Origin: Burkholderia ubonensis
GTDB lineage: Bacteria; Pseudomonadota; Gammaproteobacteria; Burkholderiales; Burkholderiaceae
Direction: 5' to 3'
Assembly (NCBI RefSeq): GCF_902833085.1
Contig: NZ_CADFEB010000004.1
Coordinates: 558,001 to 622,000 of the forward strand
Length of the DNA: 64,000 nucleotides
Shown here: positions 1 to 64,000 of the stretch, one piece after another
How the letters are laid out: each line of letters opens with the position of its first letter
How positions within the stretch are numbered: the stretch's first letter is position 1
The notes under the pieces: model-generated
Seen by the model: only the letters and a program-made list of their open reading frames with translations
Told to the model about the DNA's origin: nothing
The model's database searches: none
Made by a program: the position numbers and the translations under genes

Positions 1-1
1 G

Positions 2-64
2 CTGACACCGCCGGACGCGGCGTCGCGGCAGGCGCATCCGCAGACGTTCAGCTGGGATTTCTAG
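2..64 (+). CDS. 3' end of an unidentified gene (truncated by window)
   Basis: The first bases read open in one plus-strand frame and end at a TAG, giving a 20-residue tail that finishes PQTFSWDF. The tail carries no recognisable motif. The following PAAR gene starts only 22 bases later on the same strand, so this may be the end of a type VI secretion-related gene, but that is inference from position only. Confidence 0.4.
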   Translation: MTPPDAASRQAHPQTFSWDF

Positions 65-86
65 CGCGTGTCCGGGGCAAGACGCT

Positions 87-347
87 ATGGGTCAAAAGCG
101 ATACATCGTCGAAGGTGACGTTCACAGCCACGGCGGGCGCGTGGTGTCCGGTGCGCCGAACTCTCGGATCGAAGGGCGCGCGATTGCCCGCTTGCACGAT
201 CCCGCAATCTGCGAGATTCACGGCCTGACCTTCATCGCGCAGGTGTCGGGCAATGCACGTTTCGACGGGCAGGCCGCCGCGTGCGACGGCGACTTGCTGG
301 CATGCGGAGCGCGCCTGATCGCAAGCCAGAATCAAACAGGCGGTTGA
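87..347 (+). CDS. PAAR-domain protein
   Basis: An 86-residue protein consisting of little more than a PAAR domain. It has the typical pattern of a GDxxxHGG segment near residues 10-17, a variable loop with G-R-A-I-A-R, a Cys/His pair (CEIHG) near the middle, and a closing segment with a CGA-like motif (LACGARLIA). PAAR proteins form the metal-stabilised tip of the type VI secretion spike, on top of VgrG, and often sit beside effector genes. Nothing else from a T6SS is visible, but the upstream gene is cut off by the window edge. It is a minimal PAAR without an attached effector domain. The small size and clear pattern make the family call fairly secure; its partner is unknown. Confidence 0.75.
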   Translation: MGQKRYIVEGDVHSHGGRVVSGAPNSRIEGRAIARLHDPAICEIHGLTFIAQVSGNARFDGQAAACDGDLLACGARLIASQNQTGG

Positions 348-425
348 TGGAAGAATGGCACGGCGCATCCGCCGTGCCGATGGAGCCCCGCGAGACATTC
401 GTCGCCCGGCTTGGGGCGGCGACGC

Positions 426-1547
426 TCAGATGATGAATTCCATCGACTTCGTGCCGCATTGCGCGTCCGGCAACGGTTCGCCGCGCTGCGCGGCCGCCAG
501 CAACCGGCCGATCGCAACGTGGACCACGTCGGCGCGCACGCTCGATGGCGTGAAGCCGGCCGCGTTGTCGAGCCCCTCACGGTGCGCGCGCATGATCCGC
601 ACATCCTGCTGGATCACCGAATGCGTGTAGAGGTGCAGCAGCGGTTTCAGCGCACGCAGCAAGGCGACCGGCAACGCGAAACGATACGCAATGTACGTGT
701 AGACGCGCGAGCGGCGTGCATCGAGCGGCGTGATCTGACTGATGATCAGGAAGCTCGAGCGGCCGCCCCAGTGATAGTCGCAACGCGTGACGTTCGGTGC
801 AAGGAAATGGTCGGTATGCCGGAGCGGTTCCTTTCCCGGATTGGTCAGCCAGTCGAGCATGCCGATCTTGTCGCCGTCGTCGTGATAAGTTACCTCGACG
901 CTCTGCCGCTTGAGCGCCACGGTCGCCCGTAGCCGTCGCCCGCTCGCCGAACGGAAGATCCGGTCGTGCACGAATACCGTATGCGGAACGTCCATGAAAT
1001 TCTCGACCAGCGCGCCGAGATCGCCGTCGAACGTATTGACCATGTAGTACGACTGCCACGGCCGCTCGCCATAGTGGGGCATGTCGAACGGCTGCTTCAG
1101 GGCCGGGTCGCCTCGTCCGCGGTAGACCCAGACGAGCCCGTGCCGCGTCAGCACCGGCAGCGTGCGCTGGCGATACGGATAGGCGGCGTCCGTCGGTGGC
1201 CCGCTTGCGCCGTCGATGCTCGGAATCCGCGTAACGCTGCCGTGCCGGTCGTAATGCCAGCCGTGATACGGGCACACGAGGCAGTCGTCGGCGATCCGTC
1301 CTGCCGACAGCCTGGTGCCGCGATGCACGCATTGATCGACGAGCGCGACGATCTCGCCGTCTGATGCCCGGAACAGCACGATGCCAAGGCCGAGCAAGCG
1401 TGTGCCCAATGGCTTGTCTCGCTTCACCTCTGCTTCGGTGCACGCGACATACCAATGCTCGGCCAGCGCGCCGAATGCTTCGGCCTCGGCGTCGGGCGCC
1501 GACCCGCGGCAAGGATCGCGTGTCGTTGCGATGGATACGTTCAGCAT
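426..1547 (-). CDS. Rieske non-heme iron oxygenase
   Basis: A 373-residue single-component Rieske oxygenase. The [2Fe-2S] Rieske site is C73-x-H75 and C92-x2-H95 (the latter in CPYHGW). The mononuclear iron site is N183-x2-D186-x2-H189-x4-H194 (NFMDVPHTVFVH). Such proteins hydroxylate, desaturate or demethylate small hydrophobic substrates using electrons from a reductase, which is not encoded nearby. The ATG lies inside the last codons of the GH3 gene (7-base overlap, ATGCTGA), so the two are translationally coupled, and both follow the desaturase gene. The context suggests oxidation of a fatty acyl or amide intermediate. The substrate is unknown. Confidence 0.85.
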   Translation of the reverse strand: MLNVSIATTRDPCRGSAPDAEAEAFGALAEHWYVACTEAEVKRDKPLGTRLLGLGIVLFRASDGEIVALVDQCVHRGTRLSAGRIADDCLVCPYHGWHYDRHGSVTRIPSIDGASGPPTDAAYPYRQRTLPVLTRHGLVWVYRGRGDPALKQPFDMPHYGERPWQSYYMVNTFDGDLGALVENFMDVPHTVFVHDRIFRSASGRRLRATVALKRQSVEVTYHDDGDKIGMLDWLTNPGKEPLRHTDHFLAPNVTRCDYHWGGRSSFLIISQITPLDARRSRVYTYIAYRFALPVALLRALKPLLHLYTHSVIQQDVRIMRAHREGLDNAAGFTPSSVRADVVHVAIGRLLAAAQRGEPLPDAQCGTKSMEFII

Positions 1548-3121
1548 GACCACTCGTCCTCGATGAATGCGCGCAGCGCGTCCGCGACCGCGACCCGGCC
1601 GATCAGCGCGCGCGGCTTGACGTCGCCGGCCCGGATGCCCGCATGCTCGTGCGCGCGCTGAACCAGATCGGCCAGATGCGCGGCGCCGCCCGGTACGCGT
1701 GCCGCGCGCAGAGGGCCGAGTTGCCCCAGCGCGCGCGCGTGCCGGTAGTGAAACGCGCGTGCGAGGGCCTGTTCGAGCGCATCGCGCACGCCGGCGACGT
1801 CTCGCGCATCGCTTGCGAGCACCAGCATGTAATGTGGCGGATCGGTATCCGCGCACGGAATCACGCACCCCTCGTCGCCGGGCCGCAGCGCCTCCGAGAG
1901 GGAAGCGGCCAGACAGGCTTCGTCCAGCTTTTCGCCGACGAGATCGCTCTGCGCGCCGGTCCGCCCGACGAATACGACGCGTGGCGTCCGCCCCGCATAT
2001 CCCGTCACGCGCACCCGGTCGCCGAGCCGGTAGCGATACAGGCCGCCTCCCGTCGTCACGATCACCTCGGCGGTGTCGCCCGGCTTCAATCCCTCGACGC
2101 CCACGACGGAACCGTCGTCGAGCAGGAACTCCAGATAGTGGCTGCGGATCGCGAGCGGGCAGCCGGCATCGTTGCCGAACGGCAGGCTGACCACCGCCTC
2201 GGTCGAGAACAAGCCTTTCGGGAGCCACGCGGCCTGCGGGAACAAGGTGCGCGCATGCGCTGCATAGCGCCCGCTCGGGCCATCCATCCAGCAACTCAGC
2301 GCGGCGAGCCGCGGCCACAGCGGGCCGCAGTTGCCGTCGTCGAGCGCGCGCCGCAGCGCTGCCGCGCGCGCCGACGGCAGTGCGTCGAACAGGAACGCGA
2401 GCGTGTCGCTGCGCCGCGGTTCGGTTTCGTCGAACAGTGGACGAAGCAGGCTGGTCAGGAAGGTCGGACTCCATACGCTGATGAACGCGAGATCGTCGGC
2501 GGCGATCAGCGCGCGCAGGGTCTCGTTGCGCCATGCATCACGGTCGCCCGACAGCGATGGCGCGACGAGCGTCGGCAGCAGGCCGACGAGCGGACTGCCC
2601 GCCAGGTAATCGAGATCGCTCTCCGAGCCGATCATGATGCCGTTGGCGGCACGCTCGCGCGGCTGCATCGGCGGCGACATCGACCAGTACGCGCGTCCGG
2701 CGGCGACGCCCGGCACCTCGCGGTACAGATCGGCGAGCCAGACGACCAGCGCGGACTGCAGCTCGTCGAGAAACGCGGGCGTGTATGGAATCAGCTTCTG
2801 CCGTTCGCTGCTGCCGCTCGTGCGTTCGAAGAAGCGCGGCGGCTGGGCGGTCAGGATCGGGCCGGATTCGCGGAGCGCACGATCGATCCACGGACGCATG
2901 CCGGCATACGTCGTCGCGGGCACGCGTTCGCGAAACTGCGCCGGGTCCGCGATGTCGGCGAATCCGTTCGCGACGCCGAGCGCCGTGTTCCGGTTCGCGG
3001 CAAGCAGGCGCGCGAGATAGGCCGCCTGCGTGTCGGCCGGTGCGTCGAGCGCGGCCAGCCACGCGTCGCGGAACGGCTCGGCGGAAGTGGCGAAGGCGGC
3101 CCACGCATCCTGTGCACGCAC
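1541..3121 (-). CDS. GH3-family acyl-acid amido synthetase
   Basis: A 526-residue member of the GH3 branch of adenylate-forming enzymes, which activate a carboxylic acid with ATP and join it to an amine or amino acid. The phosphate-binding motif is visible at residues 99-114 (ERTSGSSERQKLIPYT). The conserved YRY-x2-GD-x-V segment occurs at roughly residue 360-375. The length is typical of bacterial GH3 proteins. It sits 13 bases after the desaturase gene and overlaps the Rieske gene, forming one minus-strand operon. Family knowledge plus context suggests formation of an amide from a desaturated or oxidised fatty acid. I recall GH3-like and desaturase genes in the Burkholderia afc antifungal locus, which deserves comparison. 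Confidence 0.85.
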   Translation of the reverse strand: MRAQDAWAAFATSAEPFRDAWLAALDAPADTQAAYLARLLAANRNTALGVANGFADIADPAQFRERVPATTYAGMRPWIDRALRESGPILTAQPPRFFERTSGSSERQKLIPYTPAFLDELQSALVVWLADLYREVPGVAAGRAYWSMSPPMQPRERAANGIMIGSESDLDYLAGSPLVGLLPTLVAPSLSGDRDAWRNETLRALIAADDLAFISVWSPTFLTSLLRPLFDETEPRRSDTLAFLFDALPSARAAALRRALDDGNCGPLWPRLAALSCWMDGPSGRYAAHARTLFPQAAWLPKGLFSTEAVVSLPFGNDAGCPLAIRSHYLEFLLDDGSVVGVEGLKPGDTAEVIVTTGGGLYRYRLGDRVRVTGYAGRTPRVVFVGRTGAQSDLVGEKLDEACLAASLSEALRPGDEGCVIPCADTDPPHYMLVLASDARDVAGVRDALEQALARAFHYRHARALGQLGPLRAARVPGGAAHLADLVQRAHEHAGIRAGDVKPRALIGRVAVADALRAFIEDEWSC

Positions 3122-3134
3122 GTGCGTCCCCCTG

Positions 3135-4070
3135 TCAGAAATAGGTCTTGTCGAGCTGCGTCAGATCGCTCGGCAAGCGGCGCGGCGGCTCGAACACATG
3201 CAGCCAGCCGTACCACAGCGGCCGCGTTTCGCCCGGATCGGAACGCGCATGCAGTTCCTGCCAGCGCAGGCTCGGATGCCGGTGATGCGTGAGGTTGTAG
3301 TTGAAGTTGAGGAATGCCCAGCGAACCAGCGTGGGCGCACGCATGTTGTAGGTGCCTTCGACCACGTCGAGCGGGGTATGCATGTGATAGACCCACTGCA
3401 GCGACGACCATGAAAACGCGAATGCGAGATAGGCAATCGCGATGTCGAGCGACCTCCAGTCCAGCAGGATGCCGAGCGCGGCCCACGTGGCCGCGCCCGC
3501 GATGACTTCGTAACGGATTCGCCGGAACCCGGCCGTATCGAAGTCCCGGAACGCAGCCGCATACGTGTTGTCGCGCCCGTACTTCGCCCAGCCGGACGGG
3601 ATGCGGATGGGGAGCACGGCCAGGACGACGCTGCCGACGAGGCTCGCGAACCAGATGCCGCCGACGATCGCCGCGTAGTATTCGATTCGCTTGCGCCACA
3701 GCGACGCGTCCGGATCGACGAAATCCACCCGCTCCGCAAGCGTCCGGTTGCGTACGTGGTGACCGAGATGATTCACGTGGATGAGCGTTGCCGCCGCGCC
3801 GAACATCGTCGACGCCCACCACATCATCAGGTAGTTGATCGTCCCGCGCCGATGGCCGAAACCGTGGAACGTCTCGTGCATCATCGAGAACACACCCTGC
3901 ATGATCAGGCAGAACGGCGCGAGCGCCAGCCATCTGAGCGGGCTGCTGCCGTGGGACAGCCACGTCAGGATGCCGGCCCATGCAACGCTCTGCAATGCGA
4001 GCACGCACAGATTCAGCCGGTCGAAACGCGGCGAACGATTATCTGTGGCGCAGGCATCGGCAACGAACAT
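3135..4070 (-). CDS. fatty acid desaturase family protein
   Basis: A 311-residue membrane desaturase with three histidine clusters: HETFH at 65-69, HxxHxxHH at 98-105, and THHRH at about 261-265. Hydrophobic stretches surround the first and second clusters. These histidines bind the diiron centre that inserts double bonds (or hydroxylates) acyl chains in the membrane. The ATG at 4070 was chosen because further upstream extension would run into the divergent gene's start region. It is first in the operon desaturase-GH3-Rieske. Chain length and position specificity cannot be read from sequence. Confidence 0.85.
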   Translation of the reverse strand: MFVADACATDNRSPRFDRLNLCVLALQSVAWAGILTWLSHGSSPLRWLALAPFCLIMQGVFSMMHETFHGFGHRRGTINYLMMWWASTMFGAAATLIHVNHLGHHVRNRTLAERVDFVDPDASLWRKRIEYYAAIVGGIWFASLVGSVVLAVLPIRIPSGWAKYGRDNTYAAAFRDFDTAGFRRIRYEVIAGAATWAALGILLDWRSLDIAIAYLAFAFSWSSLQWVYHMHTPLDVVEGTYNMRAPTLVRWAFLNFNYNLTHHRHPSLRWQELHARSDPGETRPLWYGWLHVFEPPRRLPSDLTQLDKTYF

Positions 4071-4181
4071 ACAATTCGGACATGGATGGTGGCAGCGACG
4101 CAGAGCATACCTTCGATCGCCGTCATCGAACAATACGCGCGCCGGCTGCCGCACGCGTCAATGCCACGACCACTCCAGACC

Positions 4182-5069
4182 ATGTCCACCGGACGGCCCG
4201 ACGACGCAATGCACGCGCCCCGCGATGACGAGGCCGACATCCGTCGGCGCGATCCGCACTTCCGCTTTGCGGACGACATTCCGCGCTACTGGTATCGCGG
4301 CCAAAGTCGCGTGACGCGCTTCTTCGACGCGTTCTCGATCATGTTTCCGCTCGGCGAGAAGTTTTTCGTCGACAGCGTCAGGCAGTACCGCGATGCGTTG
4401 CCGGCCGACGGCATGCTCGCCGCCCAGGTGGATGCGTTCCTGCATCAGGAGGCAACGCATATCCGCGAACACCGCGCGTACAACCGACGCCTCGCTCGTC
4501 AAGGCATGCCCGTCGACGCGCTCGAAGCGATCATGCAGCGACGGCAGCAACAATGCCGACGCGTCGCATCGCCGCTGCTGCGCCTGACATTCACCGCGTG
4601 TCTCGAGCATTACACGGCCATTCTCGCCGATCTGCTGTTGCGCGATCCGGCTATCCTCGACGGCGCCGACCCGTCGATGGCCGCGATCTGGCGGTGGCAT
4701 GCGGTCGAGGAAACCGAACACAAGACGGTTGCTTTCGATGTGTTTCGCGCGTGCGGCGGCGGGGCCGTCAAGCGCTACGTCATGCGGACTGCGGCGATGC
4801 TCGGCGTCACCGCGTGTTTCGTCGTCGATCTGGGGTATTTCGTCACCCTTCTCGCCGTCGCCGATCGCGACGCCCGTAACTGGCGGAGCTGGGCGCGGCT
4901 GGGCTGGTGGCTGTTCGGCGCGCCGGGCGTGTTCACCCGCGTGCTGCCCGCGTGGCTGGCGTGGTTTTCGCCGCGCTTTCACCCCGGCCGGATCGGCAAC
5001 CCGGCAACGCTTGCCGCGGCCCGCGCAGCGCTCGCTGCCGCCGATGCCGCAGCGACGGAGTCCGTATGA
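4182..5069 (+). CDS. metal-dependent hydrolase / diiron ferritin-like family protein
   Basis: A 295-residue protein resembling the family annotated as predicted metal-dependent hydrolase (PF10118 type). Likely metal ligands form a carboxylate/histidine pattern: E59, E90-x2-H93, a central EH pair (CLEHY) and a later ExxExxH-like segment (VEETEH). This is reminiscent of ferritin-like diiron enzymes. The start is uncertain: ATG codons at 4161, 4182 and 4209 are all in frame with no strong ribosome site. It is divergent from the desaturase operon and overlaps the next gene by 4 bases (ATGA). Diiron proteins of this type are found near lipid-modifying genes; its reaction here is unknown. Confidence 0.7.
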   Translation: MSTGRPDDAMHAPRDDEADIRRRDPHFRFADDIPRYWYRGQSRVTRFFDAFSIMFPLGEKFFVDSVRQYRDALPADGMLAAQVDAFLHQEATHIREHRAYNRRLARQGMPVDALEAIMQRRQQQCRRVASPLLRLTFTACLEHYTAILADLLLRDPAILDGADPSMAAIWRWHAVEETEHKTVAFDVFRACGGGAVKRYVMRTAAMLGVTACFVVDLGYFVTLLAVADRDARNWRSWARLGWWLFGAPGVFTRVLPAWLAWFSPRFHPGRIGNPATLAAARAALAAADAAATESV

Positions 5070-5986
5070 TTGCGTCGCATCCGGCCTGGTTGCCGTACGG
5101 CTTCGACGACTGGCGGCGACACTACCCGTCGACGCCGTTCGAACGCGCGCCCGCGGCACTCGACTGGACGGCGCGCTTCATCGACTGCTGGCACGCGTCC
5201 GGCGCCGCGGCGCGCGCGAACACCATCATCGTGCTGATTGCCGGACTTTATTCCGAGTGGATTCCGGCGTGCTTCCGGCATGCGGCGCGCGCGCTGCATG
5301 CCGCGCGGCATCCGGTCCTGCGCGTGCCGGTCCGCTCGTCGCGCGGCGTCGTCGAGCAGGGGCGGCATATCGTGCGTGCGCTCCGTGCACGCATGCCGGC
5401 CGGCAGTCGCTTCATCGTCCTCGCCCACAGCAAGGGCGGGCTCGATGCGTTGGCGGCGCTGCATGCCGATTCCGGGCTGCGTGCCCGCTGCGACGGCATC
5501 GCGCTCGTTCAGCCGCCAGTCGGCCCGAGCGCGATCGTCGACGGTCTGCTCGATCGACGCGGCGCGCGCATCGATCCCGCATGGTTGCGCTGGACGGCGG
5601 GCAAGCTGTTGCGCACGCGCTGGCTGCATGCCGGCTCGCGCGACATCGGCAGCGGCCGTGATTCCGGCATCGCGAACCTGTTGTCCGCGCTGCCCGACGA
5701 TTTGCACTGCGTGCATGTCGTGAGCTGGTCGGTAGAGCGCCAGTCCCGCTTCGATGCGCATCACCCGCGCCTCGATCGCTATCGCCCCGGATGTGCGCAC
5801 GACGGACAGTTCTATCTTGACCACCAGACGATTCGCGGCATGCCGCAAGTGTGCGTGCCGCATCTCGACCATGGCCAGCCGGTACTCGGTGGCGCGGGCT
5901 TCGACGCGGGGCGCTTCTGGCTTGCGCTAGTCGCGCTCCTTGATGCGACACGGCCGGCCACGGCCGCCGGCGCTCAGACCAGGTAA
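5066..5986 (+). CDS. alpha/beta-hydrolase-like protein
   Basis: A 306-residue protein with a hydrolase-like core. A hydrophobic strand leads to AHSKGG at residues 120-125, a nucleophile-elbow-like turn with S122, and a C-terminal HLDHG segment can supply the histidine. No signal peptide is evident. Its ATG overlaps the preceding stop codon (ATGA), so it is coupled to the diiron-type gene. Its end overlaps the tail of the convergent acyltransferase-like gene by 13 bases. A thioesterase or lipase-like role in the lipid cluster is plausible but inferred. Confidence 0.65.
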   Translation: MIASHPAWLPYGFDDWRRHYPSTPFERAPAALDWTARFIDCWHASGAAARANTIIVLIAGLYSEWIPACFRHAARALHAARHPVLRVPVRSSRGVVEQGRHIVRALRARMPAGSRFIVLAHSKGGLDALAALHADSGLRARCDGIALVQPPVGPSAIVDGLLDRRGARIDPAWLRWTAGKLLRTRWLHAGSRDIGSGRDSGIANLLSALPDDLHCVHVVSWSVERQSRFDAHHPRLDRYRPGCAHDGQFYLDHQTIRGMPQVCVPHLDHGQPVLGGAGFDAGRFWLALVALLDATRPATAAGAQTR

Positions 5987-7092
5987 ATCTCGAAGCCGGG
6001 CATCCGCTCGTCGTCGCTTAGGTCAAGCGCGGGCGTGCCCGGTGTGGACAGCGTGTACAGGTCCATCGGCAGCGCGGTATATCGATAGCCGCGCAGCGCG
6101 GACCAGAGCGGATCATGATCGTACAGGCACAGCTGGATCAGCGCGTAGCGGCTCCGCTCCCGTTGCCAGACCGCGTTCAGCAGCGCCTGCGCGATGTCCG
6201 GGTCGCGCCCGCTCACTTGCAGGTGAGTCAGATAGATGTCCCGCAGCGCGTGACCGGGTGCGGCGATCCGGGGGCGCCCAAGCAATGGCGCGACTGCGTT
6301 GAAGCCGTGGCGCAGTGCGCCGAGTTCCCACGGCAGTCGTTCCAGTACGATGCGCTTGATGCACCCCGCATCCCACGGCGCGACGCAGCCCACGATGCGA
6401 CGGTTCGCGTTGCGCGCCACCAGGAAGGACTCGATCCCGAAGTCCGGCCAGACGCTCAGGCGCCGCTCGAATTCGGCCCGGGTAAAGACGCAGCCGAAGG
6501 GTTGGGAACGCGATTCGCGGTCCAGGAACTCGCGCAGCGCTTCGGTATCGTCCGCTGACGCGTTCGTTACCGTGACAGGGCGGGTGCGTCGGGCGGTCAT
6601 GCGCCGCGCGTAGATCGACACGTTGCTGTAGCCGCGCCAATGCCGGAACCCGAGCCGGGCCGGCTTGCCCGCGCCGAACAGCGATTGCATCGCCATCCGG
6701 TTGTCGCGGATGACGCAGCAATACGCATGATGGACGCCGTCATGCGCGGCCAGTTCTGCGAGGCGATCGCGTACATAGCCGGTCCATGTGCGCGTCAGAT
6801 GGCGATCGGGTGCGATGCGCAGGTCGCCAAGATAGGCGATACGCTGCGCGTTTCCGGCCAGGTAGCCATCGCGGACGACCAGGCTCGCCATTCCCTTGAG
6901 ATGGCCGGCGTCGTCTTCCGCGAGCCATGTTCGATAGTCATCCGAATGACAGCGGTGCAGCGCGAAATAATCCGGCGCGCGATCGAAGCGCAGCGGCATC
7001 CCGCCGCGCATCGCGTAGCGCGTTTGAAACGCGAGGAGCCGTTCGTTGTCGACCGCCGCTGCCGGCCGGATTCGCGTCATCCGCTCATTCAC
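5974..7092 (-). CDS. GNAT-like acyltransferase, unknown substrate
   Basis: A 372-residue soluble protein with weak N-acetyltransferase (GNAT) character. The N-terminal half has alternating strand and helix pattern and a segment (YLGDLRIAPDRHLTRTW) resembling the GNAT strand followed by the acyl-CoA loop. The C-terminal half has a second similar segment (IYLTHLQVSGRDPDIAQALL), suggesting a tandem GNAT fold. Its start overlaps the end of the related upstream gene by 8 bases, so the pair is co-translated. In this cluster a role in N-acylation is attractive but unproven. The family call is tentative. Confidence 0.55.
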   Translation of the reverse strand: MNERMTRIRPAAAVDNERLLAFQTRYAMRGGMPLRFDRAPDYFALHRCHSDDYRTWLAEDDAGHLKGMASLVVRDGYLAGNAQRIAYLGDLRIAPDRHLTRTWTGYVRDRLAELAAHDGVHHAYCCVIRDNRMAMQSLFGAGKPARLGFRHWRGYSNVSIYARRMTARRTRPVTVTNASADDTEALREFLDRESRSQPFGCVFTRAEFERRLSVWPDFGIESFLVARNANRRIVGCVAPWDAGCIKRIVLERLPWELGALRHGFNAVAPLLGRPRIAAPGHALRDIYLTHLQVSGRDPDIAQALLNAVWQRERSRYALIQLCLYDHDPLWSALRGYRYTALPMDLYTLSTPGTPALDLSDDERMPGFEIYLV

Positions 7093-7810
7093 CGGCGAAG
7101 ATCCGTCGCGCCATCGGCTTGAGGTTTTCCGGCGTCAGTTCGCACAGGCAGACGAGCTCGTCGCCGCGCGCATAGTGAGGATTGCGTTCGAGGAAGTAGG
7201 TGACGTCCGGCAGTCGCCGATGCGCGTCCGGCACGCCGGCGAGGATGGGGGCGAGGCGGCCTTGCGGCACCGGGAAGTTGAGCACGCCCGACGCGGAGTC
7301 GTACACGCGCCCGAAGCGCTCGACGGCAAGGTGATCGAGCAGCGCCTGGGTCGCTGGCGCGGTCGGCCGGTCGAAGCGTGGTGCGAAGTCATGCGCGAAT
7401 GCCCGCAGGTAGCGGTACGTGCGATGCCCCTTGCAAATGAGAAACCAGTAGAGCGCGACGTCGGGCGAGAGCCGCTTGAGTTCGCCGGCGAGCCGGATCC
7501 AGCTGAACGCGAGCTGCTGGCTGCCCCAGCAGGCGGGATCCACGATCGTATCGCCGGAAAACAGGACGCGCAGCGCCGAGTCGTTCCACTGCTGGTCGTA
7601 AAGCTTCAGCGTGGAAAAACCGCGCATCTGCCCCGTGTCGTCGCGCATGACGATGCAATGTGTCTTGTCGTCGAGGTCGTGTTCGAAGCGCTCGAATTGC
7701 GTGTCTCGGTAGCAGGACGAATAGAGCGCATACATCTGTGCAATGTCGACGTCGCGCAGCTGCGCACGCGTCATGGAACTGGCTTGAAGCGGCATGGCGT
7801 CGTTATTCAT
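7085..7810 (-). CDS. GNAT-like acyltransferase (N-acyl amino acid synthase type), tentative
   Basis: A 241-residue soluble protein. The N-terminal part (MYALYSSCYRDTQFERFEHDLDDK region, then IVMRDDTGQMRGFSTLKL) resembles acyltransferases in which a short helix precedes a charged loop and a central strand. I could not name a firm family. It lies directly upstream of, and overlaps by 8 bases, the 372-residue GNAT-like gene. It starts opposite the plus-strand PAP2-desaturase gene, so a divergent promoter must lie around 7811-7862. Likely partner of the next gene in the lipid cluster. Confidence 0.5.
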   Translation of the reverse strand: MNNDAMPLQASSMTRAQLRDVDIAQMYALYSSCYRDTQFERFEHDLDDKTHCIVMRDDTGQMRGFSTLKLYDQQWNDSALRVLFSGDTIVDPACWGSQQLAFSWIRLAGELKRLSPDVALYWFLICKGHRTYRYLRAFAHDFAPRFDRPTAPATQALLDHLAVERFGRVYDSASGVLNFPVPQGRLAPILAGVPDAHRRLPDVTYFLERNPHYARGDELVCLCELTPENLKPMARRIFAGE

Positions 7811-7862
7811 GCGAGCTGAAACGATTTATCATCATACTCGATCGAGCCGCTCCCTTTTTCTC

Positions 7863-9347
7863 ATGCGCGCCACGCCTCCTTTTCCCGCCTCTTCCGCACC
7901 GCCTGCCCCCAACGCGTGGCGCTGGCTTGCAATCTACGTCGCCGTGTCGGGCGCACTCTACTTCTGGGTCACGCATGCGCCGCTGGCGCCCGTGCACCTG
8001 TTGCGTCCCGGGCCCTACGACGCGTTCGTTCCGCGCGTGCCCGCCAGCGTGCCGCTGTATCTGAGTTACGCGCTCGTCATGCCGTCGATCGTCTGGTTCG
8101 GCCGGCGCTGCGATTGGCTGCTGCCTGCGTTTTTCGCAGGTGCGCTTGCCGCTGGCCTCTGCCTCGTCAGCCACGTGTTCTGGCCGACTGCCGTGATCCG
8201 GCCGCCTGTCGCGACCGGATGGCTCGCATGGCTGTACCGGATCGATACGCCGCTCGCCGCGAGTCCGAGCGGCCATGTCGCGCTGCCCGTCGCGGTCGCG
8301 GTGGCGCTGGCCGCGCTGCGTGCCCGGGCTGCGCGCTACTACGCTGCGTGGAGTGCGGTGCTGGCGCTCACGGTCCTGACGACCGGCCAGCATCTGCTTG
8401 GAGACATGCTGGTGGGCGTCGCGCTTGGCATTGGCGTGGGCAGTGCGACGGCCGTGCTCGTCCGTCTCGACGTCGACCTGCGTACGGTCGGTGCATTGCT
8501 GCTCGAATGGCTCTGCATCATCGTCATGCTGCGGATCGCGCTCGAGGCAGGCCATTGGGCGGTCTACCTGCTGGCGGCCGTCGTTGTCGCCACGCGGCAG
8601 CACGCGTTGTTCATCCTGTATCACGATGCGACGCACTACCACTTGAGCCGCCGCCGTTTCGCGAACGACTATCTGATCAACGTCGCGATCGGCGTGCCGG
8701 GACTCGTGCCCATCGAGTTTTACCGCCCGCTGCATCTCGCGCACCATCGGCACGTCGGTACTTCACAGGACCCCGAACGGAATTTTCTGTATCACGCGCA
8801 GCCGTGGAAATTCGAGCCGCTCGATGCGTTGCCGCTCATCCGGCAATTGCTTGGCGATCTGCTCGTGGTCAACATGGTGAAGAACATGCGTGCGTACCGA
8901 CGCGCGAACGGACGCGGCGCGTCCATCACGCTGCCGCTGCTTGCGGCAGTCGCGACATGGGGCGTCCTGCTCGCTCCGCTCGTGCATGCGTGCACGGTTC
9001 GCGATCTGCTGACGCTCGTGGCGCTCTGGTTCGCGCCGCTCGTCACGATCGGCGCGCTGCTGCAGAAAATCCGCAGCATCGCCGAACACAGCGGTGGACC
9101 GGGCATCACGCCCGGCTGGCACGATTGGACCTATTCGTGGCGCGTCGGGCTGCTGGGACGCTTCTTCATCTGGCCATACAACATCAACTATCACCAGCAG
9201 CATCATCGTGAGCCCAACGTGGCGTGGCATCGCCTGCCCGAACTGCGTGCATCCGGCGAGCCGGTTCTATCGTCGCGGCAGTTGCCTGCGCTGCTCTGGT
9301 CCGGTGCGTCCGACCCAGGCGGGCAAGGATGGAAGAGGGGGCGTTAG
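7863..9347 (+). CDS. PAP2-type phosphatase fused to fatty acid desaturase
   Basis: A 494-residue polytopic membrane protein with two recognisable halves in one uninterrupted frame. Residues about 20-205 look like a PAP2/inositol-phosphotransferase-type domain: RP at 113-114, PSGH at 135-138 and H177-x3-D181, all next to membrane segments. Residues about 230-480 are a desaturase: HDATH at 254-258, HLAHHRH at 291-297 and a late YHQQHH cluster. PAP2 enzymes dephosphorylate or transfer lipid phosphates; desaturases oxidise acyl chains. The K of the classical PAP2 K-x6-RP motif is absent (F106). The ATG at 7863 was preferred; in-frame starts at 7794 and 7809 overlap the divergent gene. The fusion suggests one enzyme acting on a phospholipid-like substrate. 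Confidence 0.75.
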   Translation: MRATPPFPASSAPPAPNAWRWLAIYVAVSGALYFWVTHAPLAPVHLLRPGPYDAFVPRVPASVPLYLSYALVMPSIVWFGRRCDWLLPAFFAGALAAGLCLVSHVFWPTAVIRPPVATGWLAWLYRIDTPLAASPSGHVALPVAVAVALAALRARAARYYAAWSAVLALTVLTTGQHLLGDMLVGVALGIGVGSATAVLVRLDVDLRTVGALLLEWLCIIVMLRIALEAGHWAVYLLAAVVVATRQHALFILYHDATHYHLSRRRFANDYLINVAIGVPGLVPIEFYRPLHLAHHRHVGTSQDPERNFLYHAQPWKFEPLDALPLIRQLLGDLLVVNMVKNMRAYRRANGRGASITLPLLAAVATWGVLLAPLVHACTVRDLLTLVALWFAPLVTIGALLQKIRSIAEHSGGPGITPGWHDWTYSWRVGLLGRFFIWPYNINYHQQHHREPNVAWHRLPELRASGEPVLSSRQLPALLWSGASDPGGQGWKRGR

Positions 9348-9445
9348 TGTTGGCTGCGCGACGAGCGCTTGCGGGGCGGGGGCGTCGCGCTGATCTTTTT
9401 GCCGGTCACGAGCGCGCGTGCGGGGAGTTGCATTTGTTCGGCCAT
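9344..9445 (-). CDS. possible 33-residue basic peptide
   Basis: A short open frame with ATG at 9445 and TAA overlapping the stop of the PAP2-desaturase gene on the other strand. The product would be basic and proline-rich at its C-terminus (TPPPRKRSSRSQH). No clear ribosome site precedes it. It may be a real small protein or chance; conservation across Burkholderia would decide. Confidence 0.25.
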   Translation of the reverse strand: MAEQMQLPARALVTGKKISATPPPRKRSSRSQH

Positions 9446-9508
9446 GGCTTGGCAACTGCAAGCCCCGTTCGGGCTTGCCGCCATTGGCAATTGGACGCCG
9501 TAAACGAC

Positions 9509-9539
9509 AAAGGGTTAGCCGAAGCTAACCCTTTGTTTT
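9509..9539. terminator. Rho-independent terminator
   Basis: A perfect 11-base inverted repeat (9509-9519 and 9524-9534) with a CGAA loop, followed on the plus strand by TTTGTTTTG-like sequence beginning in the stem. It can end plus-strand transcripts from the PAP2-desaturase gene and lies just past the tRNA on the minus strand. Confidence 0.7.
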
Positions 9540-9542
9540 GTT

Positions 9543-9619
<77 letters not shown>

Positions 9620-9679
9620 GAAGACTTGAATTATGCTGATGCCCACCCGGTGTGTCAACACCTTTTTTCATATTTCTCG

Positions 9680-9707
9680 AAAAAAGTTGCCGGCGCCGCG
9701 CTCCGGC
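9680..9707 (-). terminator. probable terminator of the MHS transporter gene
   Basis: On the minus strand a GCCGG...CCGGC hairpin (9689-9707) is followed by AACTTTTTTC. It lies 35 bases past the transporter stop. Confidence 0.45.
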
Positions 9708-9741
9708 CCGCTGCAAGCGGCCGAAGCAGGCGCCTCGACCG

Positions 9742-11400
9742 TCAATCCTGCGCATAGATATTCGAATCCTTCGTCTCCTTGACGAACAGCAGCCCGATCA
9801 CGAACGTGGCCAGCGCGATCACGATCGGATACCACAGCCCCGAGTAGATGTTGCCCTGCGCCGCGACGATCGCGAACGCGGTTGCCGGCAGGAAGCCGCC
9901 GAACCAGCCGTTGCCGATGTGATACGGCAGCGACATCGACGTATAGCGGATCCGCGTCGGGAACATCTCGACCAGCATCGCGGCGATCGGCCCGTAGACC
10001 GCCGTCACGTAGATCACGAGGATCGTCAGGATCACGATCGTCATCGGCCAGTTGAGCTGCGACGGATCGGCCTTCGCCGGATAGCCCGCGGACTTCAGCG
10101 TCGCGGCGAGCGTCTTGTCGAACGCCGCGCCCTTCGCCTTCGCGTCGGCCGCCTTGCCGTCGTAGGCGTCGATCACGGTGTCGCCGACCTTGATCTGCGC
10201 GTTCGTGCCGGCCGCCGCCGCGACGTTCTCGTAGTTCAGGCCCGCCTTCGCGAGTGCGCTCTTCGCGATGTCGCACGAGTTCGTGAACTTCGACGTGCCG
10301 ACCGGGTTGAACTGGAACGAGCAGGTGGCGGGATCGGCGACGACGGTGATCGGCGCCTTCATCGTCGCGAGCTCGAGCTGCGGGTTCGCGTAGTGCGTGA
10401 GCGCCTTGAACAGCGGGAAGTAGGTCAGCGCCGCGATCAGGCAGCCCGCGAGGATGATCGGCTTGCGGCCGATCCGGTCCGACAGCGAGCCGAAGAACAC
10501 GAAGAACGGCGTGCCGATCAGGAGTGCGATCGCGATCAGGATGTTCGCGCTCGAGCCGTCGACCTTCAGCGTCTGCGTGAGGAAGAACAGCGCGTAGAAC
10601 TGGCCCGTGTACCACACGACGGCCTGGCCGGCCGTCAGGCCGACGAGCGCGAGGATCACGATCTTCAGGTTCTTCCACTGCCCGAACGCCTCGGTCAGCG
10701 GCGCCTTCGACGTCTTGCCCTCGGCCTTGATGCGCAGGAACACCGGCGATTCGTTCAACTGCAGCCGGATCCACACCGACACGGCGAGCAGCAGGATCGA
10801 CGCGACGAACGGCACGCGCCAGCCCCACGTGCCGAACGCTTCCTCGCCGATCATCGTGCGCACGCCGAGGATCACGAGCAGCGACAGGAACAGGCCGAGC
10901 GTCGCGGTCGTCTGGATCCACGCGGTGTAGAAGCCGCGCCGGTGCGAGGGCGCATGCTCCGCGACGTAGGTCGCCGCGCCGCCGTACTCGCCGCCGAGCG
11001 CGAGGCCCTGCAGCAGCCGCATCGCGATGAAGATCACCGGCGCGGCGATGCCGATCGACGAGTAGCCGGGCAGGAAGCCGACCACGAACGTCGAGATGCC
11101 CATGATCACGATCGTCACGAGGAACGTGTGCTTGCGGCCGACGAGGTCGCCGAGCCGTCCGAACACGATCGCGCCGAACGGGCGCACCGCGAAGCCGGCC
11201 GCGAAGCCGAGCAGCGTGAAGATGAAGGCGGCGGTCGGGTTGACGCCGGAGAAGAAGCTCTTGCTGATGAAGGCCGCAAGCGAGCCGGCCAGGTAGAAGT
11301 CGTACCACTCGAACACGGTGCCGAGCGACGATGCGAAGATCACCTTCTTCTCTTCGCCGGTCATCGGCGCGCGCGCAATTTGCCCGCCTAACGTTGCCAT
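9742..11400 (-). CDS. MHS-family (metabolite:H+ symporter) MFS transporter
   Basis: A 552-residue inner-membrane symporter of the major facilitator superfamily, MHS branch (relatives ProP, ShiA, KgtP). The signature G81-R-L-x-D-x2-GRK loop and FEWYDFYLAG (30-39) are clear, and a second SLSDRIGRK loop opens the second half. It is about 100 residues longer than usual because of a hydrophilic insert at about 336-451 between membrane segments, with C360 and C376. The ribosome site GGAGA precedes the ATG. It lies downstream of, and in the same direction as, a TctDE-like regulator pair, which suggests uptake of an organic acid under their control. Substrate unknown. Confidence 0.85.
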   Translation of the reverse strand: MATLGGQIARAPMTGEEKKVIFASSLGTVFEWYDFYLAGSLAAFISKSFFSGVNPTAAFIFTLLGFAAGFAVRPFGAIVFGRLGDLVGRKHTFLVTIVIMGISTFVVGFLPGYSSIGIAAPVIFIAMRLLQGLALGGEYGGAATYVAEHAPSHRRGFYTAWIQTTATLGLFLSLLVILGVRTMIGEEAFGTWGWRVPFVASILLLAVSVWIRLQLNESPVFLRIKAEGKTSKAPLTEAFGQWKNLKIVILALVGLTAGQAVVWYTGQFYALFFLTQTLKVDGSSANILIAIALLIGTPFFVFFGSLSDRIGRKPIILAGCLIAALTYFPLFKALTHYANPQLELATMKAPITVVADPATCSFQFNPVGTSKFTNSCDIAKSALAKAGLNYENVAAAAGTNAQIKVGDTVIDAYDGKAADAKAKGAAFDKTLAATLKSAGYPAKADPSQLNWPMTIVILTILVIYVTAVYGPIAAMLVEMFPTRIRYTSMSLPYHIGNGWFGGFLPATAFAIVAAQGNIYSGLWYPIVIALATFVIGLLFVKETKDSNIYAQD

Positions 11401-11625
11401 GAATCGTCTCCAAGTCTTTTGATATAGGTGTTGGGTCGCCCTGGAAGGCGAGCCTGTCGACGATTATTGGCAGGCAAACTTACGGCGCACTGACTCGCAG
11501 GCACAAAACGATGCCACGTTAACCCGCGGCGAACGGCTGTCTTCGTGTGTCGTTCGCTCGGGAAACGGCGCGCAAGTTCGTGCAATCAGCGGCGTTGCGG
11601 CAGGATGCTGCGGCGCATGTCAGGG

Positions 11626-13182
11626 TTATTCCGGGGCCGGGTCGTGCAAGGGGAGCGTCACGCGCACGAGCGTGCCCGCGAGACGCGGCGTCTCCTGGTA
11701 GACGTGATCGTCGAGCGTCAGCGTGCCGCCGTGCTGCGCGACGATCTCGCGCACGATCGCGAGCCCGAGGCCGCTGCCGTCGCCTTCGCGGCCGAGGATG
11801 CGGTAGAAGCGCTCGAGCACGCGCTCGCGTTCGGCGGCGGGGATGCCGGGGCCCGTGTCCTCGACTTCCAGGTGCACGAGCCGCGCGGCGCGATCCTCGC
11901 GCACCCGCACGGTGATGCGGCCGCCTTCCGGCGTATAGCGGATCGCGTTGTCGATCAGGTTGCCGAGCATCTCGCGCAGCATCAGCGGATTACCGTCGAC
12001 GTCGAGCGGCGCGCCATCGTCGCCGGCGTCCGGGCCTTCGTAGCCGAGGTCCATCCGCTTCGCGAGCGCGGCCTGCACCCAGTCGCGCACCGCACGCCGC
12101 GCGAGCGTGGCGATCTCGACGGGCTCGAACATCAGCCCGCTTGCGCGATTCTCGGCACGCGCGAGCGCGAGCAGCTGCGTGACGAGCCGCGCGGCCTGCT
12201 CGGAACTCGTCGCGATCTGTTCGAGCGAGCGCTGCACGTCCGCCGACACGTCATGGCGCAGCGCGAATTCGGCCTGCGTGCGCAGCCCGGCGAGCGGCGT
12301 CTTCATCTGGTGCGCGGCGTCGGCGATGAAGCGCTTCTGCAGCGCCATGCTCTGCTCGAGGCGCGCGAGCAGGTCGTTGAACGACGTAACGAGAGGCTCG
12401 ATCTCGGGCGGCGCGCGCTGCGCCTCGACGGGCGACAGGTCGTCCGGACGCCGCGCGCGGATGTGGGCCTGCAGCGCGTTGAGCGGCGCGAGCCCGCGCG
12501 ACAGCCCGAACCAGACGAGCAGGATCGCGAGCGGCAGGATCACGAATTGCGGCAGGATCACGCCCTTGATGATGTCGTTCGCGAGTGCGTTGCGCTTGTC
12601 GAGCGTCTCGCCGACCTGCACGAGCACCGGCTGCGGGCCGCTCGGCTGCGGCAGCGCGACCGTCGTATACGCGACGCGGACGTCGTTGCCGCGCAGCAGG
12701 TCGTCGCGGAACGCGACGACGCCCGGCGGCGGACGGTCCTCGTCGCGCGGCAGCGGCAGGTCCGCTTCGCCCGCGACCAGCTCGCCGCGCGTGCCGAGCA
12801 CCTGGAAATAGACGCTGTCGACGTTGTCCGCGCGCAGGAAGTCGCGGGTCGCCTGCGGCAGCGTCAGCTCGGCGACGCCGTTGACGGGGTGGATCTGCCG
12901 CGCGAGCACGTATGCGTTGGTCTCGAGCGCGCGGTCGAACGGGCCGTTCGCGATCGTCTTCGCGACGAGATACGTGACGGCGATGCTCATCGGCCACAGC
13001 AGCAGGAGCGGCGCGAGCATCCAGTCGAGGATCTCGCCGAACAGCGAGCGCGGCCGCGCGGCTTCGGGTGCGTCGGTTTCGTCGGGTGGTGCGAACGGGT
13101 TCTCGTAGCGCGCGTCGCGTGCGGCGTCGGCGGCGGAAGCGGGCTCGCCGGTCGGGTGGGGGGAACGGGCCGGCGTGGCCAT
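11626..13182 (-). CDS. sensor histidine kinase, TctE-like
   Basis: A 518-residue membrane kinase. Two membrane helices (about 54-74 and 207-226) flank a periplasmic sensor region. A HAMP-like linker follows, then the phospho-accepting H291 in ADAAHQMKTPL, and an ATPase domain with N box (NLIDNAIRYTPEGG), DTGPGIP and GSGLGLAIV. The first 45 residues are low-complexity and cytoplasmic. Its start is 18 bases after the response regulator gene, so they form one operon. TctE-type kinases sense tricarboxylates and control their uptake; the downstream MHS transporter fits such a role, but the ligand is inferred. Confidence 0.88.
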   Translation of the reverse strand: MATPARSPHPTGEPASAADAARDARYENPFAPPDETDAPEAARPRSLFGEILDWMLAPLLLLWPMSIAVTYLVAKTIANGPFDRALETNAYVLARQIHPVNGVAELTLPQATRDFLRADNVDSVYFQVLGTRGELVAGEADLPLPRDEDRPPPGVVAFRDDLLRGNDVRVAYTTVALPQPSGPQPVLVQVGETLDKRNALANDIIKGVILPQFVILPLAILLVWFGLSRGLAPLNALQAHIRARRPDDLSPVEAQRAPPEIEPLVTSFNDLLARLEQSMALQKRFIADAAHQMKTPLAGLRTQAEFALRHDVSADVQRSLEQIATSSEQAARLVTQLLALARAENRASGLMFEPVEIATLARRAVRDWVQAALAKRMDLGYEGPDAGDDGAPLDVDGNPLMLREMLGNLIDNAIRYTPEGGRITVRVREDRAARLVHLEVEDTGPGIPAAERERVLERFYRILGREGDGSGLGLAIVREIVAQHGGTLTLDDHVYQETPRLAGTLVRVTLPLHDPAPE

Positions 13183-13200
13183 CGCGGCGACGGCCGGCCG

Positions 13201-13929
13201 TCAGCGCAGCGGCGTGCCGGCCGACGCGGGGTGGGGCTCCGCCGCGTCGGACGGCGGGGGGGCGGCGACTTTCTCGAGGCAGTAGCCGAGCCCGCGCACG
13301 GTGGCGATTCGCACGCCGCTCGGCTCGATCTTCTTGCGCAGCCGGTGTACGTAGACCTCGATCGCGTTGTTGCTGACTTCCTCGCCCCATTCGCACAGAT
13401 GGTCGACGAGCTGCTCCTTCGACACGAGGCGGCCGATCCGCTGCAGCAGCACTTCGAGCAGGCCGAGCTCGCGCGCGGACAGGTCGAGCACGCGGTCGTT
13501 CGCGTACGCGATGCGGCCGACCTGGTCGAACGCGAGCGAGCCGTGCCGCACGACGGTCGGGCCGCCGCCCGCGCCGCGCCGGGTCAGCGCGCGCACGCGC
13601 GCCTCGAGCTCGTTGAGCGCGAACGGCTTGGCCATGTAGTCGTCGGCGCCGAGGTCGAGGCCCTTCACGCGCTCGTCGACGCTGTCGGCGGCGGTCAGGA
13701 TCAGCACCGGGAGGTTGGAATTGCGTGCGCGCAGGCGCTTCAGGACGTCGAGCCCGGACAGCTTCGGCAGGCCGAGATCGAGGATCAGCAGGTCGAACGT
13801 CTGCATCGACAGGGCCGTGTCGGCCTCGACGCCGTTCTTCACGTGGTCGACGGCATAGCCCGATTGGCGGAGTGACCGGGTGAGGCCGTCCGCGAGTATG
13901 CTGTCATCTTCGGCGATGAGAATTCGCAT
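13201..13929 (-). CDS. OmpR-family response regulator, TctD-like
   Basis: A 242-residue two-domain regulator. The receiver domain has the acidic pair near residues 8-9, phospho-acceptor D51 (LILDLGLP) and the conserved KPF. A winged-helix DNA-binding domain follows ([20 protein letters not shown]). The last 20 residues are a proline/alanine tail. It is first in an operon with the TctE-like kinase and is divergent from recA, sharing a 187-base intergenic region. Confidence 0.9.
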
Positions 13930-14014
13930 GTGCGTAACCGGTGGCCGGCAGGGCGATCATGCCGGCGCGGCTGTCTCCGAAGTGGTTCGTGTGTTGCGCG
14001 GCCCAATTGCGGGC

Positions 14015-14044
14015 TTGCATAAAACACTGTTTTTTTATACAGTG
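14015..14044 (+). promoter_or_regulatory. recA promoter with LexA (SOS) box
   Basis: CTGT-N8-ACAG occurs at 14027-14042 inside the longer palindrome CACTG...CAGTG (14025-14044), matching the LexA operator. A TTGCAT (14015-14020) and TACAGT (14038-14043) spaced by 17 bases form a likely -35/-10 pair, so LexA would block RNA polymerase directly. It sits about 75 bases before the recA ATG. Confidence 0.85.
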
Positions 14045-14116
14045 TCTGCATTCGTGCGCAGCGGCTCGTCCGGCGCACCTCAATCAGACGCTGCTCATCA
14101 TAGCAAAGGACGATTC

Positions 14117-15186
<1,070 letters not shown>

Positions 15187-15187
<1 letters not shown>

Positions 15188-16062
15188 TGGTCAGGCGCCG
15201 GGGCGGAACAGGCGGGCCGGAGGAGCACGACGCGCGCAGCGCGCCGGGCGATTCCGACCGGCGCGTCGCGTCCCCTGGCGCCAGCCGGCGGTCCGCGGGC
15301 GCTTCAGCCATCCATGCCGCGAACCGCACCGCGACGAGGGCATCCGACGATGCCCTCGTTTCATTTGAAGTGACCGCGCCGGATGATCCGTTCGAACACG
15401 ACGAATCGTTCGATGCGCACGACCGCGCGCGCCGCCGCGTGTCCGGCGTCGGCTTCCCGCGCGAAAGTGCGTCCTCCGCTGCGTCCGCCGCAGCCACGGA
15501 AGACGTCTACACCCGCACGAGCCAGAACCCGCGTCGCACGCGCCGGTCGTCCGGCACCGCCGCCGACGCGGACGGCGGCGCATCGGCGCGCAAGCCTTCG
15601 TCTTCGAAACCCGTTCGGTCGTTGAAGGGCCGCGCGCTCGGCTACCTGTCCCGGCGCGAGTACAGCCGCGCCGAACTGGCGCGCAAGCTCGCGCCTTATG
15701 CCGGCGAAGACGAATCCGTCGAGCCGGTGCTGGATGCGCTGGAGCAGGAAGGCTGGCTGTCCGACGCGCGTTTCGCCGAGAGCCTCGTGCATCGCCGCGC
15801 GTCGCGGGTCGGCGCCGCGCGGATCGTCAACGAACTGAAGCGCCATGCGGTCGGCGACACCCTCGTCGACGAGGTGAGCGCGCAGCTTCGAGAGACGGAA
15901 TGGGCACGCGCGCAGGCGGTCTGGCGCAAGAAATTCGGTGCGCTGCCGCAAACGCCCGCCGAGCGCGCGAAGCAGGCGCGCTTCCTGGCGGCGCGCGGCT
16001 TCTCGAGTGCGACCATCGTGAAGTTGCTGAAGTGCGGGGATGACATGTTCGGCGACGACTGA
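15187..16062 (+). CDS. recX: RecX regulatory protein (start doubtful)
   Basis: RecX binds RecA filaments and inhibits their extension. The conserved core starts near residue 143 of this frame (GYLSRREYSRAELARKL, then GWLSDARFAESLVHRR, then GAARIVNELKRH) and alone has the usual RecX length of about 150 residues. The frame stays open back to an ATG overlapping the recA stop, giving 291 residues with a low-complexity, Arg/Ser/Ala-rich N-terminal half. That half contains a strong hairpin at 15334-15359, so translation may really begin later, for example at GTG 15370, GTG 15439 or TTG 15622. Confidence 0.8.
15334..15366 (+). terminator. terminator-like hairpin after recA, inside the recX frame
   Basis: A perfect 10-base stem (15334-15343 with 15350-15359) with a six-base loop is followed by TTCATTTG. 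It lies 147 bases after the recA stop, where a recA terminator would be expected. Confidence 0.55.
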
Positions 16063-16206
16063 TCGCCGAAGTCGCGCGCGGTGCGCGATTTTGCTGCAAT
16101 GCAACCACTTCCTGACAGGCGGGAATACCCGCCGTCACGTCGGCCTGTCCCAAATACCCGATATGGTAAAATCCGCCGGTTTTCCTCTTCGGCCTCAACC
16201 TCCAGC

Positions 16207-16803
16207 ATGCCGCTATCCGAGCCCGTGCCCCGTCAGTTGCGACATCGACGCGCAATCCGAGCGGAAGCCTACGAGCGCGGCGACGGCTTGTGGGACATCG
16301 AAGCCTGCCTGACCGACCACAAGCCGCGCGACGTCGCGCTTGCGTCGGGCATCCGGCCCCAGGGCCTGCCGATCCACGAACTCTGGCTGCGCGTGACCAT
16401 CGATCGTGACCTCAATGTCGTCGACGCCGAAGCGTCTTCGGAATGGGTGCCGTATCCCGGTCACTGTCAATCCGCCGCTCCCGCCTATCGGGCCCTCGTC
16501 GGGCTCAATCTCTTCCGCAATTTCCGCCGCAATGCGAACCGCCTGCTGGCCGGCGTCGCGGGCTGCTCCCACCTCACCGAACTGTGCGCCGTGCTGCCGA
16601 CGGCGGCGATCCAGGCGTTCGCCGGTGACGTGTGGAACGTGCGCGAGGAGGGCGGCGAAGCGCCGGATCACGACGGCGCGCACGACGACGCACCGTTCCA
16701 GCTCGGCCGCTGCCGTGCGCTGCGGTTCGACGGCGAGGTCGTGCGGCAGTACTACCCGCGCTGGTATGGCGCGAGCCGGCCGGAAGGCGGCACGAAGGAA
16801 TGA
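16207..16803 (+). CDS. DUF2889 family protein
   Basis: A 198-residue soluble protein of the DUF2889 family. It shows the family pattern R-x2-IRAEAYERGDGLWDIEA near the N-terminus, a central GVAGCSHLTEL and a C-terminal QYYPRWY. Function is unknown. A TAAAAT -10-like element lies about 35 bases upstream. It sits between recX and sucC on the same strand, and in Burkholderia this order is conserved as I recall. It is not obviously part of the sucCD operon, being 68 bases away. Confidence 0.8.
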   Translation: MPLSEPVPRQLRHRRAIRAEAYERGDGLWDIEACLTDHKPRDVALASGIRPQGLPIHELWLRVTIDRDLNVVDAEASSEWVPYPGHCQSAAPAYRALVGLNLFRNFRRNANRLLAGVAGCSHLTELCAVLPTAAIQAFAGDVWNVREEGGEAPDHDGAHDDAPFQLGRCRALRFDGEVVRQYYPRWYGASRPEGGTKE

Positions 16804-16871
16804 ACGGAAATCATTCGAAGAAGCGTCCTGAACGACTTTTCATCCAACTCTCAGACTGAAGGGAATCACGC

Positions 16872-18038
16872 ATGAAGATTCACGAGTACCAGGGTAAGGA
16901 AATCCTGCGGAAATTCGGAGTCGCGGTACCGCGCGGCAAGCCGGCGTTCTCGGTTGACGAGGCCGTCAAGGTGGCGGAAGAGCTCGGCGGCCCGGTTTGG
17001 GTCGTCAAGGCTCAGATTCACGCGGGTGGCCGTGGCAAGGGCGGCGGCGTGAAGGTGGCGAAGTCGATCGAGCAGGTTCGCGAATACGCGAACCAGATCC
17101 TCGGCATGCAGCTCGTCACGCACCAGACCGGTCCGGAAGGCCAGAAGGTCAACCGCCTGATGATCGAAGAAGGCGCCGACATCAAGCAGGAACTGTATGT
17201 CAGCCTCGTCGTTGATCGCATCTCGCAAAAGATCGTTCTGATGGGTTCGAGCGAAGGCGGCATGGACATCGAAGAAGTTGCCGAAAAGCACCCGGAACTG
17301 ATCCACAAGGTCATCGTCGAGCCGTCGACCGGCCTGCTCGACGCCCAGGCCGACGATCTCGCCGCGAAGATCGGCGTGCCGGCTGCTTCGATTCCGCAAG
17401 CGCGTGCCATCCTGCAAGGCCTGTACAAGGCATTCTGGGAAACCGACGCATCGCTGGCTGAAATCAACCCGCTGAACGTCTCCGGCGACGGCAAGGTCAT
17501 CGCACTCGACGCGAAGTTCAACTTCGACTCGAACGCGCTGTTCCGCCACCCGGAAATCGTCGCGTACCGCGACCTGGACGAAGAAGATCCGGCTGAAATC
17601 GAAGCGTCGAAGTTCGACCTCGCGTACATCTCGCTCGACGGCAACATCGGCTGCCTCGTGAACGGCGCGGGCCTCGCGATGGCGACGATGGACACGATCA
17701 AGCTGTTCGGCGGCGAGCCGGCGAACTTCCTGGACGTCGGCGGCGGCGCGACGACCGAGAAGGTCACGGAAGCGTTCAAGCTGATGCTGAAGAACCCGGA
17801 CCTGAAGGCGATCCTCGTGAACATCTTCGGCGGCATCATGCGCTGCGACGTGATTGCGGAAGGCGTGATCGCCGGTTCGAAGGCCGTGAACCTGAACGTG
17901 CCGCTCGTCGTGCGCATGAAGGGCACGAACGAAGACCTCGGCAAGAAGATGCTGGCCGATTCGGGCCTGCCGATCATCTCGGCGGACAGCATGGAAGAAG
18001 CCGCGCAGAAGGTTGTCGCGGCTGCCGAAGGCAAGTAA
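16872..18038 (+). CDS. sucC: succinyl-CoA synthetase beta subunit
   Basis: A 388-residue ADP-forming succinate-CoA ligase beta chain. It has an N-terminal ATP-grasp domain ([33 protein letters not shown]) and a C-terminal ligase/flavodoxin-like part with GGGATTEKV and [10 protein letters not shown]. It works with SucD to make ATP from succinyl-CoA in the TCA cycle. The ribosome site GAAGGGA precedes ATG. sucD follows after 67 bases. Confidence 0.97.
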
Positions 18039-18105
18039 CGCTATCGTCGAATACGCATGGCGGCGCGGCTGACACGCGACGCCAATCGAACAGAGGTCAA
18101 AATAC

Positions 18106-18987
18106 ATGTCGATTCTGATCAACAAGGACACGAAGGTCATCACGCAGGGCATTACCGGCAAAACCGGTCAGTTCCACACGCGCGCCTGCCGTGAATATGC
18201 AAACGGCCGCGAAGCATTCGTCGCGGGCGTGAACCCGAAGAAGGCCGGCGAAGATTTCGAAGGCATTCCGATCTACGCAAGCGTCAAGGAAGCGAAGGCA
18301 GAAACCGGCGCGACCGTGTCGGTCATCTATGTTCCGCCGGCAGGCGCTGCTGCTGCGATCTGGGAAGCGGTCGAAGCCGACCTGGATCTCGCGATCTGCA
18401 TCACGGAAGGCATTCCGGTCCGCGACATGATCGAAGTGAAGGACCGCATGCGCCGCGAAGGCCGCAAGACGCTGCTGCTCGGGCCGAACTGCCCGGGCAC
18501 GATCACGCCGGACGAACTGAAGATCGGCATCATGCCGGGTCACATCCACCGCAAGGGCCGCATCGGCGTCGTGTCGCGTTCGGGCACGCTGACGTATGAA
18601 GCCGTTGCGCAGCTGACGGCGCTGGGCCTCGGCCAGTCGTCGGCGGTCGGCATCGGCGGCGACCCGATCAACGGTCTGAAGCACATCGACGTGATGAAGA
18701 TGTTCAACGACGATCCGGACACGGATGCGGTCGTGATGATCGGCGAAATCGGCGGTCCGGACGAAGCCAACGCCGCTCAGTGGATCAAGGACAACATGAA
18801 GAAGCCGGTCGTCGGCTTCATCGCGGGCGTCACGGCGCCCCCGGGCAAGCGCATGGGCCACGCCGGCGCGCTGATCTCGGGCGGTGCGGATACGGCCGAA
18901 GCGAAGCTGGAAATCATGGAAGCGTGCGGCATCACCGTCACGCGCAACCCGTCGGAAATGGGTCGCCTGCTGAAGAAGGCGCTGTAA
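18106..18987 (+). CDS. sucD: succinyl-CoA synthetase alpha subunit
   Basis: A 293-residue alpha chain. It has an N-terminal CoA-binding Rossmann domain ([12 protein letters not shown]) and a catalytic histidine in the [10 protein letters not shown] segment near the C-terminus that is phosphorylated during catalysis. It partners SucC. A strong terminator follows 26 bases past the stop, closing the operon. Confidence 0.97.
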
Positions 18988-19013
18988 ATTCCGCCTGGGT
19001 TCGTCCTGCAGAA

Positions 19014-19038
19014 AACGCCGGCCCAGCCGGCGTTTTTT
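19014..19038 (+). terminator. Rho-independent terminator of sucCD
   Basis: A nine-base stem AACGCCGGC / GCCGGCGTT with a CCA loop is followed by six Ts. Confidence 0.9.
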
Positions 19039-19142
19039 GTTACTCTCGCAAAATATTCCCGTAAGGCTGCGCGCGCATCGTGCGGCCGGCGGCGAACCCG
19101 CGTGCGCCTGCGCCCGGCAGACTGTCCACCCCGCGTCCGTCC

Positions 19143-19856
19143 ATGCTCGAATTCCTGTCCACGCTCCACTGGGGCGCCGTGTTCCAGATCGTCGTCATCG
19201 ACATCCTGCTCGGCGGCGACAACGCGGTCGTGATCGCGCTCGCGTGCCGCAACCTGCCGGCGAACCAGCGCCTGCGCGGCGTCGTCTGGGGCACCGTCGG
19301 CGCGATCCTGCTGCGGATCGTGCTGATCGCGTTCGCGGTCGCGCTGCTCGACGTGCCGTTCCTGAAGTTCGCGGGCGGCGTGCTGCTGCTGTGGATCGGC
19401 ATCAAGCTGATGGCGCCTGCCGCCGACGCGCACGACGACGTCAAGCCGGCCGACAAGCTGTGGGCCGCCGTGAAGACGATCGTGATCGCCGACGCGGTGA
19501 TGAGCCTCGACAACGTGATCGCGATCGCCGGCGCGGCGGAGCGGGCCGACCCGTCGCACCGGCTCGCGCTCGTGATCTTCGGGCTCGTCGTGAGCGTGCC
19601 GATCATCGTGTGGGGCAGCACGCTGGTGCTGAAGATGCTCGACCGTTTTCCGGTCATCGTCACGCTCGGCGCGGGGCTGCTCGGCTGGATCGCCGGCGGG
19701 CTGATGGTGAACGACCCGGCCGGCGACCGCTGGCCGCTGCTCGACACGCCGGCGGCGATCCATGGCGCGAGCATCGCCGGCGCGCTGATCGTCGTCGTGG
19801 CCGGCTACGCGCTGAGGAAGCGCCGTGGCACGTCGGGCGCGCCCGGTTCGCATTGA
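19143..19856 (+). CDS. TerC-family integral membrane protein
   Basis: A 237-residue protein with about seven membrane helices and the TerC signatures: GGDNAVVIAL (about residues 24-33) and ADAVMSLDNVIAIAG in the second repeat, each with a conserved acidic residue in a helix. TerC/YjbE proteins are linked to metal-ion (manganese) efflux and envelope metalation. The ATG at 19143 was taken because upstream codons encode no hydrophobic segment. A terminator follows at 19909. Confidence 0.88.
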   Translation: MLEFLSTLHWGAVFQIVVIDILLGGDNAVVIALACRNLPANQRLRGVVWGTVGAILLRIVLIAFAVALLDVPFLKFAGGVLLLWIGIKLMAPAADAHDDVKPADKLWAAVKTIVIADAVMSLDNVIAIAGAAERADPSHRLALVIFGLVVSVPIIVWGSTLVLKMLDRFPVIVTLGAGLLGWIAGGLMVNDPAGDRWPLLDTPAAIHGASIAGALIVVVAGYALRKRRGTSGAPGSH

Positions 19857-19908
19857 CGCGTTGGCCGTCCGGCCGACTGCCGGCCGCGCGGCCCGCTGGC
19901 TACGATCG

Positions 19909-19938
19909 AAACGCCTGCCTTGATCGGCAGGCGTTTTT
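19909..19938 (+). terminator. Rho-independent terminator of the terC gene
   Basis: An 11-base stem AAACGCCTGCC / GGCAGGCGTTT with a six-base loop and five Ts. It ends just before the pilin gene's ribosome site. Confidence 0.85.
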
Positions 19939-19955
19939 CGTTTCCGGAGCCTGTC

Positions 19956-20537
19956 ATGTTCGAAGCCTTTTCCGTTTCCCTGTTCCGCCGTCTGGTCGTC
20001 GACCTGCGGCGGGCGCGCCGGCGTCTCGCCGGTTTCACGCTGATCGAGCTGATGATCGTGCTGGCGATCGTCGGCGTCGTCGCCGCCTATGCGATTCCCG
20101 CCTACCAGGACTACCTCGCGCGTTCGCGGGTCGGCGAGGGGCTTGCGCTCGCGTCGTCCGCGCGGCTTGCGGTAGCCGACAACGCGGCGAGCGGCGCGGG
20201 CCTCGCCGGCGGCTACAGCCCGCCGGCCGCGACCCGCAACGTCGAGTCGGTCCGGATCGACGACGAGACGGGCCAGATTTCGGTCGTCTTTACCGCCCGC
20301 GTCGCGGCCGGCGACGCGAACACGCTGGTACTGGTGCCGTCCGCGCCCGACAAGGCGGAGGCGCCGACCGCGCGCGTGGCGCTCAGGAAAGGCGCGATGC
20401 AGGCGGGCGCGATCGCGTGGGAGTGCTTCGCCGCGGGCAAGCAGGCGTCGTCGCTGCCCGCGCCGGGGGCGGGGCCGCTGCCGGCCGAAGCCGCGACGCT
20501 GCCGGCGAAGTATGCGCCGGCCGAGTGCCGCGCGTAG
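19956..20537 (+). CDS. type IV pilin (PilA/PilE-like major or minor pilin)
   Basis: A 193-residue prepilin. The prepilin-peptidase site is RRLAG26|F27TLIELMIV with glutamate at +5, followed by the hydrophobic assembly helix. The leader of 26 residues is long and strongly basic. The C-terminal globular domain has a pair of cysteines (WECFAAG and PAECRA) that can form the D-loop disulfide. Ribosome site GGAG. It lies directly upstream of pglL, so it is a candidate substrate of O-glycosylation. No other pilus genes are nearby. Confidence 0.9.
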
Positions 20538-20657
20538 CGGACGGGCAGGGCGGTGTTCGCCGGATCGATGCAGTTGGCCATGCATCCGGCGTGACGGCTC
20601 AGCACAGAGCGGGGAAAGTTTTGTATAGTGCGCCGGTTGCTGATATCCGGTTTGCTC

Positions 20658-22451
20658 ATGCCCTCTTCCTTTTCCCGCTCGTTGCCGCTCGTCGCGCTGG
20701 CGGTCGCCCTGATCGTGCCGTATGCGATCACGAATCACACGTATCCGATTCCGACCTTCTATTCCGAGTTTTCCGCGCTGGCGCTGTATCTGCTGCTGGG
20801 CGCATCCGTGGTCCTGCTCGTGCGGACGAGCCGGCCGGCCACGCCGTTTGCGGCGCCGGCCGCGTTCGCCGCGCCGCTCGGCTTCGCGGCCGTGCTCGTC
20901 GCGCAGGTCGCGCTGATGCCGCTGCGCGTGCCGTCGATGAACTGGCTGGCCATCGGCTACCTCGGTGCGGCGCTGGTCGCGATGCAGGCGGGCTACGCGC
21001 TCGCGCGCGAGCAGCTCGCGGAAGCGGCGGCGCGGATCATGGCGGGCGCCTTGCTCATCGGCGGCGTGTTCGCCGTGTTCTGCCAGGTCGTGCAGTTGTT
21101 CCGGCTCGAGTCGGTGCTGTCGCCGTTCGTCGTCGTGTACAACATTGCGACCGAGCGCCGGCCGTACGGCAACATGGCGCAGGCGAACCACCTGGCGACC
21201 TACATCGCGTTCGCGCTCGCAGGCGCCCTGTATCTGGTGCAGACGCGCCGGCTCGCCGTGTGGGCGTGGCTGATGCTGTCGGTCGTGCTGTCGGGCGGGC
21301 TCGCGCTCACCGTGTCGCGCGGGCCGTGGCTGCAGGTCGCGGTGATGGTGGTCGCCGGCTTCTGGATGGCGTGGGCCGAATCGCGCGACAAGCCGGGCAC
21401 GCCGGCCAACGTGCGTGCGCGGGCGTGGCTGATGCCCGTGCTGCTCGCCGCCGTGTTCGTCGCGGTGAACGGCGCGGTGCGCTGGGCGAACCTGCACTAT
21501 CACCTGAATCTCGCGGTGTCGGCGGCCGAACGGATGCGCGACGCAGGCCAGATCGCGCCGCGCCTCGCGCTCTGGAAGTACGGCCTTGCGATGTTCCGCG
21601 AGCATCCGCTGCTCGGCGTCGGCTGGGGCGAGTTCCCGTCGCACCAGTTCGCGCTCGCGCGTGCGCTCGGCGGCGTCGAGATCGCGAACAACTCGCACGA
21701 CATCTTCATCGACCTGCTCGCGAAATCCGGCCTGCTCGGCCTCGGCGTGCTCGTCGTCATGCTCGTGCTGTGGTTCGTGCGCGCGCTGCGCGCGCCGCAG
21801 ACGAGCACGCGCGTGTTCGGTTTCGCGCTGGTCGGCGTGCTGCTGATGCACGCGCTGGTCGAGTATCCGCAGCAGTACATGTTCTTCCTGCTGCCGGCGA
21901 TGTTCGTGATCGGCCTGCTCGAGGCAAAGCCGCTGCGCATCGTGCCGGGCCGCGCGGCGTTCGCGCTGTTCGTGCTGCTGACGTTCGGCGGCCTGCTCGC
22001 GGCGCTGCCGGTGTTGCGCGACTATCAGCGCGCGGAAGTGCTGTATTACGGCACCGACCCGGCCGCGCAGTATCGCGACGCGCCGTCGCTGCTGTTCGGC
22101 GCGTGGGGCGACTACGGCGCGGCGACGCTGCTCACGCTTTCACGCGACGCGTTGCCGGCCAAGCTGGCGGCGCACGAACGCGCGATCGCGCTGCTGCCCG
22201 GCGAGACGGTGCTGCGCCGCTATGCGGTGCTGCAGGCGCTGGACGGCCGCGACGCCGACGCGCTGGATACGATCGCGCGCCTGCATGTTTTCGCGAAGGA
22301 ACTGAAGGACTGGCCGCAGCAGCTCGCGGCGCTGTACAAGCTGTGTGACGAACAGCCGTCGCTGAAGGCTTTCAAGGCGGCCTTGGTCGCGAAGTACGGG
22401 GAAGTGCCGGCCGACGCGCTCGACGAGTCGGACGACGACGACGCCGAGTAA
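20658..22451 (+). CDS. pglL: O-oligosaccharyltransferase PglL (Wzy_C/O-antigen ligase family)
   Basis: A 597-residue polytopic inner-membrane protein with about a dozen membrane helices, a Wzy_C ligase core (QANHLATYIAFA; SRGPWLQVAV; GVGWGEFPSHQ with NNSHDIFIDLLAKSG) and a hydrophilic C-terminal domain of about 120 residues. Members of this family transfer lipid-linked glycans to serines of periplasmic proteins, including pilins. In B. cenocepacia the general O-glycosylation enzyme is, as I recall, the gene a few positions after recA-sucCD, which matches. The start 28 bases after a TATAGT -10-like element gives a short leader. Confidence 0.88.
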   Translation: MPSSFSRSLPLVALAVALIVPYAITNHTYPIPTFYSEFSALALYLLLGASVVLLVRTSRPATPFAAPAAFAAPLGFAAVLVAQVALMPLRVPSMNWLAIGYLGAALVAMQAGYALAREQLAEAAARIMAGALLIGGVFAVFCQVVQLFRLESVLSPFVVVYNIATERRPYGNMAQANHLATYIAFALAGALYLVQTRRLAVWAWLMLSVVLSGGLALTVSRGPWLQVAVMVVAGFWMAWAESRDKPGTPANVRARAWLMPVLLAAVFVAVNGAVRWANLHYHLNLAVSAAERMRDAGQIAPRLALWKYGLAMFREHPLLGVGWGEFPSHQFALARALGGVEIANNSHDIFIDLLAKSGLLGLGVLVVMLVLWFVRALRAPQTSTRVFGFALVGVLLMHALVEYPQQYMFFLLPAMFVIGLLEAKPLRIVPGRAAFALFVLLTFGGLLAALPVLRDYQRAEVLYYGTDPAAQYRDAPSLLFGAWGDYGAATLLTLSRDALPAKLAAHERAIALLPGETVLRRYAVLQALDGRDADALDTIARLHVFAKELKDWPQQLAALYKLCDEQPSLKAFKAALVAKYGEVPADALDESDDDDAE

Positions 22452-22563
22452 GCCGGCCCGCCGATTCGCTCGCTCCGGGCGCGTTCGGCGTCGCATCGAT
22501 TACGCCGCGGATCGCGCGGATTCCCGGCGGTCTGCGGCGGATTCGTGTCAAGCATTGTCAAAT

Positions 22564-22636
22564 CGCCCTGCCGGCCGGGCAGGGCGCGCACAATGCGCGC
22601 AAGTGTCGCGATGCCCGCCGATCCGGTCGGGCATCG
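22564..22636. other. cluster of three hairpins upstream of a lipoprotein gene
   Basis: Three inverted repeats occur in 73 bases: CGCCCTGCC/GGCAGGGCG (22564-22586), GCGCGCA/TGCGCGC (22584-22600, partly overlapping the first) and CGATGCCCG/CGGGCATCG (22609-22636). No T-tract follows. They could be a processed pglL terminator or a structured leader of the next gene. Confidence 0.4.
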
Positions 22637-22727
22637 TCGGCTGCAGTATCCGGTCATCGCAGCCTCGGGGAACGCAGGCTGCGCGGCCGGCTCGTCCCGA
22701 AGCAACGCAACAGATTCCAATTCGAAC

Positions 22728-23075
22728 ATGGCTACCTGCCCGACCTACCTTGCGCTGCCCGTCGTCGCCGTGCTGCTCGCCGGCTGCGCGGTGTCCTCGC
22801 AGCAAGACAGCAAGCTGACGTGCCGTATCCCGCGCGCCGTCTATCCGGAGACGGCCAAGCCGCTCACGCGTCCCGCGACGGTGCTGGTGCGGGCGCTGAT
22901 GACGACCTCCGGGGTGGCGGAAAACGTGACGATCACGACCAGCAGCCGCAATGCCGCCGCGGACCGCGCGGCGGCCGAAGCGATGTCGCGTGCGACCTGC
23001 TCGCAGACGGGGCCTGCGGCGAATCCGTTCACGCTGACGCAGCCGTTCGTGTTCGAGCCGCGGCGCGGCGGCTGA
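22728..23075 (+). CDS. TonB C-terminal-like lipoprotein
   Basis: A 115-residue small lipoprotein. The signal peptide ends in the lipobox LLAGC (Cys about 20). The mature part matches the TonB C-terminal fold pattern: PRAVYPETAKPL, an RALMTTSGVAENVTI strand pair, SSRNAAADRAAAEAM helix, and QPFVFE end. Lacking a long linker and membrane anchor, it is not a classical TonB; it may act at the outer membrane. The neighbour pglL is on the same strand but 276 bases away. Confidence 0.75.
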   Translation: MATCPTYLALPVVAVLLAGCAVSSQQDSKLTCRIPRAVYPETAKPLTRPATVLVRALMTTSGVAENVTITTSSRNAAADRAAAEAMSRATCSQTGPAANPFTLTQPFVFEPRRGG

Positions 23076-23102
23076 CGTACGCGCCGCGGCTGCCTGCGCG
23101 GA

Positions 23103-24317
23103 TCAGTGCCGCGGCATCAGGTTTGCGCCGCGGCACGTCGGCTCCGGCGCGTCCTGCAATCCGAGCATCGTGAAACCGTTGGCTTCCTGGCGGATCAGGC
23201 CGTAGCGCTTCGCGACGGGTTGCCCTGACTTGCCGGTCAGCGCGATCTCGACCTGGAAGCGATCCTTCGCGGTCGAGCAGCCGCGCACCGCGCCGTACCC
23301 GAACGACGCACCGGGCGCCTTGCGTTGTTCGTTGAGCGCCTGCCGCGCTCTCAACGCGGCAGCGGCCGACTCGGGGGCGCTCCATTCGCGCGCGAGCGTA
23401 TCGTCGACGCTCAGCCATTCGTCGACGAAGTCCCGGCCGTTTGCGGCGGCGGGCTGCACGCGGTGCACGGCGTCGCCGTCCACGCGATAGCGGTAGATGC
23501 CCGGCCGCACCAGCAGGTCGAAGTCGATCGAGCGGACCGCCGCACGCAGCTCGAAACCGTCGGGGCGCGTCTTCAGCCGGAAGTTGTCTTCTTCGAACCA
23601 GTAGTCCTTGCTCATCCGGAACACCGCGCGCTGCGGCGCCGTGCCGTTCGCCGGCACGATCACATCGGCGACGAAGTGAGTCCAGGTCGACGTGCACCAG
23701 GGCGTGCCGTGCACGACCACCACCTGTCCGCCCGGCAGCGCCGCGAATTCGAAGCCCCGGCCGTACGCGCCGGAGACGTCCTTGTAGTCGTCGCTCTGCC
23801 AGCGCAGCACGCGCCGCCAGCCGCCGTTGTCCCCGCTGTTGTCCCATGCATAGCCGGCGAGCAGGTTGTCGTCGCCGCAGTTGACGTCGAAGCCGGTGCG
23901 CACGAGGACGAGCGGCCGGGGCGTGGCCGCGCGTTCCACCTGGACCGTGGGATTGTCCCCGAACGACGAATTGCCGTCGGACGCGCCCGGTTTCGCCGAC
24001 ACGCCGAGCGTCGCGGCGAGCGTGCGTTGCAGTGCGGCCGGCTCGACGCGTTCGTCGCTGCACGCGAGCCGCGCGTCGATCGCGCCGACGAGCGCCCGCT
24101 TGTACGCGCGGATCGCATCGCGCTGAGCGGGCAACAAGGCTTCGGTGACGTCGCCGCTTTGCTGGCCCGGGATCTGCTGTAGCCGATGCCGGGCGTCGAG
24201 CGCCGCGCGCGCGGCGGCGTCGGCGGCGGGACAACTACTGCTTGCGGCATGGGCGACGGACGGGCCGGCGGATGCAATGCATAACGCGAGCGCAGCGATT
24301 TTCTGAATTGTTTTCAT
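23103..24317 (-). CDS. secreted protein of unknown function
   Basis: A 404-residue protein with a signal peptide (about residues 1-24, cleavage near AHA-AS). The mature protein begins with an Ala-rich helical region of about 90 residues, then a beta-rich domain with several cysteines and aromatic-rich motifs (DVNCGDDNLLAGYAW; HGTPWCTSTW; DYWFEEDNFR). I recognise no family. It converges on the TonB-like lipoprotein gene, with only 27 bases between the two ends. It lies at the left border of the lower-GC island and probably belongs to the core chromosome by its GC-rich codon use. Confidence 0.7.
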   Translation of the reverse strand: MKTIQKIAALALCIASAGPSVAHAASSSCPAADAAARAALDARHRLQQIPGQQSGDVTEALLPAQRDAIRAYKRALVGAIDARLACSDERVEPAALQRTLAATLGVSAKPGASDGNSSFGDNPTVQVERAATPRPLVLVRTGFDVNCGDDNLLAGYAWDNSGDNGGWRRVLRWQSDDYKDVSGAYGRGFEFAALPGGQVVVVHGTPWCTSTWTHFVADVIVPANGTAPQRAVFRMSKDYWFEEDNFRLKTRPDGFELRAAVRSIDFDLLVRPGIYRYRVDGDAVHRVQPAAANGRDFVDEWLSVDDTLAREWSAPESAAAALRARQALNEQRKAPGASFGYGAVRGCSTAKDRFQVEIALTGKSGQPVAKRYGLIRQEANGFTMLGLQDAPEPTCRGANLMPRH

Positions 24318-24751
24318 CCGGGACTCTGAGGGGTATCTGCCGACCGGCCACCGTAGTGGTCTCGGCAGGGCAATGCGATTGAAACAGGGCGGGCGGCACC
24401 CGCGACAGCTTTACAGGCCTTCCACAGGACTCGTTTCCGAACCGAAGATCCGGCAGCCGAATGTGAGCCTGCCCGCCGCGCGTTCCTTCGGCAGCGGCCA
24501 GCGCGCGGTCGCCGAGCAATTCAGCAGTGCGCGGAGCCCGGGTGCGGCGATGCGGGTGCGGTCGCATGTGGCTTTGGCGGGCATCAAGTACGGTCTGCAT
24601 TGTATTCCGGCAAGATGGCTGCGACAGTTACGGGGATACGATCTCGTAGAACCATTGGCCCGTCGGTTTTGCGAAGTGGAGTAGCCACGTCCGTAGTGGT
24701 CGAATCGATGGACTGACAATGGCAAGTTCGTAATCGTCGGGGAGAGAACCA
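24318..24751. other. 434-base gap at the left island border
   Basis: No gene can be supported here. G+C drops along the segment from core-like to island-like values near 24560-24750. Open frames exist on both strands (24373-24684 plus, 24411-24854 minus), but neither has a ribosome site or a recognisable product. The promoter of the GIY-YIG operon should lie near its right end. No tRNA or clear direct repeat marking an attachment site was seen. Confidence 0.5.
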
Positions 24752-25243
24752 GTGCAGATAGAATGGGTTGGTCGATACAAGCTATCGTTTGATAGCAGCC
24801 GATTCTCGGTCGAGTGTCCCTTGGGAACCGATAAGTTTTCCGGCCTCGCGACATCCGGCCTACCGAAGTTGTACATCGTTAGTGTCGATGAGCGACCGAT
24901 CTACGTCGGAATTACTAAGCAACCGGTGCGGAATCGGTTGCGTCTGGGATGGAGTGCGTCGGGAGAAAATGGCTACCACGGCTACGCGTGGCGGCATGAG
25001 TTGTCGGCGGCCAGCTTGGATATATGGTGTCACCGTGATCCGCCGGAGAGCGATCCGTGCTTGGACATCGAAACCATTGAGGCCGAAGTGGTCTACTTGG
25101 TTCGACAGGCTGGTCAGTGGCCGAAATTCCAGACCGAGATTCACTTCCATCCGTCGAGTGCCGATCACCGACAATGGGCTTCGACAATCGCGGACCGGTA
25201 CGGTCTGAAGCCGACAGCGCCACTCTTCCAGATGGAGGACTGA
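24752..25243 (+). CDS. GIY-YIG-like nuclease domain protein
   Basis: A 163-residue protein starting at GTG (ribosome site GGGGAGA eight bases upstream). The GIY-YIG pattern is LYI at 40-42 and YVG at 51-53 with an eight-residue spacing, a following arginine (R62 or R64 in NRLRLGW) and a glutamate (E110 or E112 in IEAEVVYL) that would bind the metal. A conserved-looking QWPKFQTEIHF follows. GIY-YIG domains cut DNA in repair, restriction and mobile elements. It is first of three overlapping genes with a 55-residue protein and a PD-(D/E)XK-like protein. Confidence 0.7.
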   Translation: MQIEWVGRYKLSFDSSRFSVECPLGTDKFSGLATSGLPKLYIVSVDERPIYVGITKQPVRNRLRLGWSASGENGYHGYAWRHELSAASLDIWCHRDPPESDPCLDIETIEAEVVYLVRQAGQWPKFQTEIHFHPSSADHRQWASTIADRYGLKPTAPLFQMED

Positions 25244-25410
25244 TGAAACGGCTTTTCGAGATTGGCTTCGCTAGGCGACCACGAGACGAAATCCTTTTCC
25301 TTGAGCATACGGACAAGGCAGATCATGCGGCCGTCCTGTATGTCTTTGCGAGATGGGCAAGTGGTCAGATGCTTGGTATCGACCGCACTTCGCAAAAGCC
25401 AAATGGATAG
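25243..25410 (+). CDS. small island protein (55 residues), unknown
   Basis: ATG overlaps the stop of the GIY-YIG gene (TGATG) and the frame ends in TAG eight bases into the next gene, so it is tightly coupled on both sides. The product (begins MKRLFEIGFARRPRDEILF) is mixed helix/strand with no motif I recognise. Position suggests a structural or regulatory partner of the two nuclease-like proteins. Confidence 0.55.
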   Translation: MKRLFEIGFARRPRDEILFLEHTDKADHAAVLYVFARWASGQMLGIDRTSQKPNG

Positions 25411-26185
25411 CCTACGAATTCCTTTACGGCACCGCCCGCGACAAATCCGCGATGGGGAAGCGGCCATTGTCTTGCCTAAAACTTTGGTTGAAAAAGACGA
25501 CGAAATCGCTTTGGGCGCTCGTCTTATCTGTAATCGCCGTCTCTTCGGCGCTTGCTACAGCGGGATAGTGCCGCGCTTTTTCGATTCAATGGGCCGGGGT
25601 AGCGGAGTGATGGTCGGCGGATTTGTACGCTCGGCCAACATTCTGCCCGCAATGTCTTTTCCAGGCGACATCGATCTACTGGTGATCCCGTACGAGAACG
25701 ACGAACTGGTAGTGTCCGAAACGTTGGTGATTGAACTGAAGGCTGTTCGTGCCAAATTCACCAAGCAAGGGAAATCGCCGAACGAGTTTGGTTTTTCTCA
25801 AGCCAAGGCCATGTTGTCTCATGGGTTCCCATATGCCGCTGTTGCTCACCTTATAACGTCCGACGCCAGCCCTGAAGATAGCTGGCGCAAGGTTCTCATG
25901 ACGCGAGTGATCGACGCGGATGCTGGCACTGTAGAAGACCCCTGGGAGACTTCAGCCGATCTATTGCCCGCTGATCTGATTGATCGATGTTTCGGCCGGC
26001 TTCGAGCCAATTGCGACGATGACTATCTGGGCCTTGTCGCTGCATATATCAAAGACAATGGAATGTGGTGGCCTTCGGCACGTCCGGCAAGAACGAATCC
26101 TCATATCGCATCTGCGACCTTGGAAGCAATCGCCGCTTGCTACGAGGAAAGCTTTCGGAGATTTATGGATATTCCGAAATATTGA
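25403..26185 (+). CDS. PD-(D/E)XK-like nuclease
   Basis: A 260-residue protein with a restriction-endonuclease-like core: PGDIDLL with D89/D91, then about 20 residues later the E111-L-K113 of VIELKAV, and a downstream QAKAML helix. This order (acid, ExK, Q) is typical of PD-(D/E)XK nucleases. The start ATG overlaps the preceding 55-residue gene by eight bases. Codon use is less GC-rich than in the core genes. Third gene of the island operon; a role in DNA cleavage (defence or mobile-element function) is inferred. Confidence 0.65.
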   Translation: MDSLRIPLRHRPRQIRDGEAAIVLPKTLVEKDDEIALGARLICNRRLFGACYSGIVPRFFDSMGRGSGVMVGGFVRSANILPAMSFPGDIDLLVIPYENDELVVSETLVIELKAVRAKFTKQGKSPNEFGFSQAKAMLSHGFPYAAVAHLITSDASPEDSWRKVLMTRVIDADAGTVEDPWETSADLLPADLIDRCFGRLRANCDDDYLGLVAAYIKDNGMWWPSARPARTNPHIASATLEAIAACYEESFRRFMDIPKY

Positions 26186-26374
26186 GTGCTCGATGTCAGG
26201 CGCCGGGCTGTCATCGCTTGTATAGCTTGTTCGGGCCGCTTGCGCGAGATGGCCTTCGACGCTGCGATGGGCGCTCAGTGAAGATGAGAACCAGCGCAAG
26301 CCGGTCCTTCTTCGGGCGACGCCGTTGCTTTGACGTACCGCCAAATCAGGCTAGGCGTCGGGGCTGCCAGTAAA

Positions 26375-27358
26375 TTAGCCGAGCGTTCGCGCCAAGTCGG
26401 TCGCAGACGGATGGTAGTACCGCTTCAACATCGCCAAACTGCGTTGGCCCGAGACAGCAGCCAGTTCGATGACATTGGGTAGTTTCTGGGCCATTCGCGT
26501 GATGGCGGTATGTCGTAGGTCGTGCCCGTGGAGGTTGTTGATCTTTGCTCGTATGCAAGCTTTTCGCAACGCTGCATGCAACGTGAGTCCTTTGACAGGA
26601 ATGACCCGGCCGTCGATGGATTGCGGCAATGCTGCCAATGTGGCGACAGCCTTCTTAGACAGCGGGACGGTTCGTGCTGTCCCGTTCTTGGTCCTCGGCA
26701 AATGCGCGGTCTGGGCTTCGAGATTGACGTTCGACCAATGAAGTTCGACCAGTTCACCGCGTCGCATGCCCGTCTCCAAGCTCAGGATCGTTGCCGGAAG
26801 CAGCCATACGTTAATGCGGTCGACCGGAACCAGTTCGGCAAGAAGGCGCACCGCTTCTTCTGCGGTCAGTACTCGGTCCCTGCTTTGTGGGGCGGTTGGC
26901 TTGCGGATCAGCGCAATGGGATTTGCGATGTTGATGTCCCGTTCGCGACGGGCATGGTTGATGATGGCTGAAAGCAAGGCCAGTTCGCGAGTTACCGTGG
27001 TGGGCTTCACTTTTTTCAGTCGTTCATCCCTGTAGGCTGCGTCAGCCTTGGGCGTCAGTGCTGCCATGCTGAGTTTTGCCAGCGTGTTGCGGCAAGTAGC
27101 ACGAAGCCGAATGATTGCATCAGCGCCGCTACGTTGCGTCGGGCATACATCGGCGATGTAGAAGTTGGTGATGTCTTCGAGCGTATTCGCTTCGGCCTCA
27201 CTCCGACTGACGAAGCTTCCGCGATCCATCTCCGTTTCGACGGATCACGCCCATCGTTCAGCATCTGCGCGAGTGCTGAAGATCTTTGCTTCGTCGGCGA
27301 ATCCTGTGCGCCGAACACGTACTTGCTATTTCCCGTCTCGTTGGCGAATTGAGGCCAT
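26375..27358 (-). pseudogene. tyrosine-recombinase integrase with two nonsense codons
   Basis: Phage-type integrase reading from ATG at 27358, behind a good AGGAG ribosome site. The N-terminal arm-binding part is recognisable (MASIRQRDGK, QVRVRRTGF, FSTRADAERWA) but is interrupted by TAG at codon 11 and TGA at codon 38, where relatives usually have Trp and Arg. From codon 44 the frame is open for 284 residues, with catalytic GMRRGEL, HDLRHTAITR and a late RYYH tyrosine. The position usually occupied by the second His/Trp is Gln (SGQRSL). A shortened product from ATG 27229 would lack the arm-binding domain. Confidence 0.8.
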
Positions 27359-27364
27359 TCCAGT

Positions 27365-27388
27365 CTCCTGTGGGACAGGAGTGGGACA
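27365..27388. promoter_or_regulatory. inverted and direct repeats in front of the integrase
   Basis: A perfect inverted repeat CTCCTGT-GGG-ACAGGAG (27365-27381) overlaps two direct copies of GTGGGACA (27370-27377 and 27381-27388) spaced 11 bases apart. Repeats of one helical turn beside an integrase start are typical of arm-type binding sites or an excisionase/repressor operator. Confidence 0.4.
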
Positions 27389-27497
27389 AGATCGATTTTT
27401 CTTAGGCCTGCAGTCAGATTCGAGGCGATTTCGTCAGACGATGACGACGCCGGGTCGGTGGATACGGAACGACGGGAAGGGTTTATAAATCAGGGCG

Positions 27498-27977
27498 TTA
27501 CGCCTCCGCCTTCCAGTCCCCCGACTTCCCGCCGCGCTTTTCGCGCACGCTCACGTCGGTAATCACCATCCCGCGATCGACGGCCTTGCACATGTCGTAC
27601 ACGGTCAGCAGCCCGACCTGCACCGCGGTGAGCGCCTCCATCTCGACGCCGGTCCGCCCGAACGTCTCGACCTGCGCGACGCAGCGCACGCCCGGCAGCG
27701 CGTCGTCGAGTTCGAAATCGACCGCGACGCGAGTCAGCGCGAGCGGATGGCACAGCGGAATCAGGTCGGCGGTGCGCTTCGCGCCCTGGATCGCCGCGAT
27801 GCGCGCGACGCCGAGCACGTCGCCTTTTTTCGCCTTGCCGTCGCGGATCAGCTCGAACGTCGCCGGCAGCATCCGGATCGTGCCGCGCGCGACGGCGATA
27901 CGCTGCGTTTCCTGCTTGCCGCCGACGTCGACCATGTGCGCGTGGCCGGCGGCGTCGAAATGGGTGAGTCCAGACAT
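27498..27977 (-). CDS. moaC: cyclic pyranopterin monophosphate synthase MoaC
   Basis: A 159-residue MoaC that converts the MoaA product to cyclic pyranopterin monophosphate in molybdenum cofactor synthesis. Signatures: [41 protein letters not shown] with its conserved Cys-His, and [12 protein letters not shown]. The length is as usual. It stands alone here and is divergent from the M48 protease gene. It is the first core gene to the right of the integrase island. Confidence 0.96.
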
Positions 27978-28201
27978 GTCGTGCTCCTGTCGATCGAATC
28001 CGGCGCTTCGTCGCCCGGTTCGGTCCCGTGCATAGCTTGAAGGGCGCCTATCATAGCAGCGGGCGCGCGCGCCGCCGGCACACAACCCGCGGACGATCCG
28101 CGCGGAACAGCCGGGCCGGCGCCGGTACAATGGCCACGATATTCATACCAATCGCCGCGAGGCGCGCGCCGCGCGCGGGACGGCGTCGCGATCATCCTGC
28201 C

Positions 28202-29896
28202 ATGCGTGTCAAACAGTTGCTTGTCGCGTTGCTGTCGGCGGCCCTGGCGCTGCCGCCCGACGGCTTCGCGCAACGCGCGGGCGCCTTGCCGCTCGAGGCG
28301 GCGGGCGCCGGTCTCCCGTCGATCTCGACCGTGCCGTCCGGCATTGCGCCCGACGTATTCGGCACCTACGGCGGCGCCGAGAGCCGGTTTTCCGGCGCCA
28401 CCGGCGTGTCGAATTCCGCCGCCGGCCTGCGCGCGCCGCTGCGGGCGCTGCAACTGCCCGATCTCGGCGACGGCTCCGGCGGCACGCTGACGCCGCAGGC
28501 CGAGCGCAAGCTCGGCGAACGGGTGATGCGCGAGGTGCGGCGCGACCCCGACTATCTCGACGACTGGCTCACGCGCGATTACCTGAACACGATGGCGGCG
28601 CGCCTCGCGGCCGCGGCGACCGCGCGCTTCATCGGCGGCTATGCGCCGGACTTCGACCTGTTCCCGGTGCGCGACGCGCAGATCAATGCATTCTCGATGC
28701 CGGGCGGCTTCATCGGCATCAACACCGGGCTCTTCATCACGACGCAGACGGAATCCGAGCTCGCGTCGGTCGTCGGCCACGAGATGGGCCACGTGCTGCA
28801 GCGGCATATCGCGCGGATGATCGGCGCGAGCGAGAAGACCGGCTATACGGCGCTCGCAACGATGCTGCTCGGCGTGCTGGCCGGCGTGCTGGCGCGCAGC
28901 GGCGATCTCGGCAGCGCGATCGCGATGGGCGGGCAGGCGTACGCGGTCGACAACCAGCTGCGCTTTTCGCGCTCGGCGGAGCGCGAGGCGGACCGCGTCG
29001 GCTTCCAACTGCTCGCGGGCGCGGGCTACGATCCGTACGGGATGCCGGGCTTCTTCGAGCGGCTGGACCACGCATCGATGGGCGATGCGGGCGTGCCGGC
29101 CTACGCGCGCACCCACCCGCTGACGGGCGAGCGGATCGCCGACATGGAGGATCGCGCGCGGCGCGCGCCGTACCGCCAGCCGCACCAGTCGGCCGAATAC
29201 GGGTTCGTGCGCGCCCGGCTGCGCATCCTGCAGAACCGCGCGCCGACCGACATCGCGGCCGAGGCGCGCCGGATGCAGCTCGAGATCGACGACCATACCG
29301 CGGCGAACGTCGCCGCGAACTGGTACGGCGTCGCGCTCGCGAACACGCTGCTCGGCCAGTACGATGCGGCGGGGCAGGCGCTGGCGGCGTCGCGCGCCGC
29401 GTTCGAAGCGCGGGCGCGGCGCGACGACGATCCCGCGACGGGCTCGCCGAGCCTCGACGTGCTCGCTGCGGACCTCGCGCGCCGCGCAGGGCGCACCGAC
29501 GACGCGGTGCGGCTCGCGGCGCTCGCGCAGCGGCGCTGGCCGGCGTCGCACGCGGCGATCGTCGCGCATCTGCAGGCGCTCCTGGCCGCGCGCCGCTTCG
29601 GAGAAGCGCAGGCGCTCGCCCGCACGCAGGCGCAGGCCGATCCGCAGCAGCCGGACTGGTGGGACTATCTCGCAAAGGCGAGCGACGGCAAGGGCGACAT
29701 GCTTGCGCGGCGCCGCGCGCTGGCGGAGAAGCTCGCGCTCGACGGCGCGTGGCCGGCGGCGATCCGCCAACTGAAGGACGCGCGCGATGCAAAGGATGTG
29801 TCGTTCTACGACCAGTCGATGCTCAACGCGCGCCTGCTCGAATTCGAGGCACGCTACAAGGAAGAGCGCGACGACGAGAAGAACGGCAGGAGCTAG
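28202..29896 (+). CDS. periplasmic M48 metalloprotease (BepA-like) with TPR tail
   Basis: A 564-residue exported protease. A signal peptide (about 1-23) precedes the M48 domain with zinc site H193-E-x2-H197 (VGHEMGH) and a third ligand in SAEREADRVG. Membrane-like hydrophobic segments (ATMLLGVLAGVLA) follow the zinc helix. The C-terminal 200 residues are helical repeats of TPR type. BepA-type proteins survey outer-membrane protein assembly. The frame is open upstream to 28028, but the ATG at 28202 starts the signal peptide. Confidence 0.88.
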   Translation: MRVKQLLVALLSAALALPPDGFAQRAGALPLEAAGAGLPSISTVPSGIAPDVFGTYGGAESRFSGATGVSNSAAGLRAPLRALQLPDLGDGSGGTLTPQAERKLGERVMREVRRDPDYLDDWLTRDYLNTMAARLAAAATARFIGGYAPDFDLFPVRDAQINAFSMPGGFIGINTGLFITTQTESELASVVGHEMGHVLQRHIARMIGASEKTGYTALATMLLGVLAGVLARSGDLGSAIAMGGQAYAVDNQLRFSRSAEREADRVGFQLLAGAGYDPYGMPGFFERLDHASMGDAGVPAYARTHPLTGERIADMEDRARRAPYRQPHQSAEYGFVRARLRILQNRAPTDIAAEARRMQLEIDDHTAANVAANWYGVALANTLLGQYDAAGQALAASRAAFEARARRDDDPATGSPSLDVLAADLARRAGRTDDAVRLAALAQRRWPASHAAIVAHLQALLAARRFGEAQALARTQAQADPQQPDWWDYLAKASDGKGDMLARRRALAEKLALDGAWPAAIRQLKDARDAKDVSFYDQSMLNARLLEFEARYKEERDDEKNGRS

Positions 29897-29911
29897 CCTG
29901 TCGCAGCGGCG

Positions 29912-30499
29912 TCAGTGCTCGTCGGCCGGCGCGGTGCGCGCCCGTTCGGCGGGACTTGCGACGAAGCCGAAGCGCGCCGGCACGTCGGCGCGCGCGATCT
30001 CGCCGAGCGGCAGCGCGCGGTCGTCGCGCCAGCGCAGCACGGGCGGCGTCGCGTCGAGATCCGCATGGTCGGCGAACAGCCCGAGATCGTGATCGTGCAG
30101 CGCGGCGACGCGCGACGGCGCGCCGGCGTCGCGAAACAGCACGCCGCCCGCGTCGTCGAGCCATGCTTCCCGCGGCTCGAACGGCCGGCCGGCCTGATCG
30201 GCGAGCGTCAGCCGGCCGTCCTGTTCGGCGAGCCGCACGATCCAAGGGGTATACGCGAGCTCGACGTACACGCGCTGCGGCCCGTTCTGGAAGAACCACT
30301 GGCCGTGCTCGTCGGCTTCGTAGTTGCGGGCGATGAACGCGACCAGCGCCGCATGGCGCAGCGGCGTGCCGAGCTCGCCGGCCGCCTGCGCGGCGTCGTC
30401 GCGCAGGCGCCAGTCGCCGCGCCGGTCGAGCAGCAGCCAGCCGGTGCAGTGCGGCACGTCCGGCCACTTGGCGAGCGCTTGCCTGACGATGTCATCCAT
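29912..30499 (-). CDS. conserved hypothetical protein
   Basis: A 195-residue soluble protein starting MDDIVRQALAKWPDVPHCTGWLLLD. It belongs to a family common in beta-proteobacteria with no known function; I do not assign a DUF number. It starts within the last codons of the YheT-like hydrolase gene (eight-base overlap), implying coupled translation. It contains no signal peptide or membrane segment. Confidence 0.7.
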   Translation of the reverse strand: MDDIVRQALAKWPDVPHCTGWLLLDRRGDWRLRDDAAQAAGELGTPLRHAALVAFIARNYEADEHGQWFFQNGPQRVYVELAYTPWIVRLAEQDGRLTLADQAGRPFEPREAWLDDAGGVLFRDAGAPSRVAALHDHDLGLFADHADLDATPPVLRWRDDRALPLGEIARADVPARFGFVASPAERARTAPADEH

Positions 30500-31526
30500 G
30501 GTCGACGAACCTGGCGCAATAGCCGAACACGCGCACCGACAGCCAGTCGAGCCGGCCCGGGAACGGCCCGGTCATGAAACCCGCGTGGCCGCCGTCTTCG
30601 GGCTGGTCGAGCTCGACGGCGGGCGACACGTCCGCCGGGCCGGGCAGCGCCGACGCGGGCAGGAACGGGTCGTTGCGGGCGTTGAGGATCAGCGTCGGCA
30701 CGTCGATCGCCGGCAGGAGCGGGCGGGTGGTCGCCTTCGTCCAGTAGTCGTTCGCGTCGGCGAAGCCGTGCAGCGGCGCGGTGACGACGTCGTCGAAGTC
30801 GTGCATCGTCACGGCGTTCAGCATCGCTTCGCGGTCGAACAGGCCCGGAAACTGCTCGAGCTTGACGAGCGCCTTGCGCTTCAGCGTCTTCAGGAAGCTG
30901 CGCGTGTAGAGCATCGCGAAGCCCTGCGACAGCGCACGGCCGCCCGCATGCACGTCGAGCGGCGTCGAGATCGCGGCGGCGGCGCGCACGATCGACGTGT
31001 CGCCGCGGTGCTCGCCGAGCCAGCGCAGCAGCACGTTGCCGCCGAGCGACACGCCGGCGGCGACGATCGGCCCGCGATGCCGCGCGGCGAGGCGCTTGAG
31101 GATCCAGTCGACCTCGGCGCTGTCCGCGAGGTGGTAGAAGCGCGGCCGGCGGTTCATCTCGCCGCTGCAGCTGCGAAAGTGCGGAACGACGCCGTGCCAG
31201 CCCTTCGCGCGCGCGGCGGCCATCAGCGCGAGCGCGTAGTGCGAGCCGGAGCTGCCTTCGAGGCCGTGGAACAGCACGAACAGCGGCGCGTCGGGCGCCG
31301 GCGCCGCGCTGTCGAGATGGGCGATCCAGTCGAGATCGATGAAGTCGTGATCGGGCGTTTCCCATCGTTCCCGCCGGTAGGCGACGGCCGGTCGTCGCGC
31401 GAACAGCGCCGGCACGATGGTTTGCGCATGGCTGTTCGGCAGCCAGCGTGGTGCGCGATAGCGCTGTGTGTCGTCATCCGGGGTGTTGCCCCCGTCAAGC
31501 GATGTGGGCGGAGAAGCCGTACTCAT
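30492..31526 (-). CDS. YheT-family alpha/beta hydrolase
   Basis: A 344-residue hydrolase of the YheT/EMB8 type. Core motifs: LFHGLEGSSGSHYA (oxyanion region), GVSLGGNVLLRWLGE with the nucleophile serine in G-x-S-L-G-G, NDPFLPASALP, and GGHAGF supplying the histidine. Family members act as esterases on small substrates of uncertain identity. It is co-transcribed with the downstream 195-residue unknown. Confidence 0.88.
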   Translation of the reverse strand: MSTASPPTSLDGGNTPDDDTQRYRAPRWLPNSHAQTIVPALFARRPAVAYRRERWETPDHDFIDLDWIAHLDSAAPAPDAPLFVLFHGLEGSSGSHYALALMAAARAKGWHGVVPHFRSCSGEMNRRPRFYHLADSAEVDWILKRLAARHRGPIVAAGVSLGGNVLLRWLGEHRGDTSIVRAAAAISTPLDVHAGGRALSQGFAMLYTRSFLKTLKRKALVKLEQFPGLFDREAMLNAVTMHDFDDVVTAPLHGFADANDYWTKATTRPLLPAIDVPTLILNARNDPFLPASALPGPADVSPAVELDQPEDGGHAGFMTGPFPGRLDWLSVRVFGYCARFVDHG

Positions 31527-31552
31527 GATCGCCCCGCGTCTTGGTCAATTCA

Positions 31553-31999
31553 TCAATGCAGCGGGCCTTGCCCGTGGCGGATCTTGGCGGCGAACTGCCC
31601 GGCCGCCTGGTCGGGAATCGGGCTCGCATGGATGTGCGCGATGCGCCATTCGCCGCGCTCGTGAATCATCACGTAGGTCGCGAACACCATGTCGGGCTCG
31701 GCAGTGAGGTCGGCCTGCTGATGCGCTTCGGCGATCGTGTAGACGACGGTGCCGAGGCTGTCGTACACGCGGATGTCGAGCGGCTCGATCGTGACCGGCT
31801 GCGTGGACAGCCGGGCGCCGAGCCCGCTGCGGATCTGGTCGAGGCCGTGCAGATGCGCGCCGTCCGCCCAGATGCAGCTGGCGAAATCCTCGTCGATCCA
31901 CAGGGCCATCAGCGCGTCGAGATTGGCATCGGCGATGGCTTGGTAGTAGGCGTTGAGCGTATCGGCGGCGGCTTCGAAGAGGCGGGCAAAACGTGGCAT
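31553..31999 (-). CDS. SnoaL-like / NTF2-fold protein
   Basis: A 148-residue protein of the NTF2-like superfamily: an N-terminal helix pair (LNAYYQAIADANLDALMALW), then DEDFASCIWADG and alternating strands ending WRIAHIHASP. The pattern matches SnoaL/YybH-type ketosteroid-isomerase-like folds. No catalytic residue can be assigned. It lies between waaF and the YheT hydrolase on the same strand. Confidence 0.75.
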   Translation of the reverse strand: MPRFARLFEAAADTLNAYYQAIADANLDALMALWIDEDFASCIWADGAHLHGLDQIRSGLGARLSTQPVTIEPLDIRVYDSLGTVVYTIAEAHQQADLTAEPDMVFATYVMIHERGEWRIAHIHASPIPDQAAGQFAAKIRHGQGPLH

Positions 32000-32113
32000 C
32001 GGGTTGTTCTCTCGCGCGCATCGCGCGCCGTATTCAGCACGGCGGCCGGGAGGCCGCCGCGCACCGGTGAATCGGATTGCCCGGCGCGCGCCTCGCGACG
32101 CTGCCGGTGTAGG

Positions 32114-33154
32114 TCAGCGTTGCCCGACGAGCATGCCGCGCAGATCGCCGAATACCTGTTCCGGGCCGAGTTCGCGCAGGCACTTCAGGTGGCCGAGCGG
32201 GCACTCGCGCTCGAAGCAGGGACTGCATTCGAGATGCAGCCATTGTACCTTCGCCAGCTCGGACAGCGGAGGGGTATGACGCGGATCCGTCGAGCCGTAC
32301 AGCGCGACGAGCGGCCGGCGCAGCGCCGCGGCGACGTGCATCAGCCCGGAATCGTTGGTGACGACCGCGTTCGCGCGGGCGATCAGCGCGCACGCCTCGG
32401 ACAGCGACGTCTGCCCGCACAGGTTGCGCACGTGCGGCGCGTGCTCGGCGATCGCCTGCGCGGCCGCGGCGTCCTTCTGCGAGCCGAGCGCGATGATCTG
32501 CGTGTACGGGAACGACTGGTGGACGATCTTCGCGAGCGATGCGAAGTGCTCGGGCGGCCAGCGCTTGGCCGGACCGTATTCCGCGCCGGGGCAGAACACG
32601 ACGAGCGGCATCCGTGTATCGAGATTGAAACGTGCGGACACGCGCGCCGTTTCATTCAGGTCGGCTTCGAGGCGCGGCGGCGGCAGGGTTTTCATCGACT
32701 CGGGCAGCTTCGCGCCCGGCGCGTACGCGAGCGCCGCGTAGTGGCCCGTCATCGGCGGCCGCTCGCCGTGCGCCTTGTTCGGGTTCGCGTGCCGCACGTT
32801 CAAGAGGCCATAGCGGTGCTCGCCCGTATAGCCGATCCGCAGCGGGATGCTGGCGAGCCACGGGATCACCGCGGACTTCAGCGAGTTCGGCAGCACATAG
32901 GCCGCGTCGTAGCCGTTGTCGCGCAGGTCGCTCGCGAGCTGCCAGCGGCGCAGCATCTGCAGCTTGCCGTGCGCGAGATCGGTCGCGTAGACATCGTGGA
33001 TCTCCGGCATGCGCTCCAGCACCGGCGCGACCCAGGTGGGCGCGACGGCATCGATCGCGATGCGGGGATGGAGTTTCTTCAGCAGCGCAAAGAGCGGCTG
33101 CGCCATCAATGCGTCACCGATCCAGTTCGGTGCGATAACCAGCGCTCGACGCAT
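32114..33154 (-). CDS. waaF: ADP-heptose:LPS heptosyltransferase II
   Basis: A 346-residue GT9-family glycosyltransferase that adds the second heptose to the lipopolysaccharide inner core at the inner membrane. Signatures: APNWIGDALMAQPLF at the N-terminus, GAEYGPAKRWPPEHFA in the middle, VTNDSGLMHVAAAL and GSTDPRHTPP in the C-terminal nucleotide-sugar domain. The length is normal. A hairpin (GGCGGCC/GGCCGCC, 32041-32058) follows the gene. Confidence 0.95.
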   Translation of the reverse strand: MRRALVIAPNWIGDALMAQPLFALLKKLHPRIAIDAVAPTWVAPVLERMPEIHDVYATDLAHGKLQMLRRWQLASDLRDNGYDAAYVLPNSLKSAVIPWLASIPLRIGYTGEHRYGLLNVRHANPNKAHGERPPMTGHYAALAYAPGAKLPESMKTLPPPRLEADLNETARVSARFNLDTRMPLVVFCPGAEYGPAKRWPPEHFASLAKIVHQSFPYTQIIALGSQKDAAAAQAIAEHAPHVRNLCGQTSLSEACALIARANAVVTNDSGLMHVAAALRRPLVALYGSTDPRHTPPLSELAKVQWLHLECSPCFERECPLGHLKCLRELGPEQVFGDLRGMLVGQR

Positions 33155-33184
33155 CAGGTCGACTTCCGATGTCGTAATGAAACA

Positions 33185-33200
33185 CGGCGCCTGGGCGCCG
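33185..33200 (-). terminator. possible weak terminator
   Basis: A six-base GC stem CGGCGC/GCGCCG between the zinc-finger gene and waaF is followed on the minus strand by TGTTTCATTA. It may separate the ilvE-zinc-finger unit from waaF. Confidence 0.3.
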
Positions 33201-33295
33201 CGTTCGGGTTGCCAGAATGGGAAAGGGCGGCGCGCCGGTCATCCGGTCGCGCCGCCGTGCGTGTCGGCCGGGCCGCGCAGGCCGGTCGTCCGGGC

Positions 33296-33490
33296 TCAGT
33301 GGCCCTTGACGACCTCGCCGTCGCGCAGCTTGTAGCGCGTGCCGCAGTACGGGCAGCGCGCCTCGCCGTGCGACACGTCGATGAAGACGCGCGGGTGCGC
33401 GCTCCAGCGGGCCATCGCGGGGTTCGGGCAGTAGGCGGGAAGATCCTTGGCCGTCAGCTCGACCAGCGGCATTTCCTTGATTTCACTCAT
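33296..33490 (-). CDS. zinc-finger domain protein (NDUFS6-like CHCC type)
   Basis: A 64-residue protein with ligands C21, H41, C46 and C49, i.e. the CHCC zinc-finger family related to the mitochondrial complex I subunit NDUFS6. It is widely found in alpha- and beta-proteobacteria with unknown bacterial role. It sits 51 bases after ilvE on the same strand. Confidence 0.85.
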   Translation of the reverse strand: MSEIKEMPLVELTAKDLPAYCPNPAMARWSAHPRVFIDVSHGEARCPYCGTRYKLRDGEVVKGH

Positions 33491-33541
33491 GGGTCTTTCT
33501 CTAGTTCACTTTCTTGTGGGGCATTCGCGTGCGGCGCGCGC

Positions 33542-34465
33542 TCAGATCTTCGTCAGCCAGTGCGCGTACTTCGCGTTCTTGCCCGACACGATATCGAAAA
33601 ATGCGGATTGCAGCTTTTCCGTGATCGGGCCGCGCGCGCCGCTGCCGATCGTGCGGTTGTCCAGCTCGCGGATCGGCGTGACTTCGGCGGCGGTGCCGGT
33701 GAAGAACGCCTCGTCGGCCGTGTAGACCTCGTCGCGCGTGATGCGCTTCTCGATCACCTCGATGCCGGCATCCTTCGCGAGCGTGATGATCGTGTCGCGC
33801 GTGATGCCGTCGAGGCACGACGACAGGTCCGGCGTGAACAGCTTGCCGCGGTTCACGAGGAAGAAGTTCTCGCCCGAGCCTTCCGACACGTAGCCGTCGA
33901 CGTCGAGCAGCAGCGCCTCGTCATAGCCGTCGGCGGTCGCTTCCTGGTTCGCGAGGATCGAGTTCACGTACCAGCCCGACGCTTTCGCGCGCACCATCGA
34001 CACGTTGACGTGGTGGCGGGTGAACGACGACGTCTTCACGCGGATGCCCTTCGCGAGGCCTTCCTCGCCGAGGTACGCGCCCCACGGCCATGCGGCGATC
34101 GCGACGTGGATCGTGTTGCCCTTCGCGGACACGCCGAGCTTTTCCGAGCCGACCCAGATGATCGGGCGCAGGTAGCACGACTCCAGCTTGTTCTCGCGCA
34201 CGACGTCGCGCTGCGCGCCTTCGAGGGTCTCCTGGTCGAACGGCACGTCCATCTGGAAGATCTTCGCGGAGTTCAGCAGGCGCTTCGTGTGCTCGTGCAG
34301 GCGGAAGATCGCGGTGCTGCCGTCGGCCGTCTTGTACGCGCGCACGCCTTCGAAGACGCCCATGCCGTAGTGCAGCGTATGGGTCAGGACGTGGATCTTG
34401 GCGTCACGCCAGTCGATCAGCTTGCCGTCCATCCAGATCTTGCCGTCGCGGTCGGCCATTGACAT
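33542..34465 (-). CDS. ilvE: branched-chain amino acid aminotransferase
   Basis: A 307-residue class IV PLP aminotransferase for the last step of Leu/Ile/Val synthesis. The PLP lysine is K161 in MVRAKASGWYVNS. THTLHYGMGVFEGVRAY, LRPIIWVG and YVSEGSGENFF are characteristic. The start at 34465 (MSMADRDGKIWMDG) follows an AGGAG site. Probably co-transcribed with the zinc-finger gene. Confidence 0.95.
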   Translation of the reverse strand: MSMADRDGKIWMDGKLIDWRDAKIHVLTHTLHYGMGVFEGVRAYKTADGSTAIFRLHEHTKRLLNSAKIFQMDVPFDQETLEGAQRDVVRENKLESCYLRPIIWVGSEKLGVSAKGNTIHVAIAAWPWGAYLGEEGLAKGIRVKTSSFTRHHVNVSMVRAKASGWYVNSILANQEATADGYDEALLLDVDGYVSEGSGENFFLVNRGKLFTPDLSSCLDGITRDTIITLAKDAGIEVIEKRITRDEVYTADEAFFTGTAAEVTPIRELDNRTIGSGARGPITEKLQSAFFDIVSGKNAKYAHWLTKI

Positions 34466-34568
34466 AGGATTCTCCTGTCGGAAGCGGTTGTGTGCAGCGT
34501 TGAGCGGGAAAGGCGCACATTTTAGCGTCTTTTGGCGTCAACCCGGGCGGTCGGCACGGGGGCGACGC

Positions 34569-34574
34569 TATAAT
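34569..34574 (+). promoter_or_regulatory. -10 element of azlCD
   Basis: A perfect TATAAT stands 87 bases before the azlC ATG in the ilvE-azlC divergent region. No convincing -35 hexamer is seen at the right distance, so the promoter may need an activator. Confidence 0.45.
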
Positions 34575-34661
34575 CGCCCGGTACCGATTCCAACGACGAC
34601 GGGCCGCGCCGGCAGGAGACGCCGGCGCCCCCAGCAAACCGCCCGCCGCGGCGCCTTCCCC

Positions 34662-35417
34662 ATGCTTGCTCGATTGTCCGCCACCGACCGCTTCGCGCTG
34701 ATCCAGGGCGCGCGCGACTATTCGCCCACGCTGATGGCCATCCTGTCCTGGGGGCTCGTCACGGGCATCGCGATGAGCAAGTCGGTGATGACGCTCGGGC
34801 AGGCGACCGCGATGTCGCTGCTCGTCTACGCGGGCTCGTCGCAGCTCGCGGTGCTGCCGCTCCTGCTCGCGAAGCTGCCGCTCTGGACCGTGCTGCTCAC
34901 CGCTGCGATGGTCAACACGCGCTTCGTGATCTTCAGCGCCGGGCTTGCCCCCCATTTTTCCTACCTGCCGCTGTGGCGGCGCCTCGCGATCGGCTATTTC
35001 AACGGCGACGTGATCTACCTGCTGTTCCAGAAACAGGGCTTCGCGACCGGCCATGTGCCGGGCAAGGAAGCGTATTTCTGGGGGATGGCGCTGTCGAGCT
35101 GGCTGTCGTGGCAGGTGTCGTCGATCGCCGGGATCCTGCTCGCGAGCTTCTTTCCCGCGAGCTGGGGGCTCGAGCTCGCGGGCACGCTCGCGCTGATCCC
35201 GATCATGGTGTCGGCGGTCGCGAACCGCTCGACGCTGGCCGCCGTCGCGGTCGCCGGCATCGTGTCGCTGGCCGCGTTCGACCTGCCGTACCGGCTCGCG
35301 CTGCCGCTCGCGGTGCTGGCCGCGCTCGCGGCCGGCTGCACCGCCGACTTCTTCGTCGAGCGGGCCGACTGGCGCCGCATCCGCACCGAAACCGTGCAGC
35401 AGAAGGAGGTCGAATGA
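34662..35417 (+). CDS. azlC: AzlC-family branched-chain amino acid exporter, large subunit
   Basis: A 251-residue membrane protein with AzlC signatures near the start (RDYSPTLMAILSWGLVTGIAM), YAGSSQLAVLPLL and NTRFVIFSAGLAPHF. AzlC and AzlD together export branched-chain amino acids. The stop overlaps the azlD start (ATGA). It is divergent from ilvE, which makes the same amino acids. Confidence 0.9.
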   Translation: MLARLSATDRFALIQGARDYSPTLMAILSWGLVTGIAMSKSVMTLGQATAMSLLVYAGSSQLAVLPLLLAKLPLWTVLLTAAMVNTRFVIFSAGLAPHFSYLPLWRRLAIGYFNGDVIYLLFQKQGFATGHVPGKEAYFWGMALSSWLSWQVSSIAGILLASFFPASWGLELAGTLALIPIMVSAVANRSTLAAVAVAGIVSLAAFDLPYRLALPLAVLAALAAGCTADFFVERADWRRIRTETVQQKEVE

Positions 35418-35737
35418 ACGCCGTGCAGATCTGGCTCGTCATCATCGGCATGACGCTCGTCACGGCCGTGACCCGCGCGCTGTTCCTGATCGGCGGCGAG
35501 CGCACCGTGCTGCCCGAGCGCGCGCAGCGCGCGCTGCGCTACGCGCCCGCGGCGGCGCTCGCGGCCGTCGTGCTGCCCGACGTGCTCGAAACTCCGGCCG
35601 GGCTGTCGTTCGCACTCGCCAATCATCAGTTCTATGCGGCGCTCGCCGGCTTCGGCTGGTACCTGTGGCGGCGCAGCATGCTCGGCACGATCGTCGTCGG
35701 GATGCTCGTGTTCACCGGCCTGCGCCTGATCGCCTGA
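35414..35737 (+). CDS. azlD: AzlD-family branched-chain amino acid exporter, small subunit
   Basis: A 107-residue protein with four hydrophobic segments and the AzlD pattern (IGMTLVTAVTRALFLIG; LRYAPAAALAAVVLPDVL). AGGAGG precedes the ATG, which overlaps the azlC stop. Partner of AzlC. Confidence 0.9.
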   Translation: MNAVQIWLVIIGMTLVTAVTRALFLIGGERTVLPERAQRALRYAPAAALAAVVLPDVLETPAGLSFALANHQFYAALAGFGWYLWRRSMLGTIVVGMLVFTGLRLIA

Positions 35738-35974
35738 TGCGCGTGCATCGGCATTGCTGCATCGCAACATCCCGCGCTGTCCCAAATAGGCGGAATTCGC
35801 CGCCATGCGGGCAGCCGTCCGAACGGATCGGCTAGAATGCCCGTTCCAGATTTTTTACCCGTGCGCGTCATGCGGATCCGCCAGCCACGGCCGCATCCGG
35901 CGCCCCCAGCGGCAGCCCGCGCACGTGTTGCGTAAGACCCCCTTTTCCCCATCCACCACTTCAATTTGTCCAAC

Positions 35975-37171
35975 ATGAGCCAAGTCAAGCGTCTTACCGA
36001 CCTGATCGCCGCCGGCCAGCTCGCCGGCAAACGCGTGTTCATCCGCGCCGACCTGAACGTCCCGCAGGACGACCACGGCAACATCACCGAAGACACCCGC
36101 GTGCGCGCGTCGGTGCCGGCCATCAAGGCCGCGCTCGACGCCGGCGCGGCCGTGATGGTCACGTCCCACCTCGGCCGTCCGACCGAAGGCGAGTTCAAGC
36201 CGGAAGACTCGCTCGCGCCGGTCGCGAAGCGACTCGCCGAGCTGCTCGGCCGCGACGTGCCGCTGGTCGCGAACTGGGTCGAGAACGGCGTGAACGTCGC
36301 GCCGGGCCAGGTCGTGCTGCTCGAGAACTGCCGCGTGAACAAGGGCGAGAAGAAGAACTCGGACGAGCTCGCGCAGAAGATGGCGAAGCTCTGCGACGTG
36401 TACGTGAACGACGCGTTCGGCACCGCGCACCGCGCCGAGGCGACCACGCACGGCATCGCGAAGTACGCGCCGGTTGCATGCGCGGGCCCGCTGCTCGCCG
36501 CTGAGCTCGACGCGCTCGGCAAGGCGCTCGGCAACCCGGCGCGCCCGCTGGTGGCGATCGTCGCGGGCTCGAAGGTGTCGACCAAGCTGACGATCCTCAA
36601 GTCGCTCGCGGAGAAGGTCGACCAGCTGATCGTCGGCGGCGGCATCGCGAACACGTTCATGCTCGCGGCCGGCCTGTCGATCGGCAAGTCGCTCGCGGAA
36701 GCCGACCTCGTCGACGAGGCGAAGGCGATCATCGACGAGGCGCGCAAGCGCGGCGCGTCGGTGCCGATCCCGACCGACGTCGTCACCGCGAAGGAATTCG
36801 CGCCGACCGCCGCCGCAACGGTGAAGAAGGTCGCCGACATCGAAGCGGACGACATGATCCTCGACATCGGGCCCGAGACCGCCAAGGCGCTCGCGAGCCA
36901 GCTCGAGAAGGCCGGCACGATCGTCTGGAACGGCCCGGTCGGCGTGTTCGAGTTCGACCAGTTCGGCAACGGCACGAAGACGCTCGCCGACGCCATCGCC
37001 AAATCGTCCGCGTTCTCGATCGCGGGCGGCGGCGACACGCTCGCGGCCATCGCGAAGTACGGCATCCACGACCAGGTCAGCTATATCTCGACGGGCGGCG
37101 GCGCCTTCCTCGAGTTCCTCGAAGGGAAGAAGCTGCCGGCGGTGGAAGTGCTCGAAACGCGGGCGGCCTGA
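35975..37171 (+). CDS. pgk: phosphoglycerate kinase
   Basis: A 398-residue PGK making ATP from 1,3-bisphosphoglycerate. N-domain substrate motifs RADLNVPQD and TSHLGRP, and C-domain nucleotide motifs [18 protein letters not shown] and [10 protein letters not shown] are all intact. ATG 35975 is the expected start; a TTG nine bases earlier is in frame but unlikely. A TAGAAT -10-like element lies at 35833. First of a glycolytic run with pyk and fba. Confidence 0.97.
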
Positions 37172-37455
37172 GCGTGGCGGCGCGCGCAGGGGTGACGAAG
37201 GCCGCGCGCTCCGCGAAGGCGGAGCCGACGGCCGGCGCGGGCAAGCGCAAACGCGCGCCCGCGCGGGCGAACACCGCCCCGCGCGCACCGGCGGCTGCCG
37301 GCGACGCAGCCGTGCTGCAACACGAGATTCAGAACAAAGCGACGCCGGGCGCAAGCACCGGCGCGCCTTCCGGAGCGGCGGCCGCTGGGCCTGCCGCGTC
37401 CGGCTCTCGCAGCGTTTCACCCAGCGCATCCACCTTGATCCAGATGAGGAGTTTC

Positions 37456-38892
37456 ATGCAGCGCGCCACCAAGATAGTCGCCACGATCGGCCCGGCTTCC
37501 AGTTCGCCGGAGATTCTGCTGCAGATGATGCAGGCGGGCCTCGACGTCGTGCGGCTCAATTTTTCGCACGGCACCGCCGATGATCACCGCCAGCGCGCCG
37601 AGATGGTGCGCGAGGCCGCCCGCAAGGTCGGCCGCGAGATCGCGATCATGGCGGACCTCCAGGGGCCGAAGATCCGCGTCGGCAAGTTCGAGAACGGCAA
37701 GACGACGCTCGAGCCGGGCCAGCCGTTCATCCTCGACGCGGGCTGCGAACTGGGCAACGACGAGCGCGTCGGCCTCGACTACAAGGAGCTGCCGCGCGAC
37801 CTGAAGACGGGCGACGTGCTGCTGCTGAACGACGGCCTGATCGTGCTGACCGTCGAGCGCGTGCTCGGCGACGAGATCCACACGATCGTCAAGGTGGGCG
37901 GCGACCTGTCGAACAACAAGGGGATCAACCGGCAGGGCGGCGGGCTGTCGGCGCCTGCGCTGACCGCGAAGGACATGGAGGATATCCGCACCGCGATGTC
38001 GCTCGGCGCGGACCTCGTCGCGGTGTCGTTCCCGAAGAACGCGACCGACATGGAAATGGCGCGCCAGCTCGCGAACATCGCCGGCGCGCCGTACGGCATC
38101 AAGCCGAAGATGATCGCGAAGATCGAGCGCGCGGAGGCGATTCCGGCGCTGCAGAGCATCCTCGACGCATCCGACGGCATCATGGTCGCGCGCGGCGACC
38201 TGGCCGTCGAGGTCGGTAACGCGGCCGTGCCGGCGCTGCAGAAGCGCATGATCCGGATGGCGCGCGAGTCGAACAAGCTCGTGATCACCGCGACGCAGAT
38301 GATGGAATCGATGATCCACGCGCCGGTGCCGACCCGCGCCGAGGTGTCGGACGTCGCGAACGCGGTGCTCGACGGCACCGACGCGGTGATGCTGTCGGCC
38401 GAGACGGCCGCGGGCAAGTTCCCGGTCGTGACGATCGAGACGATGGCGGCCGTCTGCGTCGAGGCCGAGAAGTCCGAGCACGTCGAGCTGGACAAGGATT
38501 TCCTCGACCGCACGTTCACGCGGATCGACCAGTCGATCGCGATGGGCGCGCTGTTCACTGCTTACCACCTGGGCGCGAAGGCGATCGTCGCGCTGACGGA
38601 ATCGGGCGCGACCGCGCTGTGGATGTCGCGCCACTACACGCACGTGCCGATCTTCGCGCTGACGCCGCGGGTCGGCAGCGAGCGCACGATGGCGCTGTAC
38701 CGCAACGTCACGCCGCTGCACGTCGACTTCAACAGCGACCGCGACGGCGCGCTCCAGCAGGCGATCGAGCTGATCGTCCAGCGCGGGCTCGTCGCGCTCG
38801 GCGACATGGTCGTGCTGACCGTCGGCGAGCCGATGGGGCAGGCGGGGGGCACCAACACGCTGAAGATCGTCCGGGTCGGCGAGCATTACTGA
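37456..38892 (+). CDS. pyk: pyruvate kinase
   Basis: A 478-residue pyruvate kinase. N-terminal MQRATKIVATIGPASS, FSHGTADDH, MADLQGPKIRVG, the active-site MIAKIERAEAI, MVARGDLAVEVG and TATQMMESMI are standard. GAGGAG lies just before ATG 37456. The frame is open without stop for 282 more bases upstream, starting three bases after pgk, but that part codes a basic Ala/Pro-rich stretch unlike any PK domain. Confidence 0.96.
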   Translation: MQRATKIVATIGPASSSPEILLQMMQAGLDVVRLNFSHGTADDHRQRAEMVREAARKVGREIAIMADLQGPKIRVGKFENGKTTLEPGQPFILDAGCELGNDERVGLDYKELPRDLKTGDVLLLNDGLIVLTVERVLGDEIHTIVKVGGDLSNNKGINRQGGGLSAPALTAKDMEDIRTAMSLGADLVAVSFPKNATDMEMARQLANIAGAPYGIKPKMIAKIERAEAIPALQSILDASDGIMVARGDLAVEVGNAAVPALQKRMIRMARESNKLVITATQMMESMIHAPVPTRAEVSDVANAVLDGTDAVMLSAETAAGKFPVVTIETMAAVCVEAEKSEHVELDKDFLDRTFTRIDQSIAMGALFTAYHLGAKAIVALTESGATALWMSRHYTHVPIFALTPRVGSERTMALYRNVTPLHVDFNSDRDGALQQAIELIVQRGLVALGDMVVLTVGEPMGQAGGTNTLKIVRVGEHY

Positions 38893-38931
38893 CCGGGCAG
38901 CCCGATTCGATCGGGCACCGTTTTATTGCCG

Positions 38932-38971
38932 AAAGCCGCGTGGGGTCCGAAGCCCCGCGCGGCTTTTTTTC
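38932..38971 (+). terminator. Rho-independent terminator of pyk
   Basis: A 14-base stem AAGCCGCG-type arms (38932-38945 and 38953-38966, one G-T pair) is followed by a run of Ts. Confidence 0.9.
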
Positions 38972-39166
38972 TGATTTTTTGCCCGCATTGTGCCGTGCGA
39001 AGGTAACAAATTGCGAGCGGAGACCGCCAACCGGTCGGATTCGGAGGCGCTTCGCGATAAAATGCGGCTATTCGACGCTCAGCCGCGCCCGTCCGCCCGG
39101 GGTCACCCCCTGGCCAGACCGCGCCGGCGCTCAGGGCGCACCGGTTTTCATTCAAGGAGTTCCACA

Positions 39167-40231
39167 ATGCCTCTCGTATCAATGCGTCAATTGCTGGACC
39201 ACGCGGCAGAGCACGGCTACGGCCTGCCGGCCTTCAACGTGAACAACCTGGAGCAGGTGCAGGCGATCATGGCGGCGGCGGACCAGGTGGGCGCACCCGT
39301 GATCATGCAGGCATCGGCCGGCGCGCGTAAGTATGCGGGCGAGCCGTTCCTGCGCCACCTGATCGAAGCGGCGGTCGAGTCGTATCCGCACATCCCGGTC
39401 GTGATGCACCAGGACCACGGCCAGTCGCCGGCGGTCTGCATGGCGGCGATCCGCAGCGGCTTCACCAGCGTGATGATGGACGGTTCGCTCGAGGCGGACG
39501 GCAAGACGGTCGCATCGTACGAGTACAACGTCGACGTGTCGCGCAAGGTCGTCGAGATGGCGCATTCGATCGGGGTGACGGTCGAGGCGGAACTCGGCGT
39601 GCTCGGCTCGCTCGAGACGATGAAGGGCGACAAGGAAGACGGCCACGGCGCCGAGGGCACGATGACCCGCGAGCAGCTGCTGACCGATCCGGAGCAGGCT
39701 GCCGACTTCGTGAAGCTCACGCAGTGCGACGCGCTCGCGATCGCGATCGGCACGTCGCACGGCGCGTACAAGTTCTCGAAGAAGCCGACGGGCGACATCC
39801 TGTCGATCCAGCGCATCAAGGAAATCCACGCGCGCATCCCGAACACGCACCTCGTGATGCACGGCTCGTCGTCGGTGCCGCAGGAGCTGCTGGAAGAGAT
39901 CCGCCAGTTCGGCGGCGACATGAAGGAAACCTACGGCGTGCCGGTCGAGGAAATCCAGGAAGGCATCAAGCACGGCGTGCGCAAGATCAACATCGACACC
40001 GACCTGCGTCTCGCGATCACCGGCGCGGTCCGCCGCTACCTGTTCGAGAACCCGGGCAAGTTCGATCCGCGCGACTACCTGAAGCCGGCGCGCGAAGCGG
40101 CGAAGAAGATCTGCGTCGACCGCTACCTCGCGTTCGGCTGCGAAGGCCAGGCCGGCAAGATCAAGCCGGTGTCGCTCGACAAGATCGCCGAGAAGTACAA
40201 GGCAGGCGAGCTCGCGCAGGTCGTGCGCTGA
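39167..40231 (+). CDS. fba: fructose-1,6-bisphosphate aldolase, class II
   Basis: A 354-residue zinc-dependent aldolase (CbbA/Fba type) that interconverts fructose-1,6-bisphosphate with two triose phosphates. Signatures: [27 protein letters not shown] with the catalytic Asp and zinc His, [22 protein letters not shown] and [15 protein letters not shown] ribosome site. A GATAAAAT element about 105 bases upstream (39057) is a likely -10 after the pyk terminator. Confidence 0.96.
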
Positions 40232-40361
40232 GACTGTAGTACGATCCGGGGCTGCCGGCCGGCGGATGTCCGCCGGCCGTGACCGTCCCGCCGGCCGAAA
40301 AAGGGCCGGCCGGCGCCGCCCGGGCCTTGCCGCCCGGCCGGCCGCCGACGAATCGCAAGAC

Positions 40362-40403
40362 CGCCGTTCCCGCCAGCCGCGGGGAACGGCGTTTCCCTTT
40401 TTG
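40362..40403 (+). terminator. terminator before purC
   Basis: A ten-base stem CGCCGTTCCC/GGGAACGGCG (40362-40371, 40382-40391) with TTTCCCTTTTT after it. It probably ends the fba transcript; the upstream 40250-40350 region is extremely GC-rich with further inverted repeats. Confidence 0.75.
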
Positions 40404-40431
40404 TGTTTGGCTCCTTATCTGCGAAAAGACG

Positions 40432-41322
40432 ATGTCTACCCTCTACGAATCCACGCTCCGCTCGCTGCCGCTCCTCGGGCGCGGCAAGGTCCGCGACAAC
40501 TACGCGGTCGGCAACGACAAGCTCCTGATCGTCACGACCGACCGCCTGTCGGCATTCGACGTGATCATGGGCGAGCCGATTCCGAACAAGGGCCGCGTGC
40601 TGAACCAGATGGCGAACTTCTGGTTCGACAAGCTCGCGCACATCGTCCCGAACCACCTGACGGGCGACGCGCCGGAAGCGGTCGTCGCGGCCGACGAGGT
40701 CGAGCAGGTCAAGGGCCGCGGCGTGGTCGTCAAGCGCCTCGAGCCGATCCTCATCGAAGCCGTCGTGCGCGGCTACCTGGCCGGCAGCGGCTGGAAGGAA
40801 TACCAGGAAAGCGGCGCCGTGTGCGGCGTCAAGCTGCCCGAAGGCCTGCAGAACGCGCAGAAGCTGCCCGAGCCGATCTTCACGCCGGCCGCGAAGGCCG
40901 AGATGGGCGAGCACGACGAGAACATCACGTTCGAGGAAACCGAGCGCCGCATCGGCACCGAGCTGGCCGCGACGATCCGCGACATCTCGATCCGCCTGTA
41001 CAAGGAAGCGGCCGACTACGCGGCGACGCGCGGCATCATCATCGCCGACACGAAGTTCGAATTCGGCCTCGACAACCACGGCAAGCTGTACCTGATGGAC
41101 GAAGTGCTGACGGCCGATTCGTCGCGCTTCTGGCCGGCCGACCAGTACCAGGTCGGCACCAACCCGCCGTCGTTCGACAAGCAGTTCGTGCGCGACTGGC
41201 TCGAGGCGCAGCCGTGGGGCAAGACGGCGCCGGCGCCGGCGCTGCCGGCCGACGTCGTCGAGAAGACGGCCGCGAAGTACCAGGAAGCGCTCGAGCGCAT
41301 CACCGGCCAGCCGCTCGCCTGA
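40432..41322 (+). CDS. purC: SAICAR synthetase
   Basis: A 296-residue phosphoribosylaminoimidazole-succinocarboxamide synthase of the longer eukaryote-like type. It joins CAIR and aspartate using ATP. Motifs: [44 protein letters not shown] and [15 protein letters not shown]. First of a purC-purE-purK-tsaC-like run, with only 22 bases to purE. Confidence 0.96.
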
Positions 41323-41344
41323 GCTTCGACGAAAGGAACGCGCG

Positions 41345-41866
<522 letters not shown>

Positions 41867-41969
41867 ACGCAACGGGCCGCCCGGACCAGGGCTGCCCGGC
41901 AACCCGGCAGTCGAACCCGGATTGTCCTCACTGCGGCGGGCGCGCTGCCCGCCGTGACCGACCACTGAC

Positions 41970-43163
41970 ATGACCACTTCTCAATCCACTTCTCCGATCC
42001 TGCCCGGCGCCTGGCTTGGCATGGTCGGCGGCGGCCAGCTCGGCCGCATGTTCTGCTTCGCCGCGCAAGCGATGGGCTACCGCGTCGCCGTGCTCGATCC
42101 CGATCCGACGAGCCCCGCCGGCGCGGTCGCCGACCGCCACCTGCGCGCGGCGTACGACGACGAAGCCGCGCTTGGCGAACTGGCGGCGCTGTGCGACGCG
42201 GTATCGACCGAGTTCGAGAACGTCCCGGCCGCGAGCCTCGATTTCCTCGCGCGCACGACGTTCGTCGCGCCGGCCGGCCGCTGCGTCGCGGTCGCGCAGG
42301 ACCGGATCGCGGAGAAGCGGTTCATCGAGGCGTCCGGCGTGCCGGTCGCGCCGCATGTGGTGATCGAATCGGCCGCGGCGCTCGCCGCGCTCGACGATGC
42401 GGCGCTCGACACGGTGCTGCCGGGCATCCTGAAGACCGCGCGGCTCGGCTACGACGGCAAGGGGCAGGTGCGGGTGAGCAGCGCGCAGGAAGTGCGCGAC
42501 GCGCACGCGGCGCTCGGCGGCGTGCCGTGCGTGCTGGAAAAGCGCCTGCCGCTGAAGTACGAGGTGTCGGCGCTGATCGCGCGCGGCGCCGACGGCCGCT
42601 CGGCCGCGTTCCCGCTCGCGCAGAACACCCACCACGCGGGCATCCTGTCGCTGACGGTCGTGCCGGCGCCGGCCGCCGACGCCGCGCTCGTCGAGAAGGC
42701 GCAGCAGGCCGCGGTGCGGATCGCCGACACGCTCGGCTACGTCGGCGTGCTGTGCGTCGAATTCTTCGTGCTCGAAGACGGCTCGTTCGTCGCGAACGAG
42801 ATGGCGCCGCGCCCGCACAATTCCGGCCACTACACGGTCGACGCGTGCGCGACGAGCCAGTTCGAGCAGCAGGTGCGCGCGATGACGCGCATGCCGCTCG
42901 GCAACCCGCGCCAGCATTCGCCGGCCGCGATGCTGAACATTCTCGGCGACGTGTGGTTCCCGGACGGCGCCGCGGGCGCGTCGGTCACGCCGCCGTGGGA
43001 CCAGGTCGCCGCGATGCCGGCCGCGCATCTGCACCTGTACGGCAAGGAGGAGGCGCGCGTCGGCCGCAAGATGGGCCACGTGAACTTCACGGCCGCGACG
43101 CGCGACGACGCGCTCGGCGCGGCCACCGCGTGCGCGCAGCTGCTGCGCGTGCCGCTCGACTGA
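41970..43163 (+). CDS. purK: N5-CAIR synthetase
   Basis: A 397-residue ATP-grasp enzyme making N5-CAIR from AIR, bicarbonate and [16 protein letters not shown] at the N-terminus, [28 protein letters not shown] and [26 protein letters not shown] are visible. It lies 103 bases after purE. The 3' neighbour starts 11 bases later. Confidence 0.95.
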
Positions 43164-43174
43164 GTGCCGTGCCG

Positions 43175-44203
43175 ATGTCCAGCGATCTTCCGAAGACCGT
43201 GACGCGCGCGCAGATCGACGCCGCCGCCGCGCTGCTCGATGCGGGCCAGCTCGTCGCGTTTCCGACCGAAACCGTCTACGGGCTCGGCGGCGACGCGGCC
43301 AATCCCGAGGCCGTCGCGCGCATCTATGCGGCGAAGGGCCGGCCGGCGAATCATCCGGTGATCGTGCACCTGCCGCCGGGCGGCGATCCGGGCTATTGGG
43401 TCGAAGCCTTGCCCGACGATGCGCGCAAGCTGATCGGCGCGTTCTGGCCCGGCCCGCTGACGCTGATCCTGAAGCGCCATCCGCGCATTCCGGACGCCGT
43501 GAGCGGCGGGCAGGACTCGGTCGGGCTGCGCTGCCCGTCGCACCCGGTCGCGCAGGCGCTGCTGGACGCGTTCAGCGCGCGGCGCGGCGGGCACGGCGGG
43601 GTGGCGGCGCCGTCCGCGAACCGCTTCGGGCACGTGAGCCCGACGACCGCGCAGCACGTGCGCGACGAGTTCGGCGACACGGTGCACGTGCTCGACGGCG
43701 GGCCGTCGGAAGTCGGCATCGAATCGACGATCCTCGACCTGTCGCGCGGCTTCCCGGCGCTGCTGCGCCCGGGTCATGTGAGCCCGCAGCAGATCGCCGA
43801 CGTGCTCGGCCGCGCGCCGCGGCTGCCTGACGGCAGCGACGCGACCGCGCCGCGCGCGTCCGGCACGCTGAAGGCGCATTACGCGCCGCGCACGCCGCTC
43901 GCGCTGCTGCCGTTCGATCAACTGGAGCCGCTGCTCGCCGCCGCGCATGCGGCCGGCGAACGGGTCGCGCTGGTCGCGCGCGCATCGTGCGCGGGCCGCT
44001 GGGCGCAGGCCGCCGACGTGCATTTCATCGCCGCGCCGGAAGATCCGCAGGCGTATGCGCACGCGCTCTACGGGATGCTGCGTGCGCTCGACCGGGCGGA
44101 CGTCGCGCGGATCCTCGTCGAGAAGCTGCCGGACACCGTCGAATGGATCGCGGTCAACGACCGGCTCGGCCGCGCGGCGGCCGCGTTCGAAGCGCAGGGG
44201 TAG
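43175..44203 (+). CDS. L-threonylcarbamoyladenylate synthase (Sua5/TsaC type)
   Basis: A 342-residue Sua5-type enzyme that makes threonylcarbamoyl-AMP for the t6A modification of tRNA. The YrdC domain covers about residues 10-200 (VAFPTETVYGLGGDA; IYAAKGRPANHP; FWPGPLTLIL; APSANRFGHVSPTTA). The C-terminal Sua5 domain follows a linker (SGTLKAHYAPRTPLALL). The longer two-domain form fits Sua5 rather than short TsaC. A GTG six bases upstream is an alternative start. It is followed by a strong bidirectional terminator. Confidence 0.93.
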   Translation: MSSDLPKTVTRAQIDAAAALLDAGQLVAFPTETVYGLGGDAANPEAVARIYAAKGRPANHPVIVHLPPGGDPGYWVEALPDDARKLIGAFWPGPLTLILKRHPRIPDAVSGGQDSVGLRCPSHPVAQALLDAFSARRGGHGGVAAPSANRFGHVSPTTAQHVRDEFGDTVHVLDGGPSEVGIESTILDLSRGFPALLRPGHVSPQQIADVLGRAPRLPDGSDATAPRASGTLKAHYAPRTPLALLPFDQLEPLLAAAHAAGERVALVARASCAGRWAQAADVHFIAAPEDPQAYAHALYGMLRALDRADVARILVEKLPDTVEWIAVNDRLGRAAAAFEAQG

Positions 44204-44252
44204 GGACCGGAAGCGGTTGCCGCGGCGGCGCTCGCGGACGAGATGAAAAGAA

Positions 44253-44288
44253 AACGCCCGACCGGCGCGAACCGGTCGGGCGTTTTTT
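44253..44288. terminator. bidirectional terminator
   Basis: A 13-base stem AACGCCCGACCGG/CCGGTCGGGCGTT with Ts on both sides (plus strand TTTTTT; minus strand TTTTCTTTTC). It separates the convergent Sua5-type and GDSL genes. Confidence 0.92.
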
Positions 44289-44307
44289 GTTGCGCGCCGC
44301 GTCGTGC

Positions 44308-45444
44308 TTACTTGCCGACGCCGGTCGATGCGATCTGCTGCTCGACGAACTGCGCGAACAGCGCGTGCAGGCGCGTCGTCGGGTGGACCGTGTCGGCGAA
44401 CATGTAGGTCTGGTCCGCGTTCGCCGTCGTGTAGGTCTGCGGCGAGCAGAACAGCGACGAGCCGAAGGCCGTCGGTACCGGCGCGCCGAACTTCGTCGCA
44501 GCTGCCACCATCGCCTTCAGGTTGCACGCGGTGTCGGTGTTCGACACGGCGAAGCCGTTCGCCTGATAGTTGGCCGCGATGCCGTCCTGCCACGTGAACA
44601 CATCGACCAGCTTGTACTTCGTCGGATCGACCTTCAGCGCGGCCAGCGTGCCGGCGAGCGTCTGGTTGAACAGCCCCGACAGCTGCGTGAAGGTCGCCTG
44701 CGTGCCGCCTTGCAGCGCGAGCGGCGTGCCGCCGATGTCCGGGATGTTCGACACGAACACGTGCGTGCCGCCCGCCGCGACGATCTGCTGGACGAGCCCG
44801 CCGAGCTGCTGCGCGGCCAGGCCGATCGCCTGCGCGGCCGCGAGTTGCGCGGCCGGCGTGTTGCCTTGCGCCTGCGCGACCTGCGCCTGATAGAAGATGT
44901 CGTTCGCGCCGCCGTTGATCAGCACGATCTGGCCCGCGTTGAAGCTGCCGTGCTGCGACAGGTACTGCTTGAGCTGGTCGGCGATCGGCGTCGTCGTCGC
45001 CTGAGCGAAGTCGGAATTCGGCACGCTCGCGTCCGCGTGGCCGATGCCCGGCTGCAGCGTGACGCGCGCGCCGCCCTGCGCATAGCCGAGGCCGCCGGTG
45101 GCCTGCAGCGGGATGCCGAAGCCGCCCTGGTTGGCGGGCTGCAGCGTGTCGCCGTAGTAATTCGCGACGTTCTGCGTCCAGACCTGCCCCGGGTTGGTCG
45201 TGAAGCGGCCGCCGCCGAAGCCGAGCAGGATCTGCGAATAGGTGCCGACGTCGGACAGGCTGTCGCCGAACGACACGATCTGCATCTTCACGCCGGACGG
45301 CGGCGTGGCGGACGCGTTGTTGTTGTTGTCGTCGCCGCCGCCGCATGCGGCGAGCAGCGCGAATGCGGCGCCTGCGATCGCAACCTGGGCGGTGCGCAGC
45401 AGGCGGTGCCGTGCGCGGGACGGTGCGGTTCGTTGTGGTTGCAT
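44308..45444 (-). CDS. GDSL/SGNH-family lipoprotein esterase
   Basis: A 378-residue outer-membrane-type lipoprotein. The signal peptide ends in LLAAC34, followed by GGGDDNNNN. The SGNH hydrolase has block I GDSLSD with nucleophile S62, block III GGANDIF and block V DTVH (D351, H354). There is no autotransporter barrel. Likely a secreted lipase/esterase anchored to the envelope. GAGGAG ribosome site. A short poly-Asn stretch after the lipobox is a linker. Confidence 0.88.
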   Translation of the reverse strand: MQPQRTAPSRARHRLLRTAQVAIAGAAFALLAACGGGDDNNNNASATPPSGVKMQIVSFGDSLSDVGTYSQILLGFGGGRFTTNPGQVWTQNVANYYGDTLQPANQGGFGIPLQATGGLGYAQGGARVTLQPGIGHADASVPNSDFAQATTTPIADQLKQYLSQHGSFNAGQIVLINGGANDIFYQAQVAQAQGNTPAAQLAAAQAIGLAAQQLGGLVQQIVAAGGTHVFVSNIPDIGGTPLALQGGTQATFTQLSGLFNQTLAGTLAALKVDPTKYKLVDVFTWQDGIAANYQANGFAVSNTDTACNLKAMVAAATKFGAPVPTAFGSSLFCSPQTYTTANADQTYMFADTVHPTTRLHALFAQFVEQQIASTGVGK

Positions 45445-45539
45445 CGATCGATCTCCTCGTAGATATGGCCTGATGTTTCGCATCTGCCGCATGCCCGCTC
45501 AGGTCCGGGTCGCGGCGGCCGTTGGCTGAAAGTTATTCT

Positions 45540-46451
45540 CTAGCGGTTCGCGCCCGCGGGCGGCACGGTGCGCGGATCGTCGTCGGTGGCGTCGGCAATC
45601 CGTGCATGATAAGCGCTCGCCCATTCGGGCGGCCCGAAAACCGCGCGCAGCTTGTCGCGCCACCCGGGCACGCGCCACGCGTCGGCGGCCATCGATCCCC
45701 ACTCGTGGAACGTCGCGACGAGCGGATTGTTCGAGCCGAGCCGCTCGACGATTCCGTATCGGGGCGGGTCGGCCGGCGTCTCCTCGACGAAGCTGCCGAA
45801 CAGCCGATCCCAGATCACGAGCACGCCCGCATAGTTGCGGTCGATGTAGCGCGGGTTGCGCGCATGGTGCGCGCGATGGATCGACGGCGTGTTGAACACG
45901 TACTCGATCCAGCCGAGCTTGCCGAACGCCTGCGTATGCACGAAGAACTGGAACGCGAGGTTGATCAGCACGATGCCGACGATCTGCTGCGGCGGGAAGC
46001 CGAGCAGCGCGAGCGGCAGCCAGAACGCCCACATGCCGGCGACCGGATACATCAGGCTCTGGCGCATCGCGGTCGAGAAATTCATCCGCTCGGACGAGTG
46101 GTGCACCACGTGCGCGGCCCACAGCCAGCGCACGCGGTGGCTCGCGCGATGGAACACGTAGTAGAGGAGATCCTGCGCGACGAACAGCACGGCGAACGAC
46201 AGCCAGCCGTCCTGCCACGTGAAGAGGCGGTAATGCTGGTAGCAGTACGCGTACACGGGAATCACGAACAGCCATGCGACCTTGTCGGCGCCCTGGTGCA
46301 TCAGCGCGAGCGCGGCGTTGCACAGCGTGTCCCGCCAGCCGTAGACGGCGTCCTGCGGGCGGGTGCGGGCGAAGTGCCAGGCCTCCCAGCCGATGCAGAG
46401 CAGGAAGACGGGCGCCAGCGCGAGCAGAAGCAATTCGACGTCGAATCGCAT
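45540..46451 (-). CDS. sterol desaturase / fatty acid hydroxylase family protein
   Basis: A 303-residue membrane protein with about five hydrophobic segments and the diiron histidine clusters HRASH (101-105), HVVHH (114-118) and a later HRAHH. Family members hydroxylate or desaturate sterols, fatty acids or lipid A-linked chains. The ATG follows AGGAGA. It is the third histidine-box oxidase in this window but stands apart from the lipid cluster. Substrate unknown. Confidence 0.85.
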   Translation of the reverse strand: MRFDVELLLLALAPVFLLCIGWEAWHFARTRPQDAVYGWRDTLCNAALALMHQGADKVAWLFVIPVYAYCYQHYRLFTWQDGWLSFAVLFVAQDLLYYVFHRASHRVRWLWAAHVVHHSSERMNFSTAMRQSLMYPVAGMWAFWLPLALLGFPPQQIVGIVLINLAFQFFVHTQAFGKLGWIEYVFNTPSIHRAHHARNPRYIDRNYAGVLVIWDRLFGSFVEETPADPPRYGIVERLGSNNPLVATFHEWGSMAADAWRVPGWRDKLRAVFGPPEWASAYHARIADATDDDPRTVPPAGANR

Positions 46452-46690
46452 GGGCGTGTCTCCTCCTTCTTTCCCCTGCAAGTCTCGTGGCCGGGCAGTC
46501 GCCCGATTGTGAATATTGGTCAGGCGACAGCCTACGCAATCGGGTCGCGCTAGGCGAGAGGGGAGCGTAGAGGGTTCCCTCAGAGGACAGGGTTTCTACC
46601 GAAGCCGCGCCGTGCGGGGCTGCGCGGTGCGGCCCCGTTTTGTCGGCGCGGGTGGCCCGGGCGGCCGCGCGCCGGCCGCCGGCGCGGCCG

Positions 46691-48211
46691 TCAGCGCGCG
46701 CCCGCGTAGATCCATTCGAGCAGGCTGTCGTGCGCGGCGCGCGCGGCTTCCGCGTGCTCGTCGTTGATGAAGCTGACGACGACGTAGCCCTGGCCGTCCG
46801 CGCCCGCGACGTAGCCGGCGATCGCGCGCACGTCGCGCAGCGTGCCGGTCTTGATGTGCGCGTTGCCGAGCACGCCCGCGTTCGTGAGCCGGTTCTTCAT
46901 CGTGCCGTCGATGCCGGCGATCGGCAGCGAATCGATGAACGCCTGCGCGACCGGGCTCGCGTTCGCGGCCTGCAGCAGTGCGGCGAGCGACTGCGCGCTC
47001 ACGTGCTCGTCGCGCGACAGGCCCGAGCCGTTGTCGAGCACGAGCTCCGGCATCGCGATGCCGCTTTTCTGCAGGAACGCATGGATCACGCGGCTCGACT
47101 GCTCGGGCGTCGCGGGCGGCTTGCCGCTTTGCGCGCCGATCGTCAGGAACAGGTTGCGCGCCATCACGTTGTTGCTGAACTTGTTGATGTCGTAGACGAC
47201 GCTGCCGAGCACCGGGCTGTGGTGCACGGCGACGGGCCGCGCGGTCGTCGGCACCTTGCCCTCGCTCACGGGGCCCGCGATGGTGCCGCCGTCCTGCTGC
47301 CACAGCGCGAGGAAGCCGCGCGCGAAGAACGTCGAGTGGTCGAGGATCGCGAGGTTGGTCGTGCGCGCGCCGCAGCGCAGCGGATAGTCGCCCGCGAACG
47401 ATGCGGTCAGCATGCCGTCGCCCGCCGTCAGCGTCGGGCGTGCCGAGGCGGCTGCCGCGCCGCACGAGCCGTTGCCTTCGTAGAGCTGGTTGTCGATCGA
47501 CAGGTTCGCGAGCGGCGGCAGCACGTCGATCGCGACCTTGCCGTCGTCGCCCGGCGTCAGCGTGAACGAGACGGCCTTGAACGCGTACAGCAGCGGGTCG
47601 GGGCCGACGTTGTACGGCGCGCTCGCGTCGTCGTCGAATGCCGGCAGGTCGCGCGTCGACGCTGCGAAATAGGTCTTGTCGAGCACGAGGCCGCCGCTCA
47701 CGCGCTTGATGCCGGCCTTGCGGATCTTGTCGACGAGGTCGATCAGCTCCTCCGGCACGAGCTTCGGATCGCCGGTGCCCTTGATGTACAGGTTGCCTTG
47801 CAGCGTGCCGTCCGGGTCGAGCGTGCCGTCGGCATAGGCGGACGTGCGCCAGCGGAAGTCGGGGCCGAGGATCGACAGGCCCGAGAAGGTCGTGACGAGC
47901 TTCATCGTCGACGCCGGCAGCATCGGGCGGCTCGCGTTCCACGCGACGAGCGGCTCCGGATCGCCGACCCGCTCGACGACGACGCTGATTGCCGACGCGG
48001 GCACCTTCGCGCGCTGCAGCGCGACCAGCACGGACGGCGGCAGGCCGGCCGCGCGCGCGGCGGCGGACACGACGGGCGGCTTGTGCGGCTTCTTGCGGGC
48101 TTGCGCGGGCGGCGCGAAGGACAGGGTGGCGCAGGCGGCGAGGACGGCGGCGGCGCGCAGGCAGAGGCGGGCGCGGGGCGCGAACCGGGCGGCGAGGACG
48201 GAAATCGGCAT
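46691..48211 (-). CDS. dacB: D-alanyl-D-alanine carboxypeptidase/endopeptidase PBP4
   Basis: A 506-residue periplasmic class C penicillin-binding protein. The signal peptide covers about 1-38. Catalytic motifs are S101-T-M-K104, S346-N-N and K454-T-G. It cleaves terminal D-Ala and cross-links in peptidoglycan. ATG 48211 begins the signal peptide; the frame is open for 50 further codons that lack export character. It is divergent from the two-component genes. Confidence 0.93.
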   Translation of the reverse strand: MPISVLAARFAPRARLCLRAAAVLAACATLSFAPPAQARKKPHKPPVVSAAARAAGLPPSVLVALQRAKVPASAISVVVERVGDPEPLVAWNASRPMLPASTMKLVTTFSGLSILGPDFRWRTSAYADGTLDPDGTLQGNLYIKGTGDPKLVPEELIDLVDKIRKAGIKRVSGGLVLDKTYFAASTRDLPAFDDDASAPYNVGPDPLLYAFKAVSFTLTPGDDGKVAIDVLPPLANLSIDNQLYEGNGSCGAAAASARPTLTAGDGMLTASFAGDYPLRCGARTTNLAILDHSTFFARGFLALWQQDGGTIAGPVSEGKVPTTARPVAVHHSPVLGSVVYDINKFSNNVMARNLFLTIGAQSGKPPATPEQSSRVIHAFLQKSGIAMPELVLDNGSGLSRDEHVSAQSLAALLQAANASPVAQAFIDSLPIAGIDGTMKNRLTNAGVLGNAHIKTGTLRDVRAIAGYVAGADGQGYVVVSFINDEHAEAARAAHDSLLEWIYAGAR

Positions 48212-48391
48212 GGACGAATACGGGAAAGCGGGTGCGTGAGCGAGGCGCGCGCGGCGCCAAAGCGCACATTGTAGAGACAAGTTGGGTCGGATCCGATGAA
48301 ACCGCCGCGGTGCGGCGCACGATGCCGCGCACGCAATCCGCGGCGCTACAATGTTCGGCATGATTCACTCGTCCCACGGATGCCGACCCAG

Positions 48392-49054
48392 ATGCGGATA
48401 TTGCTTGTCGAAGACGACCGGATGATCGCCGAGGGCGTGCGCAAGGCGCTACGCTCGGACGGCTTCGCGGTCGACTGGGTGCAGGACGGCGACGCGGCGC
48501 TCACCGCGCTCGGCGGCGAGACGTACGACCTGCTGCTGCTCGATCTGGGCCTGCCGAAGCGCGACGGCATCGACGTGCTGCGCACGCTGCGCGCGCGCGG
48601 GCTGGCGCTGCCGGTGCTGATCGTCACCGCGCGCGACGCGATCGCCGATCGCGTGAAGGGGCTCGACGCGGGCGCCGACGACTACCTGGTCAAGCCGTTC
48701 GATCTCGACGAGCTGGGCGCGCGGATGCGCGCGCTGATCCGCCGCCAGGCGGGGCGCAGCGAGTCGCTGATCCGGCACGGCGCGCTGACGCTCGATCCCG
48801 CTTCGCACCAGGTGACGCTCGACGGCGCGCCCGTCGCGCTGTCGGCGCGCGAGTTCGCGCTGCTCGAGGCGCTGCTCGCGCGGCCCGGCGCGGTGCTGTC
48901 GAAGAGCCAGCTCGAGGAGAAGATGTACGGCTGGGGCGAGGAGATCGGCAGCAACACCGTCGAGGTCTATATCCACGCGCTGCGCAAGAAGCTCGGTTCG
49001 GACCTGATCCGCAACGTGCGCGGGCTCGGCTACATGGTCGTGAAGGAAAGCTGA
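48392..49054 (+). CDS. OmpR-family response regulator (QseB/PmrA-like)
   Basis: A 220-residue regulator: receiver domain with D51 (LLLDLGLP) and a winged-helix domain (VEVYIHALRKKLG, VRGLGYMV). ATG 48380 is an alternative start. It precedes its kinase by three bases. The repeats upstream of the nearby protease gene match what QseB/PmrA-type regulators bind. I recall the equivalent pair next to the htrA/mucD gene in B. cenocepacia. Confidence 0.9.
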   Translation: MRILLVEDDRMIAEGVRKALRSDGFAVDWVQDGDAALTALGGETYDLLLLDLGLPKRDGIDVLRTLRARGLALPVLIVTARDAIADRVKGLDAGADDYLVKPFDLDELGARMRALIRRQAGRSESLIRHGALTLDPASHQVTLDGAPVALSAREFALLEALLARPGAVLSKSQLEEKMYGWGEEIGSNTVEVYIHALRKKLGSDLIRNVRGLGYMVVKES

Positions 49055-49057
49055 CGC

Positions 49058-50404
49058 GTGAGGTCGATCCGTCATCAATTGCTGATCTGGCTGCTGGCGA
49101 TCGTCGTCGCCGGCGTGGGCCTCGCCGGCTGGCTGATCTACCGGCAGGCGCTCGCGGAGGCGAACGAGCTGTTCGACTACCAGCTGCAGGAGATCGCCGC
49201 GGCGCTGCCGTCCGAGCCGTTCTCGCAGGTGTTCGGCTCGCGCACCAACGGCGACGAAGGCATCGTGATCCAGATCTGGAACCGCAACGGCGTGCTGATG
49301 TACTTCTCGCATCCGCGCGCGCCGATCGCGCCGCGCGCCGAGCTCGGCTTCTCGACCGAGCGCACCGACCGCGGCGAATGGCGCGTGTACGGCGCGATCG
49401 TCGGCGACAACGTCGTGCAGCTCGCGCAGCCGGTGTCGGTGCGCAATCGGCTCGCGGCGAACGTCGCGCTGCGCACGCTGTGGCCGCTGATCGTGCTGCT
49501 GCCGTTCCTCGGCGCGGCCGTGTGGATGATCGTCGGGCGCGGGCTCGCGCCGCTGCGCCGCGTGACGCGCGCGGTCGAGGCGCGCCGGCCCGAGGCGCTC
49601 GATCCGCTGCCCGATGCGCCGCTGCCGCTCGAGGTGCAGCCGCTCGTGCATGCGCTGAACGGGCTGCTCGCGCGGCTGTCGTCGGCGCTCGACACGCAGA
49701 AGGCGTTCGTGGCCGACGCCGCGCACGAGCTGCGCACGCCGCTCGCTGCCGTGCAGATCCAGGCGCAGCTCGTCGGGCGCGCGAAGGACGACGCGTCGCG
49801 CCGTGAGGCGCTCGCCGACCTGCAGGACGGCGTCACGCGCGCGACGCGCCTCGCGGAACAGCTGCTCGCGCTCGCCCGCTCGGAACCGGACGGCGGGACG
49901 GTGCGCGAGGCGGTCGACCTGCAGGCGCTGCTCGCCGAATGCGCGGCCGCGCACGCGCCGCTCGCGCAGCGGCGCGGCATCGACCTCGGCTTCGAGGAGT
50001 CGCAGCCCGCGCGGGTCGTCGCCGATGTCGCCGCGCTGCGCGTGATGTTCGGCAACCTGCTCGACAACGCGGTCAAGTACACGCCCGACGGCGGCCGCAT
50101 CGACGTGTCGCTGATGCGCGACGCGGCCGGCCGCGCGTGCGTGCAGATCGGCGACAGCGGCCCGGGCATCCCGGCCGACGAGCGCGAGCGCGTGTTCGAC
50201 CGCTTCTACCGCGACAGCTCCGCGCGGGCCCGCACCGACGTGTCGGGCAGCGGGCTCGGCCTCGCGATCGTCAAGCGTGTTGCGGCGCAGCAGGGCGCGA
50301 CGGTGACGCTCGGCGACGCGGCGGCGGGCGGCCTGCTCGTCAGCGTCGTGTTTCGCAATGCCGAGATGCCGGCCGAGGCGTCGCGTCAGTCCGAGCAAGT
50401 GTAA
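49058..50404 (+). CDS. sensor histidine kinase (QseC/PmrB-like)
   Basis: A 448-residue kinase starting at GTG. It has membrane helices at about 8-28 and 140-160, a short periplasmic loop of about 110 residues, H223 in ADAAHELRTPL, N box NLLDNAVKYTPDGG and GSGLGLAIV. It begins three bases after the regulator stop. The serine protease gene follows 140 bases downstream on the same strand. Confidence 0.9.
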   Translation: MRSIRHQLLIWLLAIVVAGVGLAGWLIYRQALAEANELFDYQLQEIAAALPSEPFSQVFGSRTNGDEGIVIQIWNRNGVLMYFSHPRAPIAPRAELGFSTERTDRGEWRVYGAIVGDNVVQLAQPVSVRNRLAANVALRTLWPLIVLLPFLGAAVWMIVGRGLAPLRRVTRAVEARRPEALDPLPDAPLPLEVQPLVHALNGLLARLSSALDTQKAFVADAAHELRTPLAAVQIQAQLVGRAKDDASRREALADLQDGVTRATRLAEQLLALARSEPDGGTVREAVDLQALLAECAAAHAPLAQRRGIDLGFEESQPARVVADVAALRVMFGNLLDNAVKYTPDGGRIDVSLMRDAAGRACVQIGDSGPGIPADERERVFDRFYRDSSARARTDVSGSGLGLAIVKRVAAQQGATVTLGDAAAGGLLVSVVFRNAEMPAEASRQSEQV

Positions 50405-50462
50405 GGGAGCGGGGTTGGGCAGGATCGGCGCAGAAGTCTGTTCACGAGCGTTCCGGCGGTGG

Positions 50463-50500
50463 TTTAAGCCCGGTTTAAGGCTGATTAAGCCTCCTTTAAG
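50463..50500 (+). promoter_or_regulatory. four TTTAAG repeats (PmrA-box-like) before the protease gene
   Basis: TTTAAG at 50463 and 50474, ATTAAG at 50484 and TTTAAG at 50495 are spaced 11, 10 and 11 bases apart, all on one helix face. The first two fit YTTAAK-N5-YTTAAK, the PmrA box. They lie 45 bases before the degP-like ATG and likely bind the adjacent OmpR-type regulator. Confidence 0.6.
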
Positions 50501-50544
50501 TCAGGGTCGTTACGCTGCGCTGTAACAAAAGAGGAGGTCCTACG

Positions 50545-52029
50545 ATGAACACCCGATTCCTTGCGCGCGGCGCTGTCGCCGTCGTGGTGGCGGCCGCGCT
50601 GTCCGCCGGCTATGTCGCGGGCACCCGGCGTGCCGAGCCGCAGATCATCACGCCCGCGCAGGCGGCCGCGCTGATGCCGGCCGAAGCGGCCGCGAAGACC
50701 GGCATCCCCGATTTCTCCGGGCTCGTCGAGACCTACGGCCCGGCGGTCGTGAACATCAGCGCGAAGCACGTGGTGAAGCAGACTGCGCGGCGCATGCAGC
50801 AGCCGCAGCTGCCGATCGACCCGAGCGACCCGTTCTACCAGTTCTTCAAGCACTTCTACGGCCAGATGCCCGGCATGGGCGGCGACGCGCAGCCGGACGA
50901 GCAGCCGAGCGCGAGCCTCGGCTCCGGATTCATCGTCAGCCCGGACGGCTATATCCTGACGAATGCGCACGTGATCGACGGCGCGAACGTCGTCACCGTG
51001 AAGCTGACCGACAAGCGCGAATACAAGGCGAAGGTCGTCGGCGCGGACAAGCAGTCCGACGTCGCGGTGCTGAAGATCGACGCGAGCGGGCTGCCGATCG
51101 TGAAGATCGGCGATCCGGCGCAGAGCAAGGTCGGCCAGTGGGTGGTCGCGATCGGCTCGCCGTACGGCTTCGACAACACGGTGACCTCCGGCATCATCAG
51201 CGCGAAGTCGCGCGCGCTGCCCGACGAGAACTACACGCCGTTCATCCAGACCGACGTGCCGGTCAACCCCGGCAACTCGGGCGGCCCGCTGTTCAACCTG
51301 AAGGGCGAAGTGATCGGCATCAACTCGATGATCTATTCGCAGACGGGCGGCTTCCAGGGCCTGTCGTTCGCGATCCCGATCAACGAGGCGATCAAGGTGA
51401 AGGACGAGCTCGTGAAGACGGGCCACGTGAGCCGCGGCCGCCTCGGCGTCGCGGTGCAGGGGCTGAACCAGACGCTGGCCAGCTCGTTCGGGCTGCCGAA
51501 GCCGGACGGCGCGCTCGTCAGCTCGGTCGACCCGAACGGCCCGGCCGCGAAGGCGGGCCTGCAGCCGGGCGACGTGATCCTGGCGGTCAACGGCATGCCG
51601 GTGGCCGACTCGACGACGCTGCCGTCACAGATCGCGAGCTTCAAGCCCGGCTCCAAGGCCGACCTGCAGATCTGGCGTGACAAGTCGAAGAAGACGGTCA
51701 GCGTGACGCTCGGCTCGATGGCCGACGCCAAGGTCGCGTCGAACGACGGCGGTCCGGTCGAACAGGGCCGGCTCGGCGTCGCGGTGCGGCCGCTGTCGCC
51801 GCAGGAGCGCAGCGCGACGCAGCTGTCGCACGGGCTGCTCGTCCAGCAGGCGGGCGGCCCGGCCGCCAGCGCGGGCATCCAGCCGGGCGACGTGATCCTC
51901 GCGGTGAACGGCCGGCCGGTCACGAGCCCCGAACAGCTGCGCGACGCGGTGAAGGGCGCCGGCAACAGCCTCGCGCTGCTGATCCAGCGCGACAATGCGC
52001 AGATCTTCGTGCCGGTCGACCTGAGCTGA
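50545..52029 (+). CDS. periplasmic serine protease DegP/MucD (HtrA family)
   Basis: A 494-residue HtrA protease. An N-terminal hydrophobic segment (about 9-26) exports it. The catalytic triad is H142 (TNAHVID), D172 (SDVAVLKID) and S245 (GNSGGPLFN). Two PDZ domains follow (about 290-385 and 405-490), each with GD-VILAVNG. It degrades and refolds misfolded envelope proteins. It is preceded by a two-component system and PmrA-like repeats, so expression is probably induced by envelope signals. GAGGAGG ribosome site. Confidence 0.95.
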   Translation: MNTRFLARGAVAVVVAAALSAGYVAGTRRAEPQIITPAQAAALMPAEAAAKTGIPDFSGLVETYGPAVVNISAKHVVKQTARRMQQPQLPIDPSDPFYQFFKHFYGQMPGMGGDAQPDEQPSASLGSGFIVSPDGYILTNAHVIDGANVVTVKLTDKREYKAKVVGADKQSDVAVLKIDASGLPIVKIGDPAQSKVGQWVVAIGSPYGFDNTVTSGIISAKSRALPDENYTPFIQTDVPVNPGNSGGPLFNLKGEVIGINSMIYSQTGGFQGLSFAIPINEAIKVKDELVKTGHVSRGRLGVAVQGLNQTLASSFGLPKPDGALVSSVDPNGPAAKAGLQPGDVILAVNGMPVADSTTLPSQIASFKPGSKADLQIWRDKSKKTVSVTLGSMADAKVASNDGGPVEQGRLGVAVRPLSPQERSATQLSHGLLVQQAGGPAASAGIQPGDVILAVNGRPVTSPEQLRDAVKGAGNSLALLIQRDNAQIFVPVDLS

Positions 52030-52098
52030 CCGGCACGCGCCGCCGGCCACCCGCCGGCGGCGCGAACAGGCCTCCGTTCCGACCCAAAGGAGAGTGCC

Positions 52099-52536
52099 AT
52101 GCAACATCCACGCAGCATGTCCCGATTTGCGATCGCCGCGGCGCTGGCCGTCGGTGTCGCGGCCGGCGCCACCGGCGCATACGCGCAGTCGGACGGCCTG
52201 CCCGCCGCGCGTCAACAGGGCGACGTCACCTTCGTGTCCGGCGGCATCGGGCAGGACGAATCGACGGCGTTCCAGCGCAACGAAGCCGCGTGGCCGCTCG
52301 CGCTGCGCTTCACGGGTGCGGGCGGCGAGTTCCTGGCCGACGTCCACGTGCGGATCACCGACGCGAAGGGCGCCGAAGTGCTGAAGACCGACGCGCGCGG
52401 GCCGTACATGCTCGTGAAGCTGCCGCCGGGCCGCTACACGGTGCAAGCGTCGTACCAGGGCAAGGACGAGACGCACAGCGTCACGGTGGGCGCGAAGGGC
52501 GGCGCGAAGCAGGCGTTCACCTGGTCCGCGAAATAG
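52099..52536 (+). CDS. secreted beta-sandwich (carboxypeptidase-regulatory-like) protein
   Basis: A 145-residue periplasmic protein. The signal peptide ends near AYAQ (about residue 29). The mature domain has the pattern of a CarbopepD_reg/SdrD-type beta-sandwich (FLADVHVRITDAKG; LPPGRYTVQASYQG). It is 69 bases after the protease gene with its own AAGGAGA site, so may be read through. Function unknown. Confidence 0.7.
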   Translation: MQHPRSMSRFAIAAALAVGVAAGATGAYAQSDGLPAARQQGDVTFVSGGIGQDESTAFQRNEAAWPLALRFTGAGGEFLADVHVRITDAKGAEVLKTDARGPYMLVKLPPGRYTVQASYQGKDETHSVTVGAKGGAKQAFTWSAK

Positions 52537-52595
52537 CCTGCAATGTCCGGTTGATGGCGACAGTCGCACAATTCGTGCGACTTTCGCCGATAATG

Positions 52596-52626
52596 AAAGC
52601 CACGGCGCCCGCGCCGTGGCTTTTTT
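52596..52626 (+). terminator. Rho-independent terminator
   Basis: A 12-base stem AAAGCCACGGCG/CGCCGTGGCTTT with a CCCG loop and six Ts. Ends the protease/small secreted protein transcript. Confidence 0.9.
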
Positions 52627-52680
52627 GCTTCTTGGTGCGCACCCCGGCCCGCCCGCCGGGCCGTCCGTAGGAGGAGATCG

Positions 52681-53040
52681 ATGACCGCTGCAGCCGACCC
52701 TCGTCTCGAAATCGTGCCGAATCGCCATCGCGTGCGCGTGATTCATCGGGGGATTACGTACGCGGATACGCTCGGCGCGCTGACCGTGCGCGAGTCGGGC
52801 CTGCGGGACGTCTACTACCTGCCACGCGCCGACGTCAACATGAGCCGGCTCGTGCGGTCGCGCCTGACGACCGTCTGCGGGCTGAAGGGGCAAGCGACCT
52901 ATTTCGATTTGCAGACGGAAGACGGCGTGATCGAAAACGCCGCATGGAGTTACGAGGAACCGAAGTCGGCGGCGCTGGCGCTTGCGCGCTATGTCGCCTT
53001 CGATGCCGCGCGGGTCGACAGTCTCGTCGAGACGTCCTGA
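52681..53040 (+). CDS. DUF427 family protein
   Basis: A 119-residue protein of the DUF427 fold: HRVRVIHRGITYADTLGAL, YYLPRADVNMSRL, and TYFDLQTEDGVIENAAWSYEEP. Family role is not known. It precedes a SRPBCC-type gene by 27 bases on the same strand. Confidence 0.85.
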   Translation: MTAAADPRLEIVPNRHRVRVIHRGITYADTLGALTVRESGLRDVYYLPRADVNMSRLVRSRLTTVCGLKGQATYFDLQTEDGVIENAAWSYEEPKSAALALARYVAFDAARVDSLVETS

Positions 53041-53067
53041 GCGGCAAGTGTTCATCGGGGAGGCATC

Positions 53068-53775
53068 ATGGAACTGAACGACGCATTACGCGTGCCGCTT
53101 GCGCCGTCGGTCGTCCGGGACGCACTGGAGGACATCGCGCTGCTGCGCGCGAGTTTTGACCATTGTGAATCGTTCGTCGAGCTGACGCGCGGCGAGTATG
53201 CGCTGACGCTGACCGTGCCGCTCGGCCCGCTGCGGGCGCGCTACGACGTGCGCGCGCATGTCGCGAGCGAGCAGGGCGATGCGGAGGGGCAGCCGCGCCG
53301 GACCCTGAACTTCAAGGCGCGCGCCGACGGCATCGGCGCGCTGCGCGGCCAGATCGAAATCGTGCTGTTGCCGGAGTCGGACGACGCGAACGCGACCCGC
53401 GTCGAATACGTGCTGTGGGCGACCGCGACCGGGCCGCTCGCCGAGCTGCCGACGCGGCAGATCGAGAACGCGCTGCACGAATGGGCCGACGACTTCTTCA
53501 GCGAGTTCTGCGCGGTGGTGCAGGCGAAGCACGGGCTTGCGCCGAACCGCGCGCGCACCACTGCGCATCGGCGCCAGCACGTGTTCCTGCGGCCCGCGTC
53601 GCTCGCGGGGACGGCGAAACGTCCGCCGCTGCAGCACCTCGGCGGCGCGCTGACCGGCCGGGCGGCCAGCGCGGTCCATCAACGCGCATCCTCTCCGGTG
53701 CCGGTCTGGGCGTGGGCGGCGATGATCGTGTTCGTCGCGCTGCTGCTCTACGCGGCGCGCTGGTTCAACGGCTGA
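53068..53775 (+). CDS. SRPBCC-superfamily (CoxG-like) protein with C-terminal anchor
   Basis: A 235-residue protein. The first 150 residues resemble the CoxG/SRPBCC hydrophobic-ligand fold (VPLAPSVVRDALEDI; a strand-rich middle; ENALHEWADDFFSEFC helix). The last 22 residues form a membrane helix (WAWAAMIVFVALLLYAARWF), which places it at the inner membrane. CoxG proteins are linked to CO dehydrogenase, but no such genes are here. Confidence 0.7.
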   Translation: MELNDALRVPLAPSVVRDALEDIALLRASFDHCESFVELTRGEYALTLTVPLGPLRARYDVRAHVASEQGDAEGQPRRTLNFKARADGIGALRGQIEIVLLPESDDANATRVEYVLWATATGPLAELPTRQIENALHEWADDFFSEFCAVVQAKHGLAPNRARTTAHRRQHVFLRPASLAGTAKRPPLQHLGGALTGRAASAVHQRASSPVPVWAWAAMIVFVALLLYAARWFNG

Positions 53776-53827
53776 GCGCGACCCCGCGCAGGCCGCATCC
53801 CGCTGGCCGCCGCGCATGCGGCGGCCA

Positions 53828-54832
53828 TCATCTCGGCGCGTCCGCCGCCGTCCCCCGAAATTCCCGCCGATAGGCCGACGGCGACGTGCCGAGCGCGCTC
53901 GCGAAATGCTGGCGCAGCGACACGCTCGACCCGTAGCCGGCCGCCTGCGCGATCGCGTCGATCGATTGTCCGGTGGTTTCCAGCAGATGCTGCGCGCGCG
54001 CGAGCCGTTCGGCCTGCAGCCACGCGATCACGGTTGTGCCGGTCGCCTGACGGAAGTGCCGGGTGAACGTGCGGCGGCTCATCAGCACGCGCGCGGCGAG
54101 CGAGTCGACGCCGTGCGGCGCGTCGAGATGCGCGCGCACCCAGTCGAGCAGGCCCGCGAGCCGCGCGTCGCGCGGGTGCGCGGCGACGGGCTGCGGCACG
54201 TATTGCGCCTGCCCGCCCTGGCGGTGCGGCGGAATCACGAGGCGCCGCGCGATCCGGTTCGCAGCGTCGGCGCCGAAGCGGCGGCGCACCACGTGCAGGC
54301 AGCAGTCGAGCCCCGCGGCGGTGCCGGCCGACGTCATCAGGTTGCCGTCGTCGACGTACAGCACGTCGGGATCGAGCCGCACACGTGGAAAGCGCCGCGC
54401 GAAGTCGTCCGCCCACGCCCAGTGCGTGGTCGCCGGGCGATCGTCGAGCAGGCCGGCGGCCGCGAGCACGTATGCGCCGAGGCACAGCCCGACCAGCAGC
54501 GCGCCGCGCTCGGCGGCGGCGCGCACCGCGTCGAGCAGCACCGCCGGCGGCGTCTCGTCCGGGTCGCGCCAGCTCGGCACGATGACGATCTGCGCGTCGT
54601 CCAGCGCATCGAGCCCGAGCGGGGCCGAGATCGTGAAGCCGCCGGTCGTCGCGAGCGGGCCCCGGTCCGCCGAGCACACGCGGAAGTCGAACGCGGGCGT
54701 GTCGGCCGCGTCGCGCTCCTTGCCGAACACGACGGACGGGACCGACAGGTGGAACGGGCTGATGCCGTCGAACGCGATCGCGGCGACGACGGTGGGAGAA
54801 GAGACGGCGGGGGCGGCGGGGACGGCGGGCAT
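53828..54832 (-). CDS. GlxA-type transcriptional regulator (DJ-1/PfpI + AraC)
   Basis: A 334-residue regulator. The N-terminal half is a DJ-1/PfpI-like domain (VVAAIAFDGISPFHLSVPS; VGLCLGAYVLAAAGLLD with a cysteine at the elbow). The C-terminal half has two AraC helix-turn-helix motifs (SRRTFTRHFRQATG; IAQAAGYGSSVSLRQHF). It is divergent from the isochorismatase-like gene across 153 bases, which it probably controls. Confidence 0.9.
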   Translation of the reverse strand: MPAVPAAPAVSSPTVVAAIAFDGISPFHLSVPSVVFGKERDAADTPAFDFRVCSADRGPLATTGGFTISAPLGLDALDDAQIVIVPSWRDPDETPPAVLLDAVRAAAERGALLVGLCLGAYVLAAAGLLDDRPATTHWAWADDFARRFPRVRLDPDVLYVDDGNLMTSAGTAAGLDCCLHVVRRRFGADAANRIARRLVIPPHRQGGQAQYVPQPVAAHPRDARLAGLLDWVRAHLDAPHGVDSLAARVLMSRRTFTRHFRQATGTTVIAWLQAERLARAQHLLETTGQSIDAIAQAAGYGSSVSLRQHFASALGTSPSAYRREFRGTAADAPR

Positions 54833-54985
54833 GGCGGGCTCCGGAATGCGGATGGCCCGATTCTATCGAAGAATGGCAATCGGGCCGCTGTCAGGGCCGG
54901 CGCCGCGGTTCGACAATGCATCGCATCGCGCTGCCGACTGCGCCCGTTGCGGGGCGGGGCGGCGCGTCCGAACCAGGAGAACATC

Positions 54986-55639
54986 ATGTCGAAGCCCGCT
55001 TCGAAGCCCGCCGGCCGCCGCGCCCTCATCGTGATCGACGTGCAGAACGAATACGTGACGGGCGACCTGCCGATCGAATACCCGCCCGTCGACACGTCGC
55101 TCGCGAACCTCGGCCGCGCGATCGATGCCGCGCACGCGGCCGGCGTGCCGGTGATCGTCGTCCAGCACGTCGCGCCGGCCGGCGCGCCGATCTTCGCGCC
55201 CGGCAGCGACGGCGTCGAACTGCATCCGGTGGTTGCGTCGCGGCCGTACGCGCACCGGATCGAGAAGTCGCTCGCGAGCGCGTTCGCGGGCACCGATCTC
55301 GCCGCATGGCTCGACGCGCACGGCATCGACACGCTCGCGGTGGCCGGCTACATGACGCACAACTGCAATGCGTCGACCGTATATCACGCGGCGCATGCGG
55401 GGCTGAACGTCGAGTATCTGGAGGATGCGACGGGCGCGGTGCCGTACGAGAACGCGGCCGGCGCGGCAAGCGCCGAGGAGATCCACCGCGCGTACACGGT
55501 GGTGTTCCAGTCGAACTTCGCGGCGGTGATGTCGACCGACGCATGGATCGCCGGGCTGGCGGGCGGCGCGATGCCGGCGCGCGAGTCGGTGTCCGCGTCG
55601 AACCGGCGGGCCCGCGCGCGCCGCGCGCAGGCCGCCTGA
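54986..55639 (+). CDS. isochorismatase-like cysteine hydrolase
   Basis: A 217-residue hydrolase. The catalytic Asp is in VIDVQNEYV, a cis-peptide/cysteine segment is VAGYMTHNCNAST, and a lysine lies in EKSLASAF. Family members hydrolyse isochorismate, nicotinamide or other amides. The start follows AGGAGA. An Arg/Ala-rich tail of about 25 residues ends the protein. Probably the target of the divergent GlxA-type regulator. Confidence 0.85.
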   Translation: MSKPASKPAGRRALIVIDVQNEYVTGDLPIEYPPVDTSLANLGRAIDAAHAAGVPVIVVQHVAPAGAPIFAPGSDGVELHPVVASRPYAHRIEKSLASAFAGTDLAAWLDAHGIDTLAVAGYMTHNCNASTVYHAAHAGLNVEYLEDATGAVPYENAAGAASAEEIHRAYTVVFQSNFAAVMSTDAWIAGLAGGAMPARESVSASNRRARARRAQAA

Positions 55640-55673
55640 CGGTGCCGCCGCGTGCGCCGGCGCGCGCAGCGCG

Positions 55674-56312
55674 TCAGTCGTCCTTCAGCATCGCCGGGCT
55701 GTAGCGCAGCATGTCGAAGCAGCCGTCGACGAGCTTTTCCGCGTGCTGCTCCGCGTCGATCTCGTCGGGGAGCATCAGCATGTCGCGCACGAAGCCGCTG
55801 ACGAGCGTGTGCAGCATCAGCGTCGCGCGCCACGTGTCGAGCCGTTCGGGCAGCAACTTCAGTTGCACGGCCATCGCGAGATCGGCGTCGATCGCGTGCA
55901 GCGCGTCGCTCATGCCGGCGCGATTGCGCTGCAGCAGCGGCTCCAGGTCCGCCACGTACTCGCACTTCATGAACAGGATGCTGAACACCCGGCGCAGCTG
56001 CGAGTCGCGCTGGACGCCGAGCAGGCACCAGATCAGAATCTTGCGGACCTTGTCGAGCGGATTGCTGCCGGGCGCGTCGGCCGGCAACTTCTTCAGTTCG
56101 TCGATCGGCAGCAGGACGCGATCGAACATCGCGTCGAACAGCTCGCTCTTGTTCGCGAAATGCCAATAGATGGCGCCGCGCGTCACGCCGGCGTGATGCG
56201 CGATGTCCGCGAGCGACGTGTGCGACACGCCCTTCTCGAAGAACACATGTTCGGCGGCGTCGAGGATGCCGTTGCGGGTGGCAAGGGCTTCCTCCTTGGT
56301 GCGTCTGACCAT
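55674..56312 (-). CDS. TetR-family repressor of the RND efflux operon (AcrR/BpeR-like)
   Basis: A 212-residue TetR regulator with the helix-turn-helix at about 34-53 (TSLADIAHHAGVTRGAIYWHF), typical of AcrR/AmrR-type repressors. It starts MVRRTKEEALATRNGILDAAE, as these do. It is divergent from the efflux operon, and a palindrome in the shared region matches the AcrR operator. Drug binding to the C-terminal domain would release repression. Confidence 0.92.
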   Translation of the reverse strand: MVRRTKEEALATRNGILDAAEHVFFEKGVSHTSLADIAHHAGVTRGAIYWHFANKSELFDAMFDRVLLPIDELKKLPADAPGSNPLDKVRKILIWCLLGVQRDSQLRRVFSILFMKCEYVADLEPLLQRNRAGMSDALHAIDADLAMAVQLKLLPERLDTWRATLMLHTLVSGFVRDMLMLPDEIDAEQHAEKLVDGCFDMLRYSPAMLKDD

Positions 56313-56713
56313 ATTCAGGCCTGGGGAGATCGATCGGTGGGCGAAACAATAAGGTTCGCATCCCTCGCCGTACCCGTGCAAACGGGCTATCCTAGCGACT
56401 CGTAACGATTCGTAATACCAGCGGTCGCGGCGGCGAGGGGTCTTTTTACATACATTCGTGAATGTATATACAATACCACCCTACGATCGAATGGCCAAAG
56501 GGGCAATCAGTTAATATCCCACACTGCTGATTCCCGCCAAAGCACTACCAGCCCGCAGTTCGGGGCGTCTTCGTCGGCACAGTGGTTCCGTGCCGCTTGC
56601 TGTATCTAGCAGTCCAGTAATTCAGGTGTTCGATCCGCGCCGCAAGGCGCATCCGTGTTGCGTCCGGGCCGGGCGCGACACTCATTCCATTGGTTACACA
56701 CAGAGGTCGCTCC
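56313..56713. other. 401-base divergent regulatory region of the efflux operon
   Basis: It contains no gene. It carries the AcrR-like operator and promoter near 56445-56474, followed by about 240 bases of leader before the adaptor ATG. Another AT-rich repeat pair (TCGTAACGATTCGTAA, 56399-56414) may serve the repressor gene's own promoter. Confidence 0.6.
56445..56474 (+). promoter_or_regulatory. efflux promoter with AcrR-like operator
   Basis: The 24-base sequence at 56447-56470 (half-sites TACATACATTC and GAATGTATATA) is an almost perfect palindrome and nearly the same as the E. coli AcrR operator. TTTACA (56445) and TATACA (56467), 16 bases apart, form a -35/-10 pair that it overlaps. Confidence 0.7.
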
Positions 56714-58000
56714 ATGCGCGTCGAACGGGTTCCATACCGCTTAATCACTGTCGCGACGGCCGCCGTTTTCCTGGCCGCGTGCGGGAAAAAAGAATCGGCA
56801 CCGCCGCCGCAAACGCCGGAAGTCGGCGTCGTCACCGTCCAGCCGGAAACCGTGCCGGTCTTCACCGAACTGCCGGGCCGCACCAACGCGTTCCTCGTTG
56901 CGCAGGTGCGCGCGCGGGTCGACGGCATCGTGCTGCGCCGTGAATTCACCGAAGGCACCGACGTCAAGGCCGGCCAGCGCCTCTACAAGATCGACCCGGC
57001 GCCGTACCTCGCGCAACTGAACAGCGCGAAGGCGTCGCTCGCGAAGGCGCAGGCGAACCTCGCGACGCAGAACGCACTGGTGGCGCGCTACAAGGTGCTG
57101 GTGGGCGCGAACGCGATCAGCAAGCAGGACTACGACAACGCGGTCGCCGCGCAAGGGCAGGCGGCGGCGGACGTCGCCGCCGGCAAGGCGGCGGTGGACA
57201 CCGCGCAGATCAACCTCGGCTATACGGACGTGGTGTCGCCGATCACCGGCCGCGTCGGCATCTCGCAGGTCACGCCGGGTGCGTACGTGCAGGCGAGCCA
57301 GGCGACGCTGATGTCGACGGTGCAGCAGCTCGATCCGGTGTACGTGGACCTGACGCAGTCGAGCCTCGACGGGCTGAAGCTGCGCCAGGACGTGCAGAGC
57401 GGGCGGATCAAGACGAGCGGCCCGGGAGCGGCGAAGGTGTCGCTGATCCTGGAGGACGGCAAGACGTACTCGGAGCCGGGCAAGCTGCAGTTCTCGGACG
57501 TGACGGTGGATCAGGCGACGGGCTCGGTGACGATCCGCGCGATCTTCCCGAACCCGAACCGGGTGCTGCTGCCGGGGATGTTCGTGCGCGCGCGCATCGA
57601 GGAAGGCGTGAACGAGAACGCGTTCCTGGTGCCGCAGATCGGCGTCACGCATGACCAGAAGGGGCAGGCGGTCGCGCTGGTGGTGGGCGCGGACAACAAG
57701 GTCGCGCCGCGTCCGCTGACGACGACGGGCATGCAGGGGCAGAACTGGGTCGTCGAAGGCGGCCTGCAGGCGGGCGACCGGGTGATCGTGCAGGGCATCG
57801 ACAAGGTGCGTCCGGGCGCGACCGTGAAGACCGTTGCGGCCCAGCTTGCGCAGGCGCAGGGCGCCGCAGCAGGGGCAGCAGCGCCGGCCGCCGCGCCGTC
57901 GTCGGGTTCGTCGCCCGCCGCGGCGTCGCCGGCCGCCTCGTCGGCTGCAGCGTCGGGCGCTGCCCCGGCGAGCGCTGCCGCCGCGTCGAGTGCTCATTAA
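56714..58000 (+). CDS. RND efflux periplasmic adaptor lipoprotein
   Basis: A 428-residue membrane-fusion protein. The lipobox is LAAC23. The order is biotinyl-lipoyl motif (ARVDGIVLRREFTEGTDVKAGQ), coiled-coil hairpin (about 90-170), second lipoyl half (SPITGRVG) and beta-barrel. The last 50 residues are an unusual Ala/Ser/Pro tail. It bridges the RND pump and the outer-membrane channel. First of a three-gene operon; I recall this as the RND-4 type locus of the cepacia complex. Confidence 0.93.
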   Translation: MRVERVPYRLITVATAAVFLAACGKKESAPPPQTPEVGVVTVQPETVPVFTELPGRTNAFLVAQVRARVDGIVLRREFTEGTDVKAGQRLYKIDPAPYLAQLNSAKASLAKAQANLATQNALVARYKVLVGANAISKQDYDNAVAAQGQAAADVAAGKAAVDTAQINLGYTDVVSPITGRVGISQVTPGAYVQASQATLMSTVQQLDPVYVDLTQSSLDGLKLRQDVQSGRIKTSGPGAAKVSLILEDGKTYSEPGKLQFSDVTVDQATGSVTIRAIFPNPNRVLLPGMFVRARIEEGVNENAFLVPQIGVTHDQKGQAVALVVGADNKVAPRPLTTTGMQGQNWVVEGGLQAGDRVIVQGIDKVRPGATVKTVAAQLAQAQGAAAGAAAPAAAPSSGSSPAAASPAASSAAASGAAPASAAAASSAH

Positions 58001-58015
58001 CAGGGAGCCTGTTTC

Positions 58016-61000
58016 ATGGCAAAGTTTTTTATCGATCGCCCGATCTTTGCATGGGTGATCGCCATCATCCTGATGCTGGCCGGGGTCGCGGCGATCTTCA
58101 CGCTGCCGATCGCGCAGTATCCGACGATCGCGCCGCCATCGATCCAGATCTCCGCGAACTACCCGGGCGCTTCCGCGAAGACGGTGGAAGACACGGTGAC
58201 GCAGGTGATCGAGCAGCAGATGAGCGGTCTCGACAACTTCCTGTACATGTCGTCGACGAGTGACGACTCGGGCACGGCGACGATCACGCTGACGTTCGCG
58301 CCGGGCACCAACGCCGACATCGCGCAGGTCCAGGTGCAGAACAAGCTGTCGCTCGCGACGCCGATCCTGCCGCAGGTCGTGCAGCAGCTCGGCCTGTCGG
58401 TGACGAAGTCGAGCAGCAGCTTCCTGCTGGTGCTCGCCTTCACGTCCGAAGACGGCAGCATGAGCCGCTACGACCTCGCGAACTACGTCGCGTCGCACGT
58501 GAAGGACCCGATCAGCCGGCTCAACGGCGTCGGCACCGTCACGCTGTTCGGCTCGCAGTACGCGATGCGGATCTGGCTCGATCCGACCCGCCTGACCAAC
58601 TACGGCCTCACGCCGGTCGACGTGACCAACGCGATCAGCGCGCAGAACGTGCAGGTCGCGGGCGGCCAGCTCGGCGGCACGCCGGCGAAGCCCGGCACGA
58701 TGCTGCAGGCGACGATCACCGAGGCGACGCTGCTGCGCACGCCGGAGGAGTTCGGCAACATCCTGCTGAAGGTCAACCAGGACGGTTCGCAGGTTCGCCT
58801 GAAGGATGTCGGGCACGTCGCGCTCGGCGCGGAAAACTACAACTTCGACACCAAGTACAACGGCAAGCCGAGCGCGGCGCTGGGCATCCAGCTCGCGACC
58901 AACGCGAACGCGCTCGCGACCGCGAAGGCGGTGCGCCAGCAGGTGGACACGCTGTCGAAGTACTTCCCGCACGGCCTGTCGGTGTCGTATCCGTATGACA
59001 CGACGCCGTTCGTGAAGCTGTCGATCGAGGAAGTGGTCAAGACGCTGCTCGAAGGCATCGTGCTGGTGTTCCTCGTGATGTACCTGTTCCTGCAGAACCT
59101 GCGGGCGACGATCATCCCGACGATCGCGGTGCCGGTGGTGCTGCTCGGCACGTTCGCGATCATGTCGATGGTGGGCTTCTCGATCAACACGCTGTCGATG
59201 TTCGGCCTCGTGCTCGCGATCGGCCTCCTGGTCGACGATGCGATCGTGGTGGTGGAGAACGTCGAGCGGGTGATGGCGGAGGAGGGGTTGTCGCCGAAGG
59301 AGGCGACCCGCAAGGCAATGGGCCAGATCACCGGCGCGCTGGTCGGCGTCGCGCTCGTGCTGTCGGCGGTGTTCGTGCCGGTGGCGTTCTCGGGCGGCTC
59401 GGTCGGCGCGATCTATCGTCAGTTCTCGCTGACGATCGTGTCGGCGATGGTGCTGTCGGTGCTCGTCGCGTTGATCCTGACGCCGGCGCTGTGCGCGACG
59501 ATCCTCAAGCCGATCCCGCAGGGCCACCACGAGGAGAAGAAGGGCTTCTTCGGCTGGTTCAACCGCACGTTCAACCAGAGCCGCGACAAGTACCACGTCG
59601 GCGTGCACCACGTGATCAAGCGCTCGGGCCGCTGGCTCATCATCTATCTGGTCGTGATCGTCGCGGTCGGCCTGCTGTTCGTGCGCCTGCCGAAGTCGTT
59701 CCTGCCGGATGAGGACCAGGGCCTGATGTTCGTGATCGTGCAGACGCCGTCCGGCTCGACGCAGGAAACCACCGCGAAGACGCTCGCGAACATTTCCGAC
59801 TACCTGCTGAACGACGAGAAGGAAATCGTCGAGTCCGCGTTCACGGTCAACGGCTTCAGCTTCGCGGGCCGCGGCCAGAACTCGGGTCTCGTGTTCGTCA
59901 GGCTGAAGGATTACGCGCAGCGTCAGCACGCGAACCAGAAGGTCCAGGCGCTGATCGGCCGGATGTTCGGGCGTTACTCGAAGTACAAGGACGCGCTGGT
60001 GATTCCGTTCAACCCGCCGTCGATTCCGGAACTCGGCACCGCCGCCGGCTTCGACTTCGAGCTGACGGACAACGCGGGCGTCGGCCACGACGCGCTGATG
60101 GCCGCGCGCAACCAGCTGCTGATGATGGCTTCGAAGGATCCGACGCTGCAGGGCGTGCGTCCGAACGGCCTGAACGATACGCCGCAGTACAAGGTGGACA
60201 TCGACCGCGAGAAGGCGAACGCACTCGGCGTGACGGCGGATGCGATCGACCAGACGTTCTCGATCGCGTGGGCGTCGAAGTACGTGAACAACTTCCTCGA
60301 CACGGACGGCCGGATCAAGAAGGTGTACGTACAGTCCGACGCGCCGTTCCGGATGACGCCGGAAGACATGAACGTCTGGTACGTGCGCAACGGCGCGGGC
60401 GGGATGGTGCCGTTCGGCGCGTTCGCGACCGGCCACTGGACCTACGGCTCGCCGAAGCTCGAGCGCTACAACGGCATCTCGGCGATGGAAATCCAGGGCC
60501 AGGCCGCACCGGGCAAGTCGACCGGCCAGGCGATGGCGGCGATGGAAGCGCTCGCGAAGAAGCTGCCGGAAGGCGTCGGCTACTCGTGGACGGGGCTGTC
60601 GTACCAGGAAATCCAGTCGGGCTCGCAGGCGCCGATCCTGTATGCGATCTCGATCCTCGTCGTGTTCCTGTGTCTCGCGGCGCTGTATGAAAGCTGGTCG
60701 ATTCCGTTCTCGGTGATCATGGTCGTGCCGCTCGGCGTGATCGGCGCGCTGCTCGCGGCGACGCTGCGCGGCCTCGAGAACGACGTGTTCTTCCAGGTCG
60801 GCCTGCTGACCACGGTGGGCCTGTCCGCGAAGAACGCGATCCTGATCGTCGAGTTCGCGCGCGAGCTGCAGGTAACGGAGAAGATGGGGCCGATCGAGGC
60901 CGCGCTGGAAGCGGCGCGCCTGCGGCTGCGTCCGATCCTGATGACGTCGCTCGCGTTCATTCTCGGCGTGATGCCGCTCGCGATCAGCAACGGCGCGGGC

Positions 61001-61216
61001 TCGGCGAGCCAGCACGCGATCGGTACCGGCGTGATCGGCGGGATGATCACCGCGACGTTCCTCGCGATCTTCATGATCCCGATGTTCTTCGTGAAGATCC
61101 GCGCGATCTTCAGCGGCGAGAAGGAAGACGTCGACGAGGCGCTGCGTCTTGCGCAGGATCACATGCACCAGGCGGAGAAGGGCGACCACGGCGACGACGA
61201 GAAGAAGGGGCAGTGA
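58016..61216 (+). CDS. RND multidrug efflux transporter (AcrB type)
   Basis: A 1066-residue HAE1-family inner-membrane pump. The N-terminus [17 protein letters not shown] and the proton-relay D407/D408 ([14 protein letters not shown]) line up with AcrB. The second relay lysine lies in the segment [17 protein letters not shown]. Two large periplasmic loops and twelve membrane helices are apparent. It is 16 bases after the adaptor gene, with GGGAGCC in front. Confidence 0.95.
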
Positions 61217-62754
61217 TGATGCAAAAACATGCTTTGACTGCAAGCGCGGTCGCACTGGCCGCCGCGCTCTTCGCCACGGGCTGCACGATGGCGCCGCATT
61301 ACAAGCGGCCCGATGCGCCCGTTTCGCAGGCGTTCCCGTCCGGCGGCGTCTATGCGACGCAGCCGGCCGCGGCGGCCGGCGCGCGCAGCGCGAACGGCCA
61401 GGCGGCGACCGACATCGGCTGGCGCGAGTTCTTCGTCGATCCGCGCCTGCAGCGGCTGATCGACATCGCGCTGAAGAACAACCGCGACCTGCGGGTCGCG
61501 GTGCTGAACATCGCGGCCGCGCGCGCGCAGTACCAGATCACGCGCGCGGACCTGTTCCCGAAGCTCGACGCGGTGGGCACCGGCAATCGCCAGCGGCTGC
61601 CGAACGCGCTGACGGCCATCCCGGGGCGCAACATCTCGACGACCTACAACGTCGGGCTGCAGGCGTCGTGGGAGCTCGACCTGTTCGGCCGGATCCAGAG
61701 CCTGAAGGACCAGGCGCTCGCGAAATACCTCGCGACCGCGCAGGCCCGCAAGGCGTCGGAGATCGCGCTGGTCGCGCAGGTTGCGGACCAGTACCTGACG
61801 GTGCTGTCGACCGACGACCTGCTGAAGGTGACGGAAAACACGCTGAAATCCGCGCAGGCGTCGTACGACCTGACGAAGCTGAAGTTCGACAACGGCACCG
61901 GCTCGGAGCTCGACCTGCGCCAGGCGCAGACGATCGTCGAAACGGCGCTCGCGAACCAGCAGGCGCAGGCGCGTGCGCGTGCGCAGGCGGTGAACGCGCT
62001 GGTGCTGCTGATCGGCGAGCCGCTGCCGGACGACCTGCCGGCGGGCATGCCGCTCGACGCGCAGAATTTCCTGACCGACATCCCGGCCGGGTTGCCGTCG
62101 GATCTGCTGACGCGTCGTCCGGACATCATGGAAGCCGAGCAGAACCTGCTCGCGGCGAATGCGAACATCGGCGCGGCACGGGCGGCGTTCTTCCCGCGCA
62201 TCTCGCTGACGGGCGCGTTCGGCACCGCGAGCCCGACGCTCGGCGGGCTGTTCAAGGCCGGCACCGCGGCGTGGTCGTTCGCGCCGCAGATCGCGATGCC
62301 GATCTTCGAGGGCGGCGCGAACCTCGCCAATCTCGATCTCGCGAACGTGCAGAAGCGCATCGAGATCGCGAACTACGAGAAGGCGATCCAGTCGGCGTTC
62401 CGCGAAGTGGCGGACGGCCTCGCTGCGCGCGGCACGTACGACCAGCAGATCGCCGCGCTGCAGCGCAACGAGCACGCGCAGCAGCGTCGCTACGACCTGT
62501 CGGACCTGCGCTACAAGAACGGCGTCGACAGCTACCTGTCGGTGCTGACCGCGCAGACCGACCTGTATGCGGCGCAGCAGTCGCTGATCAACGCGCGGCT
62601 CGCACGGTGGACGAACCTCGTCGACCTGTATCGCTCGCTGGGCGGCGGATGGATCGAGCGGGCCGGCGAGACGCCGCGCCCGGCCGACCAGCCGGTCGAC
62701 TACGGCAAGGCGGCCGCGCCTGCACCGGCGTCGGCCGCTGCGGCGAAGGGCTGA
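61216..62754 (+). CDS. RND efflux outer-membrane factor (OprM/NodT type)
   Basis: A 512-residue outer-membrane lipoprotein channel. The lipobox is FATGC23. Two OEP repeats, each with long helices, are visible (KNNRDLRVAVLNI; LLTRRPDIMEAEQNLLAANANIGAARAAFFPRISL). The start overlaps the pump's stop codon (ATG 61216, GTG 61213 and ATG 61219 are options). It completes the tripartite pump. Confidence 0.93.
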   Translation: MMQKHALTASAVALAAALFATGCTMAPHYKRPDAPVSQAFPSGGVYATQPAAAAGARSANGQAATDIGWREFFVDPRLQRLIDIALKNNRDLRVAVLNIAAARAQYQITRADLFPKLDAVGTGNRQRLPNALTAIPGRNISTTYNVGLQASWELDLFGRIQSLKDQALAKYLATAQARKASEIALVAQVADQYLTVLSTDDLLKVTENTLKSAQASYDLTKLKFDNGTGSELDLRQAQTIVETALANQQAQARARAQAVNALVLLIGEPLPDDLPAGMPLDAQNFLTDIPAGLPSDLLTRRPDIMEAEQNLLAANANIGAARAAFFPRISLTGAFGTASPTLGGLFKAGTAAWSFAPQIAMPIFEGGANLANLDLANVQKRIEIANYEKAIQSAFREVADGLAARGTYDQQIAALQRNEHAQQRRYDLSDLRYKNGVDSYLSVLTAQTDLYAAQQSLINARLARWTNLVDLYRSLGGGWIERAGETPRPADQPVDYGKAAAPAPASAAAAKG

Positions 62755-62859
62755 GCGCCGCCGGTCGTCGCGATGCATGGCGGGCAACCGCCGGCATCGA
62801 GCCGGCGGGCGTTGCGTGCGTGACGCAACCAGGATACGCACGCAACGCTCCGCAAATGA

Positions 62860-62895
62860 CAACGCCACGGATGAGAATCCGTGGCGTTGCTTTTT
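62860..62895 (+). terminator. Rho-independent terminator of the efflux operon
   Basis: A 13-base stem CAACGCCACGGAT/ATCCGTGGCGTTG with a GAGA loop, then CTTTTT. Confidence 0.92.
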
Positions 62896-62944
62896 GGGCG
62901 GGGGCTTTGCACGTGCAAAGTTGGCGCGCGTGCTGGACGCAAAC

Positions 62945-62975
62945 AAACACGCCACGACGATGTCGTGGCGTGTTT
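62945..62975 (-). terminator. terminator of the permease gene
   Basis: A 14-base perfect stem AAACACGCCACGAC/GTCGTGGCGTGTTT with a three-base loop. On the minus strand GTTTGTTTG-like sequence follows, 40 bases past the permease stop. Confidence 0.8.
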
Positions 62976-63015
62976 CGATCCAAACGCAGCGCCGCATCGC
63001 GGCGCGATCGGGCGG

Positions 63016-64000
63016 TCAGTGCAGGTCGGCCGGTCGCCCGTCGAAATCATGACCGGCGCGGCGGATGTCGCACTTCGCTTCCTTCTCGCCCTTCACGCCG
63101 TTGAACACGATGTTCAGGATTACCGCCGATACCGACGCGAGCAGGATGCCGCTGTGCAGGATCGGCGCGAGCGCGCCCGGCAGCTTCGAGAAGAAGTGCG
63201 GCGACACGACCGGCACGAGGCCGAGGCCGATGCTGACCGCGACGACGAACAGGTTGTGGTGGTTCTCCACGAAGTCGACCTTCGACAGCACCTTCACGCC
63301 GTTCGCCGCGACCATCCCGAACATCACGATCCCCGCGCCGCCGAGCACGAACGGCGGCACCGACGCGACCACCTGCGCCATCTTCGGGAACAGGCCGAGC
63401 AGCACCAGGATCACGCCGCCCGTCGCGCACACGAAGCGGCTCTTCACGCCCGTCACGCCGATCAGGCCGACGTTCTGCGAGAACGACGTATGCGGGAACG
63501 AGTTGAAGATGCCGCCGATCAGCGTGCCGAGGCCGTCGACGCGCAGGCCGCGCACGAGGCGATCCTGGTCCACCGGACGATCGACCATGTCGCCGACCGC
63601 GAGGAACATCCCGGTCGATTCGATGAACGTGACGAACATCACCGTGACCATCGTCGCGATCGACAGCGGGTCGAAGTGCGGCCAGCCGAAGTGGAACGGC
63701 ATCACGAAGCCGACCCACGGCGCGATCGACACGCCGTCGGTGTTCACGCGGCCGAGCGCGAACGCGATCGCGAAGCCCGCGACGATGCCGAGCAGCACCG
63801 AGATGTTCGCGATGAAGCCGCGGCCGAACTTGTTGATCAGCAGGATCAGCGTGAGCACGAGCAGCGACAGGCCGAGGTAGACGGGGCTGCCGTATTCCGG
63901 ATTGCCGACGCCGCCTGCGGCCCAGTTGATCCCGACTTCCATCAGCGACAGGCCGATCACCGAGATCACCGTGCCGACGACGACGGGCGGGAAGAACCGC
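63016..64000 (-). CDS. NCS2-family nucleobase (xanthine/urate-type) permease, 5' end outside window
   Basis: The last about 328 residues of a nucleobase:cation symporter-2 protein; the frame runs on past the window edge (FFPPVVVGTVISVIG). Signature segments are VTFIESTGMFLAVGDM, GTLIGGIFNSFPHTSFSQNVGLIGVTGVKSRFV and GVKVLSKVDF. The NSFPHTSFSQN motif places it with xanthine/uric acid permeases (XanQ, UacT) rather than uracil carriers, with moderate certainty. Confidence 0.88.
   Translation of the reverse strand, partial: RFFPPVVVGTVISVIGLSLMEVGINWAAGGVGNPEYGSPVYLGLSLLVLTLILLINKFGRGFIANISVLLGIVAGFAIAFALGRVNTDGVSIAPWVGFVMPFHFGWPHFDPLSIATMVTVMFVTFIESTGMFLAVGDMVDRPVDQDRLVRGLRVDGLGTLIGGIFNSFPHTSFSQNVGLIGVTGVKSRFVCATGGVILVLLGLFPKMAQVVASVPPFVLGGAGIVMFGMVAANGVKVLSKVDFVENHHNLFVVAVSIGLGLVPVVSPHFFSKLPGALAPILHSGILLASVSAVILNIVFNGVKGEKEAKCDIRRAGHDFDGRPADLH

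Follow-up and report, generated by a model that had tools for sequence, protein, structure and literature searches.

A compact GH3–GNAT gene cluster of Burkholderia ubonensis, possibly for an oxidised acyl-amide, and the relatives of its core in other phyla

Related systems

The nearest described pathway is the GH3-dependent synthesis of ornithine lipids by OlsH and OlsI in Singulisphaera acidiphila, in which a bacterial GH3 enzyme forms the amide without CoA or ACP and an alpha/beta hydrolase is encoded in the same operon (PMC12493201). It differs from the cluster described here in that the accessible part of that article mentions neither a desaturase nor a Rieske protein and names no pair of GNAT proteins.

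The afc locus (PMC12186527, PMC6301696) resembles our cluster in its host genus, in the activation of an acid and in its desaturase-type oxidoreductases. It is, however, a non-classical NRPS system: the 25 afc genes of the AFC-BC11 pathway include those of a fatty acyl-AMP ligase (FAAL), an A-domain enzyme, a carrier protein and KAS III-like enzymes, and neither GH3 nor Rieske proteins appear in the text of PMC12186527, as far as it was accessible.

In cyanobacteria, the Rieske-containing clusters that encode the dimetal-carboxylate halogenase CylC (PMC8406957) are likewise without a known product or a carrier protein and, as in our cluster, combine Rieske proteins, acyltransferases, desaturases and a ferritin-like diiron enzyme. 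They contain two to four Rieske proteins and a CylC homologue, whereas ours has a single Rieske protein and a PF10118 protein; GH3 is absent from the accessible text of that article. Cyanobacterial loci of the present survey include L047 and L074. Among the matches listed in the open-licence literature, considered by title, abstract start or term counts, none describes a GH3–GNAT cluster.

The eight genes of the cluster

The DNA that we analysed, hereafter the window, is a stretch of 64,000 nucleotides from B. ubonensis. Eight open frames are confirmed between its positions 426 and 9347, as listed in an earlier note on this DNA, with the strand blocks given there (three genes on the minus strand, two on the plus strand, two on the minus strand and one on the plus strand), and Pfam backs the Rieske protein, the GH3 enzyme, the two FA_desaturase domains and the PF10118 protein. 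According to coordinates and translations, the GH3 and Rieske genes overlap by 7 nt, those of PF10118 and the hydrolase by 4 nt, and those of the two GNAT proteins, GNAT1 and GNAT2, by 8 nt. The catalytic motifs are kept among aligned relatives (20–28 rows per protein).

Among the eight proteins there is no Pfam match to a carrier protein, an A domain or a KAS; neither PKS nor NRPS was found in the cluster, and none of its eight genes encodes an exporter. The Pfam matches bear on the suggestion, made in the earlier note, that it is related to afc. The window proteins lack the Pfam families that define afc (A domain, FAAL, carrier, KAS III), and we reject the kinship on gene content; the comparison is one of Pfam families and described afc genes, so that single desaturases may still be distant kin. 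Polyyne clusters need an ACP, and since none is found among the eight proteins, a polyyne-type desaturase cluster is disfavoured as well. Desaturases, an acid-activating enzyme and overlapping host genera would fit an afc or polyyne origin, but with FAAL, A domain, carrier protein and KAS III all lacking, and with GH3 and Rieske proteins foreign to the accessible account of AFC-BC11, we regard it as extremely improbable.

The GH3 gene (1541–3121, minus strand) encodes a protein that matches PF03321 with 114.8 bits and PF23571 with 53.2 bits (cut-off 23.6 for both), while the match of its C-terminus to PF23572, 21.4 bits, is under the cut-off of 23.6. It has the motifs ERTSGSS, FSTE and GGLYRYRLGD, whose columns are conserved among 22 aligned proteins, and profile comparison relates it to plant amido synthetases whose structures are solved. 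By its N-terminal and middle domains and its nucleotide-binding motifs, it is a GH3-type acyl-acid amido synthetase, and the earlier idea of an amide-forming enzyme holds, the motifs being intact. The nearest protein, 96% identical, is also from B. ubonensis. A second GH3 gene was sought in the window's own genome (7.77 Mb) and none was found, the window GH3 being the sole match.

The pair called acyltransferase-like in the earlier note turns out to have GNAT folds, one tandem and one single, both assigned with confidence from models and structure matches. GNAT1 (5974–7092, minus strand) has the double-GNAT architecture common to N-myristoyltransferases and a mycobacterial tandem GNAT; this likeness is one of fold only and does not identify GNAT1 as an N-myristoyltransferase. 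Its match to PF00583 has 17.3 bits, under the cut-off of 20.7, and among the 51 members of its family PF00583 matches 15 and PF13527 five at E 0.01. GNAT2 (7085–7810, minus strand), the marker of the core discussed below, has no Pfam match, and by sequence a Pfam GNAT model matches three of 51 aligned members of its family at E 0.1. Of 7998 candidates scored in a GNAT2 profile search of a protein collection, at least 4978 are relatives at E 1e-10. All the 120 relatives listed are without a precomputed Pfam domain, and nearly all the named ones are called "hypothetical protein", two of them also "GNAT family N-acetyltransferase".

The Rieske [2Fe–2S] oxygenase (426–1547, minus strand), whose C-terminal domain is of the VanA type (VanA_C), has the cluster ligands C74, H76, C93 and H96 and the iron ligands D187, H190 and H195 (D-x2-H-x4-H; numbering of window 429–1550), each of them conserved in all 28 rows or all but one. 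Histidine boxes are conserved in both proteins of the FA_desaturase family, the membrane oxygenase or desaturase at 3135–4070 (minus strand; start taken from a tblastn comparison of loci) and the fusion protein at 7863–9347 (plus strand). The desaturase part of this fusion is confirmed by Pfam, whereas its PAP2 part, a membrane domain, stays below the cut-off (25.4 bits for 27.2). In that part, P134, G136, H137, Q175, H176 and D180, unlike S135, are each conserved in all 24 rows or all but one, and a profile comparison with distant PAP2_3 proteins gives 97% probability. The best NCBIfam model for the fusion protein, the GntB arginine hydroxylase, is below its cut-off.

What had been described as a diiron-type hydrolase (4161–5069, plus strand) can be specified as a PF10118 protein (Metal_hydrol, "predicted metal-dependent hydrolase"), that is, a ferritin-like diiron protein, with two ExxH motifs in 20 of 20 aligned rows. 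It has no relative of solved structure by sequence at E 1, and the probability of its match to a distant AurF-like profile is 49%. As for the alpha/beta hydrolase (5066–5986, plus strand), its match to PF12146 is below the cut-off (15.9 bits for 27) and no NCBIfam model matches it at E 0.01; what stands is a hydrolase-like protein with a conserved H-S-K-G elbow, which matches the c21 family of distant clusters with 95% probability in a profile comparison.

Regarding the surroundings, genes of type VI secretion (VgrG, a Tle3 phospholipase effector and a Tla3 adapter) adjoin the Rieske end of the cluster. They lie at L091:5460–12064, on the window's contig to the left of the window, and at L004:13048–19655, whose copies provided the Pfam names; genes of equal or near-equal length and order are seen in L002 as well as in the window genome. 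A tRNA-Met (9543–9619) adjoins the end of the PAP2-desaturase gene, with its 3' end towards the cluster. The 14 bases of this 3' end have no copy in the 72 kb leftward or elsewhere in the window, which leaves integration of an island at this tRNA unsupported.

The cluster in close relatives

A GH3 alignment was used to scan a genome collection; of the 468 relatives so confirmed, the best 80 (L002–L081) underlie our locus counts. The 25 closest loci (L002–L026) belong to Burkholderia, Paraburkholderia, Cupriavidus, Robbsia, Pseudomonas and two gammaproteobacterial MAGs, the nearest being that of Burkholderia sp. SRS-46; many of these carriers are from genera known from plants or soil. According to tblastn with the eight window proteins, the window arrangement recurs in this set, with some genes absent. 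All eight families are present in 19 of the 25 loci: GNAT1, GNAT2, the Rieske protein, the hydrolase and the desaturase of the PAP2-fused type occur in every one. The first desaturase is present in 24 and PF10118 in 19, while the PAP2 part of the fusion is seen in 23 (not in L024 and L025). A second free-standing desaturase, past the Rieske gene or further on, is found in 13, which include every close locus without PF10118 except L007, where the contig ends. Because the same families recur together at these 25 loci, the grouping of the eight genes is more than chance, and the cluster is indeed kept together in other genomes, as the reading of the earlier note requires. Within the genus, GNAT2 occurs in 15 of 65 genomes, in one copy each, so that the distribution of the cluster is patchy.

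A three-gene core in distant bacteria

The distant set consists of the 55 loci L027–L081 among the best 80 of 468, whose GH3 proteins are 32–42% identical to that of the window. GNAT2 lies at most 1.5 kb from GH3, on the same strand, in 50 of the 55, and GNAT1 at most 10 kb from GH3 in 51, being missing in four; among the exceptions are loci truncated by the end of a contig (L045, L063) as well as loci for which 10 kb or more could be examined on one side (L060, L070). According to the labels of the GH3 tree, carriers of the core span 13 phyla (Pseudomonadota, Planctomycetota, Acidobacteriota, Chloroflexota, Bacillota, Gemmatimonadota, Myxococcota, Cyanobacteriota, Verrucomicrobiota, Armatimonadota, Bdellovibrionota, Thermodesulfobacteriota and Vulcanimicrobiota), although single placements may be wrong because most distant carriers are MAG contigs.

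The family profiles were built from the same 80 loci (matches taken at E 1e-8). As a check that does not depend on GH3, GNAT2 was sought in an even sample of 398 genomes from the window's phylum, one of them being the window's own, with at most six first-look candidates scored per genome. Seven GNAT2 matches were obtained, six of them strong (own genome included), and GH3 is nearby in all six, within about 0.2 kb in the five other genomes and three genes apart in the window. The weak match, G326 (E 7e-12), is in a genome without GH3. Conversely, 12 of the 398 genomes (own included) contain GH3, and six of these have no GNAT2 match. The locus L097 has a GNAT2–GH3 pair and no GNAT1 in 20 kb.

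Some loci bridge the window cluster and its distant relatives. In L095 and L099, two loci of the even sample, each from a different genome of one and the same genus, the order is GNAT2-GH3-rSAM-rSAM-GNAT1-c9-desaturase-PAP2-Rieske-c21, with PAP2 on the other strand; since this order holds all but PF10118, these loci have counterparts of seven of the eight window genes, in addition to radical-SAM genes (rSAM). They combine Rieske and radical-SAM enzymes and have one desaturase, versus two in the window. In L043 (Gemmatimonadaceae), the genes of GNAT2, GH3, the Rieske protein, the PAP2-desaturase fusion, a desaturase and GNAT1 are consecutive.

The core is also plasmid-borne: NZ_CP134684.1 of Citrobacter portucalensis carries GNAT2-GH3-rSAM-rSAM-GNAT1-rSAM-rSAM-PAP2-c9-rSAM-desaturase (L082:13169–25264). 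This plasmid, from a gull cloaca sample, is typed as mobilizable; at megablast sensitivity, its cluster DNA has no match in a collection of E. coli and none in another plasmid.

Other relatives are minimal. The arrangement is HlyD-MFS-GNAT2-GH3-OEP-GNAT1 in Acinetobacter baumannii (NZ_CP104448.1, L083:8536–15900; the record is called a plasmid, yet it is 4.09 Mb long), GNAT2-GH3-GNAT1-HlyD-MFS in L096 and GNAT2-GH3-GNAT1 in L098, where, some 2 kb past GNAT1, the same strand encodes an AcrB-type pump. The stretches of these three loci have no Rieske match and no radical-SAM match, except one of 26 bits in L096. This suggests that the core alone may make a scaffold in those genomes, and since minimal loci adjoin MFS or RND exporter genes, that its product may be secreted there.

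These distributions bear on two other readings of the cluster. It may be that its product is a structural amino-lipid of the ornithine-lipid type, in which case GH3 would N-acylate an amino acid with a free fatty acid, the hydrolase would O-acylate it and the oxygenases would decorate the chains. OlsH is a GH3 enzyme paired with an alpha/beta hydrolase O-acyltransferase (PMC12493201, accessible part), and the window cluster has both classes, together with desaturases, a PAP2-like domain and no exporter gene. On the contrary, the window GH3 reaches 35.5 bits with the OlsH model NF052613, over residues 20–91 only, for a cut-off of 620; the usual partner in the core is a GNAT, a hydrolase (ABH or c21) being found within 10 kb in only five of 54 distant contigs; the cluster is patchy in its genus, and some relatives adjoin exporters. 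We therefore consider an amino-lipid unlikely, though far from negligible.

Another hypothesis is that the cluster acts on a compound from outside, for instance a plant hormone or a phenolic acid, to modify or detoxify it: GH3 would conjugate it, the GNATs would acetylate it and the oxygenases hydroxylate it. The habitats of many close carriers fit, and plant GH3 enzymes conjugate hormones, as stated in the accessible part of PMC12493201. But the core also occurs in Clostridia, in Anaerolineae, in a Ruminococcus MAG with radical-SAM enzymes and on the Citrobacter plasmid from a gull, and two GNATs with several radical-SAM enzymes would fit building better than degrading. Detoxification thus appears improbable to us.

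Redox enzymes around the core

The commonest additional family at distant loci is a B12-binding radical SAM. In one representative, the Radical_SAM domain is above and the B12-binding domain below the Pfam cut-off; for six of these proteins, the best NCBIfam models are of the HpnJ, BchE and PhpK types, all below cut-off, and a ladderane-type model also matched. Loci that have any contain one to five copies.

Within 6 kb of GH3, a Rieske gene is present at all 25 close loci and a radical-SAM gene at none, while at the 55 distant loci radical SAM is found in 37 and Rieske in 15. When L064, which shares its contig with L068, is left out and a score floor of 100 bits is applied, the 54 distant contigs divide at 6 kb into 34 with radical SAM only, 11 with Rieske only, three with both and six with neither, and at 10 kb into 32, 10, six and six; the Fisher values (3e-5, 1e-3) make no correction for kinship. 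A strict exchange of the two enzymes is rejected, as the class with both rises from one to three to six of 54 at 3, 6 and 10 kb: the exchange is a tendency and not a rule. The GH3 tree counts six changes between Rieske and radical-SAM labels, which support no inference because the tree is quick, with long branches, and the labels of at least L029 and L074 follow the 6-kb rule (in L029 the radical-SAM genes and GNAT1 are further out, and in L074 a radical-SAM gene is on the opposite strand).

The other tailoring parts recur as well, each in a minority of loci, as judged from the counts within 10 kb in the 54 distant contigs: 15 for a desaturase, nine for PAP2, five for the hydrolase (ABH or c21), seven for a ferritin-like diiron protein and 13 for the family c9 (SnoaL/DUF4440-like). 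Redox tailoring appears exchangeable around a kept core, since distant relatives mostly carry B12 radical-SAM genes near it, often without Rieske. BchE and AcsF, and similar pairs, are cases in which the same pathway step is performed by an iron oxygenase or by a B12 radical-SAM enzyme. The present case differs in that the genes are not those of chlorophyll or hopanoid synthesis and in that the exchange is not strict.

We also note that c17 (long, with NQR2/RnfD-like and FG-GAP/UnbV domains) and c14 (small, without Pfam match) accompany Rieske-type loci, namely L040, L046, L047, L054, L072, L073 and L076, from Gammaproteobacteria, a cyanobacterium and Myxococcota.

A possible pathway and its meaning

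From the families, motifs, folds, synteny and distribution observed, we infer substrates, an order of steps, a product and its export. One or both GNATs would transfer an acyl group from acyl-CoA or acyl-ACP onto an amine, and an N-acyl amino acid or a compound like it would result. At the expense of ATP, GH3 would next activate a carboxyl group and link it to an amine through an amide bond. Hydroxylation or desaturation of the product would fall to the Rieske protein, the two enzymes of the desaturase family and the PF10118 diiron protein, while at the membrane the PAP2 domain and the alpha/beta hydrolase might take off or transfer a phosphate or an acyl group. In the simplest reading, a GNAT N-acylates first, GH3 then forms the amide bond and oxidation comes last; GH3 could also act first, and the GNAT fold is no proof of long-chain acyl transfer, since such enzymes may acetylate instead.

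A fatty amide or a lipid is thus a possible product. That the eight genes form a compact cluster for an oxidised acyl-amide, be it a small molecule or a lipid, with no carrier protein of its own and around a core of GH3 and two GNATs found across phyla, seems to us about as probable as its opposite. Against it speak the PAP2 match below cut-off, the exchange of redox enzymes being a tendency only, the missing exporter gene in the window cluster, the loci in which GNAT1 is missing and the GNAT2 match of G326 without GH3; nor did we find a characterised member. We put forward more tentatively, as a serious prospect somewhat short of even, that GNAT1, GNAT2 and GH3 are the core of an unrecognised class of natural-product pathways, which would be spread through at least a dozen phyla and occur on one plasmid or more, would assemble acyl-amides without carrier or template, would decorate them with either iron enzymes that depend on oxygen or B12 radical-SAM enzymes that do not, and would export the product.

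If this is true, a biosynthetic system present in many soil, gut and marine genomes is hardly visible to domain-based annotation: neither PKS nor NRPS nor carrier protein was found in the window cluster, and Pfam lacks a dedicated model for one of the core proteins. GNAT2 would be a simple marker for finding such clusters, and the small size of the three-gene core makes its chemistry directly testable. The exchange of oxygenases and radical-SAM enzymes around one core, if true, would be a case of one pathway that is run with and without oxygen.
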